NCBI GenBank assembly: GCA_016124795.1
Contig: WGNB01000035.1
Coordinates: 1-64,000, forward strand
DNA: 64,000 nt
Origin: Rhodopseudomonas sp.
GTDB lineage: Bacteria; Pseudomonadota; Alphaproteobacteria; Rhizobiales; Xanthobacteraceae
Reading direction: 5' to 3'
The translations under genes were made by a program, and so were the position numbers. The notes beneath the pieces are model-generated. The model made no database searches. It had not been told where the DNA came from and worked only from the letters and a program-made list of their open reading frames with translations. Every line of letters begins with the position of its first letter. The first letter of the stretch is position 1. Positions 1 through 64,000 of this stretch are shown piece after piece.

Positions 1-1000
1 CCGATGTTGGAGGTCGTCGTCGCCACGGTCGCCAGCACGCCGGACAGCGTGTCGCCGTTGACCAGACCCGAACCGCCCACCTGATAGGTCAGCGTCGGGT
101 TCGCATCGCCATAGACACGGCTTTGCGCATCAGCCGTCACGGTGAGCGGACGTGCCGTCACCGTCAGGCCGTTAGTTAGCGTGACATAAGTGATGTTGTA
201 GTTCGACGCCGAACCCGAGCTGAACACCGCGTTCGACGACACAATGTCGTAGTGTCCGACATTAGCGGTCGCCACGGTGCCGGTGCTGGTGAGCGTCACG
301 CCGGAGATCGCATCGCCACTGACCAGGCCGGTCTGGCTATACTCGGTGCCCGCGAAGGTCAGCGTATCGCCATAGACCTTGGTGGCCGCATCGGGCGTGA
401 TCGTCAGCGTCAGCAAGGCCTGGGTGATCTTGCCGGTGTTACCCGCCACCGCGATCTGGTAGTTGCTCGCCAGCCCCGAACCATTGGCCAACGCCAGCGA
501 CCCGAGCGTCAGAGCCTGGGTGCCGGCCGAAACATCGGCACTCGCCACCGAACCGCTGCCGCTTAGCGTCAACGTCTCGCCATTGATGCCGGTGCTGATG
601 ACGCCGTTCGTCCCGAAGTTGGTGGCCGAGAACGCCGTTCCGCCATCATAGGTCTTCGTACCGGCAAGCGTGATCGTCGCCGGATTGACGGTCAACTTGC
701 CTGAGCTAACAAAATTCGAGAATACATAGCCTCCGCCATAGCCACTCGTGCCGAGCGTCCCACTGTCGACGACGTTGATCGTATAGCCGCCGCCGATGAC
801 GTTCGCGCTGGCCGCTGTGCCCGTCGACGACAGAGTCGGCGCGCCGGTGATCCCGACGCTTGCGGCCGTATCGGTGAGGAACGCGTTAGCGACGCCCTGG
901 AAGCCGGTGATGGTGTAATTTGAAGAAATATCCGCGACATCGCCATAGGTCTTGGTCGCGCCGGTCGACGTCACCGTCAGGACCGGCTGCTCCTGGAAGA
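1..1000 (-). repeat. MBG/YDG stalk-type domains within the adhesin
   Basis: The translated minus strand shows successive units starting with T.D/TG..KTYGD-like motifs: KTYGD near 950, KTYDGG near 650, KVYGD near 380 and RVYGD near 110. This is the usual appearance of tandem MBG and YDG domains in secreted adhesins, thought to form a rod. The array continues past the left edge, so the copy number is unknown. Confidence 0.75.
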
Positions 1001-4000
1001 CGTAACGGTTGCCGGCAGGGACATCGCCATATGGCAGGCCATCCGAGGCAAAGTTGAATATGGCGTGATTGCCGCTGTCGAGATTGCCGAAAACATCACC
1101 GCCGACCGCCGCCGAATAGACGATCCAGCGCCCGCCCGGCGTGGAAATCGCGCTCGAACCGGAATTGTTGATAAAGTTGCTGGCGGCATCGAGCACGACC
1201 GCATTGCCGGAGGCGGACGATGCGATCTGAGCGCCGCTATTGAGCGTCAACGAACCGGCGGTTCGGATCAACACACCGCCATTGGCCGTGACCGACCCCG
1301 AGGCCAAGCTGACGCTGTCGTAAAGGTTGAGGCTGCCGGAACCGAGGTTCGCGAAGCCGAGACTTGCAAACTGGTTGTTGGTATCGGCGAGCGTGGCGAC
1401 CGGCGCGCCATTACCGACGACTTGAAGCTGAAGGACGTTGACGTTGAGCGCCGCGCCGGCGGATTGCGAAATATTGCCGCCCAAGGTCGAAATTCGCAAA
1501 ATGCCGGACTGAGTGATCGCCTCGTCAATGGTGAAGTTTGCGGCACTGGTGATGATGGAGCGGTTAGCATAGCTCGTCGACACGCCGTTCGAGCCGATCG
1601 CCGTCAGCAGGCCGCTGGAAATCCCCGATAGCGCCGAAGCCGCGCTTGTTTCGGTTAGATAGGTGCCATTGATGTTGAACGCGGTCTGCGAACCGGCCGC
1701 AACATCCTGCCGGTAGGACAATCCGCCTGTCGTACCGGTCGTATAGACCGCGAGCTGGCTGTTGGCCGCGATGGTGCCCGGCGCGACCAGCAGTTCGTAG
1801 TAGCCGTTGGCGCCGGCCAAAACGTTGCCGACGTTCGTGCCGTTGACCAGCGCGTTGACCGCTACTCCGGACGCGGCCGTCGTTCCGAAATTGCTATAGG
1901 CCTTGCCGGAGACGACCTGCGGCGTGCCGCCGGAAGCGGGATACTGCCAGAGGAAATAAGGATGGCTCTGGCCCTCGACGATGCCCCAAATATTGGTGAA
2001 ATCCCAGCCGCCGGCGCCGCCACAGCCCGTGCCGGTGTAGCAAGCCTGCGTGGTCGCCAGCGCGGTCGCCAGGCCGGCGATATTGCCCGACTGAGACGTC
2101 GCATTTTGATCGAGGCCAATTGCCACGCCAACGCCAGTGGTGCCCGTATCCCAATAGCTGGCCGCAATTATCCCCGAGGAACCGTTCCACCCGATCAGCC
2201 CGCCGATGGAGTCCCTGCCGGTGACGGCGCCACTGGCGTAACTGCGCTGCACACTCCCAAGGTTTTCACCGACCAAACCACCGGCAACGTCAGTGTCGGC
2301 AGTTACCGTCGCGGCCGCGTAGCTATCCTTAATTTTAGGCAATACGCCCAGAAAAGCTTGACCGACACCTCCGACGAGACCGCCAACTTTGGTGTAGCCG
2401 TGGACAGACCCTGCGGCATAGCTCGCATTAATGGTGCCGTGGGTGAGCGTGCCAACGAGCCCGCCGACATAACTGTTTCCGTCGACGCTGCTGTTCGAAT
2501 AAGAACTACCGACAGTCGCGGCGTCACTAGATCCGATGAGGCCACCGACGCTATCGTTTCCACTGACTGAGCCCGAGACGTAAGCATTTGTAACCGACGC
2601 CAGTCCCTCCAATAGCCCAACGAGCCCACCGACATTATCGCCGCCGGTCACTGCAACGCTGGACAATCCAACACTGGTTATCGATCCGGTTGCGGTTGCG
2701 TAGCCAAACAACCCGACATTGTCGGCCGAGGGTCGGTTGATCGTCAGCCCGCTGATCGTGTAATTGCGGCCATCAAAGCTTCCGTAGAAGCCATTGGTTA
2801 AATTCCCGATCGGCACGAATCCGGCGCCGCCGTTCCAGTTAGCCGTGCCGCTGGCGTCGATGTCATTAGCGAGCTGCCAATCGGCAGCAAGGAAGGCCGT
2901 CGATGAGCCGATGCCTTGCAGGCCATAGACATCCGCAACCTGATACGGCGCAGCGCTCGACCCATCTCCGCCGGCCACGCGCAGGAACGAACCGCCGCTA
3001 ATGGTGAAGCTGGTCGCAGCGAAGCCCGGCAGCGCACCGGTTTGCACCCAGTTGCCGCCTTGCAGATTGAACGAGCCGACGTTGATCGCGGCGGTCGCGC
3101 CGAGCTGCGTGGTGCTGGTGCCGTTCAAATACAGATTGGTCGACAGGCTATTCAACGCCTGGTCAATCATAAAGCTCGACCCGGTCGCGTTAACGAACAG
3201 GTTCGCGTAGGAGGACGGCACGCCGGACACACCGCCGATCGCCGTCGCCAGATTCGCGTTAACCGTCGACAGGTTCGACGACGCGGTGGCTGTCGTCAGC
3301 GCGTTGCCATAGATGTTCAGATTGGAGATCACACCCGACGCATTCTCGGCGAGCGCCACACCACCGGTCGCACCGGTGGTGTAGGTGATCAGCATCTTGC
3401 TGCCGTCGAGCAGGCTGGAAGCGACCGAGAACTGGTATTCGCCGCCGCTGCCAGTGGTCGTGGCGCCAACGCTCACGCCGTTGATCAGCGCGTTGACCGT
3501 CACCCCACTGCCGACCAGCGTCGCGCCGAGGTCGCTATAGACATAGCCGGAAATTAGCAGCGTCGACGGACCCGATGCATAGACAAACTGGTTGCCGCTG
3601 GCGCTGATCGAACTCGGTGGGTTGGCCGCGTAGGTCGAACTGTAGATCGTGCCACCGGTCAGCCCGCCAACATTATCGCTGGCCTCAGCCTGGCTGTAGA
3701 TGAGCCAGCGGCCGCTGGCAGCCGACAGCGCCGAGGCGCCGACACTATTAGTGAAGGTGGTGCCATCGACGAGCACAATGGCGTTACCGGTCGCAGAACT
3801 CTTCAGCGTGCCGGACGCGAGCGTGAGGCTGCCATTGGCGACATTGACAAGCAGGGTGCCGACGGCGGTGATCGAGCGATCTACGGTAAACGCGCTACCG
3901 GTCGCATCGATTTCAACATTGCCCGCTGTGGTCGTCAACGCGCCGCCCGTCACCGAATAAGGCAACGCGCTCAAGGACAAGCTGCCCTTGGCGGTGGCGA

Positions 4001-7000
4001 GATTGCCGGTCGCGGTCGACAGGTTCGCGTCCGCCGTCACCATACGCAGCGTATTGCCGTAAATGTTGAGACCGGCCACGGCCGCCGACACGCTGTCGGT
4101 GAAGCCTGAGCCCGTGGTGCCGCCGCTGGCGAGATACGTCAGGACACCGGTCGATCCGCTGACGGTGCCGGCCGGCAGCATGACGTAATAGTAGCCATTG
4201 GCGCCGGTAATCGCGCTGCCGACCTGTTGGCCGTTGATGACGACCGCGACTTTGACCAGGCTGGACGCGCTCGAACCCAGGGCTGTGACGCCGGCATCGC
4301 TAAAGGCCGTGCCCGAAACCGCCTCGGCGCCATTCGGGTAGAAGACGGTGAGATAAGGGTAGAGCCCACCGGTGCCGCCCGCCCAACCCGCGTTGGCGAA
4401 GCCAGTGGCGATGTCGATGTTGCCGCTCGCCGCCATGCCCTGCAGCTGCGCCGTGGTAAGCCCGGTGACGCCGGACAGGTTCGTGGCTTTGCCTGTCGCT
4501 TTGGTGAGACCGGTGGTCTCCGTATTCCAATAGCTATCGGTAATCGTCGGGTAGCCATTGAGGTAGGCTTCGGTTCCAACGAACCCGCCGCCGGTGGTGG
4601 TATCGGTGCTCGTGACGGCGCCGGTCGCATAGGTATCCGTGATCGTGCCGCGATCGATATAGCCAATCAGTCCGCCGACATTGCCAAGCCCGCTGACCGC
4701 GCCGGTCGCATAGGCATCGGTGATCGAACCTTTCTTACTGGAACCCACGAGCCCACCGACCTGGTAGCCCGCACTGGTGACGGCACCGGTCGCATAGACG
4801 TTGGTGATCGTACCGCTGGTGCCGCCATTGCTACCATCGTTGCTTCCAACCAGTCCGCCGGCGTAAGAGCCGACGCCGCTGACCGAACCGGTCGCATAGG
4901 CGTTGGTGATCGAGCCGGTGTTTCGACCCACCAGACCGCCGCCCGGCCCGCCGCCGCCGCTTGTGCCGCTCACCGCGCCGGTTGCATAGACGTTGGCGAT
5001 CACCCCAGCCTGATTGTAGCCCACCAGCCCGCCGACAGCGTCAAAGACGTCGGTGACCGTGCCGGTCGCGTAGGCATTGGTGACCGAACCTATGTAATTG
5101 TAACCCACCAGAGCGCCAACATCGGCATAGCCATTGGTGCTGCCACCGACCAAACCGATGCCCGCGATTGCGCCGCTCTGAACGCCGAACAGGCCGGCGT
5201 AATAGTGCGTGCCGGTGTCAACGGTCAGATTGGAAATCGTATGGCCCAGCCCGTTGAAATGGCCGCTGAAGCCGTGAAGCCCATTCAAGATATTGCCCGC
5301 GCCATCGGTGCCGAGCGCGACGAAGCCCGAGGTCGACGCGGCATTCAGCGAGATCGCAAGCGCATAGTTGCCCGCGAGGCCGTTGTTGATGCCCTGCACG
5401 CCGCTCGCGCCGCTGCCCATATCATAGAGCAACGTGTAGGACGCGTCGTTGATCATGAGTGTGCCGCCGGCGCTGGCGGTGATCGCCGCACCAGCCGAGC
5501 TCATATAGGTCAGGCTGCCGGTAAAGCCCGACGCCCCCAAGGCAAACGAGAGGTTGGTCGGATCGCTCGAATCATAGCCAAACTTGACCGCAGCAGTCCC
5601 CTTGGCGGTGATCGCCGCGTTGACATCGAGCGCGCCGGCGGCATCGAGCGTGAGCCCGCTACCGCTCGCGATGGTAATCGGCGCGTTGACCGTGATGCCG
5701 GCACCAGTCGCCGTCGTCTCGGCATAGAGCCCCGCGCTTGCCGGCGTCGTATCGATGGTGAAGCCGCTGCCGGTCGCAACATAGCCGTAGCTGGTGAGTC
5801 CGCCGATCAAGGTCGCGACAGTCGTGTTCGAGCCGACCGCCGTCGTGATCAACGCAGCATCCTGGCTCTGCAACGTGGTCGCACTCGCTGCCGAATAGGT
5901 GGTCGCCGTCGTCGGCGCGATGAGGGTCTTGCCCCAGATATCGACGCCGGAGGTCGAGCCCGTGGCGGTCTCGATATGCGCGCCACCGTTGGTGCCCGTG
6001 GTGTAAGCGAGTAGCGTCGAGCCAGCACTTGCGATCGTGCCGGATGCAACGAGAATATTGTAGTAGCCGTTGCTGCCGGCAATAGCGCTACCGACGCTGG
6101 CGCCGTCGACGAGCGCCGAAACGGTCGCGCCGGAGGCTCCGGTGACGCCGGAATTGGTGAAGGCGTAACCGGAAATCACCTGCGGCGTGCCGCTGGCGTA
6201 GAAGCCTTTCAGGTAGGCATAGCTCTGACCGGCAACGATGGCCCAGTTCGAGTCGAATCCGGTCGGCAGCGCGGCCTGCAACTGCGCCGTGGTTTCACCC
6301 GTTCCGCCGCCATTAACGGGATTTCCGGCGGTCGAGGTGTCGTAGTAGCCATAGGTGACGGTGGCAGTGGGACTGCCGCCGCCCGTCAGCCCGCCATTGC
6401 CGCTGCTGCCGCCGCCGCTCACCGCGCCGGAGGCGTAGGCCTGGGTTAAATCGTTGCTAAGTTGGCCGACCACGCCACCGATATCAGTGGACGAGGTCGC
6501 GCCAATGACGGCGACGTCGGAATAGAGCCGCGTAAAGATCCCGGCATGGCCTTGCGTCTGACCGATCAGGCCGCCGATCTGATTGCTGCCGGACACGACG
6601 CCGGTCGCGAACGAATCCGTGACGGAGCCGGAGTAAACCGCACCAACAAGCGCGCCAACGTGATTGCGTCCGGTCACGGACACGCCGGTGAGACCAACGC
6701 GGACAATAGTGGAATTGGCGCCGCCCACATAACCAAACAAGCCGACATTGTCGGTCGTCGCGCGCTTGATCGTCAGGCCACTGATGATGTGGTACTGGCC
6801 GTCGAATGAGCCGCTGAATCCGGTTGTCGAAGTGCCGAGCGGCACGAAACCTGCGCTGCTGTTCCAGCTTGATGTCGCCGATGCGTCGATGTCGCGGCCG
6901 AGCGCATAATTGGCGGATAGATTGTTCTGGATGTTCTGGAGGTCGTAAACGGTATTGACGAGCATGTAGCTGGTCAGCGTACCGCCACCCGTGACATTGC

Positions 7001-8969
7001 CGGAGTAATCGGTCGGCGTCTTGTAGCTCGTCGTGTTGACGGTGGTGGCGTTGTTACCGGTCGGGTCATAGTAAATCGACACCGCGCCCGACGTCGAAAT
7101 GGCATTGCCCGAACCGAACGAGACCGCACCGGTGCCCTTGCCGCTATTGTCGGCAAGCAGGATGACCGACGCGCCGCCCGTGCTGGTCACGTTGGCGTTG
7201 ACCGCGATGTTGCGGTAGGCGCTAAGTGTCAAGCTGTTGACGCTCGACCACGTCACATCGTTCGCGACCGTGATGTCGCCCGCCTGCGAGCCGGCCGATC
7301 CGGCGCCGCCCGTGGTGACGATGACGTTGCCGGAGGCGAGCGCGGCCTGGAGCGTCGCGACGCTCAGAACGGAACTATCGGCGCTGGCCGTATAAGTGCC
7401 GCCGCTGGCGGTGACGCCGCTATCCGATCCGCTGGAGATCGTGATGTTTTCAGGATCGAGCAGCAGCGTGCCGGCGCCGGCCGTGCCGGCAAGGTCAACG
7501 GTGCCGGTGAAGTCGAGCAGCTTGTGGCCCGAGACTTCGGCGAAACCGCCGCTGCCGTTCGCGCTCGCCACGCTGAGCGCGCCGGCGAACGTGGTGTGAT
7601 CGTCCGACCAGACCACGATATGACCGCCATCGCCGTCGGTGCCGCTGGCGTCGAGTGTCGCGCCCGAAGCGATCGAGGTCGTCAGCGCGTTCTTCACCGG
7701 CGTGATGGAGAAGTCGTTCGCCGCGTTGGCGCCGCCCTGGTAATCGCCGCCGATCAGCAGCGTTCCGCCGCTCAAGCCACTGACGTCGACCTTGGCGCTG
7801 CTGCCGAGCGTAACCTGATCGGCGGTGAGGATAACCACGCCGCCCTGCCCATTGCTGCCCTTGGCCGAAATCGAACCGTCGACCGATGTCGCCTGGTCGC
7901 CCGCAACGGTGACGCTGCCGCCGGTGCCGCCATTCGCCGAAACATTGCCCGAGACGGCGACGTCCGCGCCGGTCACGGTGACGCTGCCGGCGCTCTTGCC
8001 ATGATGACCGCTGGCGCGAACGCGCCCGGCGACACGCACCCGGCCGCCGGCGCCGCCACCGATCACGATCTTGCCGTTACGGGTGCCGACCGAATTGGCG
8101 CGAATCGAACCGGGCACATAGACGGCGTCGCGCAGCAGGCCAGCCGCCGTCGCCGCGCTGAGATAGACAACGCCACCATCGGCGACGATTTTGCCCTTGT
8201 TCGAGACCAGCGCCCGGCCCTGGCCGTCCTTGATGTCGCCCAGCACGCTGGTCGGCACCGCGACCGACATGAAGCCGTCACCGGCCAGATCGAGCGTGAT
8301 CAGTTCGCCGCTGCCGAGACCGACCTTGCCGAGCCGCGCGCTGATGACGCCGTCATTGGCGACATGACCGCCAAGCAGCGCGGCGAAACCGCCGTCCGAC
8401 ACGTTAATGCGGCCGGCATTGGAAACATCGGCCGACGCGCCATTCCCGGTAAACCGGTAGTTTCCGGACATGAAGTCGTCGTTCTTGATGTCGAGCGTCG
8501 AAGCCGCGAACGAACCGACATTGACGACGCCATCCTTGGTGATCGCGACGCCATTCGGATTCACCAGTAGCACGGTACCGGGTGCGTTGATGATGCCGGC
8601 GATCGACGACGGCGTATCGCCAGTGACGCGGTTCAGCGTCGCGGACGCTGCGCTCGGCTGATTGAAATTGACAGTGCCGCCGGCGCCCACCGAAAACGAA
8701 TTCCAGTTGATGATGGCGCGGTCGGTCGACTGGTTGACATTGAGGGTGCTGGAGTTCGGCGAACTGATCGTGGCGGAGCCGGCCGCAACCGAGCCACCGG
8801 TCGGCAATTCCGTCGCGTGCGCCAGGATCGGCGCGATCGCAAAGACGAAAATCGAAGTCAGCGCAACGAAGCGATCAACCAAACGACGCACGGATCGCGC
8901 CAGACCGGCGGCAGGAAGATGAAGCCTGCAAAAATGAATCCGAGCCTGATTTCCTTCAACGGCACGCAT
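1..8969 (-). CDS. Giant filamentous-haemagglutinin-type two-partner-secretion exoprotein (adhesin), 3' end outside window
   Basis: One frame stays open on the minus strand from an ATG at 8969 to position 1; codon phase agrees at 8820, 8561, 5027 and at the edge. The N-terminus has a long signal peptide with an extended n-region and the hydrophobic core LTSIFVFAIAPILAHA. A TPS/haemagglutinin domain follows (residues about 53-330), with the hallmark NPNG at residue 137. The middle alternates GLUG-type repeats (GGLVG...YATG) with a recurring 70-80-residue module. The C-terminal part in the window carries KTYGD, KVYGD and RVYGD motifs of MBG/YDG domains. In this family an outer-membrane TpsB porin exports the protein, which acts in adhesion or biofilm formation. 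No TpsB gene is in this window. A GTG at 8891 is an alternative start with a shorter signal peptide. Confidence 0.9.
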   Translation of the reverse strand, partial: MRAVEGNQARIHFCRLHLPAAGLARSVRRLVDRFVALTSIFVFAIAPILAHATELPTGGSVAAGSATISSPNSSTLNVNQSTDRAIINWNSFSVGAGGTVNFNQPSAASATLNRVTGDTPSSIAGIINAPGTVLLVNPNGVAITKDGVVNVGSFAASTLDIKNDDFMSGNYRFTGNGASADVSNAGRINVSDGGFAALLGGHVANDGVISARLGKVGLGSGELITLDLAGDGFMSVAVPTSVLGDIKDGQGRALVSNKGKIVADGGVVYLSAATAAGLLRDAVYVPGSIRANSVGTRNGKIVIGGGAGGRVRVAGRVRASGHHGKSAGSVTVTGADVAVSGNVSANGGTGGSVTVAGDQATSVDGSISAKGSNGQGGVVILTADQVTLGSSAKVDVSGLSGGTLLIGGDYQGGANAANDFSITPVKNALTTSIASGATLDASGTDGDGGHIVVWSDDHTTFAGALSVASANGSGGFAEVSGHKLLDFTGTVDLAGTAGAGTLLLDPENITISSGSDSGVTASGGTYTASADSSVLSVATLQAALASGNVIVTTGGAGSAGSQAGDITVANDVTWSSVNSLTLSAYRNIAVNANVTSTGGASVILLADNSGKGTGAVSFGSGNAISTSGAVSIYYDPTGNNATTVNTTSYKTPTDYSGNVTGGGTLTSYMLVNTVYDLQNIQNNLSANYALGRDIDASATSSWNSSAGFVPLGTSTTGFSGSFDGQYHIISGLTIKRATTDNVGLFGYVGGANSTIVRVGLTGVSVTGRNHVGALVGAVYSGSVTDSFATGVVSGSNQIGGLIGQTQGHAGIFTRLYSDVAVIGATSSTDIGGVVGQLSNDLTQAYASGAVSGGGSSGNGGLTGGGSPTATVTYGYYDTSTAGNPVNGGGTGETTAQLQAALPTGFDSNWAIVAGQSYAYLKGFYASGTPQVISGYAFTNSGVTGASGATVSALVDGASVGSAIAGSNGYYNILVASGTIASAGSTLLAYTTGTNGGAHIETATGSTSGVDIWGKTLIAPTTATTYSAASATTLQSQDAALITTAVGSNTTVATLIGGLTSYGYVATGSGFTIDTTPASAGLYAETTATGAGITVNAPITIASGSGLTLDAAGALDVNAAITAKGTAAVKFGYDSSDPTNLSFALGASGFTGSLTYMSSAGAAITASAGGTLMINDASYTLLYDMGSGASGVQGINNGLAGNYALAISLNAASTSGFVALGTDGAGNILNGLHGFSGHFNGLGHTISNLTVDTGTHYYAGLFGVQSGAIAGIGLVGGSTNGYADVGALVGYNYIGSVTNAYATGTVTDVFDAVGGLVGYNQAGVIANVYATGAVSGTSGGGGPGGGLVGRNTGSITNAYATGSVSGVGSYAGGLVGSNDGSNGGTSGTITNVYATGAVTSAGYQVGGLVGSSKKGSITDAYATGAVSGLGNVGGLIGYIDRGTITDTYATGAVTSTDTTTGGGFVGTEAYLNGYPTITDSYWNTETTGLTKATGKATNLSGVTGLTTAQLQGMAASGNIDIATGFANAGWAGGTGGLYPYLTVFYPNGAEAVSGTAFSDAGVTALGSSASSLVKVAVVINGQQVGSAITGANGYYYVMLPAGTVSGSTGVLTYLASGGTTGSGFTDSVSAAVAGLNIYGNTLRMVTADANLSTATGNLATAKGSLSLSALPYSVTGGALTTTAGNVEIDATGSAFTVDRSITAVGTLLVNVANGSLTLASGTLKSSATGNAIVLVDGTTFTNSVGASALSAASGRWLIYSQAEASDNVGGLTGGTIYSSTYAANPPSSISASGNQFVYASGPSTLLISGYVYSDLGATLVGSGVTVNALINGVSVGATTTGSGGEYQFSVASSLLDGSKMLITYTTGATGGVALAENASGVISNLNIYGNALTTATASSNLSTVNANLATAIGGVSGVPSSYANLFVNATGSSFMIDQALNSLSTNLYLNGTSTTQLGATAAINVGSFNLQGGNWVQTGALPGFAATSFTISGGSFLRVAGGDGSSAAPYQVADVYGLQGIGSSTAFLAADWQLANDIDASGTANWNGGAGFVPIGNLTNGFYGSFDGRNYTISGLTINRPSADNVGLFGYATATGSITSVGLSSVAVTGGDNVGGLVGLLEGLASVTNAYVSGSVSGNDSVGGLIGSSDAATVGSSYSNSSVDGNSYVGGLVGTLTHGTINASYAAGSVHGYTKVGGLVGGVGQAFLGVLPKIKDSYAAATVTADTDVAGGLVGENLGSVQRSYASGAVTGRDSIGGLIGWNGSSGIIAASYWDTGTTGVGVAIGLDQNATSQSGNIAGLATALATTQACYTGTGCGGAGGWDFTNIWGIVEGQSHPYFLWQYPASGGTPQVVSGKAYSNFGTTAASGVAVNALVNGTNVGNVLAGANGYYELLVAPGTIAANSQLAVYTTGTTGGLSYRQDVAAGSQTAFNINGTYLTETSAASALSGISSGLLTAIGSNGVSTSYANRSIITSAANFTIDEAITQSGILRISTLGGNISQSAGAALNVNVLQLQVVGNGAPVATLADTNNQFASLGFANLGSGSLNLYDSVSLASGSVTANGGVLIRTAGSLTLNSGAQIASSASGNAVVLDAASNFINNSGSSAISTPGGRWIVYSAAVGGDVFGNLDSGNHAIFNFASDGLPYGDVPAGNRYVFQEQPVLTVTSTGATKTYGDVADISSNYTITGFQGVANAFLTDTAASVGITGAPTLSSTGTAASANVIGGGYTINVVDSGTLGTSGYGGGYVFSNFVSSGKLTVNPATITLAGTKTYDGGTAFSATNFGTNGVISTGINGETLTLSGSGSVASADVSAGTQALTLGSLALANGSGLASNYQIAVAGNTGKITQALLTLTITPDAATKVYGDTLTFAGTEYSQTGLVSGDAISGVTLTSTGTVATANVGHYDIVSSNAVFSSGSASNYNITYVTLTNGLTVTARPLTVTADAQSRVYGDANPTLTYQVGGSGLVNGDTLSGVLATVATTTSNI
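1724..6195 (-). repeat. Four copies of a 70-80-residue module alternating with GLUG clusters
   Basis: Four related segments lie at about 6195-5976, 4325-4112, 3567-3370 and 1927-1724. The shared pattern is ISG.aYs..G.t..SGvtVnALvnG..VG....G.NGYY...va.Gti...s.L..YTTGt.GG, resembling a carboxypeptidase-regulatory-like or Ig-like fold. Three GLUG clusters lie between or beside them (about 6760-6440, 5180-4560, 2720-2170). Each cluster follows a block reading roughly DIDAS..W....GFVPLG...GF.G.FDG. The adhesin has therefore grown by duplication of a composite unit. Boundaries are approximate. Confidence 0.7.
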
Positions 8970-9181
8970 TGCAGAACCCCACAGATCCCAATACTCGCAT
9001 GTGAATCAAGCGGAGCAGGCAACATCTCCTTGCACCGTCGGGACCGCGTCCCTTAGATTCACGAAGCGGCATCCGAAATTTCCCTGGCGCGTCGCGCCGT
9101 GATGTCACTCGTTAATTTTTGGTGAACACTTTATGGAGAGATCGGATATGGTCTTGGAAGTTCGTTATTCTCATAAGCTTC

Positions 9182-9196
9182 ATTCGGAGCGCGAAT
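9182..9196. promoter_or_regulatory. Candidate LysR-type operator (T-N11-A dyad)
   Basis: ATTCG-GAGCG-CGAAT is a perfect 5-bp inverted repeat containing T-N11-A, the core of LysR-family boxes. It lies about 44 bp upstream of the LysR gene start, in the 270-bp divergent region shared with the adhesin, where an autoregulatory site would be expected. The motif is short and could be chance. Apart from this site I see no clear feature in 8970-9239. Confidence 0.4.
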
Positions 9197-9239
9197 AAAA
9201 GCCGACGCCTGAACGCAACACATTGAAAAAAAAGACGGA

Positions 9240-10160
9240 ATGCCGGTAAACCTTAAGAATATCGACCTTAACCTTCTGGTGATTTTCGAAGCGATTTACG
9301 CCACGGCCAATATCAGCCGTGCAGCCGAGCGGCTGGGCATGAGCCAACCCGCTGTGTCCCATTCACTCGCGCGTCTGCGCGAGCAACTCGACGATCAGCT
9401 ATTTGTTCGCGCGCAAAATGGCGTGCAGCCGACCATCAAGGCGCGCGAGCTTATCGGGCCGGCGCGCGAGGCACTCGGCGTCATCAAACGACACTTTGAC
9501 GATCGGTCGGAAATTGACCTTGCGACCTACAAGCGGATTTTCCGCGTGATCATGGCCGACCCGCTCGAGCCAATCATTATGCCGCCGATCATTCGGACGT
9601 TGATGTCGCAGGCGCCGCACATCCAGATCGAATGTATTCAGGCGAACGGTCAGTTTTCCGAGGGAATCAAGAACGGGACCATCGACATCGCCTGCTTCTC
9701 ATTCCCGGTCGATACGACCGACATCGTTGTCGAGGCGATTTGCCCCTTCGATCTGGTTCTGATCTGCCGTCGAGGCCATCCAGAGATCGAAGCGCCATTG
9801 GACTTCAAGACGTTTCAGGGCCTGACCCAAATCGCGCTCGGGCGCGAATTGCGCGGCCTGACCAATGTCGATCGCAGCCTGATCGCGCACGGCACGCCGC
9901 GAAAAATCGCCTACATGGCGGCCAAGATCTGGTCGATTCCGCCGCTGGTGGAACGTACCGATATGGTCGCGATGTTGCCCCGCCGCTTCGTCAAGGAGAT
10001 CGAGCACAATTTCGAACTCGATGTTCATGAATTGCCGATCGAGATGCCGGAGCAATATGCCTACATGATGTGGCACGCGAACAATAACCTCGATCCCGGC
10101 CACATCTGGTTGCGCGAATCGATGATGCAGGCCGCGCGCAGCAATGCCGAGCCGGCTTGA
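9240..10160 (+). CDS. LysR-family transcriptional regulator
   Basis: 306 residues, the normal LysR length. An N-terminal winged helix-turn-helix (about residues 8-66, including ANISRAAERLGMSQPAVSH) is followed by a substrate-binding domain (about 95-295). The NLLVIFEAIYATANISRAA start resembles the NodD/LeuO/SyrM-like branch, but the effector cannot be predicted. The start follows an A-rich stretch with GACGGA just upstream, a weak ribosome site. The gene is divergent from the adhesin with a T-N11-A dyad between them, so control of itself and perhaps of the adhesin is a reasonable inference. Nothing shows the partner directly. Confidence 0.9.
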   Translation: MPVNLKNIDLNLLVIFEAIYATANISRAAERLGMSQPAVSHSLARLREQLDDQLFVRAQNGVQPTIKARELIGPAREALGVIKRHFDDRSEIDLATYKRIFRVIMADPLEPIIMPPIIRTLMSQAPHIQIECIQANGQFSEGIKNGTIDIACFSFPVDTTDIVVEAICPFDLVLICRRGHPEIEAPLDFKTFQGLTQIALGRELRGLTNVDRSLIAHGTPRKIAYMAAKIWSIPPLVERTDMVAMLPRRFVKEIEHNFELDVHELPIEMPEQYAYMMWHANNNLDPGHIWLRESMMQAARSNAEPA

Positions 10161-10552
10161 CCTGTCTTGAATGCCGGCGTTGCGCTGAAGCGATGCAGCG
10201 GCCGAAAACGGGTTCTGCAACCGCTTGATCGGCGGGGAGACCGGGTATCGTCCCGCAACGAGGCAGGAGCTCGCTCTCAAGTTCTGAAGGCCCGCCGGAC
10301 CGAACGCCTGTCGCACGGCTCAGGTCGGGTGCGAAGGCGGACGACAAGCGCCGCACACTCGCCCGACTCGCATCCTCTATCGGCCTGGAATTACGGATTG
10401 CCCCCGCAAGCCGGGACGCCGAAAACCCGACTGACGACCCGACGGCGACGGGATTGCAGCCAAGACATTGAGAATAAGGGAAAAATAGCAACGGGGCGAT
10501 CAACGGACCCGCATCTGTTCCGGCCAACCCCAGACGTGATGTCTGAAAAGTT
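10161..10552. other. Intergenic region without recognisable gene
   Basis: 392 bases between the LysR stop and the tRNA 3' end. The open frames here run through the tRNA on the opposite strand and lack protein-like composition, so I treat them as spurious. I see no clear terminator or repeat. Confidence 0.6.
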
Positions 10553-10628
<76 letters not shown>

Positions 10629-10802
10629 GGAATGCCTGAGGCGGCGGATATGCCGCGCGGCAGGGGGAGCCTTAGCAAAGGCTTTTCCCCCTGTCCAGCG
10701 GTCACGGTGCTCTCTGTGAAAACATTATGTCAGGCGTTTTCGGTCGCCTTTCCCGACGGTTAACGAAGGGCAATGGAGCCGCTCCTCAAGCCGAAAGAGG
10801 AA

Positions 10803-10827
10803 GGCCGCCGGGCGGAACCCGGCGGCC
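10803..10827 (-). terminator. Hairpin terminator downstream of the Spy-like gene
   Basis: A perfect 10-bp GC-rich stem (GGCCGCCGGG / CCCGGCGGCC) with a 5-nt loop lies 65 bp past the stop of the gene at 10892. On the minus strand it is followed by a pyrimidine-rich TTCCTCTTTC, so a Rho-independent terminator is likely. Confidence 0.65.
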
Positions 10828-10891
10828 TCTCAGGCAGCGGTGGCGCGTCGGGGAAGCACGCCGCACCTTGCCTACTACTCGTCGCGACCGC

Positions 10892-11476
10892 TTATTGCGC
10901 CGGCTTGGCGGTGTCCGGCGTCATCGGTCCCGCGCCCGGGCCGCCTTGCGGACCGCCCCGGAAGCCGTGGCCCTGCCAGGGGCCACGCTCGTGACCGTGG
11001 CGACCCCGCCAGCCGTGCCGGCCGCCCTCGCCGCCGAGCCGGGCCAGCATCAGGAAGCGATGCTTCTGGCCATCATCGAGGCTCTTGTAGAGCGGCTCAG
11101 CCGCGTCCGCGAGCTTCTTGAGGGCCGCGCCCTGCTGGGTCATGGCATCGGCGCGGGTCGCCATGCGCTCGATCGGGTCCACCGGCTTGTCGGCGCTGGC
11201 GCGCGCGGCAAACCGCTCCGATCGCTGCTTGGCCATGTCGCGCAAGGCGGTCTCGACCGCCGGCCAGTTTTTTTCCTGCTCCGGCGTCAGCTTCAGTCCG
11301 GCATGGACCGCCGCGATCCGGGCATCGCCGAAGGCGGCGATGTCCTGAGCGCTAGGCCGCCAATGCGCACCACGCTCCCAGCGTCCATGACCCTGCTGCG
11401 CATAGGCCAAGGTCGAACCCGCAATCGCCAGCACCGTGGTGCCGGCGAGAATAGACTTCCACACAGTGATCTTCAT
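10892..11476 (-). CDS. Spy/CpxP-family (LTXXQ) periplasmic protein
   Basis: 194 residues with a clear signal peptide ending ...STLAYAQQ (cleavage near residue 27). The LTPEQ motif (LKLTPEQEKNWPAVE, about residues 61-75) is characteristic of the LTXXQ/Spy-CpxP family. A His/Gly/Arg/Pro-rich tail begins near residue 150. Family members are periplasmic chaperones or envelope-stress/metal-sensing proteins. The His-rich tail may bind metal, which is inference. The gene is monocistronic with its own terminator; the ATG follows a GAGGAATGCA-type ribosome site. Confidence 0.85.
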   Translation of the reverse strand: MKITVWKSILAGTTVLAIAGSTLAYAQQGHGRWERGAHWRPSAQDIAAFGDARIAAVHAGLKLTPEQEKNWPAVETALRDMAKQRSERFAARASADKPVDPIERMATRADAMTQQGAALKKLADAAEPLYKSLDDGQKHRFLMLARLGGEGGRHGWRGRHGHERGPWQGHGFRGGPQGGPGAGPMTPDTAKPAQ

Positions 11477-11577
11477 TGCATTCCTCCAAAGGCATCTTTC
11501 ATGCCTCTGATAATGGAATGCGGCCTTGCCTTATCAAGTTAAAGTTTAGACAGAGATTACATGCACGCAATGTAGAT

Positions 11578-11606
11578 GTACCGGCGTTCATCTAGAACGC
11601 CGGTAC
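11578..11606 (-). terminator. Hairpin downstream of dctM
   Basis: A perfect 12-bp inverted repeat (GTACCGGCGTTC / GAACGCCGGTAC) with a 5-nt loop lies 27 bp beyond the dctM stop. No clear U-tract follows on either strand, so it may stabilise the mRNA 3' end or act as a weak terminator. Confidence 0.55.
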
Positions 11607-11632
11607 ACTATTCGCGCATGCAATTACCGCGG

Positions 11633-12925
11633 CTACTTGAGAGCCGGTCCGAACAACATGTTCGGTAGCCAGAGCGATACTTCCGGGATGTAGGTCACAA
11701 CCACTAGGAAGCCGATCAGCAACGTCAGCCACGGCATCGCCGCTTTCACGACATCGACCAACGGCATCTTGGTGATGCCCGACGCGACGAACAGGTTAAG
11801 CCCAACCGGCGGCGTCACCAGACCGATCTCCATGTTCACGACATAGATGATACCGAGATGGATCGGATCGATGCCGAGCTTGATCGCTGTCGGGAACAGG
11901 ATGGGCGCGGTGATCAACACGATCGCCGACGGATCCATGAAATTACCAGCCACCAACAGGATGATGTTGACGATCAGCAGGAAGTGCCACGGCGCCATGT
12001 TCGCGTCGGTCACCATCTGCGCGATGCTCTGCGGAATCTGCGACGTGGTGAGCACATGGCCGAACAGGAAGGCATTGCCGATGATGAACATCAGCATCAC
12101 CGACACCCGGCCTGAATCGAGCAGCACCCGCGGCACTTCCGAAATGTGCAGATCGCGATAGATCACGACGGCGGCGAAGAACGCATAGACCGCCGCAACC
12201 GCCGCCGCTTCGGTCGGCGTGAAGATGCCGCCATAGATGCCACCCATGACGATGACGATCAGCAGCAGGCCCCACATCGCCTCCCGGAACAGACGCAACC
12301 GTTCCAGCCACGGCACCTTCGGCTGGCGCGGCAGCTTCTTGACGCGGGCAGCCACGTAAATCGCCACCATCAGGATGGTGCCGAGCAGGATGCCCGGCAC
12401 GACGCCGGCCATGAATAGCCGGCCGACCGAGGTTTCGGTCGCCGCGGCGAACACCACCATCACGATCGACGGCGGGATCAGGATGCCGAGCGTGCCGGCA
12501 TTGACGATCACGCCAGTGGCGAACGACTGGCTATAGCCGGCCCGCACCATGCCGGCGATGACGATCGAGCCGATGGCGACGACGGTGGCGGGCGACGAGC
12601 CCGACACGGCGGCAAACAACATACAGGCCAGCACCGATGCGATCGCCAGGCCACCCTGCAAATGACCGACCGCCGCGATGGCGAAATTGATCATGCGCCG
12701 GGCGACGCCGCCGGTTGTGAGGAAGTTGGCGGCCAGAATGAAGAACGGAATGGCCAGCAGCGTGAACTGGTCCATGGTCTGAAAGAACGACAGCGCCAGC
12801 GAGGCCAGACTATCGTGCTCGAAGATGAGGACTTCCAGGATCGACGCCAGGCCGAGCGCCATCGCGATCGGCAGACCGAGGGCGAGCGACGTCAGCAGCG
12901 TGATGAACAGGAAAACTGTATTCAT
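11633..12925 (-). CDS. dctM: TRAP transporter large permease DctM
   Basis: 430 residues with about 12 hydrophobic segments. Typical DctM stretches are visible: LGLPIAMALG at the start, the GGVARRMINFA and SGSSPATVVAIG region, and PPSIVMVVFAA. It is the Na+- or H+-coupled membrane channel of a tripartite ATP-independent periplasmic transporter. The ATG overlaps the stop of dctQ by 4 bp (ATGA), implying translational coupling. It is the last gene of dctP-dctQ-dctM. The carried substrate cannot be read from the sequence. Confidence 0.95.
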   Translation of the reverse strand: MNTVFLFITLLTSLALGLPIAMALGLASILEVLIFEHDSLASLALSFFQTMDQFTLLAIPFFILAANFLTTGGVARRMINFAIAAVGHLQGGLAIASVLACMLFAAVSGSSPATVVAIGSIVIAGMVRAGYSQSFATGVIVNAGTLGILIPPSIVMVVFAAATETSVGRLFMAGVVPGILLGTILMVAIYVAARVKKLPRQPKVPWLERLRLFREAMWGLLLIVIVMGGIYGGIFTPTEAAAVAAVYAFFAAVVIYRDLHISEVPRVLLDSGRVSVMLMFIIGNAFLFGHVLTTSQIPQSIAQMVTDANMAPWHFLLIVNIILLVAGNFMDPSAIVLITAPILFPTAIKLGIDPIHLGIIYVVNMEIGLVTPPVGLNLFVASGITKMPLVDVVKAAMPWLTLLIGFLVVVTYIPEVSLWLPNMLFGPALK

Positions 12926-13479
12926 CGCTGCACCGTCGTCGCGTCGGGGTGATTGTCGTGGGTGATATCGCGGGTCGCTTCTTCGGCCTCGTCGGCCAAT
13001 TCATAGCCCTGCGATTGCCCGGTCCAGATCCGCCAGCCCATTTCGAGCAGCCGCACCATCAGCAGCACGAAGCCGAGCGGCAGACAGATGCTGAGCTTCC
13101 AGGTCGCGACCGGAATGTCCTCGGCCTCGACGTTGATGATGTACATCTTGTGGATGTAATCGAACGAGCCGTAGATCATCAGGCCGGTGTAGAGCAGCGC
13201 CAGCAGCAGCACCAAAATGCCGACAGCCCGCCGCGCCTTCGCCGGCAGCAAACGGACCGCCGCATCGACCCCGATATGCGCGCGCACGCGCACGCAATAG
13301 GAGATGCCTATCATCACCAGCCAAGCGAACAAATAGGAATTGGCCTCAAGCTGCCAGATGAAACCCGAGTTGAAGACGTACCGCAGCACGACTTGCACGA
13401 ATGATAAAATGGTCATCGCGCCGAGGATGAGAGCCATCAGGCCCTCCTCGACACGGTGCCCCGCCTCCCGCAGTGACAC
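12922..13479 (-). CDS. dctQ: TRAP transporter small permease DctQ
   Basis: 185 residues, four transmembrane helices, family length about 160-200. I place the start at GTG 13479 because AGGGAGG lies 5 nt upstream and the protein then opens MSLREAGHRVEEG directly before the first helix. A start at 13536 would add 19 residues without a ribosome site. The VQVVLRYVFN segment is typical of DctQ. The acidic tail after the last helix (about 155-185) is cytoplasmic. Confidence 0.92.
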   Translation of the reverse strand: MSLREAGHRVEEGLMALILGAMTILSFVQVVLRYVFNSGFIWQLEANSYLFAWLVMIGISYCVRVRAHIGVDAAVRLLPAKARRAVGILVLLLALLYTGLMIYGSFDYIHKMYIINVEAEDIPVATWKLSICLPLGFVLLMVRLLEMGWRIWTGQSQGYELADEAEEATRDITHDNHPDATTVQR

Positions 13480-13505
13480 CGTCTGCCTCCCTGGTTCTAG
13501 TGAAA

Positions 13506-13534
13506 GGCGGCCGCAAGCTGGGCCTGCGACCGCC
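13506..13534 (-). terminator. Hairpin between dctP and dctQ
   Basis: The minus strand forms an imperfect GC-rich stem (GGCGGTCGCAGGC / GCTTGCGGCCGCC) followed by TTTC, 60 bp after the dctP stop. Such structures often reduce read-through from an abundant binding protein into the permease genes. That role is inferred from position. Confidence 0.45.
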
Positions 13535-13593
13535 AAAAGTTGTGTTCGCGTTTCTTATCGTTGAGTTGGCCTCAACTTGACGACTCTTCGCGC

Positions 13594-14601
13594 TTAGTTG
13601 GTCTTCGGATTGTTCGAAGCCACGGCGGCGTCGACGATATCCTTGCCGATCTTGTCGGTGAACTTGGCCCAGACCGGATGCATCGCCTTGACCCAGGCCG
13701 CGTGCTGCGCCGGCGTCAATTCGTGAATCTTGACCTTGCCGGAGTCCATGATCTTCTTCTTGGCGTCGGCGTTGAGCTTCTCGGCGATCTGGTTGTTGAC
13801 CGCGGTCGCTTCCTTCATCGCCTTGCTCAGACCGGCCTGGATGTCCTTCGGCAGGCCGTTCCACCACTTGGCGTTGACCAGCACCATATAGTCGATGACG
13901 CGGCCGTTCGATTCGGTGAAGTCCGACTGCACTTCGTAGAACTTCTTCGAATAGATGTTCGACCAGGTGTTCTCCTGGGCGTTGACGGTGCCGACCTGAA
14001 GCGCCTGGTAGACTTCCGAGAACGCCAGCTTCTGGACGTTGGCGTCGACCGCGGCGTAGCTGGCGGCGATGATGTCGGACTGCTGAATGCGGAACTTCAG
14101 GCCCTTGGCGTCTTCCGGCTTGATCAGCGGCTTGTTGGCCGACATCTGCGACAGACCGTTGTGCCAATAGGCGAGGCCCAGATAGTTGCGATTTTCCATC
14201 GCGTGCAGCAGGCTCTGGCCGACCTTGCCCTGCTCGAAGCGGTCAACCGCTTCCATGTCCTTGAACATGAAGGGCAGATCGAACACTTCGGTCTTATGGG
14301 TATACTTGCCGAACTTCGACAGCGAAGTGGCGATGAACTGCACGTCGCCGAGCGCGAGCGCTTCCATTTCCTTGGCATCACCGAACAGCTGCGAGTTCGG
14401 GTAAACTTCCACGGTCACTTTGCCGGGCAGGTACTTCTCGGCCAGTTCCTTGAACTTGAGCGCCGCCTGGCCCTTCGGGGTGTTCGGGGCAACGACGTGA
14501 CTGAATTTGATGATCATCGGATCGGCCGAAGCCGAGACCGGCACCATGACCGGCGCTGCGAGAATGGCAGCCGCGGCGGCCGCTAGTAGCCACTTGCGCA
14601 T
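13594..14601 (-). CDS. dctP: TRAP transporter substrate-binding protein DctP
   Basis: 335 residues with a signal peptide (about 1-26, ...VPVSASA). The body has DctP features: FSHVVAPNTPKGQAALKF after the signal, the conserved Arg region KGLKFRIQQSD near 150, and QENTWSNIYSKKFYEVQ near 215. The conserved Arg usually binds a carboxylate, so an organic acid ligand is likely but its identity is open. A strong ribosome site (AGGAGG) precedes the ATG. First gene of dctPQM. Confidence 0.95.
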   Translation of the reverse strand: MRKWLLAAAAAAILAAPVMVPVSASADPMIIKFSHVVAPNTPKGQAALKFKELAEKYLPGKVTVEVYPNSQLFGDAKEMEALALGDVQFIATSLSKFGKYTHKTEVFDLPFMFKDMEAVDRFEQGKVGQSLLHAMENRNYLGLAYWHNGLSQMSANKPLIKPEDAKGLKFRIQQSDIIAASYAAVDANVQKLAFSEVYQALQVGTVNAQENTWSNIYSKKFYEVQSDFTESNGRVIDYMVLVNAKWWNGLPKDIQAGLSKAMKEATAVNNQIAEKLNADAKKKIMDSGKVKIHELTPAQHAAWVKAMHPVWAKFTDKIGKDIVDAAVASNNPKTN

Positions 14602-14671
14602 AGGGTGTCCTCCTGGTTTTGTCCTAAAGACTGGATTTCTTTAGGTTTTATTGTCATTAAGTTCGCATTAA

Positions 14672-14697
14672 ATCGAACGTCCGGCAAGTCGTTCGAT
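14672..14697. promoter_or_regulatory. Perfect 26-bp dyad at the dctP promoter
   Basis: ATCGAACG and CGTTCGAT are separated by exactly 10 bp. The dyad overlaps the putative -10 region and transcription start of the dctPQM operon (minus strand), the position of a repressor operator. The regulator is unknown. A TTAA-N7-TTAA sequence (14657-14671) abuts it. Confidence 0.5.
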
Positions 14698-14725
14698 AAG
14701 CACCATTTGCGCTCTGCTGCGTCAA
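14695..14725 (-). promoter_or_regulatory. Candidate sigma-70-type promoter of dctPQM
   Basis: On the minus strand TTGACG (14725-14720) is followed after about 19 bp by CTTATC (14700-14695). The -35 is good, the -10 weak and the spacing long, as for a regulated promoter. It is flanked by two dyads (14672-14697 and 14734-14759). Confidence 0.35.
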
Positions 14726-14733
14726 GATGAAAT

Positions 14734-14759
14734 GTTTATCAGCCTTTTGGATGATAAAC
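14734..14759. promoter_or_regulatory. Second perfect 26-bp dyad upstream of dctP
   Basis: GTTTATCA and TGATAAAC are separated by 10 bp, the same 8-10-8 geometry as the dyad at 14672 but a different sequence. It lies just upstream of the putative -35, where activators bind. A separate regulator is inferred. Confidence 0.45.
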
Positions 14760-14854
14760 GCCGACAAATGTCCGTTCAGCACATTTTCGCGCCGTTTATA
14801 CACGCGCTCCTTGCCAAACAGATTACACGCAATTTGAAAATGCCGGCCATGGAC

Positions 14855-14898
14855 AAAAATGCCGCGCCCCCGGTCGTCAGACCAGAGAACGCGGCATT
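14855..14898 (-). terminator. Rho-independent terminator of leuA
   Basis: On the minus strand, AATGCCGCG ... CGCGGCATT (9-bp perfect stem, with an inner GGTC/GACC pair) runs directly into TTTTT. It lies 50 bp past the leuA stop. Two smaller hairpins precede it: CTAAGGCCG/CGGCCTTAG overlapping the stop codon (14931-14951) and AACGG/CCGTT at 14913-14927. Confidence 0.75.
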
Positions 14899-14947
14899 GC
14901 ATCGCACAATAAAACGGTTTCGCCGTTAGTCTAAGGCCGCTTCGGCC

Positions 14948-16537
14948 TTAGCCAACATCGGTCGAATGGATGCGCTTCTCGACACCGGCCATCCGACCGG
15001 CCCGGCTGCACATCTTGTTGAGCGCCCCCAGATAGGCCTTGGCCGAAGCGACCAGGGTATCCGGATCGGCGCCACGCGAGGTGAAAGACCGCCCGTCATG
15101 GGCCAGCCGCACCGACACTTCGGCCTGCGCATCCGTGCCTTCGGTAACGGCGTGTACCTGATACAGCTCCAGGATCGCCTCGTGCGGCACCAGCGCGTGG
15201 ATGGCGTTGAAGATCGCATCCACCGGGCCATTGCCGCTCGACTGCGTGGTGATGTGCTTGCCATCGATGTCGAGCGTCAGCGTCGCCTGCTGCGGCCCTT
15301 GCGTACCGGCGATCACCGTCAGGCTCACGATCTTGACGCGATCATGGGCGGTCGCAATTTCCTCGTCGACCAGCGCTTCGATGTCCTCGTCGTAGATCTG
15401 CTTCTTGCGATCGGCCAAGGCCTTGAAGCGGACGAAGGCATCCTGCAACTGGTTGTCCGACAACTGATAGCCGAGCTCTTCCAGCTTGTGCACGAAGGCA
15501 TGGCGGCCGGAATGCTTGCCCATGACCAGCGAGGTCTGCTTCACGCCAACCGATTCCGGCGTCATGATCTCGTAGGTCTGCGCGTTCTTCAACATGCCGT
15601 CCTGATGGATGCCGCTTTCGTGCGCGAAGGCATTACGGCCGACGATGGCCTTGTTGAACTGTACCGGGAACGAGGTTGCCGCCGATACCAGCTTGGAGGC
15701 GCGCGTCAGCATGGTGGCGTCAATGCCGGTGACGTAGGGGAACACGTCGTTGCGGGTCTTGATCGCCATCACGATCTCTTCCAGCGCGGCATTACCGGCG
15801 CGCTCGCCAATACCGTTGACGGTGCATTCGATCTGGCGCGCACCGCCGCCGACGCCGGCCAGCGAATTGGCCACCGCCATGCCGAGATCGTTATGGCAGT
15901 GCGTCGAGAAGATCGCCTTGTCGGCGTTCGACACCGTCTCGCGCACGCGCTTGAACAGGTCGAAATATTCCTGAGGCGTCGTATAGCCGACGGTGTCGGG
16001 GATATTGATGGTGGTGGCGCCGGCCTTGATGGCGGCCTCGACGCAACGGCACAGGAAATCGAATTCGGTACGGGTGCCGTCCTCGGCCGACCATTCGACG
16101 TCGTCTGTATGGCTGCGCGCGCGGGTCACCTGCGCGATCACCATCTCGTAGACCTCGTGCGGCTCCTTCTGGAGCTTGTATTTCATGTGGACCGGAGAGG
16201 TCGACAGGAAGGTGTGGATGCGCTTGCGCTTGGCCGGCTTGATCGCCTCGGCGCAGCGATCGATGTCCTTGGGCGCGGCGCGCGACAGGCCGCAGATCAC
16301 CGCATTCTTGGCCCGCTTGGCGATTTCGTTGACGGCGGCGAAATCGCCTTCCGAGGCGATCGGGAAGCCGGCCTCGATGACGTCAACGCCCATGGTGTCC
16401 AGCAACTCGGCGACCTCGAGCTTTTCCTCATGCGTCATAGTCGCGCCGGGGCACTGCTCGCCGTCGCGCAAGGTGGTATCGAAGATGATGACGCGGTCCT
16501 TGGAATCCGTCTTGGCGGACTGGGTCTGGCTGGTCAT
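14948..16537 (-). CDS. leuA: 2-isopropylmalate synthase
   Basis: 529 residues. Catalyses acetyl-CoA + 2-oxoisovalerate to 2-isopropylmalate, the committed step to leucine. The HMGL-like TIM barrel carries [13 protein letters not shown] (19-31), HCHNDLGMA near 210 and GIGERAGNA near 235. The C-terminal LeuA regulatory domain (about 400-529) binds leucine for feedback inhibition in the family. The start follows AGAAGGAC. Upstream lie a leucine-rich leader ORF and alternative RNA stems, so expression is probably attenuated by leucyl-tRNA supply as well. Confidence 0.97.
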
Positions 16538-16560
16538 TGGAATAGTCCTTCTCGTCGAAT

Positions 16561-16659
16561 GCGCCGGTCATCGGGAGCCGATGGGCGCTTTGTGGGTGCT
16601 TTGTTTCTTCATCCGTCGCTATCCCCCGAGTGCCCAGGCGCATGGCGCCCAGCCGGCTC
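16561..16659 (-). promoter_or_regulatory. leuA attenuator: mutually exclusive RNA stems
   Basis: Directly after the leader stop the RNA reads GAGCCGGCTGGGCGC (16659-16645). It can pair over 12 bp with GCGCCCATCGGCTC (16588-16575). The latter also forms its own hairpin, GCGCC-CATCGG-CTC-CCGATG-ACC-GGCGC (16588-16561), about 10 nt before the leuA ribosome site. The two folds exclude each other. A third pairing joins the leader's CCCCTGAG with CTCGGGGG near 16625. No U-tract follows the proximal hairpin, so the output may be ribosome-site masking or Rho-dependent termination. Confidence 0.6.
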
Positions 16660-16776
16660 TCAGGGGCGGATAAGGAGAAGGAGCGTGCCCAGAATCAGGT
16701 TCGCCGCCGGTTCGGCCGATGCCATGGATTTGGCGGCCGCCGGTTCGATCGCGCAGATGGTCTGCAACGTCGACAT
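16660..16776 (-). CDS. Leucine-rich leader peptide of leuA
   Basis: A 38-codon ORF upstream of leuA ends in NLILGTLLLLIRP-stop: four consecutive Leu codons (ctc ctt ctc ctt), two more Leu and two Ile. That composition is the hallmark of an attenuation leader for leucine synthesis. The start at ATG 16776 has GAGGG 11 nt upstream. ATG 16725 would give a 21-residue peptide but lacks a visible ribosome site. It lies between a promoter (16858-16885) and the alternative stems at 16561-16659. Confidence 0.65.
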   Translation of the reverse strand: MSTLQTICAIEPAAAKSMASAEPAANLILGTLLLLIRP

Positions 16777-16857
16777 TGGCGAAATAACCCTCGTTTCGAC
16801 AACCAAGATAGCGGGGTTCGGTGAAACCCGCGTTAATCGCTCGCGCGATATCCGTCT

Positions 16858-16885
16858 TTTATATGGAAGGCGGTCGACAAATCAA
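16858..16885 (-). promoter_or_regulatory. Promoter of the leuA leader transcript
   Basis: The minus strand reads TTGATT, 16 bp, TATAAA: a good sigma-70/RpoD match. Predicted transcription starts near 16850, about 75 nt before the leader ATG at 16776. The remaining bases to the ppk2 stop at 16952 show nothing else clear. Confidence 0.55.
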
Positions 16886-16951
16886 GCGCGCTGATAGGTC
16901 AGCATTGCTGCCCAATTTACGTCCTCACCCGGCACAGGCCCTGCCCGCCGT

Positions 16952-17836
16952 TCAGGACTTTTCCTCCAGCAAGGCCTTGCGCGCCGCCTCAAGCCCTTTC
17001 AGGGCCTCGCCCTCGACTTTGGGGTAATCGAGTTTGAGCTTGCCCATTGCGTGGACCAGCGCGGCTGCCACCGCGACGCGGGTGAACCACTTGTTGTCCG
17101 CCGGAACGACATACCAGGGCGCCTCGTCCCGGCTGGTCTCGCGGATCAGGTCCTCATAGGCCGCCATGTATTGCGGCCACAGCTTGCGCTCGGCGACATC
17201 GCCCATCGAGAATTTCCAGCGCTTGCCGGGCTCGTCGATGCGGTCGAGGAAGCGCTTGCGCTGTTCGTCGAGCGAGACGTTGAGAAAGAACTTGAGGACC
17301 AGCGTGCCGTTGCGCGCCAGATGCCGCTCGAAGGCGCGGATATCGTCAAACCTCTTTTGCCAGATTTTCTTGCCGTTGGCGGCGTCCGGCAGGCGCTGCG
17401 CTTCGAGATAGCCAGGATGTATCCGGACCGTCAGCACTTCCTCGTAATGGGACCGATTGAAAATGCCGATCCGGCCGCGCTCCGGCAGCGCCTTGGCGAT
17501 CCGCCAGAGAAAATCGTGGTCCAGCTCCTCGGCGCTCGGTTGTTTGAAGGAGTGGACCTGCACGCCTTGCGGATTGACGCCGCTCATGACGTGCTTGATC
17601 AGGCTATCCTTGCCGGCAGCGTCCATCGCCTGCAGGACGATCAGCACCGAATACTGATTGTTGGCGTAAAGCCGCTCCTGCAGCTCGGCGAGCCGCGCGA
17701 TGCCCTCCTCGAGCATCTGTTTGGCGTCGTCCTTGTCAATCGACAGCCCGCAGCAGTCGGCCGGGTCGTGGTCGGCGAGCCTGAACTTGGCCGGCTTGTC
17801 GATGCGAAAACGCTTGGCGAGTTTTTCTAGCTTCAT
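16952..17836 (-). CDS. ppk2: Polyphosphate kinase 2 family protein
   Basis: 294 residues from ATG 17836; a longer frame upstream overlaps the Nudix gene and has no protein-like content. Walker A-like AMDAAGKDSLIKHV (about 73-86) and the lid/Walker B region IGIFNRSHYEEVL match PPK2. Overall similarity, as I recall it, is to class III enzymes that use polyphosphate to phosphorylate AMP/ADP or other nucleotides. It follows the Nudix hydrolase by 10 bp, consistent with co-transcription. Class assignment is tentative. Confidence 0.9.
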   Translation of the reverse strand: MKLEKLAKRFRIDKPAKFRLADHDPADCCGLSIDKDDAKQMLEEGIARLAELQERLYANNQYSVLIVLQAMDAAGKDSLIKHVMSGVNPQGVQVHSFKQPSAEELDHDFLWRIAKALPERGRIGIFNRSHYEEVLTVRIHPGYLEAQRLPDAANGKKIWQKRFDDIRAFERHLARNGTLVLKFFLNVSLDEQRKRFLDRIDEPGKRWKFSMGDVAERKLWPQYMAAYEDLIRETSRDEAPWYVVPADNKWFTRVAVAAALVHAMGKLKLDYPKVEGEALKGLEAARKALLEEKS

Positions 17837-17846
17837 AAGGAGCAGT

Positions 17847-18593
17847 TCACGCCGAAGCTGGCGGCTTGGCAAGAGCGGCCGGATCGGGCGCGCCGAGCGC
17901 CAACCGGTGCTCCAAAAAGGCGGTAACAAAAGGCAGCATCGCCGGGTCGAAATCGCTGCGACCGCGCACTATACGGATATCAGCGAGTTCCGACTGCCGC
18001 TCGGCCGCGATATGAGCCATGATCCGCCGGCGCAAGGTCTCGGCATCCTCATCGCTGCGCAGAACCTTGAGATGCGCGATCATCGGACCGGCAACAACTG
18101 TGGTCCAACCCGGCTCGGGCGTGAAGTCGGACAGCCGCAGGCCGGTTTCCTCGGCCAGTTCACGGGCCACACTGGCGTCGAAGTCGACGACGTCGCCGAC
18201 GATGTCGCTACGGTCAGGCGTGCCGCAAGGGAAATAGATCTCGCCGCCGCGCGAGGTGTGATCGGCCATGACGCCGAGCATGAAGGCGCCGTCGGCGGAC
18301 AATATTGCCGCCACGCCGAAACAGTCCCGCACGCCGGCGCGCGGATGCCCCCAATGCCGCCACGATACGAAGCTGGCGTAGTCCGTCTCGAGAAACTGGC
18401 CGCTGAAAACGCCATCGCGCACGATTTGACGGTGCAGCAACAATATCCGTCCGTTCCACAATGCCGGCTTGCGTCGCCGCAATTCGGCGAAGTGCGCCTC
18501 GATCTCGGCCCGCCGTTCATCGGCAAAAGCCCAGGGTTTCTGTGCAAAGCTGAGATCCAGCCTGTCGACATGGAAGACGGTCGGATCGCTCAT
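17847..18593 (-). CDS. Nudix hydrolase
   Basis: 248 residues. The Nudix signature appears in the second half: GGEIYFPCGTPDRS, then ARELAEETGL with the REx2EE core (about 113-148). The Cys in the first part of the motif and the roughly 100-residue N-terminal extension make it unlike MutT. Substrate unknown. It lies between pdxY and ppk2 on the same strand; a link to nucleotide pools with ppk2 is plausible but unproven. Confidence 0.85.
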   Translation of the reverse strand: MSDPTVFHVDRLDLSFAQKPWAFADERRAEIEAHFAELRRRKPALWNGRILLLHRQIVRDGVFSGQFLETDYASFVSWRHWGHPRAGVRDCFGVAAILSADGAFMLGVMADHTSRGGEIYFPCGTPDRSDIVGDVVDFDASVARELAEETGLRLSDFTPEPGWTTVVAGPMIAHLKVLRSDEDAETLRRRIMAHIAAERQSELADIRIVRGRSDFDPAMLPFVTAFLEHRLALGAPDPAALAKPPASA

Positions 18594-18652
18594 GCTTCTT
18601 GCCTGCTTCCCGGCGCACTATCGGGTACGGAGAGACGAGCGCCGCCTCCCGA

Positions 18653-19507
18653 TCACGCCCCGATGCGCTTGGCTTCGAACGGCCGGCTCGGATTGACGAT
18701 CTCGTCCTGCGCGGTGACGAACTGGATTTCGGCAGCGCCGATTTCGGCGGTCTTGGCCAGCACACCGTAGATCGCCGAGCCGGCTTTTGCGAGCGCCGCG
18801 CCGGCGTTTCCCTCGCGCAGATAATGCGCCAGGAACAGCGCGGCCATGGCATCGCCGGCGCCGCTGGCGACCAGTTCGAGCTTCGGGGTTCGCAGCAGAT
18901 ATTGACCGTCATCGTCGCAGGCCAGCATGTCGATTGAATCCGCCGGCGTTTCATCGCTATGCAACGAGGTCACCAGCACGGTGCGCGGACCCGACTTCTG
19001 CAAGGCCTCGACCGCCAGCAGCGCGTCGTTAAGGGTGACCGTCTTGCGGCCGGTCAGGAAGTCCAGCTCGAACTGATTAGGCGTGACGATGTCGGCGGCC
19101 GGCACGGCCTTATCACGGATGAATTCCGGGATGCCGTCGCGCACAAATACGCCGGTATGGACGTCGCCGATCACCGGATCGCAGCAATAGCGCACCGACG
19201 GGTTGCAGCGCCTGACGGTCGCGACTGAATCGAGAATGGCGGCCGCCGTCTCGGCGCTGCCCATGTAACCCGACAGCACGCCGTCGCATTCGCTCAACAC
19301 CCCCCGCGCCTCAACGCCAGCGACCAGATCACGGATCAGCTTGGGCGCAAAGACCTCGCCGGTCCATTCGCCGTAGCCGGTATGATTGGAAAACTGCACG
19401 GTATGGATCGGCCAGACCTCGACCCCGATCCGTTGCAGCGGAAAGACCGCGGCCGCATTGCCGACATGGCCATAGACGACGTGGGACTGGATCGACATCA
19501 GGTTCAT
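18653..19507 (-). CDS. pdxY: Pyridoxal kinase (PdxY type)
   Basis: 284 residues. Ribokinase-like fold with [20 protein letters not shown] at the N-terminus (family signature), the YCCDPVIGD motif near 130, [12 protein letters not shown] near 163, and the catalytic anion-hole [12 protein letters not shown] near 225. Phosphorylates pyridoxal to PLP in salvage; some PdxK/PdxY relatives also act on hydroxymethylpyrimidine. A strong hairpin lies immediately upstream, so it may not simply be co-transcribed with the binding protein at 19582. Confidence 0.93.
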
Positions 19508-19523
19508 GGGGATACCAATAACA

Positions 19524-19552
19524 GATACGGCGGGGAAGTTCCCCGCCGTATC
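19524..19552 (-). terminator. Strong hairpin between the ABC binding-protein gene and pdxY
   Basis: GATACGGCGGGGAA and TTCCCCGCCGTATC are 14-bp perfect arms separated by one base, giving a physical stem of about 12-13 bp. On the minus strand it lies 30 nt after the binding-protein stop and 16 nt before the pdxY ATG, followed by GTTATT. It may terminate most transcripts or control pdxY translation. Confidence 0.6.
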
Positions 19553-19581
19553 GCAACTTCAGGACTAAAGGATAACAGCGC

Positions 19582-20610
19582 CTATTTCATCCCCAGCTTC
19601 TTGTTGGCTTCATCGACAAAGCTGTTCGTATAGGTCTTCGACAGGTCGATATTGGCCTTGGCGACGGCCGGCGACGACTGGCTAAACACCGCCAGAACCG
19701 CGGCGGCGCCCTTCGGGTCCATGCGGCCGGTTTCCGAATACATCGGCATGGTATTTTTCAGCGCCGCGATATAACCCGGCTTGTCCTTGCCGATCAGCTC
19801 GGGCGGCATCTTGGCGGTGATTTCCTCGGCAGTGTGGCTGTGAATCCACCTCAGCGTCGAGACGATGGCATTGGTCATCGCCTGTACTTCTTTCTGGTGG
19901 CCCTTGATCCAGTCGGCCTGGGCATAGAGCGCGCCGCCGGGATATTCACCGCCGAACACCGCGAGGGTGTCTTTCTGCGAACGGGTGTCGCTGAGGATCC
20001 GCAAGTCCTTGAACTGGCCGGCCAGCACGGTCACCGCCGGATCGAGCATCACCGCGGCATCGATCTGACCCTGCTCCATCGCCGCGATCGCCGAACCGCC
20101 GAGACCGACACCGATCACGCCGACCGAATTCGAATCGACGCCGTTCTTGCTCAGCAGATATTTCAGGAAGAAGTCGGTCGACGAACCGGGCGCCGACACA
20201 CCGACCTTCTTGCCGGCGAGATCCTTCACCGACTTCACGGTGTCATTGTGCTTCGGCGACACCACCAGCACCAGACCGGGGAAGCGATCATAAACGACGA
20301 AAGACTGGAGGTGCTGACCCTTGGCGGCGAGATTGACGCAATGATCGAAGTAGCCGGACGCGACGTCGGCCGAACCACCCATCACCGCCTTGAGCGAATC
20401 CGAACCGCCCTTGAACTGCACGACATCGACATCGACGCCGGCTTTCTTGAACTCGCCGAGCGAGGCGGCCAGCATGGTCGGCAGATAACACAGGCACGAC
20501 GCACCGCCGACGGCGATGGTGACCTTGGCTTGCGCCAGACCGACCGTCAGGCCGGATGAAACAACAAGCGCGGCCAGCATGGTTGCCAGCCGGCGAAATA
20601 ATGCGGGCAT
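19582..20610 (-). CDS. ABC transporter periplasmic substrate-binding protein (NMT1/THI5-like)
   Basis: 342 residues with a signal peptide (...TVGLAQA, about 1-28). The NMT1/SsuA-like fold is shown by TIAVGGASCLCYLPTMLA, the GGSDSLKAVMGGSADVA segment near 68 and GVSAPGSSTDFFLKYLL near 138. It binds a small nitrogen- or sulfur-containing compound outside the membrane. The permease and ATPase genes (21808-23411) are on the same strand but separated from it by tctC on the other strand. The neighbour pdxY hints at a vitamin B6 or pyrimidine-type ligand; this is inference only. Confidence 0.9.
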   Translation of the reverse strand: MPALFRRLATMLAALVVSSGLTVGLAQAKVTIAVGGASCLCYLPTMLAASLGEFKKAGVDVDVVQFKGGSDSLKAVMGGSADVASGYFDHCVNLAAKGQHLQSFVVYDRFPGLVLVVSPKHNDTVKSVKDLAGKKVGVSAPGSSTDFFLKYLLSKNGVDSNSVGVIGVGLGGSAIAAMEQGQIDAAVMLDPAVTVLAGQFKDLRILSDTRSQKDTLAVFGGEYPGGALYAQADWIKGHQKEVQAMTNAIVSTLRWIHSHTAEEITAKMPPELIGKDKPGYIAALKNTMPMYSETGRMDPKGAAAVLAVFSQSSPAVAKANIDLSKTYTNSFVDEANKKLGMK

Positions 20611-20799
20611 GATTTCCTCCTCGGTTTCAGCGGGGGCCTCTCAACAGGCCGTTTCGGCGCGCAACATAAGCCAGCGCCACGGCGCTGCCTAGAGGCGGGC
20701 CGAACGACAAATGCCGGCCTTTTCCATGGCGGCGGATCGCCAAGCGGGATAAAGAAAGACATCCGGTCGATCAGAACCGGTCTAGGGAGCAATATCGAA

Positions 20800-21774
20800 A
20801 TGAAGAAACTGATGATGGCCGCGGCCTGCGCCGCATGGGCCACCGGCGCGATGCCGGCTATGGCCGCCGATTATCCCTCGCATCCGATCACGATGGTGGT
20901 GCCACTGGGCGTTGGCGGTTCGACCGACGTCATCGCGCGTATCATGGCGCAAGGCATGGGCGATGTCCTCGGCCAGCGCATCATCGTCGAAAACACCACC
21001 GGCGCCGGCGGCTCGATCGGCGAAGGCCGAATCTCGCGTTCGACCCCGGACGGCTACACCATCGGCATCGGCCAATGGGGCACCAATGTCGCGGTCGGGG
21101 CGATCTACAATCTCAATTATGACCTCATGAAAGATTTCGAGCCGATCGGCTTGATCTCGACCCAGCCGTTTCTTGTCGTCGCGCGCAAAACCATGCCCGC
21201 CAATAATCTCAAGGAACTGATCGCCTGGCTGAAGGCCAACAAGGATAAGGCGACCGAAGGCAATTCCGGCGTCGGCTCTCCGGCGCATGTCGCCGGCCTG
21301 ATGTTTCAAAAGGCGGCCGGCGTGAACATCACCATGGTGCCCTATCGCGGCGCCGGCGATTCGACCCAGGCGCTTGTCGCCGGCCAGATCGACGTGATGC
21401 TCAACACGCCGGCGGCCTCGATGGGCCAGCTCAAGGCCGGCGGCATTAAAGTTTACGCGGTGACATCCAACAAGCGGATCGCCTCGATGCCCGATGTGCC
21501 GACCACCGACGAAGCCGGCCTGCCGACCTTCCACTTTTCGTTCTGGCACGCGATCTGGGCGCCCAAAGGCACGCCAAAGGAAATCGTCGCCAAGCTCAAC
21601 GACGCTCTGGTCAAGACGCTGGCCAACCCGAAGATCCGCGAGCGCATGGAGCAACTGACTCAGGATATCTTCCCGGTCGCCGAACAGACACCGGAAGCCC
21701 TGCGCAAGTTCCAGCAGGAAGAAATCGACAAATGGTGGCCGGTTATCAAGGCCGCCAATATCAAGGTGAAGTAA
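20800..21774 (+). CDS. Tripartite tricarboxylate transporter substrate-binding protein (TctC/Bug)
   Basis: 324 residues with a signal peptide (...MPAMAADYP). Bug-family marks: YPSHPITMVVPLGVGGSTDVIARI, IIVENTTGAGGSIGE, and PYRGAGDSTQALVAGQIDVM near 180. Binds carboxylates or related metabolites in the periplasm. The ribosome site GGGAG precedes the ATG. It has no adjacent tctAB; the only tctBA pair here is 30 kb away (52121-54280). It is alone on the plus strand within the ABC gene set. Confidence 0.93.
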   Translation: MKKLMMAAACAAWATGAMPAMAADYPSHPITMVVPLGVGGSTDVIARIMAQGMGDVLGQRIIVENTTGAGGSIGEGRISRSTPDGYTIGIGQWGTNVAVGAIYNLNYDLMKDFEPIGLISTQPFLVVARKTMPANNLKELIAWLKANKDKATEGNSGVGSPAHVAGLMFQKAAGVNITMVPYRGAGDSTQALVAGQIDVMLNTPAASMGQLKAGGIKVYAVTSNKRIASMPDVPTTDEAGLPTFHFSFWHAIWAPKGTPKEIVAKLNDALVKTLANPKIRERMEQLTQDIFPVAEQTPEALRKFQQEEIDKWWPVIKAANIKVK

Positions 21775-21807
21775 GCCTCGCCATCCGATCGAAGCAGCGG
21801 GCGACGC

Positions 21808-22596
21808 CTAAAGCCGTGCGTCGCCCGCCATCGGCCGCCAGATCAGCAGCCGCTTTTCGACAAGACTGACGACTACGTCAATCACGATCACGAAAGCCGC
21901 CAGCACGAACATGCCGGCGAAGACCCCGGCGACATCGAAAACGCCTTCGGCCTGCTGGATCAGGTATCCCAAGCCCGCCGCCGCGCCGAGATATTCGCCG
22001 ACCACGGCGCCGACGACGGCAAAGCCGACCGAAGTGTGCAGCGACGAGAACATCCACGACAGCGCCGACGGCCAATAGACATGGCGCATCAATTGACGTT
22101 CGTTCATGCCGAGCATGCGGGCATTGGCGAGCACCGTCGGCGAGACTTCCTTGACGCCCTGGTAGACGTTGAAGAACACGATAAAGAACACAAGGGTGAC
22201 GCCAAGCGCGACCTTCGACCAGATCCCCAAGCCCAGCCAGAGCGTAAAGATCGGCGCCAGCACGACGCGCGGCAACGCATTGGCGGCTTTGACATAAGGA
22301 TCGAACACCGCCGCGGTGCGCGGCTGGCGCGCGAACCAGAAGCCGACCAGCACGCCGCCAACCGAGCCGATGGCGAAGGCCAGCATGGCTTCGACCAGCG
22401 TGACGTAAAGATGCTTCCAGATCACGCCAGTGGCGAACCACGCGACGATCTGCTTCACGACATCGACCGGATTGGAAAAGAAGAACGGCGGCAGAAGCAC
22501 CTTGCCGAAGATCGGATAGGTCGTGAACACATACCAGATTGCCAGTGAGACGACGCCGACCAGAACCTGCAGGGCGGTGAGTTTGAGACGCGACAT
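21808..22596 (-). CDS. ABC transporter permease (SsuC/TauC-like)
   Basis: 262 residues, six predicted helices, with the BPD_transp_1 EAA-type loop (EVSPTVLANARMLGMNERQLMRHVYWPSALSWM, about 155-187). The start is placed at ATG 22596, whose A overlaps the ATPase stop (TGATG), so translation is coupled; a GTG one codon earlier is possible. It partners the ATPase at 22596 and probably the binding protein at 19582. The 3' end lies within an 11-bp inverted repeat (21797-21828) shared with the convergent tctC. Confidence 0.92.
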   Translation of the reverse strand: MSRLKLTALQVLVGVVSLAIWYVFTTYPIFGKVLLPPFFFSNPVDVVKQIVAWFATGVIWKHLYVTLVEAMLAFAIGSVGGVLVGFWFARQPRTAAVFDPYVKAANALPRVVLAPIFTLWLGLGIWSKVALGVTLVFFIVFFNVYQGVKEVSPTVLANARMLGMNERQLMRHVYWPSALSWMFSSLHTSVGFAVVGAVVGEYLGAAAGLGYLIQQAEGVFDVAGVFAGMFVLAAFVIVIDVVVSLVEKRLLIWRPMAGDARL

Positions 22597-23411
22597 CACC
22601 GGCCCTCCGCCTGGGCGTAGCCCTTGATCACTTCACTCTTGAGCATGTGCCAGATCTCGCGGTGCAAGGTATGAAACGCCGGATCGAGCTTGATCTCGGC
22701 AATGTCGCGCGGTCGCGGCAGGGTCACGCGCCAATCGCCGATGATGCGCGCGGCCGGCCCCGCCGACATGATGACGACGCGGTCGGACAACGCGATCGCC
22801 TCTTCCAGATCGTGGGTCACGAATAGCACCGCCTTGCGGTCGGCGCTCCACAATTCAAGCAACAGATTGCCCATGATCTGCCGGGTCTGGGCATCGAGCG
22901 GACCGAAAGGCTCGTCCATCAGCAAGATCTTCGGATCGCGGATCAGAACCTGCGCCAGACCGATACGCTTGCGCTGACCGCCCGATAACATGTGCGGATA
23001 GCGGTCGCCGAAAGCGCCCAAACCGACCTTGGCCAGCCAGTCTTTCGCGCGCGCGCGCGCCTCGGCTTTCGGCGTGCCGACGATTTCCAGACCGATGGCG
23101 ACATTTTCCAGCGCCGTTTTCCACGGAAACAGCGAATCGGCTTGGAACAAATAACCGGCCTGGCGATTAAGCGTGGTCAACGCGGCGCCGAAAATATCGG
23201 CGCGGCCGGCGGCCGGCGCGATCAGTCCGGCGGCAATATTCAACAACGTGGACTTACCACAACCGGTCGGCCCGACGATGGCGACGAATTCGCCGTCGGC
23301 GACCTTGAGCGTGGCGGCCTCGACCGCGCGGTAGCTGCCGCCCTTCGCCAGACGGAAGGCGACATCGACGCCATGCAGCTCAACGGCCGAGGTTGCTTCA
23401 CTGACACTCAT
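22596..23411 (-). CDS. ABC transporter ATP-binding protein (SsuB/TauB-like)
   Basis: 271 residues from ATG 23411; the longer open frame upstream is antisense to the fusion transporter gene. Walker A GPTGCGKST (about 50-58), signature LSGGQRKRIGLAQ (about 144), Walker B ILLMDEPFGPLD and H-loop VTHDLEEA are intact. The signature has RKR where GQRQR is usual, a mild variant. Energises import through the coupled permease. Confidence 0.93.
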   Translation of the reverse strand: MSVSEATSAVELHGVDVAFRLAKGGSYRAVEAATLKVADGEFVAIVGPTGCGKSTLLNIAAGLIAPAAGRADIFGAALTTLNRQAGYLFQADSLFPWKTALENVAIGLEIVGTPKAEARARAKDWLAKVGLGAFGDRYPHMLSGGQRKRIGLAQVLIRDPKILLMDEPFGPLDAQTRQIMGNLLLELWSADRKAVLFVTHDLEEAIALSDRVVIMSAGPAARIIGDWRVTLPRPRDIAEIKLDPAFHTLHREIWHMLKSEVIKGYAQAEGR

Positions 23412-23525
23412 CGGACAATTCCCTGAAGTTCGGCGGCAACCTAGCCGCTGGGAGCGGCCTTGCAAACTGCCCGAACGCCGGCAGGGCGGGTTTCGCCCGC
23501 CCCCGGTGCATGGCACATTGCCGCG

Positions 23526-25115
23526 ATGACCCCAGACCCCCGCCTGTTCGATGCCTGGGCCCGCCTGCCCGACTATCTCGGCAGCCATGTGCTGGTCAGC
23601 CTCACCGCCCTGGCTCTTGGCCTGGGCGTCAGCCTGCCGCTGGCGATCGTGTCGATGCGGCGGCCGTTGCTGCGCGGCGCGCTGCTCGGGGCCGCCAGCG
23701 TGATCCAGACCATTCCGGGCATCGCCCTGCTCGCATTGTTCTATCCCTTGCTGCTGGCGCTGGCGGCGGCATCGGACAATATCTTCGGCGCCAGTTTTTC
23801 CGCGCTCGGCTTTCTGCCGTCGGTGCTGGCGTTGGCGCTTTATTCGATGCTGCCGGTGCTGCGCAACACTGTCACCGGCCTCGCCGGCGTCGACCCGCGC
23901 CTGCGCGAAGCCGCGCGCGTGGTCGGCATGACGCCGGGCCAGACGCTGCGCGATATCGAACTGCCGCAGGCCTTGCCGGTGATCATGGCCGGCATCCGCA
24001 CCTCGGCGGTGTGGGTGATCGGCACCGCGACGCTCGCCACCCCGATCGGCCAGACGAGTCTCGGCAATTACATCTTTGCCGGGCTGCAGACGCAGAACTG
24101 GGTATTCGTGATTTTCGGCTGCGTCGCCGCCGCCGCCTTGGCACTGGTGATCGACCAGTTGCTGGCGCAGATGGAGCGTGGCGTCGCCTTGCGCAGCCGC
24201 GTCCGGATCTGGGGCGGCGCGCTCGGCCTTGTGCTGGTGGTGCTGGCCGCGCTCACGCCCGGTTATGGCGCGACGCAAGGCACCTATGTCGTCGGCACCA
24301 AGAGCTTTACCGAACAATATGTCCTTGGCGCATTGATCCAGCAGCGACTGGCTGCCAACGGCCTGTCATCGGAACGACGAGACGGTCTAGGCTCCGCCGT
24401 GCTGTTCAAGGCGCTGACCTCCGGCGATGTCGATGTCTATGTCGATTATTCGGGCACGATCTGGGCCAATTACATGAAGCATAGCGAAGTCCAGCCGCGC
24501 GACATTGTGCTGAAGGATGTCGGACGATGGCTGAAGGCAACCTATGGCGTGCGCATGCTCGGTTCGCTCGGCTTCGAGAACGCCTATGCCCTGGCGATGC
24601 CGCGGCAGAAGGCCGACGCACTTGGCATCAACACCATCGCCGATCTGGCCGCCCATTCAGGCGAAATGACCATCGGCGGCGACTATGAATTCTTCGACCG
24701 GCCGGAATGGAAAGCGATCCGCAGCGCCTACGGCCTGCGTTTCAAGGATCAGCGCTCGATGCAGGCGACCTTCATGTATCAAGCCGCCGTCAACGGCGAC
24801 GTCGATGTCGTCTCGGCCTTTTCGAGCGATGGCCAGATCGCGAAATACGATCTCAAGGTGCTGACCGACCCGAAACAGGCGATCCCGCCTTATGACGCTA
24901 TTGTGCTGATCGGCCCCGGCCGCGCCACCGACACCCGGCTTGCGGCCGCGCTCAAACCATTGATCGGCGCAATCCCGGTCGCCACCATGCAGGAAGCGAA
25001 TTTGCGCGCGTCGTCAACCGGCGCTTCGCCGAACGACGTCGCCGGCTGGCTATGGGACAAGATCGGCAAGGCCGGAGCCAAGATCAAAGCCGCGCCGAAC
25101 GACATGACAGACTAG
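23526..25115 (+). CDS. Osmoprotectant-type ABC permease fused to its substrate-binding domain
   Basis: 529 residues from ATG 23526. Residues about 1-225 form a six-helix OpuB/ProW-like permease with the loop PRLREAARVVGMTPGQTLRDIELPQALP. Residues about 255-525 form an OpuAC-type binding domain starting YVVGTKSFTEQY, with DVYVDYSGTIWANYM. Such fusions are known for OpuABC, BilE and EgtU, transporting glycine betaine, choline, bile acids or ergothioneine. No cognate OpuA-type ATPase is adjacent; the ATPase upstream is divergent and of the SsuB type. The ligand is open. Confidence 0.9.
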   Translation: MTPDPRLFDAWARLPDYLGSHVLVSLTALALGLGVSLPLAIVSMRRPLLRGALLGAASVIQTIPGIALLALFYPLLLALAAASDNIFGASFSALGFLPSVLALALYSMLPVLRNTVTGLAGVDPRLREAARVVGMTPGQTLRDIELPQALPVIMAGIRTSAVWVIGTATLATPIGQTSLGNYIFAGLQTQNWVFVIFGCVAAAALALVIDQLLAQMERGVALRSRVRIWGGALGLVLVVLAALTPGYGATQGTYVVGTKSFTEQYVLGALIQQRLAANGLSSERRDGLGSAVLFKALTSGDVDVYVDYSGTIWANYMKHSEVQPRDIVLKDVGRWLKATYGVRMLGSLGFENAYALAMPRQKADALGINTIADLAAHSGEMTIGGDYEFFDRPEWKAIRSAYGLRFKDQRSMQATFMYQAAVNGDVDVVSAFSSDGQIAKYDLKVLTDPKQAIPPYDAIVLIGPGRATDTRLAAALKPLIGAIPVATMQEANLRASSTGASPNDVAGWLWDKIGKAGAKIKAAPNDMTD

Positions 25116-25413
25116 CCGCGTAAAGTTCCAACCGTCGGCCAGAAGCGATAACCGAATTATCCCGGTATCCGGCTGCAATTCGGGCGCCTTCGCCTTTAGT
25201 CCGTGCCGAAAATGTCGCGGCTCGTCGAATTCGACGGCATGGCGTTTTTCCTGAAGCACGGCTGTTGTATAAAAAGCTAAGCCACCGCCATTCGTTCAAG
25301 ATTCCCGCGAACCCGACGACGGCGTCGAATGTGGCAATGTTTTGTTGAACCAAATCGGCTATTCAGCACTTGATCGACGCGGGCGCGCATTGGAACTTGA
25401 GGCGGAGCTGGAA

Positions 25414-26931
25414 ATGTTCAATCGATTGGCGACGGTCCCTTCCACCTTGGCAATATCGCGGCGACGGTCTTCCGCCATCGTGGCGCTCGCGGCCATGGCC
25501 ACATTGACGACGCTGCCGACCGACGCTTCGGCCAAGCCGACCCGCCAGGCCCAGACCAAAGTGGAATCCGCGCCGCGCGAGGCCGGCGAACCGATCATGG
25601 CGATCGTGTCGATCAAGCGCCAGCAGGTCACCTTGTACGATGCCGATGGCTGGATCCTCCGCGCCCCGGTCTCGACCGGCGTCGGCGGGCGCGAGACGCC
25701 GGCCGGCATCTTTGCGGTCATCGAGAAGGACAAGGACCACCACTCCAGCATGTACGACGATGCCTGGATGCCGAACATGCAGCGCATCACCTGGAACGGC
25801 ATCGCGCTGCACGGCGGGCCGCTGCCCGGCTATGCGGCCTCGCATGGCTGCGTGCGAATGCCTTACGGCTTCGCGGAGAAGCTGTTCGACAAGACGCGGA
25901 TCGGCATGCGGGTGATCATCGCGCCGAACGACGCGGCCCCGGTCGATTTCGACCATCCGTCCCTGCTCCAGCCGAACGCCAAAGCCGTCGCGGCGGCGCC
26001 GGAGCAGGCGGAAACCCTCGGCCGCGACGCCAAGGACGCCGCCAAGGCGGCGACCGAGGCCAAGAAATCAGCCCTGGTCGCGGCGCGCGCGGCGAAATCG
26101 GTCACCGCGTCGCTGCATAAGCTCAAACTGCTGAAGACTCGCGCCGACGCCTTGCTGGCATCGGCCGACAAAGCGCTGGCCTCGGCAAGCACCGACGAAG
26201 CCAAGGCGCGTGCCGGGGAGCGCAAGGCGAAAGCCGCGGCCAAAGCCGCGGAGGCCGCCACCCACCTCGACGACGCTACCGCCGACGCAAGCGCGAAACG
26301 CGACGCTGCCGCAACGGCGAAGGAGGCCGCCAAGGCGGCCGAAACGAAGAAGACCGAGACAGCCAGAGCCGCCAACGACGCCAAGCTCGCGCTCGAACCG
26401 GTTTCGATCTACATCAGCCGCGCGACTCAAAAGCTTTACGTCCGGCGCAACACCCACAAACGGTGGCCGGACGGCGGCGAAGTGTTCGATTCCAGCATCG
26501 AGCTTCCGGTCACGATCCGCGATCCCGACAAGCCGATCGGCACCCATGTGTTCACCGCAATGGCGCGTAACGATACCGGCCTGCGCTGGACCGCTGTCAC
26601 GATTGACGACGGCGACAACGCCAAGGACGCGCTTGACCGCGTTACCATTCCGAAGGAAATTCTCGACCGGATCGCGCCGACCGCCGTGCCGCGCTCGTCG
26701 ATCATCGTCTCGGACGAGCCGTTGAGCCGCGAGACCAATTACCGTACAGAATTCGTCGCGGTCCTGAGTAATCAGCCGCAAGGTGGCTTCATTACGCGCA
26801 AAGTGACGCCCGTCGATCGTGTGGCCAGCGACGACTACGACCGCGGCTCATCGTTCTTCGACTGGGGCTTTCGCGCCTACGATGCGCCACGCCGCAGCAG
26901 CTATTTCCCGTTTCATCGCGGACGCTGGTAA
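25414..26931 (+). CDS. L,D-transpeptidase (YkuD) with Ala/Lys-rich coil and second domain
   Basis: 505 residues from ATG 25414, which has GGCGGAG upstream. Signal sequence about 1-42 (...TDASA). The YkuD catalytic domain (about 60-175) ends with HGGPLPGYAASHGCVRMP; His133 and the nucleophile Cys146 are present. A roughly 140-residue Ala/Lys/Glu-rich helical stretch (about 190-325) follows. A second segment (about 330-470) starts IYISRATQKLYVRR, like the opening of a YkuD domain, but has no HGC. It likely cross-links peptidoglycan or attaches proteins to it in the periplasm. The 25116-25413 gap shows no gene. Confidence 0.88.
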   Translation: MFNRLATVPSTLAISRRRSSAIVALAAMATLTTLPTDASAKPTRQAQTKVESAPREAGEPIMAIVSIKRQQVTLYDADGWILRAPVSTGVGGRETPAGIFAVIEKDKDHHSSMYDDAWMPNMQRITWNGIALHGGPLPGYAASHGCVRMPYGFAEKLFDKTRIGMRVIIAPNDAAPVDFDHPSLLQPNAKAVAAAPEQAETLGRDAKDAAKAATEAKKSALVAARAAKSVTASLHKLKLLKTRADALLASADKALASASTDEAKARAGERKAKAAAKAAEAATHLDDATADASAKRDAAATAKEAAKAAETKKTETARAANDAKLALEPVSIYISRATQKLYVRRNTHKRWPDGGEVFDSSIELPVTIRDPDKPIGTHVFTAMARNDTGLRWTAVTIDDGDNAKDALDRVTIPKEILDRIAPTAVPRSSIIVSDEPLSRETNYRTEFVAVLSNQPQGGFITRKVTPVDRVASDDYDRGSSFFDWGFRAYDAPRRSSYFPFHRGRW

Positions 26932-26938
26932 AGCCCTG

Positions 26939-26963
26939 ACGCCGCGGCGCAGCGACGCGGCGT
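26939..26963. terminator. Hairpin between convergent genes
   Basis: ACGCCGCG / CGCGGCGT, an 8-bp perfect stem with a 9-nt loop, lies between the stops of the L,D-transpeptidase and the LprI-like gene. No T-tract is visible, so it is a weak candidate for a shared terminator. Confidence 0.4.
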
Positions 26964-26975
26964 AAGTCAGCAAGC

Positions 26976-27392
26976 CTAATCCCGGTCTTCCTTGCCGGGG
27001 TTATCCGGCCCGGCGCCGCCGCTCGACAATTCCTCGGCGCGCCGCTTGGTCATGTCGCGGAAACAGGCCGCCGCGTTGATGCGGGCAATCGTGCCCTCGC
27101 CCGCCAGATAATACGCGCAGTTCGCGTCACGATATTTGATCCAGGCGCGCTCCGCGTCGCGCAGCTTGACCTTCTGGTCGGGCCCGGCGGATTTCATCGC
27201 TTCCTGATACGCGATCGTCAGTTCCCTGTCCCAATGCGCCCGTTGCGCCATCAGGCAATCGACGATCTCCGGCGTCGAACCGTCACATGTCCCCGGATTA
27301 CCCGGCTCGCCGGCCAAGGCCGCGCCGGCACAAAAGCAAACGGCCGCCCCGGTGAGGGCGGCCGCTGCAACGATGGCGATGCGCCAGCGCAT
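26976..27392 (-). CDS. LprI/DUF1311-domain periplasmic protein
   Basis: 138 residues from ATG 27392. Signal peptide about 1-27 (...CAGAALA). The DUF1311 pattern is clear: C...TPEIVDCL..., LRDAERAWIKYRDANCAYY and a final C.RDMTKRRAEEL, with paired cysteines probably disulfide-bonded. LprI-type proteins inhibit lysozyme in some bacteria; function here is not certain. The start lies 3 bp after the ilvC stop on the same strand, so read-through from ilvC is likely. Confidence 0.85.
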   Translation of the reverse strand: MRWRIAIVAAAALTGAAVCFCAGAALAGEPGNPGTCDGSTPEIVDCLMAQRAHWDRELTIAYQEAMKSAGPDQKVKLRDAERAWIKYRDANCAYYLAGEGTIARINAAACFRDMTKRRAEELSSGGAGPDNPGKEDRD

Positions 27393-27394
27393 TG

Positions 27395-28426
<1,032 letters not shown>

Positions 28427-28530
28427 TTAGGTTCGGCCAATAATCATTCGTTGGCGGGTCAGGTGAGAGTTTTTCCCGCCGGGGAGCTTCTAGGTCGCCC
28501 GGCGGCCGGGGGCAAGTGGTGTGGGGGCGG

Positions 28531-28761
28531 TCAGCAGCCCTCGCGCTGGCGTTTGAGGCGGCGCCGGCTGGCATAAAGCAGGCCGAAACCGACCGCGACG
28601 GCGCCGTATTTAATGGTCTCCGGCATTTTCGAGCCCTGCTCGAAGCACAGGGCGTCCGCGCCACCCTTTTTGACGCCGACGCAGCGTTGCCCGCCCTGGT
28701 CGAAGGGGTTGAGCAGAACCCCCAGGATCAGGAAGGGAATAGCCAGAAAGGTCAGCGCCAT
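28531..28761 (-). CDS. Small membrane protein of unknown function
   Basis: 76 residues from ATG 28761 (CGAGG upstream). A first hydrophobic helix (ALTFLAIPFLILGVLLNP, 2-19), a short polar segment with two Cys (QRCVGVKKGGADALCFEQ), a second helix (IKYGAVAVGFGLLY) and a basic tail RRRLKRQREG. I do not recognise the family. It sits between the LysE exporter and ilvC on the same strand. The basic tail predicts a cytoplasmic C-terminus. Confidence 0.6.
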   Translation of the reverse strand: MALTFLAIPFLILGVLLNPFDQGGQRCVGVKKGGADALCFEQGSKMPETIKYGAVAVGFGLLYASRRRLKRQREGC

Positions 28762-28790
28762 CGGTAGAAACCTCGTTGTTCCGCGGCGTC

Positions 28791-29390
28791 TTAAGACGCG
28801 CGCACCATTGGCACGATGCTGGCGACCAGCAGCAGCGCCATGGCGATGTTGAAAATCCGCGCATGCGACGGGTCTTTCAAAAGACCGCGCAAGGCCACGC
28901 CGAAAGCCGACCAGGTCAAAACCGAGCCGGCGGTCGCGATGGTGAAGGCCAGCAGCATCAGCGGAATATCGAAGCTCTGATGATCCGGCCGGACGAAAAT
29001 GGCGATGGCGCTGACCGCGGCCAGTACCGCCTTCGGGTTGACCCACTGAAATGCCGCCGCCTGGAGAAAGGTAATCGGGCGCGCTGGCGCCTGACCTTCG
29101 TTAGCCAGATGCGCAGTCGATACCTTATAAGCGAGATACAGCATATAGACCGCGCCGGCGACCTTGAGCGCGACGTGCAAGGCCGGCACCGCCGCAAACA
29201 CCAGGCCCAGCCCGGCGGCGCAGGACGCCAGAAGCACGAAGAACCCCAGCGTCACGCCCATCATATGCGGGATCGTCCGCGTGAAGCCGAAATTCACGCC
29301 GGACGCCGCCAACAATATGTTGTTCGGCCCCGGCGTGAACGACATCGCACAGGCAAAAACCAGCAGCGCCAGAAAAATATCGACCGGCAT
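28791..29390 (-). CDS. LysE/RhtB-family amino acid exporter
   Basis: 199 residues, six hydrophobic segments, with the family opening MPVDIFLALLVFACAMSFTPGPNN and a GVNFGFTRTIPHMMGV turn. Members export amino acids such as threonine, homoserine or lysine. The ATG at 29390 overlaps the ilvN stop, so it is translated with the branched-chain genes. Export of excess branched-chain amino acid is a reasonable guess, not shown by the sequence. Confidence 0.9.
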   Translation of the reverse strand: MPVDIFLALLVFACAMSFTPGPNNILLAASGVNFGFTRTIPHMMGVTLGFFVLLASCAAGLGLVFAAVPALHVALKVAGAVYMLYLAYKVSTAHLANEGQAPARPITFLQAAAFQWVNPKAVLAAVSAIAIFVRPDHQSFDIPLMLLAFTIATAGSVLTWSAFGVALRGLLKDPSHARIFNIAMALLLVASIVPMVRAS

Positions 29391-29950
29391 TACATCCCGT
29401 CCGGACCGCGCCCGATCGCCGCGATGCCGGTACGCGACACCTCGATCAGCCCCAGCGGCAGCATCAGAGCGACGAATTGCTCGATCTTGTCGCTCTTGCC
29501 GGTGATTTCGAACACGAAGCTTTCGGTCGTGGCGTCAATCACGCGGGCACGGAAAGCATCGGCGAGGCGCAGCGCCTCGACCCGATTCTCGCCCTTGCCC
29601 GCCACCTTGACCATCGCCAGTTCGCGCTCGATCGAATTGCCGGCGAGCGTCATATCGACGACGCGATGAACCGGCACGAGGCGGTCGAGCTGATTCTTGA
29701 TCTGCTCGATCACCATCGGCTTGCCCGTCGTCACGATGGTAATAAGCGACAAGTGCCTGGCGTGCTGGGTCTCGGACACCGTCAGCGACTCGATATTGTA
29801 GCCGCGACCGGAAAACAGACCGATCACCCGGGCGAGAACGCCGGGCTCGTTATCGACCAGCACCGACAAGGTGTGCGTCACGTCGCGCTCCGCCATCGGC
29901 GCGCTCGGATAATGCGAAGTGCTCGAGGGTATATTTGCGTTTGCGTTCAC
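29390..29950 (-). CDS. ilvN: Acetolactate synthase small (regulatory) subunit
   Basis: 186 residues. Two ACT-type regions: the first holds VDNEPGVLARVIGLFSGRGYNIESLTV (about 31-57), where valine binds in homologues. The C-terminal ALS_ss_C part contains AFRARVIDATTESFVFEITG. The start is GTG 29950 with AAGGATTAGGA upstream; an ATG at 29896 would drop 18 disordered residues. Partner of ilvB, 104 bp upstream. Confidence 0.95.
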   Translation of the reverse strand: MNANANIPSSTSHYPSAPMAERDVTHTLSVLVDNEPGVLARVIGLFSGRGYNIESLTVSETQHARHLSLITIVTTGKPMVIEQIKNQLDRLVPVHRVVDMTLAGNSIERELAMVKVAGKGENRVEALRLADAFRARVIDATTESFVFEITGKSDKIEQFVALMLPLGLIEVSRTGIAAIGRGPDGM

Positions 29951-30054
29951 GGTCCTAATCCTTATTCAGACTGTCATCGTCCGCGACAGCGGAAGATCCA
30001 GCCATCGAATGTGTCACGATAGCGACTGGGTTCCCTTTCGGTCGGGAACGACAG

Positions 30055-31815
30055 CTAAACCAGCATCCTGCCTTCCTCGCTGATCGCGTCGTCGAGGCTC
30101 TCGCCGCTGTCGCCGAGGATCATTTCGTTATGGGCGCGGCCCGATGGAATCATCGGGAAGCAGTTCTCCGCCGGATCGACCACGCAGTCGAACAGCACCG
30201 GCCGGTCGACATCGATCATTTCCTTGATCGCGTGATCGAGATCGCCCGGCTTTTCGCAGCGAATACCGACCGCGTGCATGGCCTCGGCGAGCTTGACGAA
30301 ATCCGGCAAGGCTTCGGAATAGCTCTCCGAATAACGGCTGCCGTGAAGCAATTCCTGCCACTGGCGGACCATGCCCATATAGCCGTTGTTCAGGATGAAC
30401 ACCTTGATCGGCAGCCGATACTGCACCGCCGTCGACAATTCCTGCATCGTCATCTGAACGCTGGCTTCGCCGGCGATGTCGATAACCAACGCATCGGGGT
30501 GCGCCAATTGCACGCCGACCGACGCCGGCAGGCCGTAGCCCATGGTGCCGAGACCGCCGGATGTCATCCACCGGTTCGGTTCCTGGAAGCCGTAGAACTG
30601 CGCCGCCCACATCTGATGCTGACCGACTTCGGTGGTGATGTAGGTATTCTTGTCCTTGGTCTGTTCGAACAACCGCTGGATCGCGTATTGCGGCTTGATG
30701 ACCTCGTTCGACTGCCGGTAAGCCAGCGACTTGCGGCCGCGCCACTTGTCGATCTGTTTCCACCAGTCGGCCAAGGCCTTCTTGTCGACCTGCTTGGCCT
30801 CGGTCCGCCACAGCCGCACCATGTCTTCCAGCACATGGGCGCAATCGCCGACGATCGGAATATCAACGCGGATATTCTTGTTGATCGACGAAGCGTCGAT
30901 ATCGACGTGGATTTTCTTCGAGCCCGGCGAAAAGGCATCGACCCGCCCGGTGATGCGGTCGTCGAAGCGCGCGCCGATGCAGATCATGACATCGCAATCG
31001 TGCATCGCCATGTTGGCCTCGAGCGTGCCGTGCATGCCGAGCATGCCCATCCACTGCGGATCGGCGGCTGGATAGGCGCCGAGCCCCATCAGTGTCGAGG
31101 TAATCGGGAAGCCGGTGAGCTTGACCAGTTCACGCAGCAATTGACTGGCATGATTGCCGGAATTGATCACGCCGCCGCCGGTGTAGAACATCGGCCGCTT
31201 CGCCTGCGCCATCAGATCGATCGCCGCCTTGATCTGCGCCATATCACCCTTGAGCTTGGGCTTGTAGCCGATATGCGGGAAATCCTTCGGCTTTGAATAG
31301 ACACCCTTGGCGAACTGGACGTCCTTCGGAATGTCGATCACGACCGGCCCCGGCCGTCCGGTCGAGGCAATATGGAAAGCCTCGTGCAGGATGCGCGGCA
31401 GGTCCTCGATGCGCTTGACCAGATAATTGTGCTTGGTGCACGGCCGGGTGATGCCGACCGTGTCGGCTTCCTGGAAGGCGTCGTTGCCGATCAGATGCGT
31501 CGGCACCTGGCCGGTGATGCAGACCAGCGGGATCGAGTCCATCAAGGCGTCGGTCAGGCCCGTCACCGCATTGGTGGCGCCGGGACCCGATGTGACCAGC
31601 AGGCAGCCGACCTTGCCGGTCGAACGCGCATAGCCTTCCGCGGCGTGCGCGGCGCCCTGCTCGTGCCGGACGAGAACGTGCTTCACATCCTTCTGGGCAA
31701 ACAGTGCGTCGTAGATCGGCAGCACCGCGCCGCCCGGATAACCGAACAGATGCTTCACGCCCTGGTCGGCGAGCGCCTGGATCACCATTTCGGCGCCGGT
31801 CATTTCCCGTGTCAT
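30055..31815 (-). CDS. ilvB: Acetolactate synthase large (catalytic) subunit
   Basis: 586 residues, thiamine diphosphate enzyme condensing pyruvate with pyruvate or 2-oxobutyrate. N-terminal PYR domain with the YPGGAVLPIYDAL region and the catalytic Glu in VRHEQGAAHAAEGYAR, FAD-associated middle domain, and C-terminal PP domain ending in ILNNGYMGMVRQWQ. The ThDP motif reads GEA where most family members have GD(G/A), a conservative Asp-to-Glu change at the metal ligand. Upstream are a leader peptide and an attenuator terminator. Confidence 0.96.
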   Translation of the reverse strand: MTREMTGAEMVIQALADQGVKHLFGYPGGAVLPIYDALFAQKDVKHVLVRHEQGAAHAAEGYARSTGKVGCLLVTSGPGATNAVTGLTDALMDSIPLVCITGQVPTHLIGNDAFQEADTVGITRPCTKHNYLVKRIEDLPRILHEAFHIASTGRPGPVVIDIPKDVQFAKGVYSKPKDFPHIGYKPKLKGDMAQIKAAIDLMAQAKRPMFYTGGGVINSGNHASQLLRELVKLTGFPITSTLMGLGAYPAADPQWMGMLGMHGTLEANMAMHDCDVMICIGARFDDRITGRVDAFSPGSKKIHVDIDASSINKNIRVDIPIVGDCAHVLEDMVRLWRTEAKQVDKKALADWWKQIDKWRGRKSLAYRQSNEVIKPQYAIQRLFEQTKDKNTYITTEVGQHQMWAAQFYGFQEPNRWMTSGGLGTMGYGLPASVGVQLAHPDALVIDIAGEASVQMTMQELSTAVQYRLPIKVFILNNGYMGMVRQWQELLHGSRYSESYSEALPDFVKLAEAMHAVGIRCEKPGDLDHAIKEMIDVDRPVLFDCVVDPAENCFPMIPSGRAHNEMILGDSGESLDDAISEEGRMLV

Positions 31816-31880
31816 GGTCGTCGTCCTTGTCCGTCGTGCTCTATGCGTCTTGCTGATCGTTCAGTGCGGTTATCCGCAAT

Positions 31881-31901
31881 AAAAAAGGCCCGCGAAGGGC
31901 C
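31881..31901 (-). terminator. ilvB attenuator terminator
   Basis: The minus strand reads GGCCC-TTCGC-GGGCC followed by TTTTTT, 66 nt before the ilvB ATG and 34 nt after the leader stop. The upstream segment GCGGGCC (31928-31922) can take the same GGCCC partner and act as antiterminator. The leader-end segment CGAACACT (31952-31945) pairs perfectly with AGTGTTCG (31914-31907) to sequester it. This is the classical three-stem attenuator layout. Confidence 0.85.
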
Positions 31902-31934
31902 ATGTCCGAACACTCACCTGGGGCCCGCGCGGGG

Positions 31935-31988
31935 CTACCTGGCCAGTGTTCGAACCGCTACTACGAGGGTAATATTCTTGCGCGACAT
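31935..31988 (-). CDS. Ile/Leu/Val-rich leader peptide of ilvB (ilvL-like)
   Basis: A 17-residue ORF, MSRKNITLVVAVRTLAR, contains Ile, two Leu and three Val codons, with I-T-L-V-V-A-V as a control block. It begins about 22 nt after the predicted transcription start and ends just before the alternative stems and the U-tract terminator. Stalling at the control block when charged Ile/Val/Leu tRNA is scarce would keep the first stem open and allow read-through into ilvB. Too short for usual gene callers. Confidence 0.8.
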   Translation of the reverse strand: MSRKNITLVVAVRTLAR

Positions 31989-32016
31989 CGTGTTCACCCG
32001 AACTTTCGTTGCGCGT

Positions 32017-32045
32017 TATATACGGGCGGTCCACCGCCCGGTCAA
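32017..32045 (-). promoter_or_regulatory. ilvB operon promoter with a dyad in its spacer
   Basis: Minus strand: TTGACC (32045-32040), 17-bp spacer, TATATA (32022-32017): a strong sigma-70 promoter with optimal spacing. The spacer is almost wholly an 8-bp inverted repeat, CGGGCGGT-GG-ACCGCCCG (32040-32023), which could be an operator or promote DNA distortion. Transcription would begin near 32010. Confidence 0.7.
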
Positions 32046-32073
32046 GCGCCTTTTCTGACGGTAAACCCATGCA

Positions 32074-32105
32074 AAAGGCCCCGCAAGCGCGCCTGCGGGG
32101 CCTTT
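32074..32105. terminator. Bidirectional intrinsic terminator
   Basis: AAAGGCCCCGCA / TGCGGGGCCTTT is a perfect 12-bp stem with an 8-nt loop and A/T tracts on both sides. It lies 56 bp beyond the stop of the last chemoreceptor gene (minus strand) and 29 bp upstream of the ilvB -35, insulating the amino acid operon from chemoreceptor transcription. Confidence 0.85.
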
Positions 32106-32160
32106 AAATGTCGTGCCGGGCCACGAGGGCCTCAGCTCAGCGGAAGACCGGCCTGTCGGA

Positions 32161-34224
32161 TCAGGCGGCGGCGCGTCGCCGCCGCGCCGGCCCAGCGGCC
32201 GGCTGACCGGAAGCGGTCGCGGTGCGCGGAGCCGCCGGCATCACCGGACGACCTTGCCCACCATCGGCATTCTCGCCTTCCACCTGGAAGAAGGCCACCT
32301 GCTCGTCCATCGCCCGCGCCTGCTGCTCCAGAATCTGCGAAGTCGCGGCGTTTTCCTCGACCAGCGCCGAATTCTGCTGGGTCGCTTCGTCCATCTGGGT
32401 CAGGGCCCGCTTGATCTCGTCAAGGCCGGTGGCCTGCTCGGCGCTGGCGGTTGCAATATCCGCCACCACCGACGCGACGGTGCGGATCGACTCGACGATC
32501 TCATTGAGCGCTTCACCGGCCTGATTGACCAGCCCGACGCCTTCCTGGACCTGACTGCCGCTGGTGGTGATGAGCTGGGCAATGTCCTTGGCCGCCTGCG
32601 ACGACCGCTGCGCCAGGCTGCGCACTTCCGACGCCACGACCGCGAAGCCACGGCCGGCCTCGCCGGCGCGCGCCGCTTCAACCGCCGCGTTGAGCGCCAG
32701 CAAGTTGGTCTGGCGCGCGATCTCGTCAATCACGCTAATGATGTCGGAGATCTTGCGCGACGATTCCTCGATCTGCGCCATCGCCTTGACCGCCCGCGCG
32801 GCCACCTCGCCGCCCCGATCGGCGACCTCACGGGTCGCCATGGCCGATTGGGTCGCAGCCTGGGCATTTTCGGCATTGCGGCGCACCGTCGTCGAAATCT
32901 CCTCCATCGACGCCGAGGTCTCTTCGAGGCTTGCAGCCTGTTCCTCGGTACGTTGCGACAGATCGGTGGTGCTGCTGGCAATCTCGGCGGAGGCGTGTGT
33001 CACCTCGCGCGACGAAGATTTGATTTCGGCGATCGCCGTCCGTACCTGTTCGACCATGCGGCCGACGGCATTGACGATCAGGCCGACTTCATCGCTGCGC
33101 TCGATCCGCGGCAAAGTGACGTTGAAGTTGCCACCGGCGATCTTCAACATGCCGTCCTGGACCTGACGCAATGGCATGGTGACCCGGCTAGAAATCAGCA
33201 GCAGAACCGAGCCGGTCAAACCGCCGGCAAGCACCAACAGTATCAGCTCGACCGCGAGGCTCCATTCCGCACTGGAACGCCGTTCGGCGGCGTGGTCGCG
33301 GACCACCTGCAAGGCGACCTCAGCGACGCGCAGAAGCGAGGCTAGTTTCGCCACCGCGACCTTCGACCATTCCGCCGACGACAGATTGGACTTCTGGCCG
33401 GCCAGAATGCCCTTCAATGTGTCCATCCGCAGCTTGACGTAATCGGGCCCGAAGAACTCCTGATCGGCATTGCGGACGGCCGCGGCAAATTGCGCCGGCA
33501 GCGTGAGGCCAGCGGCGACTTCATTGAGCGCATTCCACGCCGTCGCCGTGCGGCTTTCGCTGGTGGCGTATTTGACCAAGGCATCCGGCGGCGGCGCGAT
33601 GCCACCGATACCGTTGGTGATCATGACCGAGGAGTCGCCGGCGCCGTTGCGCGCGGTCCAAGCCAGTTGCTTGATCAGCATCAGCTGATCGACATAGGCG
33701 TCCTCAAGCTTGACCGAATTGGCAAGCTCGGTCGAAATCCGGTCGAGCAAATCCATCGTCGACGAAATATGGTCGAACAGGTCCTTCGCGAGATTGGGCG
33801 GACGCGAGGCCTTGGGCAGCGAGAAGGCCGGCACGGATTCGGCATGCAGCGCCTCGAGCCTGTCGATCGCCTGCTTCAGCGCCGCCTCGACCGCCGCCCC
33901 ATCGGGGAGCTTTGCTTCATGCAGCGCGATCAGGCCGGCCCTGAGAGCCGGCATTTCGGCGCCGCGCGTTTCGGCCAATGAAGAACTCAGACCGTTGCTT
34001 TTGTCCGAACGAAGGTCGCGGTTGGAAGCCGCCCGATCGACCCGCAGATTGTGCAGGCCGGTGAATAATTGGGTCGAAGCCTCGGCAACATAAGCGAGGT
34101 GGTTCGCGTTGCTCAATCGGGTCCAGGACCCCCACGCGCCGGCAATCAATACGGCGATGACCGCTACCGACAGCGATCCAATGGTGGCCTTCAGTAATAC
34201 GTTGATCGAAAGGCGGCTCAACAT
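32161..34224 (-). CDS. Methyl-accepting chemotaxis protein (MCP-1)
   Basis: 687 residues. A transmembrane helix near 10-30, a roughly 290-residue periplasmic helical sensor region of no family I can name, and a second helix near 325-345. A HAMP domain ([17 protein letters not shown]...) and the cytoplasmic signalling hairpin follow, with the conserved tip [22 protein letters not shown]. No CheR-tethering pentapeptide is visible; the tail is Pro/Ala/Arg-rich and ends RRRAAA. Same length and architecture as MCP-3 (36175), so they are paralogues. Ligand unknown. Confidence 0.95.
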
Positions 34225-34434
34225 GTCTGTGCTCTCGCACCGCTGAATTGCGGAGCCGTCAAAGTCGCTGAATTTCCTGAAAACACTTTAAACAAAGTTC
34301 CATGGCCGCCGGCCATTTGCATCAAGTACTTTATTGTCTCAGGTAATTAATCTGTCCCGCGCGACGCGCCACTAAACCTTCGATTGTACATCGCCATCAA
34401 TGCATCGACCGCGCATCAAGCGAACTTGACGCGA

Positions 34435-34470
34435 CAAAAACAATCGGGCCGGCATCGCTGCCGGCCCGAT
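34435..34470 (-). terminator. Intrinsic terminator after MCP-2
   Basis: ATCGGGCCGGCA / TGCCGGCCCGAT is a perfect 12-bp stem with a 4-nt loop, followed on the minus strand by TGTTTTTGTC. It lies 30 bp after the stop of the gene at 34501, so MCP-1 must have its own promoter in 34225-34434, where I see no clear consensus. Confidence 0.8.
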
Positions 34471-34500
34471 CAATCGTGTCAAAGTTGTATAAAGCGACGA

Positions 34501-36126
34501 TCAGGCCGCGGCGCGCCCGCGCGTCGCCGGGCGTGACGGTTGCCGGGATACCACCGAAACGCGGCCCGAAGCGGCCATCGATAAACCGTCGCCATCGACC
34601 TGGAAGAACGAGACCTGCTCATCCATGGTCTTGGCCTGATGCTCCAGCGTCTTGGCGGTCGCGGCGTTCTCCTCGACCAGCGCCGAGTTCTGCTGCGTGA
34701 CCTCGTCCATCTGCGTCAATGCGCGATTGATCTCATCGAGCCCGGTTGCCTGCTCGGCGCTGGCGCCGGCGATATCGGACACGATCGAAGCGACCGTATT
34801 GATCGATTCAACGATCTCACTCAGCGCGACGCCGGCCCGGTTGACCAGTTCGACGCCATCCTTGACCTGTCCATTCGAATTCGTGATCAGGTCTTTGATG
34901 TCCTTGGCAGCCTGCGACGAACGTTGCGCCAGGCTGCGCACTTCCGACGCCACGACCGCGAAGCCACGGCCCGCTTCGCCAGCACGCGCGGCTTCGACGG
35001 CCGCGTTGAGCGCCAGCAGGTTGGTCTGGCGCGCGATTTCGTCGATGACCCCGATGATATCGCCGATCTTGCGCGACGAATCCTCAATCTTGGCCATGGC
35101 TTCGACCGCTTGCGCGACGACCTGACCGCCGCGATGGGCGACGTCGCGCGTCACCCCGGCGGACTGGTTGGCGTGCTGGGCGTTCTCGGCATTCTTCCGG
35201 ACGGTCGCCGAAATCTGCTCCATCGACGCCGAGGTCTCTTCCAGGCTCGCCGCCTGCTCCTCGGTGCGCTGCGACAGATCGGTCGTGCTGGTCGAAATCT
35301 CCGCCGAGGCATTGGTCACTTCGCGCGCCGAATTCTTGATATTGCCGATCGTGGCGCGGACACGCTCCGACATCCGGCTGACCGCCTGCGCGATCTGACC
35401 GACTTCATCGGTCCGGTCGAGACCGGAGATCGAGGTCTGGAACTTGCCGTCGGCCAGCGCTTCGAGCGGCGCGATCAGCGCCGCCAAAGGCCGGCAGATA
35501 TGCACCAGCGCGAACATGCTGGCGGCAACCGCCAGCAACGCGCCGAGCGCGATGATGACAATCGTCATGAACTGGATTTGCGAATAATTGGCGGCGGAGG
35601 AAGCGGCCGCTTGCTTCGCTTCCTGAGAATTGATCTCCACGATCTTGCCGACATCGCCGGTCACCGCGCGCCACACGGTGACCATCTTCTTGAAGACCTC
35701 GGCAGCTTCCGCCGGCTTGTGGGCCCGGGACAACTGCAACAATTCCTGCGCCTCGGCCTGATGCTGCGCCCAATGCTTGACGAAGGAATCGTAGGCCGCA
35801 CGCTCACCCGTCGTTGTCAGGACCGCCTTGAGTTTCTGGCTGTAATTTTCGACGGCATCCAGTTGCTTCTGGATATCCTTTTCGGTCTGGGGCTTCTCGG
35901 CGTCGGACGAGAAAATGTGCTTCACGATGGCAAGACGCGCGCGCGACGCCGACAGGCCGAGATTAAGCGCCGTGCTGACCGACGGCATCAGATCGGTCGA
36001 GAACTTCACCGTCGCATCGTTGACCGCCGAGACTTTGTTGAGAGAGAAGATACCCTGACCAAGAATGATGAGCCCCATGAGGCCGAAGGCACCCATAAGC
36101 ATCGAACGGATCGACAGGCCGAACAT
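34501..36126 (-). CDS. Methyl-accepting chemotaxis protein (MCP-2)
   Basis: 541 residues. N-terminal helix [17 protein letters not shown], a roughly 150-residue four-helix-bundle-type periplasmic sensor (about 35-185), a second helix near 187-210, HAMP, and the signalling hairpin with the conserved tip [22 protein letters not shown]. Shorter sensor than MCP-1 and MCP-3. Ends TRGRAAA. It lies 48 bp downstream of the MCP-3 stop (36175) and may be co-transcribed with it. Confidence 0.94.
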
Positions 36127-36174
36127 TGTCTAGTCCTTGTTGAAGAGATAGCGAAGTGGATATGACGGCTGCGA

Positions 36175-38238
36175 CTACGCGGCGGAACGCGCCGCCTTTG
36201 CCGGTTGACGCTTCACAGGCGCGGCCGACGCAGCCGGAGCGGTCGGCTCTCCGGCCGCCCACCCCTGATTGCCGGCCGCAGCGTCATCGACGCGGAAGAA
36301 CGCGACCTGCTGGTCCATCGTCCGGGCCTGCGTTTCGAGCGTCTGGGCGGTGGCGGCATTCTCCTCGACCAAGGCCGAGTTGCGCTGGGTAAGCTCGTCC
36401 ATCTGGTCCATCGTCCGCTTGACCTCGTCGAGACCGGTCGCCTGTTCGGCGCTCGCCGTGGCAATATCGGCCACCGCGTCGGCGACCGTGCGGATCGACT
36501 CGACGATTTCGTTCAGCGCCGCCCCGGCCTGGTTGACGAGGCCAACGCCTTCCTGAACCTGACCGCTGCTGTTGGTAATCAACTGGGCGATGTCCTTGGC
36601 CGCCTGCGACGAGCGTTGCGCCAGGCTGCGGACTTCCGATGCCACCACGGCGAAGCCACGGCCAGCCTCGCCAGCGCGCGCCGCTTCGACCGCGGCGTTG
36701 AGCGCCAGCAGGTTGGTTTGCCGCGCAATCTCGTCGATCACGCTGATGATGTCGGAGATCTTGCGCGACGATTCCTCGATGCGCGCCATCGCCTGAACCG
36801 CCCGGCCGGCCACTTCGCCACCGCGGTCGGCGACATCGCGGGTCGCCATCGCCGACTTGGTCGCCTCGCGCGCGTTCTCTGCGTTCCGGCGAACCGTGGT
36901 GGCGATCTCTTCCATCGACGCCGAAGTCTGCTCGAGGCTGGCCGCCTGTTCCTCGGTGCGCTGCGAGAGGTCCGATGTACTCAGCGAGATTTCCGCCGAG
37001 GCATTGGTCACTTCGCGCGACGAGCTCTTGATCTCCGAGATCGTGCGGCGAACTTCCTCGATCATGGTGCCAACCGCGCCGACGATCAGGCCGACTTCGT
37101 CTTTCGATTCCAGATGCGGCAGCGAAACGTTGAAATCACCGCCGGAAACCTTGAGCATGCAGTCCTGGATCATGCGCAGCGGCGCCGTCACGCGCCGTGA
37201 GATCAGCAGCAGCATCACGGTCGAGAACGTCACGGCGATCGCCAGCAGCCCGAGTTGGACGAAGAATTTCCATTGCGCGGCGGAGCGGGCCTCAGAGGCC
37301 CTATCCTTCACGATCTGAAGCGCGAAATTGGCGACATTCAGAATCGGAACCTGGTTCGCGATCGACATCTTCACCCATTCGCCGGCGGAGACCGGCGACT
37401 TTTGTCCGGCAACCAGCGCCCGAATGGTGTCCTGGCGCAGCTTCGTATAATCCGGAGAAAACCAGGCTTCGTTACCCTTGCGGATGGTCTCGCGCATATT
37501 CGCCGGCAGCGGCATGCCCGCGGCCATGCTTTCGATCACTTTCCAGGTCGCATCGGCGGCGCTCGTCAAAGCGGTATATTCGACGATCGCGTCGGGCTTC
37601 AACGGACGGCCGGACAGCGCATTCGAAACCACCACCGAAGAGCCACCCGTAGAATTGCGGACCTGCCAGGCCAGCTCCTTCAACTCGATCAATTTGTCGA
37701 TATAGGAGTCGTTCAGGCTGATCGAATGTGCGAGTTGCGCCGACAGCTTCTCGACCAAATTCATCGTGGTATCGAGGTCGTCAAAGGCCTGCTTGGCAAG
37801 ACCGGCCGGGCGCAAAGCTTTGGGCTGCGACAAGGCAGCCGTCGACTCGCGATGCATCGTGGCGATCTTGCCGGTCAGGCTGGCCAGCGTCGTGACTTCG
37901 TCGGCGATTTCCGGAATGCCAATACCCTGCAGAACGCTCAGCGCATTCTTGAGCGCCGGCATTTCAGCGCCACGCGCCTCTGCCAGCATCGGGCTGACAC
38001 CATTCGCCGCATCCGAATTCAGATCGCGGAAGGTCCATGACCGGTCGAGCCGAAGATTGACCACCGCCGTGAAGAGATTGGCCGAGGCATCGGCGACATC
38101 GACCGTGCGTGAAGCGGTCGACGTTTCGCGCCATGAATTCCAGGCGCCGGATGCCAGCAAGACCACAACTGCAACCGCCAGCAAACCGACGACGGACTTC
38201 AAAAGCGCATTGACCGATAGGCGATTCAAAAAGCTCAT
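36175..38238 (-). CDS. Methyl-accepting chemotaxis protein (MCP-3)
   Basis: 687 residues from ATG 38238 ([14 protein letters not shown]); a start at 38289 would add an unlikely 17-residue segment before the first helix. Large helical periplasmic region, HAMP ([18 protein letters not shown]) and signalling hairpin. It matches MCP-1 in length and in motifs such as [25 protein letters not shown], so the two arose by duplication and their sensors then diverged. That sensor motif faces the periplasm and is shared only by this pair. Confidence 0.94.
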
Positions 38239-38346
38239 TATCGACGACCCTCTGCAACCTGCCGGCTCATGACAGCCGGTCTGTCGCAATTTGGCCGAAA
38301 AGATTGAAGTGACTTTTAATTTCGCAGGCTTTCGCGCCTGAACTTA

Positions 38347-38362
38347 GATAATCTAGATTATC
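38347..38362. promoter_or_regulatory. 16-bp perfect palindrome upstream of MCP-3
   Basis: GATAATCTAGATTATC is fully self-complementary and lies 109 bp upstream of the MCP-3 start in an AT-rich stretch, suitable for a dimeric regulator. A related TTAATCTAGGTTA lies upstream of the fourth MCP near 40285. The 38239-38491 gap also holds an 11-bp GC hairpin (38405-38431) after the stop of the upstream MCP gene. Confidence 0.4.
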
Positions 38363-38491
38363 GTTTTAGGTTATCTCACAATAACGATACCTCCACCGAG
38401 GCCGTCGCCAGCGCGTACGCCGCGCTGGCGATGCCCGATACCGTCGCTTCATCACGCTCGGCGCGAATAACGCCGCGTCGATGTCCGGTCC

Positions 38492-40108
38492 TCAGGCGGC
38501 CCGAGTCAGATCGGCCGATTCCGCTCCGCTTTCCTGCGCCTGCTCCTGGGGCTCCGCCTCGGCCAGCTCTTCGCCATCCTCGCCTTTCGCATCGCCGGCA
38601 AGCTGGAAGAACGCAACCCGATCGGTCATTTCGGTTGACTGCTGATCGAGCGATTTGGCGGTCGCCGCATTTTCCTCGACCAGCGCCGAGTTCTGCTGGG
38701 TCATCTCATCGAGCTGCGTCAAAGCCTGCCGGACCTCGTCAATACCATTAGCCTGGGCGCCGGCGGTCGCCGCGATCTCGGCGACGATGTCCGACACCTG
38801 ACGGATCGATTCGACGATGTCGTTCAGCGCGACGCCGGTGCGATTGACCAATTCGACGCCATTGACGACCTGACGCGAACTATTCCCGATCAGCCCGGTG
38901 ATATCCTTGGCGGCCTGCGACGAGCGTTGCGCCAGACTGCGCACTTCGGTGGCGACGACCGCAAAGCCACGACCGGCCTCGCCGGCGCGCGCCGCTTCCA
39001 CCGCGGCGTTCAGCGCCAGCAGGTTGGTTTGACGGGCGATCTCGTCAATCACGTCGATGATTTCGGCAATCTTATGCGACGACCCTTCGATCTCGGCCAT
39101 GGCGGCGACGGCGTCGGCCACAACCGCACCGCTGCCGTCCGCGGTCTGCCGCATGGCGCCGGTCAATTGATTGGCCCGCTGCGCGTTGTCAGCGTTCTGC
39201 CGCACCGTCGTGGCGATCCGGTCGAGCGATGCCGTGGTCCTTTCCAGGCCGACCGCCTGATCCTCGGTGCGCTGCGACAGATCGGTCGTACTGTTGGCGA
39301 TCTCGGCGGCGGCCGAAGACACGTCATTGGCGGCCGAACGGATACCCGACACGGTGTCGTCGAGCGACGAACGGGTACGCTCCAGCGAGACCAGCAACCG
39401 CCCGAGTTCGTCGCGCCGTTTGGTCGCGATCGCGGTGGTGAAATTGCCCTCGGCGATATCCTCGGAGATTTTGACCGCATAGCGGATCGGCTTGCTCAAC
39501 GACGCTGCCATCATGATGGCGGCGGCAAGACCCGCCGCGACCGCGACCGCGCCGATGATCAACAGACTGATCTTGGCCCTGGCGGCTTCACTCTGCGCCG
39601 CCGCGCTGAAATTGGCGCCATAAACGCTGGCGTTGCCCGCCACCATGTCGATGGCGTCGCCGAGACTGCTACCGGCATCGACCACGCTCTGCGGGTCCGG
39701 CAAGGCCGCCTTGTCGGCGTCCCCTGCTTTGAGAAACGCCGACGCCGCCTTATGCCAGTCCTCGGCCATCGGCAGAATCGTGTCGATGCCGTCATTGAAA
39801 CCGTCGGCCTTGGCCATCTGGCGCTTCAGCGTTGCCACGTCATTGGCCAACGTCGTCATGAAATAATCGAACTGACCGCTGTCGACTTCGGCATCGTGCA
39901 GCAGGATCGTCTTTTCGACCTGACCGCGCATCTTGGCGACGTTGATCTGCAACGTGCGCGCCGAATTGGTCGCCATCATCGGACCGTCATAGAGGCCGAC
40001 CACCAGCGAGCTGGTCGACGAAATCAGCACGTAAGCGTAGCCGGTCACTGCCGCCATCAGCAGCACGACGGCGCTAAAGGCAGCCAGCAATTTAGTACGT
40101 ATCGACAT
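38492..40108 (-). CDS. Methyl-accepting chemotaxis protein (MCP-4)
   Basis: 538 residues from ATG 40108, preceded by GGGAGG; the frame upstream has no ribosome site. First helix [22 protein letters not shown], a 4-helix-bundle-like sensor (about 35-185), second helix near 187-208, HAMP ([23 protein letters not shown]), and the conserved signalling tip. It differs from the other three in the methylation-helix region. No terminal pentapeptide. First gene of the four-MCP block. The 40109-40403 gap before miaA is AT-richer with no gene. Confidence 0.94.
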
Positions 40109-40403
40109 CGGCCCTCCCGGTATGCGCTCGGGGCTTCCCGCCGGCAATTACACGGACCGCGCCTAATTGCCTGGCTACGTTGCCACGCATCGAACGCGCG
40201 GCAACTCCCACGATAAGTTAACAGTGGCGGCAATCGTTTTATAAACCACTAAAGAATGGCGGAAATTGATGCATCTTCAGTTGTTAATCTAGGTTAGGTT
40301 TTACGCCGCAATCCTGGTTGCATTGCAGCAAGCGCGCACAAAGCCGCGTTGCGGAGGCGCATTATACCGACATTCGGCTGCCGATGATTTTGTGCAGTGC
40401 GGA

Positions 40404-41324
40404 TTAAAAGGCAGCATGCGCTTGCGCCGGCGTCATCGCCATCCAGTCTTTCATCTGACCGCGGAACCAGGTCAGTTGACGTTTGGCGTAACGGCGCGTG
40501 TCCATGATCGAACCTTCGGCGGCTTCCTCGAGCGACAATTCGCCATTCAGATGGCGGATCAGCCAGGGCACGCCATGCGCCTTCATCGCCGGCAACAACG
40601 GATTGAGTTGACGTTCGCGCAAGGCGCGGACTTCCTCAAGCGCGCCCTGTTCGAGCATGATGCCGAACCGCTTCTCGATCTTGGCCACCAGATCCTTGCG
40701 CTCGGAGGTAACGAAGATCTTGGCGGCGCGGGCCGGGTCGAGCAAGGGCGGCAAGCTTTCTTTATGCCAGTCGCTCAGCGAACGGCCGGTCGCCAGCACC
40801 ACCTCGAGGGCGCGCGCGATCCGCGTTCGATCGAGCGGCATCAGCCGCGCGGCCGTGACCGGATCGCGTTCCGTCAGTTCGGCGTAAAGCGGCGCGACGC
40901 CGTCACGTTCAAGCCGGTCGCGAACATCGTCGCGGATCGGCGCCGGAATCGTCGGCACTGCGGCCAGACCTTCGGTAAGCGCTTTGAAATAAAGCCCGGT
41001 GCCACCGACCACGATCGGAATGCGGCCATCGGCCACAATGACGGACAGAGCGGCGGCCACATCCGCGAGCCAACGTCCGGTCGAATAGATCTCGCCGGCA
41101 TCGACCTCGCCGTACAACCAATGCGGCACACGCGACTCTTCCTCCGGCGATGGCCTGGCGGTGATGATCCGCAATCCGGCGTAGACCTGCATCGAATCGG
41201 CATTAATGATCGCGCCGCCGAGCTTCTCGGCGAGCGTAATCGCCAGCGCCGACTTGCCGCTGGCGGTCGGACCGGCGATAAGCACCGATTGATAGCCACC
41301 TGATTGATCAAGCCCCGGCAACAT
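40404..41324 (-). CDS. miaA: tRNA dimethylallyltransferase
   Basis: 306 residues from ATG 41324; an open frame further upstream is antisense to serB. P-loop [11 protein letters not shown] (about 18-28), [12 protein letters not shown], the [14 protein letters not shown] motif near 105, and the C-terminal [11 protein letters not shown] substrate motif. Transfers a prenyl group to A37 of tRNAs reading UNN codons. Its start codon is only 3 bp from the divergent serB start, leaving no room for separate 5' leaders. Confidence 0.95.
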
Positions 41325-41327
41325 CGA

Positions 41328-42239
41328 ATGACCCAACCCGCTCCCCGATCCCAGTCTCACGTCGCCACCCTGATCGCGGCGCCCGGCGGACTGACCGCCG
41401 ACGCCGTGGCGCTCGCCGGCCCCGCCCTGCCTGGCGCGGCCGCGCCGCACTGGCTCTGCTCCGGCACCGCCGCCGATATTCCCTTTAGCTTACCGGCGGA
41501 TGGCGACCAACGGGCGCTGGCCGACGGTTTGCGCCTGCGATTGCCGGGGGCCGACGTCGTTATCCAGCCTGCCGGCAACCGCCGCAAGAAGTTGTTTCTC
41601 GCCGATATGGACTCCACCATGATCGGCCAGGAATGCATCGATGAACTGGCGGCCTTTGTCGGCCTGAAGGATCACGTCGCGGCGATTACCGAACGCGCGA
41701 TGCGCGGCGAAATCGCCTTCGAGCCGGCGCTGCGGGAGCGCGTCGCGCTATTGAAGGGATTGCCCGTTACCGTCGTCGACGAGGTCATCGCCAAACACAT
41801 TACGCTGACACCGGGCGGCCGAACGCTGATCGCCACCATGCGCGCGCATGGCGGTTACACCTGCCTGGTGTCCGGCGGCTTCACCCTTTTCACCGACCGG
41901 ATCGCGGCGATGATCGGCTTTGACGAAACCCGCGCCAATGCGCTGGTCATCGACGGCGACAAGCTCGGCGGTCTGGTTCGCGAACCGATCTTCGGTCGCG
42001 AGAGCAAGCGCGCCGCCCTGATCGAATTGCGCGCGCGGCTGGGCATCGCCGAAAACGACACGATGGCGACCGGCGACGGCGCCAACGACCTCTCGATGAT
42101 CGCGGAAGCCGGTTTCGGCGTCGCCTACCACGCCAAACCGAAGGTCGCCGAAGCCGCACCGGCGCGTATCGAGCACGGCGACCTCACCGCGCTCCTGTAT
42201 GTGCAGGGCTATCGACGCGACGAATTTGTCGAAGGCTAG
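41328..42239 (+). CDS. serB: Phosphoserine phosphatase
   Basis: 303 residues. HAD-family: motif [14 protein letters not shown] (nucleophile Asp in DMDST, about 91-103), motif II SGGFTLF near 178, motif III/IV Lys and [10 protein letters not shown] near 252. An N-terminal region of about 85 residues precedes the HAD core, as in many proteobacterial SerB. Releases serine from phosphoserine, the last step of serine synthesis. Start at ATG 41328 is head-to-head with miaA; a start upstream would overlap miaA. Confidence 0.94.
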
Positions 42240-42245
42240 GCTTCT

Positions 42246-42271
42246 CCCTCTCCCCGCGAAGGGGGAGAGGG
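42246..42271. terminator. Hairpin between convergent serB and Do-type protease gene
   Basis: CCCTCTCCCC-GCGAAG-GGGGAGAGGG is a 10-bp perfect stem between the two stops (42239 and 42278). It resembles the short GGGGAGAGGG-type extragenic repeats I remember from Bradyrhizobium-related genomes. It likely serves as a shared 3' end. Confidence 0.6.
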
Positions 42272-42277
42272 TCGAAA

Positions 42278-43774
42278 CTACTGAAGCGACAGGGCCACGA
42301 AGCTGGGATCGCCCTCGGGCGACACCACCAGCAGCACGACCGCCTTCTTGCCGTCCTTCTTGAGTTGCTCGATCCGCTGCTGCAAATCGGCGGCGTTGCT
42401 CACCGGTTGCTGCTGGACTTCGGCGATCACCATGCCAGCCGCCAGCCGTTTCTCGGCCGCCGGCGAATCCGGCTCGACGCTGGTAATCAAAACGCCCTTC
42501 ACTTTATCCTTGATCTTGTACTTCTTGCGCAAATCGACGCTGAGATTGGCCAGATCGAGGCCGAGCGCTTTCTTGATCACCGGCTTTTCTTCCGGCGTGT
42601 CCTTCTTCGGCGTCAGCGCCGCCTGCTTCTCGCCGTCATCGAGCCGGCCAAGCTTGACGGTCTTGGTTTCTTCCTTGCCCTTGCGGATGACCACGACCGC
42701 GACATCCTTGCCGACCGCGGTCTCGGCGACGATCTTGGGCAGATCGCGCATCTCCTTGATGTCCTTGCCGTCGAACTTGACGACGACGTCGCCTGGCTCG
42801 ATGCCGGCCGGCTTGGCCGGCCCCTTATCGTCGATGCCGGCGATCAACGCGCCGCGCGCCGGCTTGATGTTGAGGCTGTCGGCGATCTCGTCGGTGACCT
42901 GCTGAATGCGCACGCCGAGCCAACCGCGCCGCACTTCCTTGTATTTGCGCAGTTGGTCGATCACCCCGACCACGGTCTTCGAAGGCACCGCGAAGCCGAT
43001 GCCGATCGAACCGCCCGACGGCGAGATGATCGCGGTGTTGACGCCGATGACATCGCCATCGAGATTGAACAGCGGACCGCCGGAGTTACCGCGATTGATC
43101 GCGGCGTCGGTCTGAATGTAATTGTCGTAAGGACCGGACTGGATATCGCGGTTGCGCGCCGACACGATGCCGGCCGTGACGGTTCCGCCGAGACTGAACG
43201 GGTTGCCAATCGCCACCACCCATTCGCCAAGCCGCAATTTATCGCTGTCGCCGAATTTGACCGCCTTCAGCGGCTTGGTCGGCGTTACTTTCAACAAGGC
43301 CAGGTCGCTCTTCTTGTCGGTGCCGACCAACTGAGCCTTGAGCGTGGTGCCATCGTTGAGGATGACATTGACTTCATCGGCATCGGCGATGACGTGATTA
43401 TTGGTCACCACATAGCCGGACGGATCGATGATGAAGCCGGAGCCGAGCGAATTGACCCGGCGCGGCGTCGGCGCATTGCCGTTCGGCGCGCCCGGCGCGC
43501 CGCGCTTGTTCTTGAAGAACTCGTCGAAGAATTCCTCGAACGGCGATCCCGGCGGCAGTTGCGGCATTTCGCCTTTGCTGATGTCGACGGTCTGCTTGGT
43601 GGAAATATTGACGACCGCGTCGATCACCTGCTCGGCTACGTCGGCGATGGCTTCCGGCCCGCGCGCCTGCGCTGGGCCGGTCAGAAGCGGCCAGGCGATG
43701 GCCGCGACGGCGACCATCGGCAAGATGCTGCGAACGCGGGAACGAACGAATGTCGCGGAAAAGAGTGCGCCCAT
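42278..43774 (-). CDS. Do/DegP-type periplasmic serine protease
   Basis: 498 residues with a signal peptide (about 1-37, ...TGPAQA). The trypsin-like domain has the triad His in VVTNNHVIADADEV, Asp in KKSDLALLKV and Ser in INRGNSGGPLFN. Two PDZ domains follow (about 275-365 and 400-490). It degrades or refolds damaged envelope proteins. A Gly/Pro/Asn insert (GAPGAPNGNAPTPR) occupies the LA-loop region. Upstream of the HflKC genes on opposite reading order; the 43775-44000 gap shows no gene. Confidence 0.95.
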   Translation of the reverse strand: MGALFSATFVRSRVRSILPMVAVAAIAWPLLTGPAQARGPEAIADVAEQVIDAVVNISTKQTVDISKGEMPQLPPGSPFEEFFDEFFKNKRGAPGAPNGNAPTPRRVNSLGSGFIIDPSGYVVTNNHVIADADEVNVILNDGTTLKAQLVGTDKKSDLALLKVTPTKPLKAVKFGDSDKLRLGEWVVAIGNPFSLGGTVTAGIVSARNRDIQSGPYDNYIQTDAAINRGNSGGPLFNLDGDVIGVNTAIISPSGGSIGIGFAVPSKTVVGVIDQLRKYKEVRRGWLGVRIQQVTDEIADSLNIKPARGALIAGIDDKGPAKPAGIEPGDVVVKFDGKDIKEMRDLPKIVAETAVGKDVAVVVIRKGKEETKTVKLGRLDDGEKQAALTPKKDTPEEKPVIKKALGLDLANLSVDLRKKYKIKDKVKGVLITSVEPDSPAAEKRLAAGMVIAEVQQQPVSNAADLQQRIEQLKKDGKKAVVLLVVSPEGDPSFVALSLQ

Positions 43775-44000
43775 GGGCGTCGATTCTCCTGGAAAATGCG
43801 GCCGGACACGACAGTGCCGCCGACTTCACGGCGATTCAAGGGCCATCCTTGAACCTGCCATCAACACAATGCGAGCCTGATCGCCTATTCCGACGGACCC
43901 TGGCGCGGCTTTGCCACGCCGGCGCAGGCTACAAAGTCAGGGCGAACCCGCGATTGGACGGATTCGCCATCGAAATCGTCGGTTCCGCGGCATCTCCGCG

Positions 44001-44186
44001 CTAGCTACGCACCAGCCATACCAGAATAAGGCCAACTATGGCCGAGCCGATGCCGATGACGCGCAACGACGCATCCGGCGTTTCGCCGACGCTCTGCATC
44101 GCTTTTTTGGCCTCCGCCGGAAATGCGGCGAAGATCAAACCCTCGATGACAAAGACCAGTCCGAGCGCGGCCAGAAAATCGATCAT
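44001..44186 (-). CDS. DUF2065 family small membrane protein
   Basis: 61 residues with two hydrophobic helices (about 3-22 and 43-60) around a polar turn KKAMQSVGETPDASLRVIG. This matches DUF2065, a short protein often encoded beside hflC. It follows hflC by 18 bp on the same strand, so it is probably part of the hflKC operon. Function unknown. Confidence 0.85.
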   Translation of the reverse strand: MIDFLAALGLVFVIEGLIFAAFPAEAKKAMQSVGETPDASLRVIGIGSAIVGLILVWLVRS

Positions 44187-44204
44187 GCTGGCCGCGCCAC
44201 TTCG

Positions 44205-45122
44205 TTACTTCGCAACAGCCGGCGCCGCCACGGCCCCGGCCGGCTGCTCCAGCTTGCCCGACGGATCGTTGAAGTAGCGGAAGAAATTGGTGTCGGGCTT
44301 GAGCAACAGCCGGGTGTCGCCGGCCTTCAGACTGGCTTCATAAGCCTGCATCGAACGATAGAAGGCGAAGAAGTCCGGGTCCTTGTTGAAGGCGTCGGCG
44401 AAGATCTGGTTCCGGATCGCATCGCCCTCACCGCGAATCTGCTCTGATTTGGACGTCGCGTCGGCGATCAGGACCGTCACCTGACGGTCGGCCTTGGAAC
44501 GGATTTCCTGGGCCTGCTGGGCGCCCTGCGCGCGATACTCGGCCGCCTCGCGCTGACGGGCGGTCTGCATACGCTGATAGACCGCCTGGCTGTTCTGCTC
44601 CGGCAGGTCGGCGCGACGGATCCGGGCGTCGACCACCTCGATCCCGTAATTGGCCGCCTCCTGATCGATCAGCCCGCGGATCCGCGACATCAGATTGGCG
44701 CGCTCGTCACGCACCACCTGAATGAAGGTCGCCTCACCGAGAACCCGGCGCAGGGCCGAATTGAGCAGGATGTTCAGCTGGGAGTCCGCAGCGGTCTTCG
44801 AGCCGAGCGTCTGGTAGAAACGCAGCGGGTCCTTGATCCGGTAGCGCGCGAAAGCATCGACGACCAACCGCTTTTGGTCCGACGCGATGACTTCCTGCGC
44901 CGGCGCTTCGAGATCGAGAATGCGCTTGTCGATCGCCAGCACATTGTCGACGAACGGCAGCTTGACGTGCAGGCCCGGTTCGCTGACCACCCGCACCACC
45001 TTGCCCAGCCGCACCACCAGCGCCTGCTGGGTCTGGTAGACCGTGAACAAAGACGAATAGCCGACGATCAGAGCCACGCCGACCAGGACGGCGAGAACGC
45101 CGCCGATAAAATTAAGCCTCAT
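44205..45122 (-). CDS. hflC: HflC, SPFH-domain regulator of FtsH
   Basis: 305 residues. One N-terminal transmembrane helix (about 5-25), then an SPFH/band-7 domain (VVRLGKVVRVVSEPGLHVKLPFVDNV, about 35-230) and a helical tail. Forms with HflK a periplasm-facing ring that modulates the FtsH protease. The start overlaps hflK's stop by 4 bp. Confidence 0.95.
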   Translation of the reverse strand: MRLNFIGGVLAVLVGVALIVGYSSLFTVYQTQQALVVRLGKVVRVVSEPGLHVKLPFVDNVLAIDKRILDLEAPAQEVIASDQKRLVVDAFARYRIKDPLRFYQTLGSKTAADSQLNILLNSALRRVLGEATFIQVVRDERANLMSRIRGLIDQEAANYGIEVVDARIRRADLPEQNSQAVYQRMQTARQREAAEYRAQGAQQAQEIRSKADRQVTVLIADATSKSEQIRGEGDAIRNQIFADAFNKDPDFFAFYRSMQAYEASLKAGDTRLLLKPDTNFFRYFNDPSGKLEQPAGAVAAPAVAK

Positions 45123-46270
45123 GGCTTGGCTCCCGTCTGCGAGTTGGACTGCGCCGACGGCGTCTTCGGCATCAATTCGTTGAGCGGCAGATACGGCACC
45201 ACGCCACCGGAACCGCCACGGCCGGAATCCATGATGATCTTGTTGGAGCCGCCGAGCACGCGCTCCATCGTTTCAAGATACATGCGCTCGCGGGTCACCG
45301 CCGGCGCCTTCTTGTACTGCGCATAGATTTGCAGGAAGCGCGAGGTTTCACCGGTGGCCTGGGCCACGGTCTGCGATTTGTAGGCTTCCGCCGCCTGCGT
45401 GATCTTGGCGACGTTACCGCGCGCCTGCGGCACCACGCGGTTGGCGTAAGTCTGGCCTTCGTTCACCGAACGATCGAGATCGATACGTGCGGCCTGAACG
45501 TCGCGGAAAGCATCGATCACCTGCTTGGGCGGATCGACCTTCTGCAACTGGACCTGCGTCACCTGAATGCCGGCGCCGTAATTATCCAGCGTCGTCTGCA
45601 TCAGATTCTGCACCGCCGCTTCGGTGGTCTGGCGCGCGCCGGTCAGGATCGGCTCGATATCGGCACGGCCGATAACTTCGCGCATCGCGCTCTCGGCGAC
45701 CGCTTTGACGGTGCCTTCGGGATTTTGAATGTTGAACAGGTAATCGCCGACGCCATTCGGCTTGATCTTCCACAGCACCGCGAAATCGACATCGACGATG
45801 TTTTCGTCGCCGGTCAGCATCAGGCTTTCTTCGGGCACCTCGCGCGGGGCGATGCGGCGGCCTTCCTCGACCTGACGCATGCCGATGTCGATCTTGTTGA
45901 TGCGCAGCGCCTTCGGCGTCAGCACGGTCTCGATCGGATACGGCAGATGGTAGTTGAGGCCCGGCTGGACCTCGCGCACGTCCTTGCCGAAGCGCAAAAC
46001 GACGCCGAGCTCATCCGGCTCGACCTTGAAGAAGCCGGAAAATCCCCACAGGGCCACCGCGCCAAGCAGCAGCAGGGCGACGCCCTTGCCACCCAGATTG
46101 CCAGGCAGAACGCCGCGCAATTTGTCCTGTCCACGGCGCAGCATTTCTTCCAGATCGGGCGGGTTAGGACCCGACGATTGCGGACCGGAGCCCCACGGCC
46201 CCTTGCCGCCGCCAGACCCCCATGGTCCGCCGCCGCCACCGCTTCCGCCGCCTTGATTGCTCCATGGCAT
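45119..46270 (-). CDS. hflK: HflK, SPFH-domain partner of HflC
   Basis: 383 residues. A Gly/Pro/Trp-rich cytoplasmic N-terminus (about 1-60) typical of HflK, one helix GVALLLLGAVALWGFSGFF, then the band-7 domain (GVVLRFGKDVREVQPGLNYHLPYPIE) and helical C-terminus. Co-translated with hflC. The 125-bp gap upstream to folA holds no gene. Confidence 0.95.
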   Translation of the reverse strand: MPWSNQGGGSGGGGGPWGSGGGKGPWGSGPQSSGPNPPDLEEMLRRGQDKLRGVLPGNLGGKGVALLLLGAVALWGFSGFFKVEPDELGVVLRFGKDVREVQPGLNYHLPYPIETVLTPKALRINKIDIGMRQVEEGRRIAPREVPEESLMLTGDENIVDVDFAVLWKIKPNGVGDYLFNIQNPEGTVKAVAESAMREVIGRADIEPILTGARQTTEAAVQNLMQTTLDNYGAGIQVTQVQLQKVDPPKQVIDAFRDVQAARIDLDRSVNEGQTYANRVVPQARGNVAKITQAAEAYKSQTVAQATGETSRFLQIYAQYKKAPAVTRERMYLETMERVLGGSNKIIMDSGRGGSGGVVPYLPLNELMPKTPSAQSNSQTGAKP

Positions 46271-46395
46271 CTGAATTCTCTCCCGGGCGCCGGGGCTTTA
46301 AGGGCCGGCCTGCCTATGTCGAGGGGGGTTATAGGGGAGGCAAAGCCCCGTTACAACGCGCTGTCATGCCGCGCCTTACCGGCGATTAGTCTCAA

Positions 46396-46899
46396 TTACC
46401 GCCTCAAATAAGTCGCGACCGTGAAACTGGCGCTGTCGTGAGGCCCGGCATCGTAGAATTGCCGGCTGGATTCATGCCACTCCCTGGCGTCGATCGGCGG
46501 AAACAAGGTGTCGCCCTCCGGGCTGGCATGGACATGGGTAATCTCGAGGCGCTGCGCAAGCGGCATGGTGGCCGAAAACACGCCGCTGCCGCCGATCACC
46601 ATGATCTCGTCGATGCCCCGCGCCTTGGCATCCTCGCGCGCGTAGCCAAGCGCCGCATCGAGGCTGGTCGCCAGAACGCCGCCCGGCACCGCGAAGCCGA
46701 GATCATGGGTCATCACGATATTGGTCCGGCCCGGCAGAGGCTTGCCGATCGACTCATATGTCTTGCGACCCATGACGACCGGCTTGTTGATCGTCAACGC
46801 GCGGAAATGTTTCAGGTCGGATCGCAAATGCCACGGCATCTGGCCGTCACGGCCGATGACGTTATTTTCCGCGACGGCGGCGACCAGCACGATCTTCAT
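46396..46899 (-). CDS. folA: Dihydrofolate reductase
   Basis: 167 residues. Signature VIGRDGQMPWHLRSDLKHF (about 15-33) and GRKTYESIGKPLPGR; the catalytic acid is Asp in SDLKHF. Reduces dihydrofolate produced by the thymidylate synthase encoded two genes upstream. The ATG overlaps the stop of the GNAT gene by 4 bp, so thyA, GNAT and folA form one coupled operon. Confidence 0.96.
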   Translation of the reverse strand: MKIVLVAAVAENNVIGRDGQMPWHLRSDLKHFRALTINKPVVMGRKTYESIGKPLPGRTNIVMTHDLGFAVPGGVLATSLDAALGYAREDAKARGIDEIMVIGGSGVFSATMPLAQRLEITHVHASPEGDTLFPPIDAREWHESSRQFYDAGPHDSASFTVATYLRR

Positions 46900-47399
46900 G
46901 AGACGGCATCCTCAACCGCGAAACGCGCGAGCGCCGGTCCGCTCAACCGGCAGATTTTCCACTCGTCCAGCACCTGCGCGCCGACTGAGCGATAAAAAGC
47001 GATCGACGGCGCATTCCAGTCAAGCACCGACCATTCGAAGCGCGCCAGTCCGTCATCGATACAGCGTTGCGCCAGCCGCGCCATCAGCGCCTTGCCAATC
47101 CCCCGCCCGCGAAACGACGGCCGGATGAACAGGTCTTCGAGATAGATGCCGTGACGACCGCGGAAGGTCGAGAAATTGAAGAACCAGATCGCCATGCCGA
47201 CGGCTTCGCCATCCCATTCGGCGATATCGCAGAACACCCGTGGCGTCGGGCCAAACAGCGCCGCGGAAATTGTACCGGGCGTCGCGTCGACTTCGGCGCC
47301 GAGCTTTTCATAATCGGCCAGTTCGCGCACCAGATCGAAGATCAGCGTGCCGTCGGTCGGCCGTGCCGGACGGATCGCTACGCCCACCGCGCCACTCAT
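46896..47399 (-). CDS. GNAT-family N-acetyltransferase
   Basis: 167 residues with the acetyl-CoA-binding motif [26 protein letters not shown] (R-x-x-G-x-G/A) near 90-112, and motif [15 protein letters not shown] near 133. Similar overall to diamine (spermidine/spermine-like) acetyltransferases of proteobacteria, but substrate not provable. It is translationally coupled at both ends to thyA and folA, an unusual position for an acetyltransferase. Confidence 0.88.
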
Positions 47400-48190
47400 A
47401 CCGCGACTGGCGCTTTGATGTGCGGATGCGCGTCGTAATTCTCGACCGTGAAATCGTCGAAGCGGAAGCTGAAAATATCCTTCACCGCCGGATTGATTGT
47501 AATCGACGGCAGCGCCTTCGGCGCCCGCGACAATTGCAGTTCAGCCTGTTCGATATGGTTGAGATAGAGATGCACGTCGCCGAATGAATGGATGAACTCG
47601 CCCGGCTTCAGCCCGGTCACCTGCGCCACCATCAAGGTCAGCAGCGCATAGGACGCGATGTTGAACGGCACGCCGAGAAAGACGTCGGCCGACCGCTGGT
47701 AGAGCTGGCACGACAATTTGCCGTTCGCGACATAGAACTGGAACAGGCAATGGCATGGCGGCAGCGCCATCTTGTCGACGTCGGCCGGATTCCAGGCGGT
47801 GACGATCAGCCGGCGCGAATCCGGATTGCGCTTGATCGCCGCGATCACATTGGCGATCTGGTCGATGGTGCTGCCATCCTTGGCCGGCCAGGACCGCCAC
47901 TGGTGACCGTAGACCGGGCCGAGGTCGCCGCGCTCGTCGGCCCATTCGTCCCAGATCCGCACCCCGTTGTCGTTCAGGTATTTGATGTTGGTGTCGCCGG
48001 CCAGAAACCACAACAATTCATAGATGATCGACTTCAGATGCAACTTCTTGGTGGTGGTGAGCGGAAAGCCGGCGGCGAGATCGAAGCGCATCTGATAGCC
48101 GAATACCGAGCGCGTGCCGGTGCCGGTACGGTCGTGCTTCTCGACGCCGCTCTTCAAGATATGGTCCACCAGATCGAGGTATTGGCGCAT
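47396..48190 (-). CDS. thyA: Thymidylate synthase
   Basis: 264 residues, the ThyA length. Nucleophile Cys in [12 protein letters not shown] near 145, folate/dUMP residues in [19 protein letters not shown], and HLYLNHIEQ. Makes dTMP from dUMP with methylenetetrahydrofolate. First gene of thyA-GNAT-folA. Confidence 0.97.
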
Positions 48191-48348
48191 TTTCCTGGCC
48201 CTTCCGACTCTCAGGCAAGATGGGGAAGTTTGGCCCGCCCGGCAACGGGCGACCGGCCTTTATCAACGGGCACCGGGGGCCGGAGCGGCTTACTCAGGCG
48301 GTGCGCGTTAATCGCCGTTAAGAACTGATTAATCAAAACCGCCGAAGG

Positions 48349-48364
48349 TTAATCGCCCATTAAC
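48349..48364 (+). promoter_or_regulatory. CtrA-type binding site
   Basis: TTAA-TCGCCCA-TTAAC exactly matches the CtrA consensus TTAA-N7-TTAAC of alphaproteobacteria. A second, imperfect copy (TTAA-N6-TTAA) lies at 48308-48321. Both are 66-120 bp upstream of the coiled-coil gene and upstream of thyA on the other strand. CtrA controls cell-cycle and motility promoters in this class. Confidence 0.6.
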
Positions 48365-48429
48365 GGCCATGATTCGGCGCGCGGGCGCGCGGAGAAACGA
48401 TCGCAACGGGACGGCACACCGGAACGCCA

Positions 48430-49548
48430 TTGAAATCCCTCGAAACCATATTGGACGAGTTGTCCCAGCTCCCGGCCGAACGGCCGAGCCCGGTGATTCG
48501 CGACCGCCATGGTGTCGAGTGGGACGAGGACCTGTTCTTTACCGGTCCGGCGAAATCCGAAGCGATATTGCCCCACGCCGCGTCAATTCCCGAACGGCCA
48601 TTCGACAATCCGCCCGACGGCCTCGCGCAGACGGCCGAAGGCAATCAGCAAGCCCGCGACTGGCCGACTCTGCCGATGCCGGCCCGCCAAACACCGCCCG
48701 CGCTTGAAAAAAAGCTCGCCGAACAGACCCGGGAACTGACCCTGCGCTGCGCGCAGGTTGCCGAATTGCACGCGGCGCAAGGCCAGCAGGCCGCCGAACT
48801 GCAAGTGGCGAAAGAGGAAATCGCCCGGCTTGCGGCGGCGATCGCACCGCTGCGGGACGAGCTGGCGCAGCGAGATACCGCCGCGATCGAGCAGCAAAAG
48901 CAGCTGGCCGCGACCCTGCGCGACAACGCCGCCTTGCGCGACAAACTCGCCGCCGCGCGGGAGCAAACCCGTGAACTGTCGGAAAAACTCGTCGCGCTGG
49001 AAGCCGCCTACGACGACCGTGAAACAGTCGCCGCGTCGGCGCTCGCCGAACTCGACGTCGCCAATGCCAAGTTAATGAACGTCGCCGAACAGGCGGAAGC
49101 CCTGGCTGGCGCTGCCAAAACCGCCGAAATGCACGGTCAGGACGAACGCCAGAAGCTTACCGCGACGATCCAGGAACAGGCCGAGAAAATCGACACCCTG
49201 TTCAACGACCAGAGCATGCAATTCCGCGTTCGCGACAAGCTGGCCAAGCAGTGCGAAGAATTGGGCCGGACCATCGGCCACCTCGAAAGTGAACAGCGGC
49301 AGACTAAAACCGAACTCGAATTCCAGTCCGGCCTGTCCGAATTCCTCGAGGCCGTGCTGCGCGTCGAGCGCGAGAACAGCGACGAAAAGGTCAAGGAACT
49401 CACCGAGGCCCTTGAGCGCGAGACATCGGCGCGGCTGGCCATCGAGCAGGCCTCGGCGGCGATGCGGCAGGAAATTGCCGCTCTATTGGGGCAATTGACG
49501 ACCCGCGGCCTCAAGGTTGTCGAGCCCGATCAGGCCGCCGCGGCCTGA
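48430..49548 (+). CDS. Coiled-coil protein of unknown function, TTG start
   Basis: 372 residues. The first 90 residues are Pro-rich and polar (LPAERPSPVIRDRHGVEWDEDLFFTGP); residues about 93-360 are almost continuous heptad-type Ala/Glu/Leu/Lys/Gln helix, a long coiled coil. No signal peptide or membrane helix, so cytoplasmic. The start is TTG: no in-frame ATG exists until about codon 83 and the frame is protein-like from here. I do not recognise a family. The CtrA-type box upstream suggests cell-cycle-linked expression. Confidence 0.75.
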   Translation: MKSLETILDELSQLPAERPSPVIRDRHGVEWDEDLFFTGPAKSEAILPHAASIPERPFDNPPDGLAQTAEGNQQARDWPTLPMPARQTPPALEKKLAEQTRELTLRCAQVAELHAAQGQQAAELQVAKEEIARLAAAIAPLRDELAQRDTAAIEQQKQLAATLRDNAALRDKLAAAREQTRELSEKLVALEAAYDDRETVAASALAELDVANAKLMNVAEQAEALAGAAKTAEMHGQDERQKLTATIQEQAEKIDTLFNDQSMQFRVRDKLAKQCEELGRTIGHLESEQRQTKTELEFQSGLSEFLEAVLRVERENSDEKVKELTEALERETSARLAIEQASAAMRQEIAALLGQLTTRGLKVVEPDQAAAA

Positions 49549-49617
49549 TCCCGGCTTTTCAGGCCATTTACAGGCCACAAATCCCGGCGGCATTTTCAAC
49601 AGGCTGATCGCGGCAAA

Positions 49618-51183
49618 GTGGGATTTCCCATCGCAATAATGTTACGCGACCCGAAGTCTCCCGCCGGATATGGGGCCATCTTGCCAAAAAGCGTTCTTGA
49701 TAAAGACCTCAAGAAGGTCGTTCAGATCGAAACCGCGACCTATGCCCGCTCCCGGTCCTGGGCCACGCCGGGCCTGCTGGTGGTCTTTCTGCTCGGCGCG
49801 GTCGCGCTCGCCAGCCTGTCGGTCAAAGGCGGCCCGCTCGGCAGCTTCGTCTACGTCGCCGCGGTCGTCGCGGCCTATATGGCGCTCAACATCGGCGCCA
49901 ACGACGTCGCCGACAACATGGGACCGGCGGTGGGCAGCCGCGCGCTGACCATGACCAGCGCACTCGCCATCGCCGCGATCTGCGAGATCGCCGGCGCGAT
50001 GCTTGCCGGCGGCGATGTCGTCAACACGATCTCGAAAAGCCTGCTGCATCCGGCCGAGGCGTTCGACACCGTTCAGTTCATCTATGTGATGACCGCCGCG
50101 CTATTGTCGGCGGCGCTCTGGATTCACCTCGCCACTTTCCTCGGCGCACCGGTCTCGACCACGCACGCCATTGTCGGCGGCGTCGTCGGCGCCGGCATGG
50201 CCGCGTCCGGCATCGACGCGGTCGCGTGGGAAAAGATCGCCGAGATCACCGCGAGTTGGATCATCTCGCCGATCATGGGCGGCATTATCGCCGCCATATT
50301 ACTCGGCCTCATCAAGTGGAAAATCATATACCGCGACGATCGCGTCGCCGCCGCGCGCATCTGGGTGCCGGTGCTGGTCGCGTTGATGAGCGGAGTCTTT
50401 GCGATCTATCTGGTGACCAAGGGCCTCAAGCACATCTGGCAACCGTCGACGCCAACGGTTCTGGCCATTGGCGCGGCAACTTTCGTCGTCAGCCTGTTCG
50501 CGTCGCGCCCCTGGGTCGACCGGCGCTCGCGCGGCATGGAAAACCGCCGCAAGCATATCGCCACCTTGTTCACGCTGCCGCTGATCTTTGCCGCCGGCCT
50601 CTTGTCCTTCGCGCATGGCGCCAATGACGTCGCCAACGCTGTCGGCCCGCTGGCGGCGATCGTGGCGGCTGCCCAGACCGGGCTTGCCAATGCCGGCACC
50701 GTCGACCTGCCGATCTGGGTCATGGCCATCGGCGCCGTCGGTATCGCGCTCGGCCTCTCCTTGTTCGGTCCCGCCTTGATCCGGACCGTCGGCCAGAAGA
50801 TCACCCGCATGGACACCATCCGGGCTTATTGCGTGGCTTTATCGGCGGCGATCACGGTGCTGGTCGCTTCGACGCTCGGCCTGCCGGTCTCCTCGACCCA
50901 CATCGCCATCGGCGCGGTGTTCGGCGTCGGTTATCTGCGCGAGTTCATCACCAACACCGGCGTCCCGAACCCGGCGGTGCGGCCGCGCCAGCTCTTTCTC
51001 GAACCGAAGCGGCTCAACGAGACGCCGGAACAGGCGCTGGTCAATTATCAGAAGCGCGAAAAACGCAAGCTGGTGCGCCGCCAGCATGTCTTCGGCATCG
51101 CCGCGGCCTGGGTCGTCACAGTGCCGGCCGCGGCCATTCTGGCCGCCGGGCTTTATGAGCTGATGCGTTCGATAGCCGGCTGA
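49618..51183 (+). CDS. Pit-family inorganic phosphate transporter
   Basis: 521 residues from GTG 49618 (ATG 49639 is an alternative). Two inverted PHO4 repeats, each with a signature: NIGANDVADNMGPAVGSRALT (about 98) and HGANDVANAVGPL (about 336), and paired PVSTTHA / PVSSTHIAIGAVFG turns. About 10-12 helices; couples H+ or Na+ to phosphate or metal-phosphate uptake. Its 3' end overlaps by 31 bp the 3' end of the convergent Nudix gene. Confidence 0.93.
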   Translation: MGFPIAIMLRDPKSPAGYGAILPKSVLDKDLKKVVQIETATYARSRSWATPGLLVVFLLGAVALASLSVKGGPLGSFVYVAAVVAAYMALNIGANDVADNMGPAVGSRALTMTSALAIAAICEIAGAMLAGGDVVNTISKSLLHPAEAFDTVQFIYVMTAALLSAALWIHLATFLGAPVSTTHAIVGGVVGAGMAASGIDAVAWEKIAEITASWIISPIMGGIIAAILLGLIKWKIIYRDDRVAAARIWVPVLVALMSGVFAIYLVTKGLKHIWQPSTPTVLAIGAATFVVSLFASRPWVDRRSRGMENRRKHIATLFTLPLIFAAGLLSFAHGANDVANAVGPLAAIVAAAQTGLANAGTVDLPIWVMAIGAVGIALGLSLFGPALIRTVGQKITRMDTIRAYCVALSAAITVLVASTLGLPVSSTHIAIGAVFGVGYLREFITNTGVPNPAVRPRQLFLEPKRLNETPEQALVNYQKREKRKLVRRQHVFGIAAAWVVTVPAAAILAAGLYELMRSIAG

Positions 51184-51704
51184 TGCGCGAACTGCGGCTG
51201 TAGCCGGACGCGCTGGGTCAGCTTGGCGGCCAGCGCGGCGAGCTGCGGATTGGACAACAGCCGTTTGGCCTCCGGCAGGATCGCCCAGTGCCGGTGGCGA
51301 TGCTTTTTCTCCGGCCATACGTCGAACTGGCGCGTCACCCGCAACGGGTACATTTCGACGTCGACGATCCGACGGCGGATGGCGATTGTCTTGACGCTGC
51401 GGTAACTGCCGAGCGGTCGGGAGTCGATCTCGCCTTCAATACCCGCCTCCTCGCTGGCCTCGCGCGCGGCGACCTGCCAGGGCGTCAGCCCCTCGATCGG
51501 CTCGCCTTTGGGAAAGATCCAGCGACCGGTGCCGCGCGATGTCACCAGCAGAAACACCACCTGACCATTCACAACCGCATAGGGGATCGCACCCGACTGC
51601 TTGCGAACGGTCTTGTCGGAGCGCAGCGCCAACCGGTCGCGCCAGTCTCGCATCAGATTCCCGGTGAACATCGGCGCTCCAGCATGGTGAGGGTCGATGG
51701 GCAT
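51153..51704 (-). CDS. Nudix hydrolase (diphosphoinositol-polyphosphate-type)
   Basis: 183 residues. The Nudix box runs GRWIFPKGEPIEGLTPWQVAAREASEEAGIEGEI (about 60-93), with REASEEAG as the REx2EExGU core. The RWIFPKG lead is like DIPP/NUDT3-type and ApnA hydrolases. The start may instead be Met12 or Met18. Convergent with the phosphate transporter; whether they share a phosphate-related role is open. Confidence 0.85.
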   Translation of the reverse strand: MPIDPHHAGAPMFTGNLMRDWRDRLALRSDKTVRKQSGAIPYAVVNGQVVFLLVTSRGTGRWIFPKGEPIEGLTPWQVAAREASEEAGIEGEIDSRPLGSYRSVKTIAIRRRIVDVEMYPLRVTRQFDVWPEKKHRHRHWAILPEAKRLLSNPQLAALAAKLTQRVRLQPQFAHQPAIERISS

Positions 51705-51831
51705 CCCGCCGGATGGCCCATCGCCGTTTATTCACAATTTACGCGCATCCGGGCAAGCTTTATGTCGGCTCTTCAACACCGGCCGTAAAAATGTGGCCTC
51801 TGCGCATCCGCGCGGCGAGGGCTTTATCATC

Positions 51832-52017
51832 ATGTTGTCGCTTCTGTCAGGAATTGTCGTCACCGGTGCCGGCGGCGCCAGCCTGTGGTACTTCATGCCC
51901 CACAACGGCGTCGTCCATCCGATTGCCCGCAAGCCCCTGCTGGACGCGCTGGTGCCGATCGCCATCGTATCGGCCTTCGCCATCGGCATCGCCTTGATCG
52001 TTTCGGCGATCGTCTGA
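51832..52017 (+). CDS. Small two-helix membrane protein
   Basis: 61 residues: two hydrophobic helices (about 3-22 and 38-60) separated by MPHNGVVHPIARKPLLD. GCGAGGG lies 11 nt upstream of the ATG. No family recognised. Followed by its own hairpin with a T-tract (52056-52092). Confidence 0.55.
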   Translation: MLSLLSGIVVTGAGGASLWYFMPHNGVVHPIARKPLLDALVPIAIVSAFAIGIALIVSAIV

Positions 52018-52055
52018 GCGCGGCCGGCGCGATCCCGGCTTCCAGATACAAACAA

Positions 52056-52092
52056 GCCACGGTTGGCGCGGCGCCGACCGTGGCTCGTTTTT
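52056..52092. terminator. Intrinsic terminator
   Basis: GCCACGGTTGGCGC / GCGCCGACCGTGGC pairs over 14 bp with one G-U, then TCGTTTTT on the plus strand. It ends the small membrane gene; on the minus strand it is followed by TTGTTTG and also serves the end of tctA. Confidence 0.8.
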
Positions 52093-52120
52093 GCATGCAG
52101 CGATCTATCCGGCGGCGGCG

Positions 52121-53635
52121 TCAGTTCTCCGATTCAACGAAGACTTCGTCGCGCCGTTTCTTGATCATCGGCAGCATCGCCAGCGCCAGCATGCCGAGCG
52201 CGATCAGGATCAGCCCGGCCGAGATCGGCCGCGTCAGGAACACCGAAGCGTCGCCACGCGCGATCAACATGGCGCGGCGCAGGTTTTCCTCCATCAGCGG
52301 TCCGAGCACGAAGGCCAGCACCAGCGGCGCCGGCTCGAAGTCATGCTTGACCAGCCAGTAGCCGAACAGGCCGAAGACGGCGGCGATCACCACGTCGGTC
52401 GGGGCGTTGTTGATCGAGTAGATGCCGATGCAGCAGAACACGATGATCGACGGGAACAGCAGGCGATAAGGCACCCGCAGCAGGCTGACCCAGACGCCAA
52501 CCAGCGGCAGGTTGATGATCACCAGCATCAGGTTGCCGATCCACATCGAGGCGATCATGCCCCAGAACAGATCGGGCTGCTTCACCATGACCTGCGGTCC
52601 CGGCACGATGCCGTGAATGGTCATGGCGCCGACCATCAGCGCCATCACGGCATTCGGCGGAATGCCGAGCGTCAGCAGCGGAATGAACGAGGTCTGCGAG
52701 GCCGCGTTATTGGCCGCCTCCGGCGCCGCCACGCCCTGAATCGCGCCACGGCCGAAGCGTTCCGGATGCTTCGAGATGCGCTTTTCGAAGGTGTAGGCGG
52801 CGAACGACGACACCACCGCGCCGCCGCCGGGCAGAATGCCGAGCAAGGAGCCGATGACGGTGCCACGCGCAATCGCGCCGGACGAGTCGATCAGGTCCTG
52901 CCGCGTCGGCATCAGGCCGGTGATCTTGCTCTGCACGATGTCGCGGCTCTCCTGCGACATTTCCAGATTGCGGATGATTTCGGCGAAGCCGAACACACCC
53001 ATCGCGACATTGGTAAAGCCGATGCCGTCGGCGAGTTCCGGGTAGTCGAAGGTCATGCGCCCGGCGCCGGTTTCAAGATCGGAGCCGACCATCGACAGCA
53101 GCAGACCAGCGAGCACCATGGCGATCGATTTGACCACCGAGCCCTTGGCCAGCACCACCGCGAAGATCAGACCGAGCAGCATCAGCGAGAAATATTCCGC
53201 CGGCCCGAACAGCAAGGCGATCGTGGTCAAGGGTGCGCCGAGCGCGGCGACCAGCACGGTGGCGACGCAACCGGCGAAGAACGAGCCAATGGCGGCAATC
53301 GACAACGCCGGACCGGCGCGGCCCTGACGCGCCATCTGATGGCCGTCGAGACAGGTGACCACCGAGGTCGCTTCGCCCGGGATATTGACGAGGATCGACG
53401 TCGTCGAACCGCCGTACTGCGCGCCGTAATAAATGCCGGCCAGCATGATCAGGGCGCCGACCGGCGGCAGACCGAAGGTGATCGGCAACAGCATGGCGAC
53501 AGTCGCCACCGTGCCGATGCCGGGCAGCACGCCGACCAGCGTGCCGACCAGCGCGCCGACGAGGCAGAAGCCGATGTTGAAAGGGTTCGCCGCGACTGAA
53601 AAGCCGAGCCATAGATTAGCGAGAAGATCGGACAT
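52121..53635 (-). CDS. tctA: Tripartite tricarboxylate transporter large subunit TctA
   Basis: 504 residues, about 10-12 helices. Family motifs: GTLVGVLPGIGTVATVAMLLPITFGL, YYGAQYGGSTTSILVNIPGEATSVVT and GLPPVGALIML. Secondary carrier driven by ion gradient with a periplasmic TctC-type protein. No tctC is adjacent; the one at 20800 is distant. Confidence 0.95.
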   Translation of the reverse strand: MSDLLANLWLGFSVAANPFNIGFCLVGALVGTLVGVLPGIGTVATVAMLLPITFGLPPVGALIMLAGIYYGAQYGGSTTSILVNIPGEATSVVTCLDGHQMARQGRAGPALSIAAIGSFFAGCVATVLVAALGAPLTTIALLFGPAEYFSLMLLGLIFAVVLAKGSVVKSIAMVLAGLLLSMVGSDLETGAGRMTFDYPELADGIGFTNVAMGVFGFAEIIRNLEMSQESRDIVQSKITGLMPTRQDLIDSSGAIARGTVIGSLLGILPGGGAVVSSFAAYTFEKRISKHPERFGRGAIQGVAAPEAANNAASQTSFIPLLTLGIPPNAVMALMVGAMTIHGIVPGPQVMVKQPDLFWGMIASMWIGNLMLVIINLPLVGVWVSLLRVPYRLLFPSIIVFCCIGIYSINNAPTDVVIAAVFGLFGYWLVKHDFEPAPLVLAFVLGPLMEENLRRAMLIARGDASVFLTRPISAGLILIALGMLALAMLPMIKKRRDEVFVESEN

Positions 53636-53746
53636 GATGAGAGTGCTCGCTCAGAGCGTTTCGGGGCAAAGTCGAAACCGGCTCGCCGTCCGCAAACGCG
53701 ATAAAACAGAAATCGGGAGACGGTCGCCGCGCAACGGCGCGCGCCT

Positions 53747-54280
53747 CTAGAACTGCGGCCAGAGCTGGAACGGGAGCTGCAGCAGATAAACAAACAGCAG
53801 CACGCAGAACAGCGTCATGGCGACCGCCGCCAGAAGACTTTCACGCCAGCGGAACTCGGACGATCCGAAGATCGAAATCATGAAAGCGATGAAGGTCGAG
53901 GCGACCAGCCCCAGCGTCGGCAACACGATCGTCAGTCCGAAGACGTCGAAGCTGACGCCGCGGATGGTGCCGGCGAAGAACAGGATCGCGACCAGCACGT
54001 AAGCCGGCCCGCGAATCGCGAAGGCTTCGACCTTCGGTCCTTCGACAAAAAGACCGGTGAGCGCGATCAGGGCGCCGACCGCGGCCAGGCAGCCGGCGAA
54101 CATGCGCGGCGCGGTACCGGGTCCGAACGAAAATCCTTGCAAGCCCGGCAGGTCGCTGGAGGCCCAGACCGCGATCCCGGCCAGGCCGATCAGCACCAGG
54201 CCGCCATAGAAATCGCGTGGCCCCTTAATTCTCAATCGCAGTCCATCCCCTGACGGGGAGGGTTTCGCCCCCTCGGCCAT
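53747..54280 (-). CDS. tctB: Tripartite tricarboxylate transporter small subunit TctB
   Basis: 177 residues from ATG 54280, which has GGAG 6 nt upstream; ATG 54292 is possible but has no ribosome site. Four predicted helices with a conserved-looking FGPGTAPRMFAGCLAAVGALIALTG and a C-terminal FVYLLQLPFQLWPQF. Upstream partner of tctA (111 bp apart). Confidence 0.88.
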   Translation of the reverse strand: MAEGAKPSPSGDGLRLRIKGPRDFYGGLVLIGLAGIAVWASSDLPGLQGFSFGPGTAPRMFAGCLAAVGALIALTGLFVEGPKVEAFAIRGPAYVLVAILFFAGTIRGVSFDVFGLTIVLPTLGLVASTFIAFMISIFGSSEFRWRESLLAAVAMTLFCVLLFVYLLQLPFQLWPQF

Positions 54281-54431
54281 CGCCAACTCCATACGACTTT
54301 AGGCTAAAAAGCACAGTTAAGTCGTTGATCGATAGCATGCATTGATGCGCCGCCGGAAGCAGCGCCAAGCCGTAAATGGCCGGAAAGCCCCCGGGCAAGA
54401 TGACGCAGGTCGGCGCGCCGGCCCGGCGATT

Positions 54432-54959
54432 TCAGAGCCAGCCGGTCAGTCCGAGCAGCCCGCCGGCGATGAACAGCCAGAGAGGGTTGAGCCGGGTGAA
54501 GGTCGCAACAATGACGGTCAGCGCGGTGACGATGGCGGCGTAGATGTTCTTGTCGGCGGCCCGCGCCAGCACGAAGGCGCTGGCGGCGATCAGACCCAGC
54601 GACACCGGCACCAGTCCGGCCTGGATCGCGATGCGCCACGGCGCATCCTTGAAGCGGTCCCAGATCCGGGTCACGAAATAAGCGACCAGACAGGTCGGGC
54701 CGCACATCGCCACGGTCGCGACGCTGGCCCCGGCGATGCCGGCGACATGATAGCCGATCAAGGTGACGATGATGACGTTCGGGCCCGGCGACAATTGCGC
54801 GATCGCAAAGCTGTCGACGAATTGCCGGTCGTTCATCCAGTGCATCATCTCGACCGCGATACGATGCATTTCCGGAATCGCGGCGTTGGCGCCGCCAACC
54901 GCGAACAGCGAAAGCGTGGCGAAGTAGATAAACAGCGCGACGAGCGGATTCTCGTTCAT
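54432..54959 (-). CDS. Chromate transporter, second half-size subunit
   Basis: 175 residues from ATG 54959. Chr domain with FAVGGANAAIPEMHRIAVEMMHWMNDRQFVDSFAIAQLSPGPNVIIVTLIGYHVAG. Its ATG overlaps the stop of the first subunit (ATGA). Together they form a short-chain CHR pair rather than one fused ChrA. Exports chromate or another oxyanion; real substrate not certain. Confidence 0.88.
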   Translation of the reverse strand: MNENPLVALFIYFATLSLFAVGGANAAIPEMHRIAVEMMHWMNDRQFVDSFAIAQLSPGPNVIIVTLIGYHVAGIAGASVATVAMCGPTCLVAYFVTRIWDRFKDAPWRIAIQAGLVPVSLGLIAASAFVLARAADKNIYAAIVTALTVIVATFTRLNPLWLFIAGGLLGLTGWL

Positions 54960-55549
54960 GGCTTGGCCGCCTTGCCGGTCTTGACCGGCATGAACCAGGC
55001 CAGCGCGACGGCGATCGGCGCCAGCACCAGGAACACATAAGGCAGCGGCCAGCGCAGCAGCGCGACCCCGACGAAGGCCAGCACCGCGATGCCCGTCGCC
55101 CAGGTCCAGCGACCGGTGAACAGCGGCATCGCCATCTTGCCAACGACCGCGATCAAAAGTCCGGCGGCGGCGGCCGTGATGCCGGACAGAATGCGGCCGA
55201 GAACTTCCAGTTCGCCAAACCGCGCATAGAGCATGCCCAGAATAACGACGATGACCAAAGGCGGCCCCAGGAGCCCGATCAACGCCACCAGCGCGCCCAG
55301 CGGGCCGCAAAAGCGCGAACCAAAGGCGACCGAAAAATTCACCAGATTCGGGCCGGGCAAGAACTGCGACAGCGCGAAAACTTCGTTGAACTCCTCGGTG
55401 GTCATCCAGCGCTTCTGCTCGACGATCATGCGGCGCGCCCAGGGCAAAGCGCCGCCAAAGCCGGAGACCGACACGATCATGAAAGCACGGAACAGCTCGG
55501 AAAGGGTCGGGTTGGCGGCAGCGGGTGGAGATGCGGCGGGTTCGGACAT
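54956..55549 (-). CDS. Chromate transporter, first half-size subunit
   Basis: 197 residues from ATG 55549. Conserved SGFGGALPWARRMIVEQKRWMTTEEFNEVFALSQFLPGPNLVNFSVAFGSR, the usual Chr motif 1. Residues 1-20 are polar. Paired with the gene at 54432. The 258-bp gap upstream (to 55807) shows no gene. Confidence 0.88.
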   Translation of the reverse strand: MSEPAASPPAAANPTLSELFRAFMIVSVSGFGGALPWARRMIVEQKRWMTTEEFNEVFALSQFLPGPNLVNFSVAFGSRFCGPLGALVALIGLLGPPLVIVVILGMLYARFGELEVLGRILSGITAAAAGLLIAVVGKMAMPLFTGRWTWATGIAVLAFVGVALLRWPLPYVFLVLAPIAVALAWFMPVKTGKAAKP

Positions 55550-55807
55550 GCGGGCGCTGCGCCTTTCAAACACGATGGCTGGAAACGAGCTGTGACCACT
55601 AGCCTGCCGACACTGCGCCCGCTAGCCGGACGGTTCGCGGGCAAGCGATGCGGGAAAGCATGGCCTCCATGCCCGATCCACGCCGAGGACAGGCCGCTCG
55701 CCCTGTAATAAGCCCGGCGTGGCGACATACCGGTTTCGCCGCGTTATAAGGGCTTCGATATCATCTCGATTGCCTTACGTTCAGGCCGTAGCAGGAGTCG
55801 CCCCGTC

Positions 55808-57193
55808 ATGACCGGAATCAATTTGGCCGAAGTCAATTTTTTCGAAGATCAGTCCACCGACGCCAATCCGGTCAAGGAAAATGCGGCCACGGCCCATAGC
55901 CCCGCCGCCGCCAAGCCGATCGATAGCGATCAGCCTGCCGTCAAGCCGACCGCCGCGACCGAGACGACGCCCGCCGGCAACGCCGCGCGCGTTCATGCCG
56001 CTCGAGGTCCGATCGATTTCAACCGCGTGATCGACCGCCGCGGCACCCATTCGTCGAAATGGGACAACATCGCCAAGCTGTCGGGCATCACCGAGCCGGA
56101 CGCCATCGCGATGTGGGTCGCCGACATGGATTTCGCCGCGCCGGCCGGCGTGACCGAGGCGCTCTCAGCCGAAGTCGCCCGCGCCACCCACGGCTACTAT
56201 GCCGACACCGGCACCTGGGCCAAGGCATTGGCGACCTGGATGGCGCGCCGCCACGGCGCCACCATCGACCCGGCCTGGGTCAGTCCGACACCCGGCATCG
56301 TTTCCGGCCTCGGCCTCATCTTGCAGGCGATCAGCGAACCCGGCGACGAGGTCGTGCTGTTCCCGCCGGTCTATCACGCCTTCCGCCGCATCATCGTCGC
56401 CAATGACAGGCGCATTCTCGATTGCGGTCTGGTCGAGAGCGCCGGCCGCTACGCCATGGACCTCGACAAGTTGCGCGGCCAGCTCACGCCCCGCACCAAG
56501 GTGGTGTTCCTGTGCAGCCCGCATAATCCCGGCGGCACGGTCTGGACCCGCGAGGAGTTGCAGGCGCTGGCGAGCTTCTGCGCCGAGCACGACCTGATCC
56601 TGGTCTCCGACGAAATCCATTGCGACCTGGTCTTCGCCGGCCACATCCATATTCCGACGATGCTGGCAGCGCCCGATATCGCCGATCGGCTGATTACCAC
56701 CGTCGCCGCCACCAAGACCTTCAATCTGGCCGGCGCCCATGTCGGCGCCTGCGTCACGTCGAACCCGGTGTTGAAGAAAAAGCTCGACGCCCGGATCGCG
56801 GCCTGCGGTCTCGGCTCCTACAATCTGTTCGGCATGACCGCGACCGAAGCCGCGTGGCGCACCGGCGAGTCCTGGCTCGACGAATTGCTGCCTTATCTGC
56901 AAACCAACCGCGACCTGTTCGATCTCGGCATCGAACATGCGGTGCCTGGCGCGCGCTCGATGCGGCTCGACGCCACTTATCTGGCCTGGGTCGACTTTTC
57001 CGGCACCGGTCTTGCACCGTCCGACGTCGCCGAACGGATCGCCAGCCGGGCGCGGATCTTCGCCAGTCCGGGCCAGCAATTCGGGCCGGGCGGCGAAAGC
57101 TGGGTGCGGTTCAATTTCGCGACGCCGCGTCCCATTCTGGAAGAAGCGCTGGCGCGGCTCGGCGATGCCTTCGCCGATCTGCCCCGACGATAA
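55808..57193 (+). CDS. PatB/MalY-type aminotransferase (putative C-S lyase)
   Basis: 461 residues. PLP-dependent fold type I; IDFNRVIDRRGTHSSKWD opens the catalytic part near 67, AMWVADMDFAAP near 103, and the PLP-lysine lies in AATKTFNLAGAHVG near 300. Family members cleave cystathionine or cysteine conjugates, or make aldehydes. The first 65 residues are a low-complexity Ala/Thr/Pro extension absent from most homologues. AGGAG lies 11 nt before the ATG. Confidence 0.92.
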   Translation: MTGINLAEVNFFEDQSTDANPVKENAATAHSPAAAKPIDSDQPAVKPTAATETTPAGNAARVHAARGPIDFNRVIDRRGTHSSKWDNIAKLSGITEPDAIAMWVADMDFAAPAGVTEALSAEVARATHGYYADTGTWAKALATWMARRHGATIDPAWVSPTPGIVSGLGLILQAISEPGDEVVLFPPVYHAFRRIIVANDRRILDCGLVESAGRYAMDLDKLRGQLTPRTKVVFLCSPHNPGGTVWTREELQALASFCAEHDLILVSDEIHCDLVFAGHIHIPTMLAAPDIADRLITTVAATKTFNLAGAHVGACVTSNPVLKKKLDARIAACGLGSYNLFGMTATEAAWRTGESWLDELLPYLQTNRDLFDLGIEHAVPGARSMRLDATYLAWVDFSGTGLAPSDVAERIASRARIFASPGQQFGPGGESWVRFNFATPRPILEEALARLGDAFADLPRR

Positions 57194-57248
57194 GAAGGCT
57201 CGGTGCAAGCCTGAACCGCGCCTGGAAGTGTAAGTGAGAACGAACAGG

Positions 57249-58019
57249 ATGAAGCCAGCCGTTGTCGGCGTGATCGGGAGCATGCACCTGGTCGAAAACC
57301 GGTTCGCCGCCCAGCGCGTCGGCGAACGCAATCTGCGCGCCGTCACCGATGTCGTCGGCGCCCTGCCCCTGATCTTCGCCGGTTCGCCGGAGATCACCGA
57401 TATCGACGCGCTCCTGGCGGTGGTCGACGGCATCGTGCTGACCGGCGCCCGCGCCAACGTGCATCCGACCCATTTTGGTGCCGAGCCGCACCCGGCCTAC
57501 GAACCTTACGACGAGGCCCGCGATGGACTGGCGTTGCCGTTGATCCGGGCCTGCGTTACGCGCGGCGTGCCGCTGCTCGGAATATGCCGCGGCTTTCAGG
57601 AAATGGGCGTGGCTTTCGGCGCGACGCTGCATCCGGAAATCCGCGACCTGCCCGGCCGCAACAACCACCGCATGCCTCGCTTGCCGAACGGCGAGATCCA
57701 CCCCGACCAGTCGGTCGTTTTCAGCGACCGCCACGACGTGCGGCTGACGCCCGGCGGCGTCTTTGCCGGCATCTTCGGACGCGATGTGATCCGGGTGAAC
57801 TCGCTGCACGGTCAAGGCATCATCGAACTCGGCGCCCGCGTGGTGGTCGAAGGCATGGCCGACGACGGCACCATCGAAGCGATCCGCATCGCCGATGCCC
57901 CCGGCTTCGCGCTCGGCGTTCAATGGCATGCCGAATACGATCCGCAAACCAACCCGATCAACCGCGCGCTGTTTCTGGCCTTCGCCGACGCGATCAAGAC
58001 CTACCGCAACAAGGCATAG
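57249..58019 (+). CDS. Class I glutamine amidotransferase-like (PuuD type)
   Basis: 256 residues from ATG 57249 (GTG 57234 is an alternative). Nucleophile Cys in GVPLLGICRGFQEMGVAFG near 110, and His/Glu in the closing FALGVQWHAEYDP near 222. Family cleaves gamma-glutamyl-GABA or related gamma-glutamyl amines. It follows the PatB gene by 55 bp on the same strand, suggesting an amine/sulfur catabolic pair. Confidence 0.9.
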   Translation: MKPAVVGVIGSMHLVENRFAAQRVGERNLRAVTDVVGALPLIFAGSPEITDIDALLAVVDGIVLTGARANVHPTHFGAEPHPAYEPYDEARDGLALPLIRACVTRGVPLLGICRGFQEMGVAFGATLHPEIRDLPGRNNHRMPRLPNGEIHPDQSVVFSDRHDVRLTPGGVFAGIFGRDVIRVNSLHGQGIIELGARVVVEGMADDGTIEAIRIADAPGFALGVQWHAEYDPQTNPINRALFLAFADAIKTYRNKA

Positions 58020-58052
58020 GGCTCCGGCCCGACCGTATAGCCGGGGTTGGGT

Positions 58053-58556
58053 CTAGAGTGACGATCGCACGACCGACGAAATGCGCGACATCAGCCCCTG
58101 ATCCGCGCTTTGGCTCAGCGAACGGGTAATCTCGACATTGCCGCGCACGGCGAGCGCGCTACCCTGCTTCTTCGCCAGAATGTTGCGCAGTTCGACAAGA
58201 TCAAGCGGCTTGCCCATGAACTGGGCGTCCAGCCTGAGCGACCGCGCGATGCTCACGGTTTCACCGAGAACAGCCGGCTCCGCACCGCTGACAACGATGA
58301 CCGGCGCCAGATTGCCGGTATCGCGAATCGTGTTGAGCAGCATGACCCCGCTCTTCGAACCCAAGGCCAGATCGAGCGTGATGCAATCGAAGCGACGATT
58401 ACGCAGCGTGGCTTCCGCCTCGTCGAAGGTCGCGGCACCGGTGACCTCGAAACCGACCTGAGCGCCCAGCTTCGAGATAATCTTGCGCTGGACCAGATCA
58501 TCGTCGATCACCAGCAATTGGGGCCGCTCGTCGGCCGGGTGTGTCTGCTCGCTCAT
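58053..58556 (-). CDS. Response regulator (receiver-domain)
   Basis: 167 residues from ATG 58556, which has GAGGG about 7 nt before it. Receiver with the acidic cluster in LLVIDDDLVQRK, phosphoacceptor Asp in CITLDLALG, and Lys in QFMGKPLDL. No DNA-binding output is seen; the 40 residues after the receiver are Ser-rich. It lies 22 bp downstream of the hybrid kinase and is probably its partner. Confidence 0.9.
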   Translation of the reverse strand: MSEQTHPADERPQLLVIDDDLVQRKIISKLGAQVGFEVTGAATFDEAEATLRNRRFDCITLDLALGSKSGVMLLNTIRDTGNLAPVIVVSGAEPAVLGETVSIARSLRLDAQFMGKPLDLVELRNILAKKQGSALAVRGNVEITRSLSQSADQGLMSRISSVVRSSL

Positions 58557-58578
58557 CGCAAATGCCCTCATTCTCACG

Positions 58579-61164
58579 TCACATCGTAGGTACAAGCGGC
58601 GCGTCCTGCGCCGCCAGTATTCCGGTTGCGTCTTCCAGAATTTCGTCAAAGGCGATGGCGACAACGCGCGCCGCCGCCTCCAGGCCGCGGCCGTCGATCA
58701 CTTCCGCCGAGTGTTCCAGATCGCGAGCCTGCTCCGTCAGCCGCATGAAGCCAAGCGTCGCGGCCGAACCCTTGATGGCATGGGCTTCGTTCTTCACGGC
58801 GGCCCGGTTACCATCCTTGGCCGCCCGCACCATGAAATCGATCCGCGCCTTGGTGTCCGTCACGAAAGTCTCGACGATAGAACTGGCCTCCTCGGCGCCG
58901 AGCGCCTGCGCGAACTCGCGATAGACCGCCGCGTCGAAAACGACGGCACTTGAAGGCTTCAGCGATTCCGCCGGATCAGGACTCAACGGCGCCGCATCGC
59001 CGTCATCCTCGACGTCGCAGAAGCCGGCAAGTTTCGCCGCAAGATCGGCGCGGGTAAACGGCTTGGACAGGTAATCGTCCATGCCGGCCTCCAAACAGAT
59101 CGTCCGTTCATGACTTTGCGCGTTCGCGGTCAAGGCGATGATAAAGGGCTGCGAATAGGGCATCGGCAGTTCGCGGATCGCCTGCGTGGCGGCCAGACCA
59201 TCCACACCCGGCATCATCACGTCCATGAACACGATATCGTATTTGACTTGGCGGCAGGCCTCGATCGCCTCGGCGCCGTCATTGGCGATGTCGACCTTGA
59301 AGCCAAGGCCGTTGATGTATTTCACGGCCACGAGCTGGTTGGTCTTGTTGTCTTCGGCGAGCAGAACCCGAACCTCGTGCCGCGCCATCCGCGCGACCGC
59401 CGCCGGGATCGCCGCCGCTGCGGCCGGTGACACAGCCGCGCGACCGTCGGCCACGATCGAATAATCGATCCCGAAGCTGAAAGTCGTGCCCTTGCCGACC
59501 TGGCTTTCGACCGAAATCGTGCCGCCCATCAGATCGATTAGCCGCTTGCAGATGGCAAGGCCCAGGCCGGTGCCACCGAAGCGCCGGGCAATCGAACTAT
59601 CGAGCTGCGAAAATTCGCGGAACAATAACGGCAGGCCGTCTTCCGGAATGCCGATGCCGGTGTCGGCAACCTTAAACCGGACACGGGCCCGTCCGTTCAC
59701 GGCCACACCGTGAACGTCGGCGGAAATCGTGACGCCGCCCTGCTTGGTGAATTTAAGACCGTTGCCGGCGAGGTTGAACAGCACCTGCCGCAATCGCGCC
59801 GGATCGCCATTGACCCAACGCGGCACGTTCGGCGCGATCTCGACTTTCAGATATAGCGACTGCGCGGTCGCATGCGACGACAACAGGTTGGCCGAATTGC
59901 GCAGCAACTCGTGCAAGTCGAAATCGACATGCTCAATTGTAACACCATCGGCCTCGAGTTTGGAAAAATCGAGCACGTCGTTGATCAATTGCAACAGATG
60001 CTGCGCCAGTCCCCGCAACGTGTTGGCGCAAGGCAATTGTTCGCGAGTTAACCCGCTGTCGACCAGGATATCCGCCATCCCGATCACACCATTGATCGGC
60101 GTGCGGATTTCGTGGCTCATCATGGCGAGAAATTCCGAGCGCGCCCGCGTTCCGGCTTCGGCGGCGTCGCGCGCCTTGGCCAGCTCGCGCTCATACCGCA
60201 TCATCAGGCTGGTCGCGCAGATCAGCAACAGCGTCAGAAAAACCGAGATCACCAGTTCGACGGCGTGCTTGCTCTCGTAAGCGCCATAGACCTCCCGGTG
60301 CGCCAGCCCGATGACAACCACCAACGGATAATTCTTGACGCTGCGATAGACCACCAGACGGTCGACCCCGTCGAGCCGGCTGACCGCCTCGAAGGTGCCG
60401 TTCCGTGACTTCGCCACCGCCTTCAACAGCGGGCCGCCGGCGACCGACCGACCCACGGTCGACGGCCCTTCCGCGCCGCGGGCCCGGACGATGCCGTCGG
60501 TACCGATCAGCGATATCGCGCCCATTTTGCCGACATCGATCGATTTATAGAATGCCGACAGGTATTCGGGGTTCACCGAGACAACGACGACGCCGCCGAA
60601 ACTGCCGTCCGGCATGGGAATGCGGCGCGTCAGTTGAATCGACCACTTCTTGCTGACGCGGCCGAGAACCGGCTTGCTGATGAACAGTTCGTCCGACGGC
60701 CGCCGCGCATGCACCTTGAAATGTTCGCGGTCGCTGAGATCGAGCCCCGGCTTGGCGCCGGGAATATTGCTGCCGATCATCCGGCCATTCTTGTCGATCA
60801 GCGCGATCTGGAACGTGATCCCGCTCAGGAACTGGCTGTTCTTGCTCCAGAGCGACAGGTCGAAATGCTCCGGGTCGCGGGCATAGAGATCGCGGGCGTA
60901 GAGCAGGGTCTGGTCGACGGCGCGGATCGAGCGCACCAGATGCTCTTCGAAGGCGCGCGCCAGGTTATTGGCGTTCTGCAATGCCGCTGTCTGGGTCTGC
61001 AAAAGCTCGCTGTGCGAATAATAGATCTCGCCGGTCCAGACGAACAAAATCGCCAGCCCGCCGAACAGCAGACTGCCATAAGGCGCAATCCGGTTCAGCC
61101 AGCCCTGATGCGGGCGGCGCGCATGAGCGACCGGACTTGCGGAAAAGTCTTTGCCATAAGGCAT
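58579..61164 (-). CDS. Hybrid histidine kinase with receiver and Hpt domains
   Basis: 861 residues from ATG 61164 (a GTG at 61191 is possible). Transmembrane helix near 28-45, a PDC/Cache-like periplasmic sensor (about 50-300), a second helix, HisKA with His351 in [13 protein letters not shown], HATPase with N- and G-boxes ([25 protein letters not shown]), receiver with Asp648 in [11 protein letters not shown], and an Hpt domain with His795 in [14 protein letters not shown] full intramolecular phosphorelay is encoded. Partner of the receiver at 58053. Confidence 0.95.
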
Positions 61165-61410
61165 TTCTGCCCGACCCTGAAACGACAGCACAACAGCGGT
61201 GCGTTCGGGATTTGTAGGCGTCCGGCGTCTTCAACTGGTAAAATTTTGTACCTTCCGAGAATGTTATTTGGACCAACAAACGACGTCGAATTTTTCAGGG
61301 CTTGTTAAGGATGAACCGTCGCCTTCCGGATGCGGTAAAGGGTGCCCGTCGGCGCGCCGGCAAGACGGCATCAGCGCGGCACGGGAATGCCTGTTCGCAG
61401 GCCACGCCCA

Positions 61411-62268
61411 TCAGCGCGGCGCGCCATGACGCTTCAGTACCGTCGCCTCGACGGCCTGAATGATGACGAACAGCAGCGACGAGATCACGGCCAGCACGAC
61501 AATCGCCGTCATCACCAGATTCATCTGAAAGATCTGGCTGCCGTAGGTAATCAGATAGCCGAGCCCGGCCTTGGCCGCCTGAAACTCACCGACGACAACG
61601 CCGACCAGCGCCAGCCCGACATTGACCTTCAGCGCCGAGATGATGGTCGGAACGCTGCCGGGCAAGACGATCTTGTAAAGGATCTGCCGGCGGGTGCCGC
61701 CGAACAGCCGCGCCAGCTTGATCTTGTCGGGATCGATCGCCTGAAAGCCGGTGTAGAGCATCAGCACGGTGACGAATACGCTGATCGCGATAGCCATCGC
61801 GTAGATCGAGGCAACGTCGCCGAGCCAGATATAGAAGATCGGCACCAGCGCGATTTTCGGAATGGCGTTAAGCACGACAATGAAGGGATCGAGCACCTTG
61901 TACAGATAAGGCGACCACCACAGCGCCACCGCGATGGCGAGACCGAGCAGCATGCCGCCGGTGAAGCCGCCGACGGTTTCCGACAGCGTGACCCAGGTGT
62001 GCAGGACCAGCGTGCCGTCGCGCAGCATCGCCATGAAAGTGCGCGCGACAGCCGACGGATAGCTGGTCAGCATCGGATTGATCCAGCCGGCGCGCGGCGC
62101 GACTTCCCAGAGGATCAGGAACGCCACCACCAGTCCCACCTGCCAAGCCTGGATCGACAGCGCGCGGCGGCGCAACGACCGCAGGTAGCTTTCATAGGCC
62201 GGGCTGCGGGCGGCGGCCGTTTCCGGTCGATCTCCGACGGCTTTGCTGGCAATCGCTTCGGTGCTCAT
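61411..62268 (-). CDS. ABC transporter permease (SsuC-like)
   Basis: 285 residues, six helices. The permease loop DKIKLARLFGGTRRQILYKIVLPGSVP is near 187-214. ATG 62268 is preferred over the adjacent ATG 62271 by ribosome-site spacing (GAGGAT). Middle gene of the binding protein-ATPase-permease set. The 61165-61410 gap shows no gene. Confidence 0.92.
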   Translation of the reverse strand: MSTEAIASKAVGDRPETAAARSPAYESYLRSLRRRALSIQAWQVGLVVAFLILWEVAPRAGWINPMLTSYPSAVARTFMAMLRDGTLVLHTWVTLSETVGGFTGGMLLGLAIAVALWWSPYLYKVLDPFIVVLNAIPKIALVPIFYIWLGDVASIYAMAIAISVFVTVLMLYTGFQAIDPDKIKLARLFGGTRRQILYKIVLPGSVPTIISALKVNVGLALVGVVVGEFQAAKAGLGYLITYGSQIFQMNLVMTAIVVLAVISSLLFVIIQAVEATVLKRHGAPR

Positions 62269-62336
62269 CATATCCTCGTATCGTTCTCTTCAAGGTCCAG
62301 GCCGGTCGGCTCGGGAATATCGGCGGTTCAAACCGG

Positions 62337-63134
62337 CTAATGAACTTCGTGGAGGTCGAGTTCGTCCCAGATCGTCTGGAAATAGACGGAGAACTCGCTG
62401 CATTTCCGCGCCTCGAACGGCGTCGGTCGCTTGTCGCCGAAACTCGGAAACGAGATTTTATGCTCGCTCTTGATGCGGCCGGGCCGCCGGCTCATCACGA
62501 TGACCCGGTCGGCCATGCTGATCGCCTCGCCGATATCGTGCGTCACCAGCACCACGGTCTTGCTCTCCGCCGACAGGATCGCGGCGATCTCGTCGGACAG
62601 CGCAAGGCGGGTCTGGTAATCGAGCGCCGAGAACGGCTCGTCGAGCAGCAGCAAGTCGGGCTCACAGCACAAGGTGCGCGCCAGCGCCGCGCGCTGACGC
62701 ATGCCGCCGGACAACTGGTTCGGAAGGCTGTGCATGAACTCGCCGAGGCCATAGCGCGCCAGCAAGGCCTCGGCCCGCTTGCGCGCCCGGGCCATATCGA
62801 GGCCGAGCAGTTCGGCCCCGATCAGCACATTGTCGAGGATCGTCCGCCAGTCGAGCAACGTATCCTTCTGGAACATGTAACCGACACGCGGCGACGGCGC
62901 CGTCACCGCGATCCCGTCGACCTCGATGCTGCCGCGCGACGGCATCAGCAGGCCGGACACCATCGTCAGCAGCGTGCTCTTGCCGCAGCCGGACGAACCG
63001 ACGATGGCAACGAACTCGCCCTTGGCGACGTCGAGCGAGACATTGGACAGGGCCAATGTCTCGCGTTCGGGCGTGAAGTAGTTCAGCGTCACGTCACGGA
63101 TCGCGACCGCCGGGATCGCAGTGGATGGCTGCAT
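62337..63134 (-). CDS. ABC transporter ATP-binding protein
   Basis: 265 residues. Walker A GSSGCGKST (about 46-54), signature LSGGMRQRAALARTL, Walker B LLLLDEPFSALD, H-loop VTHDIGEA, all intact. SsuB/TauB-type. It lies between the binding protein (23 bp upstream) and permease genes. Confidence 0.94.
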   Translation of the reverse strand: MQPSTAIPAVAIRDVTLNYFTPERETLALSNVSLDVAKGEFVAIVGSSGCGKSTLLTMVSGLLMPSRGSIEVDGIAVTAPSPRVGYMFQKDTLLDWRTILDNVLIGAELLGLDMARARKRAEALLARYGLGEFMHSLPNQLSGGMRQRAALARTLCCEPDLLLLDEPFSALDYQTRLALSDEIAAILSAESKTVVLVTHDIGEAISMADRVIVMSRRPGRIKSEHKISFPSFGDKRPTPFEARKCSEFSVYFQTIWDELDLHEVH

Positions 63135-63156
63135 CTTGTTCGCTCCGCGGTTTCGG

Positions 63157-64000
63157 CTACTTGCCGGCCATGTCCTTCACCGCCTTGTCGGCGAAGGTCG
63201 TCACGACCAGCTTGTCGTAAGGCACCTTCTTGTCGGCCTTCAGCACGCCGCCGGACACCATGATCTCCTCGGCCTTCTCGATGCCGGCCTTGTTCGGCAC
63301 CGGGCTGCTCGCCCAGATATCGACGCCGACCGTGCGATAGCGATTGACCACCGCCATGTTGTCGGCCTTCGAGAGGCTGGGGAAATAGGGCGCGATCGCA
63401 TCGGCGATGTCGCTGGCATTGGCGGTCTTCACCCAGGCCTGGGCCTTGGCGATGGCGTTGGTCCACTTCTGCGCCGTCGCCGCGTTCTTATCGAGCCAGC
63501 TCTTCTTGGCGAAGAACAAGGTGTAATCGGCGCGGCCGACTTCCTTGCCGACCGACGTCACCAGATGGGCTTTGCCCGCGGTTTCAAGCCGGGTGAAGTT
63601 CGGTTCGACGAAGATGCCGAAATCGCCGAAGCCGCTGATCCACGAACCGTCGCGCGCCGCCATGCCGACATTGGTGACGATGCTCTTGATCGTGGCGGCG
63701 TCGACGCCGTGCTGCTTCATCGCGTATTCGAGATACAGTTCCGGCGTGCTGCCCGGACGGAAGCCCATGATCTTCTTGCCGTTCATCATCGACCAGTCGA
63801 ACTTGTCGATCTTGGCGCGCGACACCAGGAAGAATCCGTCAGTCGCGGTCAGCGCGCAGAAGATCAGCGGCTTGTCGGGCGACTCGCCGTTATAGATGTA
63901 GATCGGCACTTCCGGACCGGCGAGACCGAAGTCGGCCTGATTGGACAGGATCATCGCGCCGGCGCGGTCGCCGCCATTGGTGGTAACGAGTTCGACGTCG
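63157..64000 (-). CDS. ABC transporter substrate-binding protein, 5' end outside window
   Basis: The frame is open to the right edge (in-frame codons DVELVTTNGGDRAGAM...), so the gene starts beyond 64000 and the Met at 63954 is internal. NMT1/THI5-like: SNQADFGLAGPEVPIYIYNG, GKKIMGFRPGSTPELYLEYAMKQHGVD. About 281 C-terminal residues are present. It feeds the permease and ATPase at 61411-63134. Ligand unknown. Confidence 0.9.
   Translation of the reverse strand, partial: DVELVTTNGGDRAGAMILSNQADFGLAGPEVPIYIYNGESPDKPLIFCALTATDGFFLVSRAKIDKFDWSMMNGKKIMGFRPGSTPELYLEYAMKQHGVDAATIKSIVTNVGMAARDGSWISGFGDFGIFVEPNFTRLETAGKAHLVTSVGKEVGRADYTLFFAKKSWLDKNAATAQKWTNAIAKAQAWVKTANASDIADAIAPYFPSLSKADNMAVVNRYRTVGVDIWASSPVPNKAGIEKAEEIMVSGGVLKADKKVPYDKLVVTTFADKAVKDMAGK

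Follow-up and report, generated by a model that had tools for sequence, protein, structure and literature searches.

A branched-chain leader peptide before ilvBN of Rhodopseudomonas sp. that very probably serves a ribosome-mediated transcription attenuator

Does the DNA just 5' of ilvB in Rhodopseudomonas sp. carry a ribosome-mediated transcription attenuator, and which of its parts are kept by its relatives? We analysed a stretch of 64,000 nucleotides (contig WGNB01000035.1, positions 1 to 64,000), here called the window, to which all coordinates refer unless a locus is named. A first-pass annotation of the letters alone had described a complete ilvB attenuator; its letters and coordinates were all in place, on the minus strand (Table 1). 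In our judgement the element is very probably a ribosome-mediated transcription attenuator of ilvBN, which would sense the charging of branched-chain tRNAs, probably that of valine most directly. The identity of the gene, the conservation of leader and terminator, and a covarying stem (the protector) that joins the end of the leader to the base of the terminator all support the attenuator with a branched-chain leader claimed by that annotation.

Table 1. Features of the ilvBN locus in the window and of the related locus L240
Feature	Position	Strand	Remarks
Methyl-accepting chemotaxis gene	32161-34224		
-35 element TTGACC	32040..32045	(-)	read from sequence
-10 element TATATA	32017..32022	(-)	17 nt from -35
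ilvB attenuator element	31988-31881	(-)	65 nt 5' of ilvB start
Leader ORF, MSRKNITLVVAVRTLAR	31935..31988	(-)	17 codons + TAG; 6 Ile/Leu/Val; start ATG at 31988-31986, stop TAG at 31937-31935
Protector stem 5' arm, GTTCGAACACT	31945..31955	(-)	leader codons Val12 to Leu15
Candidate antiterminator 5' arm, CCCGCGCGGGCC	31922..31933	(-)	contains GCGGGCC
Protector stem 3' arm, AGTGTTCGGAC	31904..31914	(-)	
Terminator hairpin GGCCC-TTCGC-GGGCC	31887..31901	(-)	
T tract TTTTTT	31881..31886	(-)	
ilvB/ilvI, acetolactate synthase large subunit	30055..31815	(-)	586 aa; NCBIfam NF006581 and TIGR00118 over cut-off
ilvN/ilvH, acetolactate synthase small subunit	29390..29950	(-)	NCBIfam NF008864 and TIGR00119 over cut-off
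ORF between ilvN and ilvC	28791-29390		below-cut-off matches to amino-acid efflux (LysE/RhtB-type) families
ilvC, ketol-acid reductoisomerase	27395..28414	(-)	further downstream of ilvN; NCBIfam NF004017 over cut-off
L240, RF02502 element	1501-1621		
L240, MFS gene	1651-2844		

The element sits on the minus strand between the chemotaxis gene and ilvB, and the branched-chain biosynthesis genes ilvB, ilvN and, further down, ilvC lie 3' of it. Transcription of the leader would start from the putative promoter elements: TTGAC was found 5' of the leader in 19 of the 19 upstream sequences compared, and, once the Rhizobiaceae L078 and L073 are set aside, 14 of the remaining 17 have GCGCAA after the -10 region. 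A consensus promoter scan, whose rule demands T at the last -10 position, reported none at this site. An inverted repeat in the promoter spacer (GGGCGGT-GG-ACCGCCC, 32039-32024) was considered as an operator and rejected, as it is absent in the four congeners (L003-L006). A strong hairpin 3' of the chemotaxis gene (AAAGGCCCCGCAGGCGCGCTTGCGGGGCCTTTT, at about 32106-32071) is probably the terminator of that gene, separating the ilv promoter from it.

The 17-residue Ile/Leu/Val leader is present, and its run of branched-chain residues beats shuffled sequence: out of 1000 dinucleotide-shuffled versions of the upstream DNA of the window, 6 gave an ORF before the terminator with at least five Ile, Leu or Val within seven residues. 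To place the leader among its relatives, we compared the upstream regions of ilvB at the loci L002-L191, of which 182 out of 190 were usable (L032, L071, L074, L155, L156, L166, L168 and L176 were left out; the window is L002 and counts among the 182). A branched-chain leader followed by a terminator precedes ilvB in 147 of these regions, the window included; the counts are not independent, as L033/L113, L034/L119, L036/L139, L037/L138, L041/L143 and L045/L151 are apparently the same organism twice, and the 147 contain three doubtful leaders (L016, L043 and L104). L041 is Azorhizobium doebereinerae and L045 Ancylobacter aquaticus; the window's own family is taken as Xanthobacteraceae. By our own pattern 148 of the 182 regions have a terminator, one of them lacking the ORF, and 34 have none. 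Runs of at least five in seven residues occur in 101 of the 147 leaders, which had themselves been selected on a run of at least three, where shuffles predict 3.4 such leaders and the antisense side yields 1. In the 147 leaders Ile/Leu/Val codons are densest between 13 and 9 codons ahead of the stop, immediately 5' of the protector arm. The earlier annotation had proposed to look for disruption of the leader ORF in close relatives; it is intact in the four congeners examined, which keep leader, stem and terminator alike.

The hairpin GGCCC-TTCGC-GGGCC and the tract TTTTTT were found as described. As a pattern the terminator is not significant by itself (1 found, where shuffles of the 601-base region average 0.6), and it is position and conservation that carry the call of a predicted terminator. 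When complete leaders were folded without any mask, terminator probability exceeded 0.9 in 124 of 147 and fell below 0.5 in 7.

The pairing between the end of the leader and the stretch before the terminator, also claimed by the first-pass annotation, is supported by folding and by covariation. In the free fold, GTTCGAACACT and AGTGTTCGGAC form an 11-bp stem adjoining the terminator (z-score -2.68, with 2 of 200 shuffles as good). Between the window and its congeners one pair of this stem has changed from A-U to G-C on both sides, the change on the leader side being synonymous (Arg CGA to CGG), and another has changed from U-G to U-A in three of the four. An alignment was made of 45 sequences out of the 84 non-identical leaders of the family. 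The protector was paired in 92.8% of its cells, against at most 55.1% for slid control versions, and 7 of its 10 pairs had changed on both sides, a result that 0 of 500 shuffles matched; the stem had been picked from well-paired columns, written by hand and counted on that same alignment, so that structure and test share their data. In the five sequences from the genus of the window the protector is two columns out of register; they appear unpaired at several columns in this count and were read separately. RNAalifold on the 45-sequence MAFFT alignment returned no pairs. Pairing of a leader end with its own pre-terminator stretch beat pairing with foreign ones in 125 of 133 leaders; the equivalent score for the terminator (133 of 133) follows by construction from a pattern that demands paired arms, which does not apply to the protector score. 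A stem on the 3' codons of the leader, which a stalled ribosome would open, is present and covaries.

These parts suggest the following mechanism. With isoleucine, leucine and valine plentiful, the ribosome would finish the leader and depart, and the 3' end of the leader would then pair just before the terminator and tie up the linker; with the protector formed, the terminator would form and transcription would stop near 31881. When charged tRNA is scarce, the ribosome would stall at the Leu/Val codons and cover the 5' arm of the protector, and the freed linker could pair with the terminator arms, so that RNA polymerase would continue into ilvB. In the trp-type attenuator of E. coli, the position of the ribosome on regulatory codons picks between the terminator and an alternative fold, and the window would share this choice. 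Unlike the trp type, the protector here joins the 3' end of the leader to the base beside the terminator, and no separate antiterminator stands out in the relatives.

The last step, antiterminating pairing, was examined by masked folding. The first-pass annotation had proposed three mutually exclusive stems; protector and terminator turned out to form together, and it is the antiterminator that excludes both. With the first 43-54 nt of the leader masked, the linker of the window pairs with both terminator arms (CCCGCG and GGGCC with CGCGGG and GGCCC), and the probability of the terminator drops from 0.998 unmasked to 0.05 at 43 nt and about 0 at 48-54 nt. Masks of up to 40 nt left it at 0.997 or above, the switch needing 42-43 masked nt. 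A standard ribosome footprint covers about 40 nt with Val9 or Val10 (31964-31959) in the A site. Unless ribosomes cover a longer stretch than this, Val12 would in this model suit the window better as the stalling site than would Val9 or Val10. With the ribosome placed on the stop codon, two masks gave opposite outcomes: the terminator stood at 0.005 for 63 nt masked and at 0.979 for 66 nt. Against foreign linkers the pairing of the window's linker with its terminator stood out (-23.2 kcal/mol, where foreign linkers average -15.8 and none of 40 is as good), and against the 5' arm of the terminator alone 5% of 40 foreign linkers were as good. Shuffled linkers did as well in 31 of 200 (arm) and 94 of 200 (terminator) cases with the mask ending 9 nt before the stop, and in 16 of 200 for each with the mask at the stop.

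The claimed antiterminator GCGGGCC is plausible in the window; in the relatives its counterpart pairs no better than chance, and support for antiterminating pairing comes from the window only, with none across the relatives. Own linkers did not pair better with their own terminators than foreign linkers did (53 of 133 leaders, p 0.18), and when offered the whole hairpin they were worse on average (better in 44 of 133, p 0.003). Across the 147 leaders the terminator stood at 0.90 against 0.80 with shuffled linkers, and sequestration of the arm at 0.54 against 0.58; in only 33 was there some ribosome mask that pushed the terminator below 0.5. Among the congeners, L004-L006 kept it at 0.996 with the mask ending 9 nt before the stop.

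These results lend some weight to a different account of the readthrough step, in which only protector and terminator are under selection, there is no dedicated antiterminator, and generic GC-rich pairings of the linker, or kinetics, delay the terminator. We regard it as a serious possibility, if the less likely one. The protector covaries and the linker-terminator pairing does not, and consensus folds of the stalled state retain the terminator in three sets: the five congeners, 24 named Rhizobiaceae-type loci, and the own-family loci L154-L190. In cut transcripts (the 147 leaders ended before the 3' arm of the terminator), sequestration of the 5' arm rose from a mean probability of 0.10-0.16 with the mask ending 21-18 nt before the stop to 0.54 with it ending 9 nt before; wholly unmasked cut transcripts, however, are already at 0.45, so this contrast depends on the mask. 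The account also has to accommodate the advantage of the window's own linker over foreign ones, and the comparison of own with foreign sequences cannot score pairings that are near-invariant.

A second alternative concerns the transcript as a whole, which might come from a stand-alone gene for a trans-acting sRNA that merely happens to lie before ilvB. Rfam types the family RF02502 (Atu_C8) as 'Gene; sRNA', not as a leader, and the model matches the window region from end to end, at 21.8 bits and E 0.063, below the gathering score of 50. A genome-wide scan at E 0.001 gave no match in the window's own genome or in 14 control genomes, among them Caulobacter vibrioides. Judged by sequence, the relatives bridge the gap between the window and RF02502: out of 19 loci, 17 of them with names, 11 score above gathering; of 20 chosen own-family loci 17 match at E up to 1, three of them above gathering; and at E 0.001 the model finds 76 of the 150 genomes from the order, 22 of these above gathering. 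Like the window element, RF02502 spans leader codons, protector stem, a stop-codon hairpin and terminator in the same place before ilvB; the window differs from it in a protector register shifted against most of the family and in a short terminator stem.

The position of these matches argues against the stand-alone gene. Of the 30 loci with the best scores that were fetched, 29 have ilvB about 35-160 nt 3' of RF02502 on the same strand. The RF02502 matches considered here are those in L078, L073, L236-L239 and L241-L265. Among the named loci that we compared (e.g. L078, L073 and L066), the match shares sequence with a leader ORF rich in Ile, Leu and Val, and the Agrobacterium copy overlaps the leader MKNLNVLIVVGRRMGRMV. 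A cis leader accounts for both position and peptide, and we consider the stand-alone sRNA quite unlikely. Since RF02502 stands just before ilvB in nearly all of the best-scoring loci, Atu_C8 looks like, and from its sequence context most likely is, the terminated product of the ilv attenuator, with an additional role in trans possible; retyping of the family in Rfam as a cis leader is probably due. The source of Atu_C8 is presumably Wilms 2012. Three sRNAs of Wilms et al. from Agrobacterium are probably 5' UTR leaders according to PMC3738593, so the point that Atu_C8 is such a leader may already be in print. A literature search, within the parts of papers that it covered, found none linking Atu_C8 to an ilv attenuator. 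For a trans role there is the analogy of the trp attenuator RNA of Sinorhizobium, which acts in trans according to PMC7143759.

No Rfam family, riboswitch and T-box included, matched at gathering in 31700-32150, and within the window only a tRNA elsewhere reaches that level. That a GC-rich hairpin, its T run and a small ORF came together here by chance is extremely improbable. The frequency of the terminator pattern in shuffles is the one argument for it; against it stand the compensatory changes in the protector, the four congeners, which retain leader, stem and terminator alike, and the 147 of 182 upstream regions that have both leader and terminator.

The choice of codons in the leaders is unusual and speaks for the attenuator. 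GTA makes up 48% of the 368 Val codons in the 147 leaders and 1% of the 1846 in 42 ilvB genes (0 of 43 in the window's own ilvB), and at least one GTA occurs in 132 of the leaders. ATT stands at 52% in leaders against 11% in ilvB genes, and CTT at 42% against 6%. This preference (GTA for Val, CTT/CTC for Leu and ATT for Ile) is strong and testable, and the ilvB genes are without it. In E. coli a leader codon bias is known and is explained by selective charging of isoacceptors, according to PMC1183508. With the final seven codons of each of the 147 leaders set aside, 461 of 769 Ile/Leu/Val codons and 347 of 774 others end in A or T. Part of the bias is therefore general AT richness of the leader, and the isoacceptor explanation is not proven. 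Among the 44 tRNAs found in the window's own genome, the Val anticodons are UAC and GAC only and the Leu anticodons CAA, UAG, CAG and GAG; none is labelled Ile, perhaps through an assembly gap. Separately, many leaders begin with Met-Arg-Asn (MRNK, MRNF, MRNI and MRNN together in 53 of 147, e.g. L026, L030 and L175), often written ATGCGCAAT, although this start lies outside the stem and the regulatory codons.

An attenuator of this kind is already known in alphaproteobacteria, and the window locus is a new example. Vitreschak et al. reportedly predicted ilvIH attenuators in alphaproteobacteria in 2004. As the papers that cite that work describe it, its ilvB/ilvIH attenuator shares gene, bacterial class and leader peptide with the window: an alphaproteobacterial ilvB leader peptide is named as previously described in PMC1273637, and an 'ilvIH cis regulatory' entry for Sinorhizobium meliloti appears in PMC2573895, both crediting Vitreschak 2004. 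In Caulobacter crescentus, as in the window, a leader, there with tandem Ile and Val codons, and a terminator precede ilvBN. For that operon PMC4117421, citing Tarleton 1994, gives a leader CDS and transcription attenuation. For the window itself the gain is mainly a settled annotation, with ilvBN of the group under branched-chain leader control. The attenuator is ordinary in kind, and the by-products of the comparison, RF02502 and a copy of the element before a transporter, are more interesting.

This copy came to light at L240, the thirtieth of the best-scoring RF02502 loci, where an element with the leader MMIAIDMVVVGRRMGTAA precedes not ilvB but an MFS transporter gene (TIGR00710 Bcr/CflA over cut-off). 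In the family of L240, RF02502 was found in 121 of 136 genomes, twice in 20 of them. The family is taken to be Devosiaceae, as the match in one of its genomes agrees in coordinates and score with that of Devosia sp. YR412. Twenty further regions were fetched, 18 from two-match genomes and two from single-match genomes with high scores; 19 run into an MFS gene and one into ilvB. In all, a valine-rich copy stands before a Bcr/CflA-type MFS transporter in 20 genomes, G242 included (MFS-copy loci L240, L267, L269-L276 and L278-L288). With the start set at the ATG that gives the longest frame of up to 20 codons, the 20 MFS leaders hold 60 Val, 20 Ile and 6 Leu codons, with GTA in 39 of the 60, and mostly carry Val-Val-Val. 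A literature search, judged by titles and abstracts, found no paper on such a leader before an MFS transporter.

We lean towards the view that the ilv attenuator is a portable cassette, with RF02502 its terminated product, and that the duplicate in Devosiaceae, tuned to valine, would switch on the Bcr/CflA-family MFS transporter upon shortage of valyl-tRNA or stalled translation. If so, sensing of amino-acid starvation would be tied to the export or import of some substrate by a transporter of a drug-efflux family. The prediction that this transporter is induced by valine starvation or stalled translation is a concrete functional lead. A different duplication is seen at L268 (G141:C1049), which has two RF02502 copies; MVLAVVIGRMGRMV is the leader as read at the second copy, which stands before another ilvB-like gene, 61% identical to the ilvB of the window.

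A further variant concerns the terminator. Of 15 compared leaders without the standard terminator, 13 retain both a leader, for example MRKIVTILVRRSATGGAA, and a strong hairpin, GGGGCC-TTCG-GGCCCC (L135, L137-L139, L141-L143, L145, L146, L148, L150, L152 and L036, of which L036 and L139 appear to be one organism; the hairpin is varied in L150). Another mode may replace intrinsic termination in these leaders, where the T tract gives way to the tail TTCGTCGTTTC, or TTCGTTGTTTC in L141.
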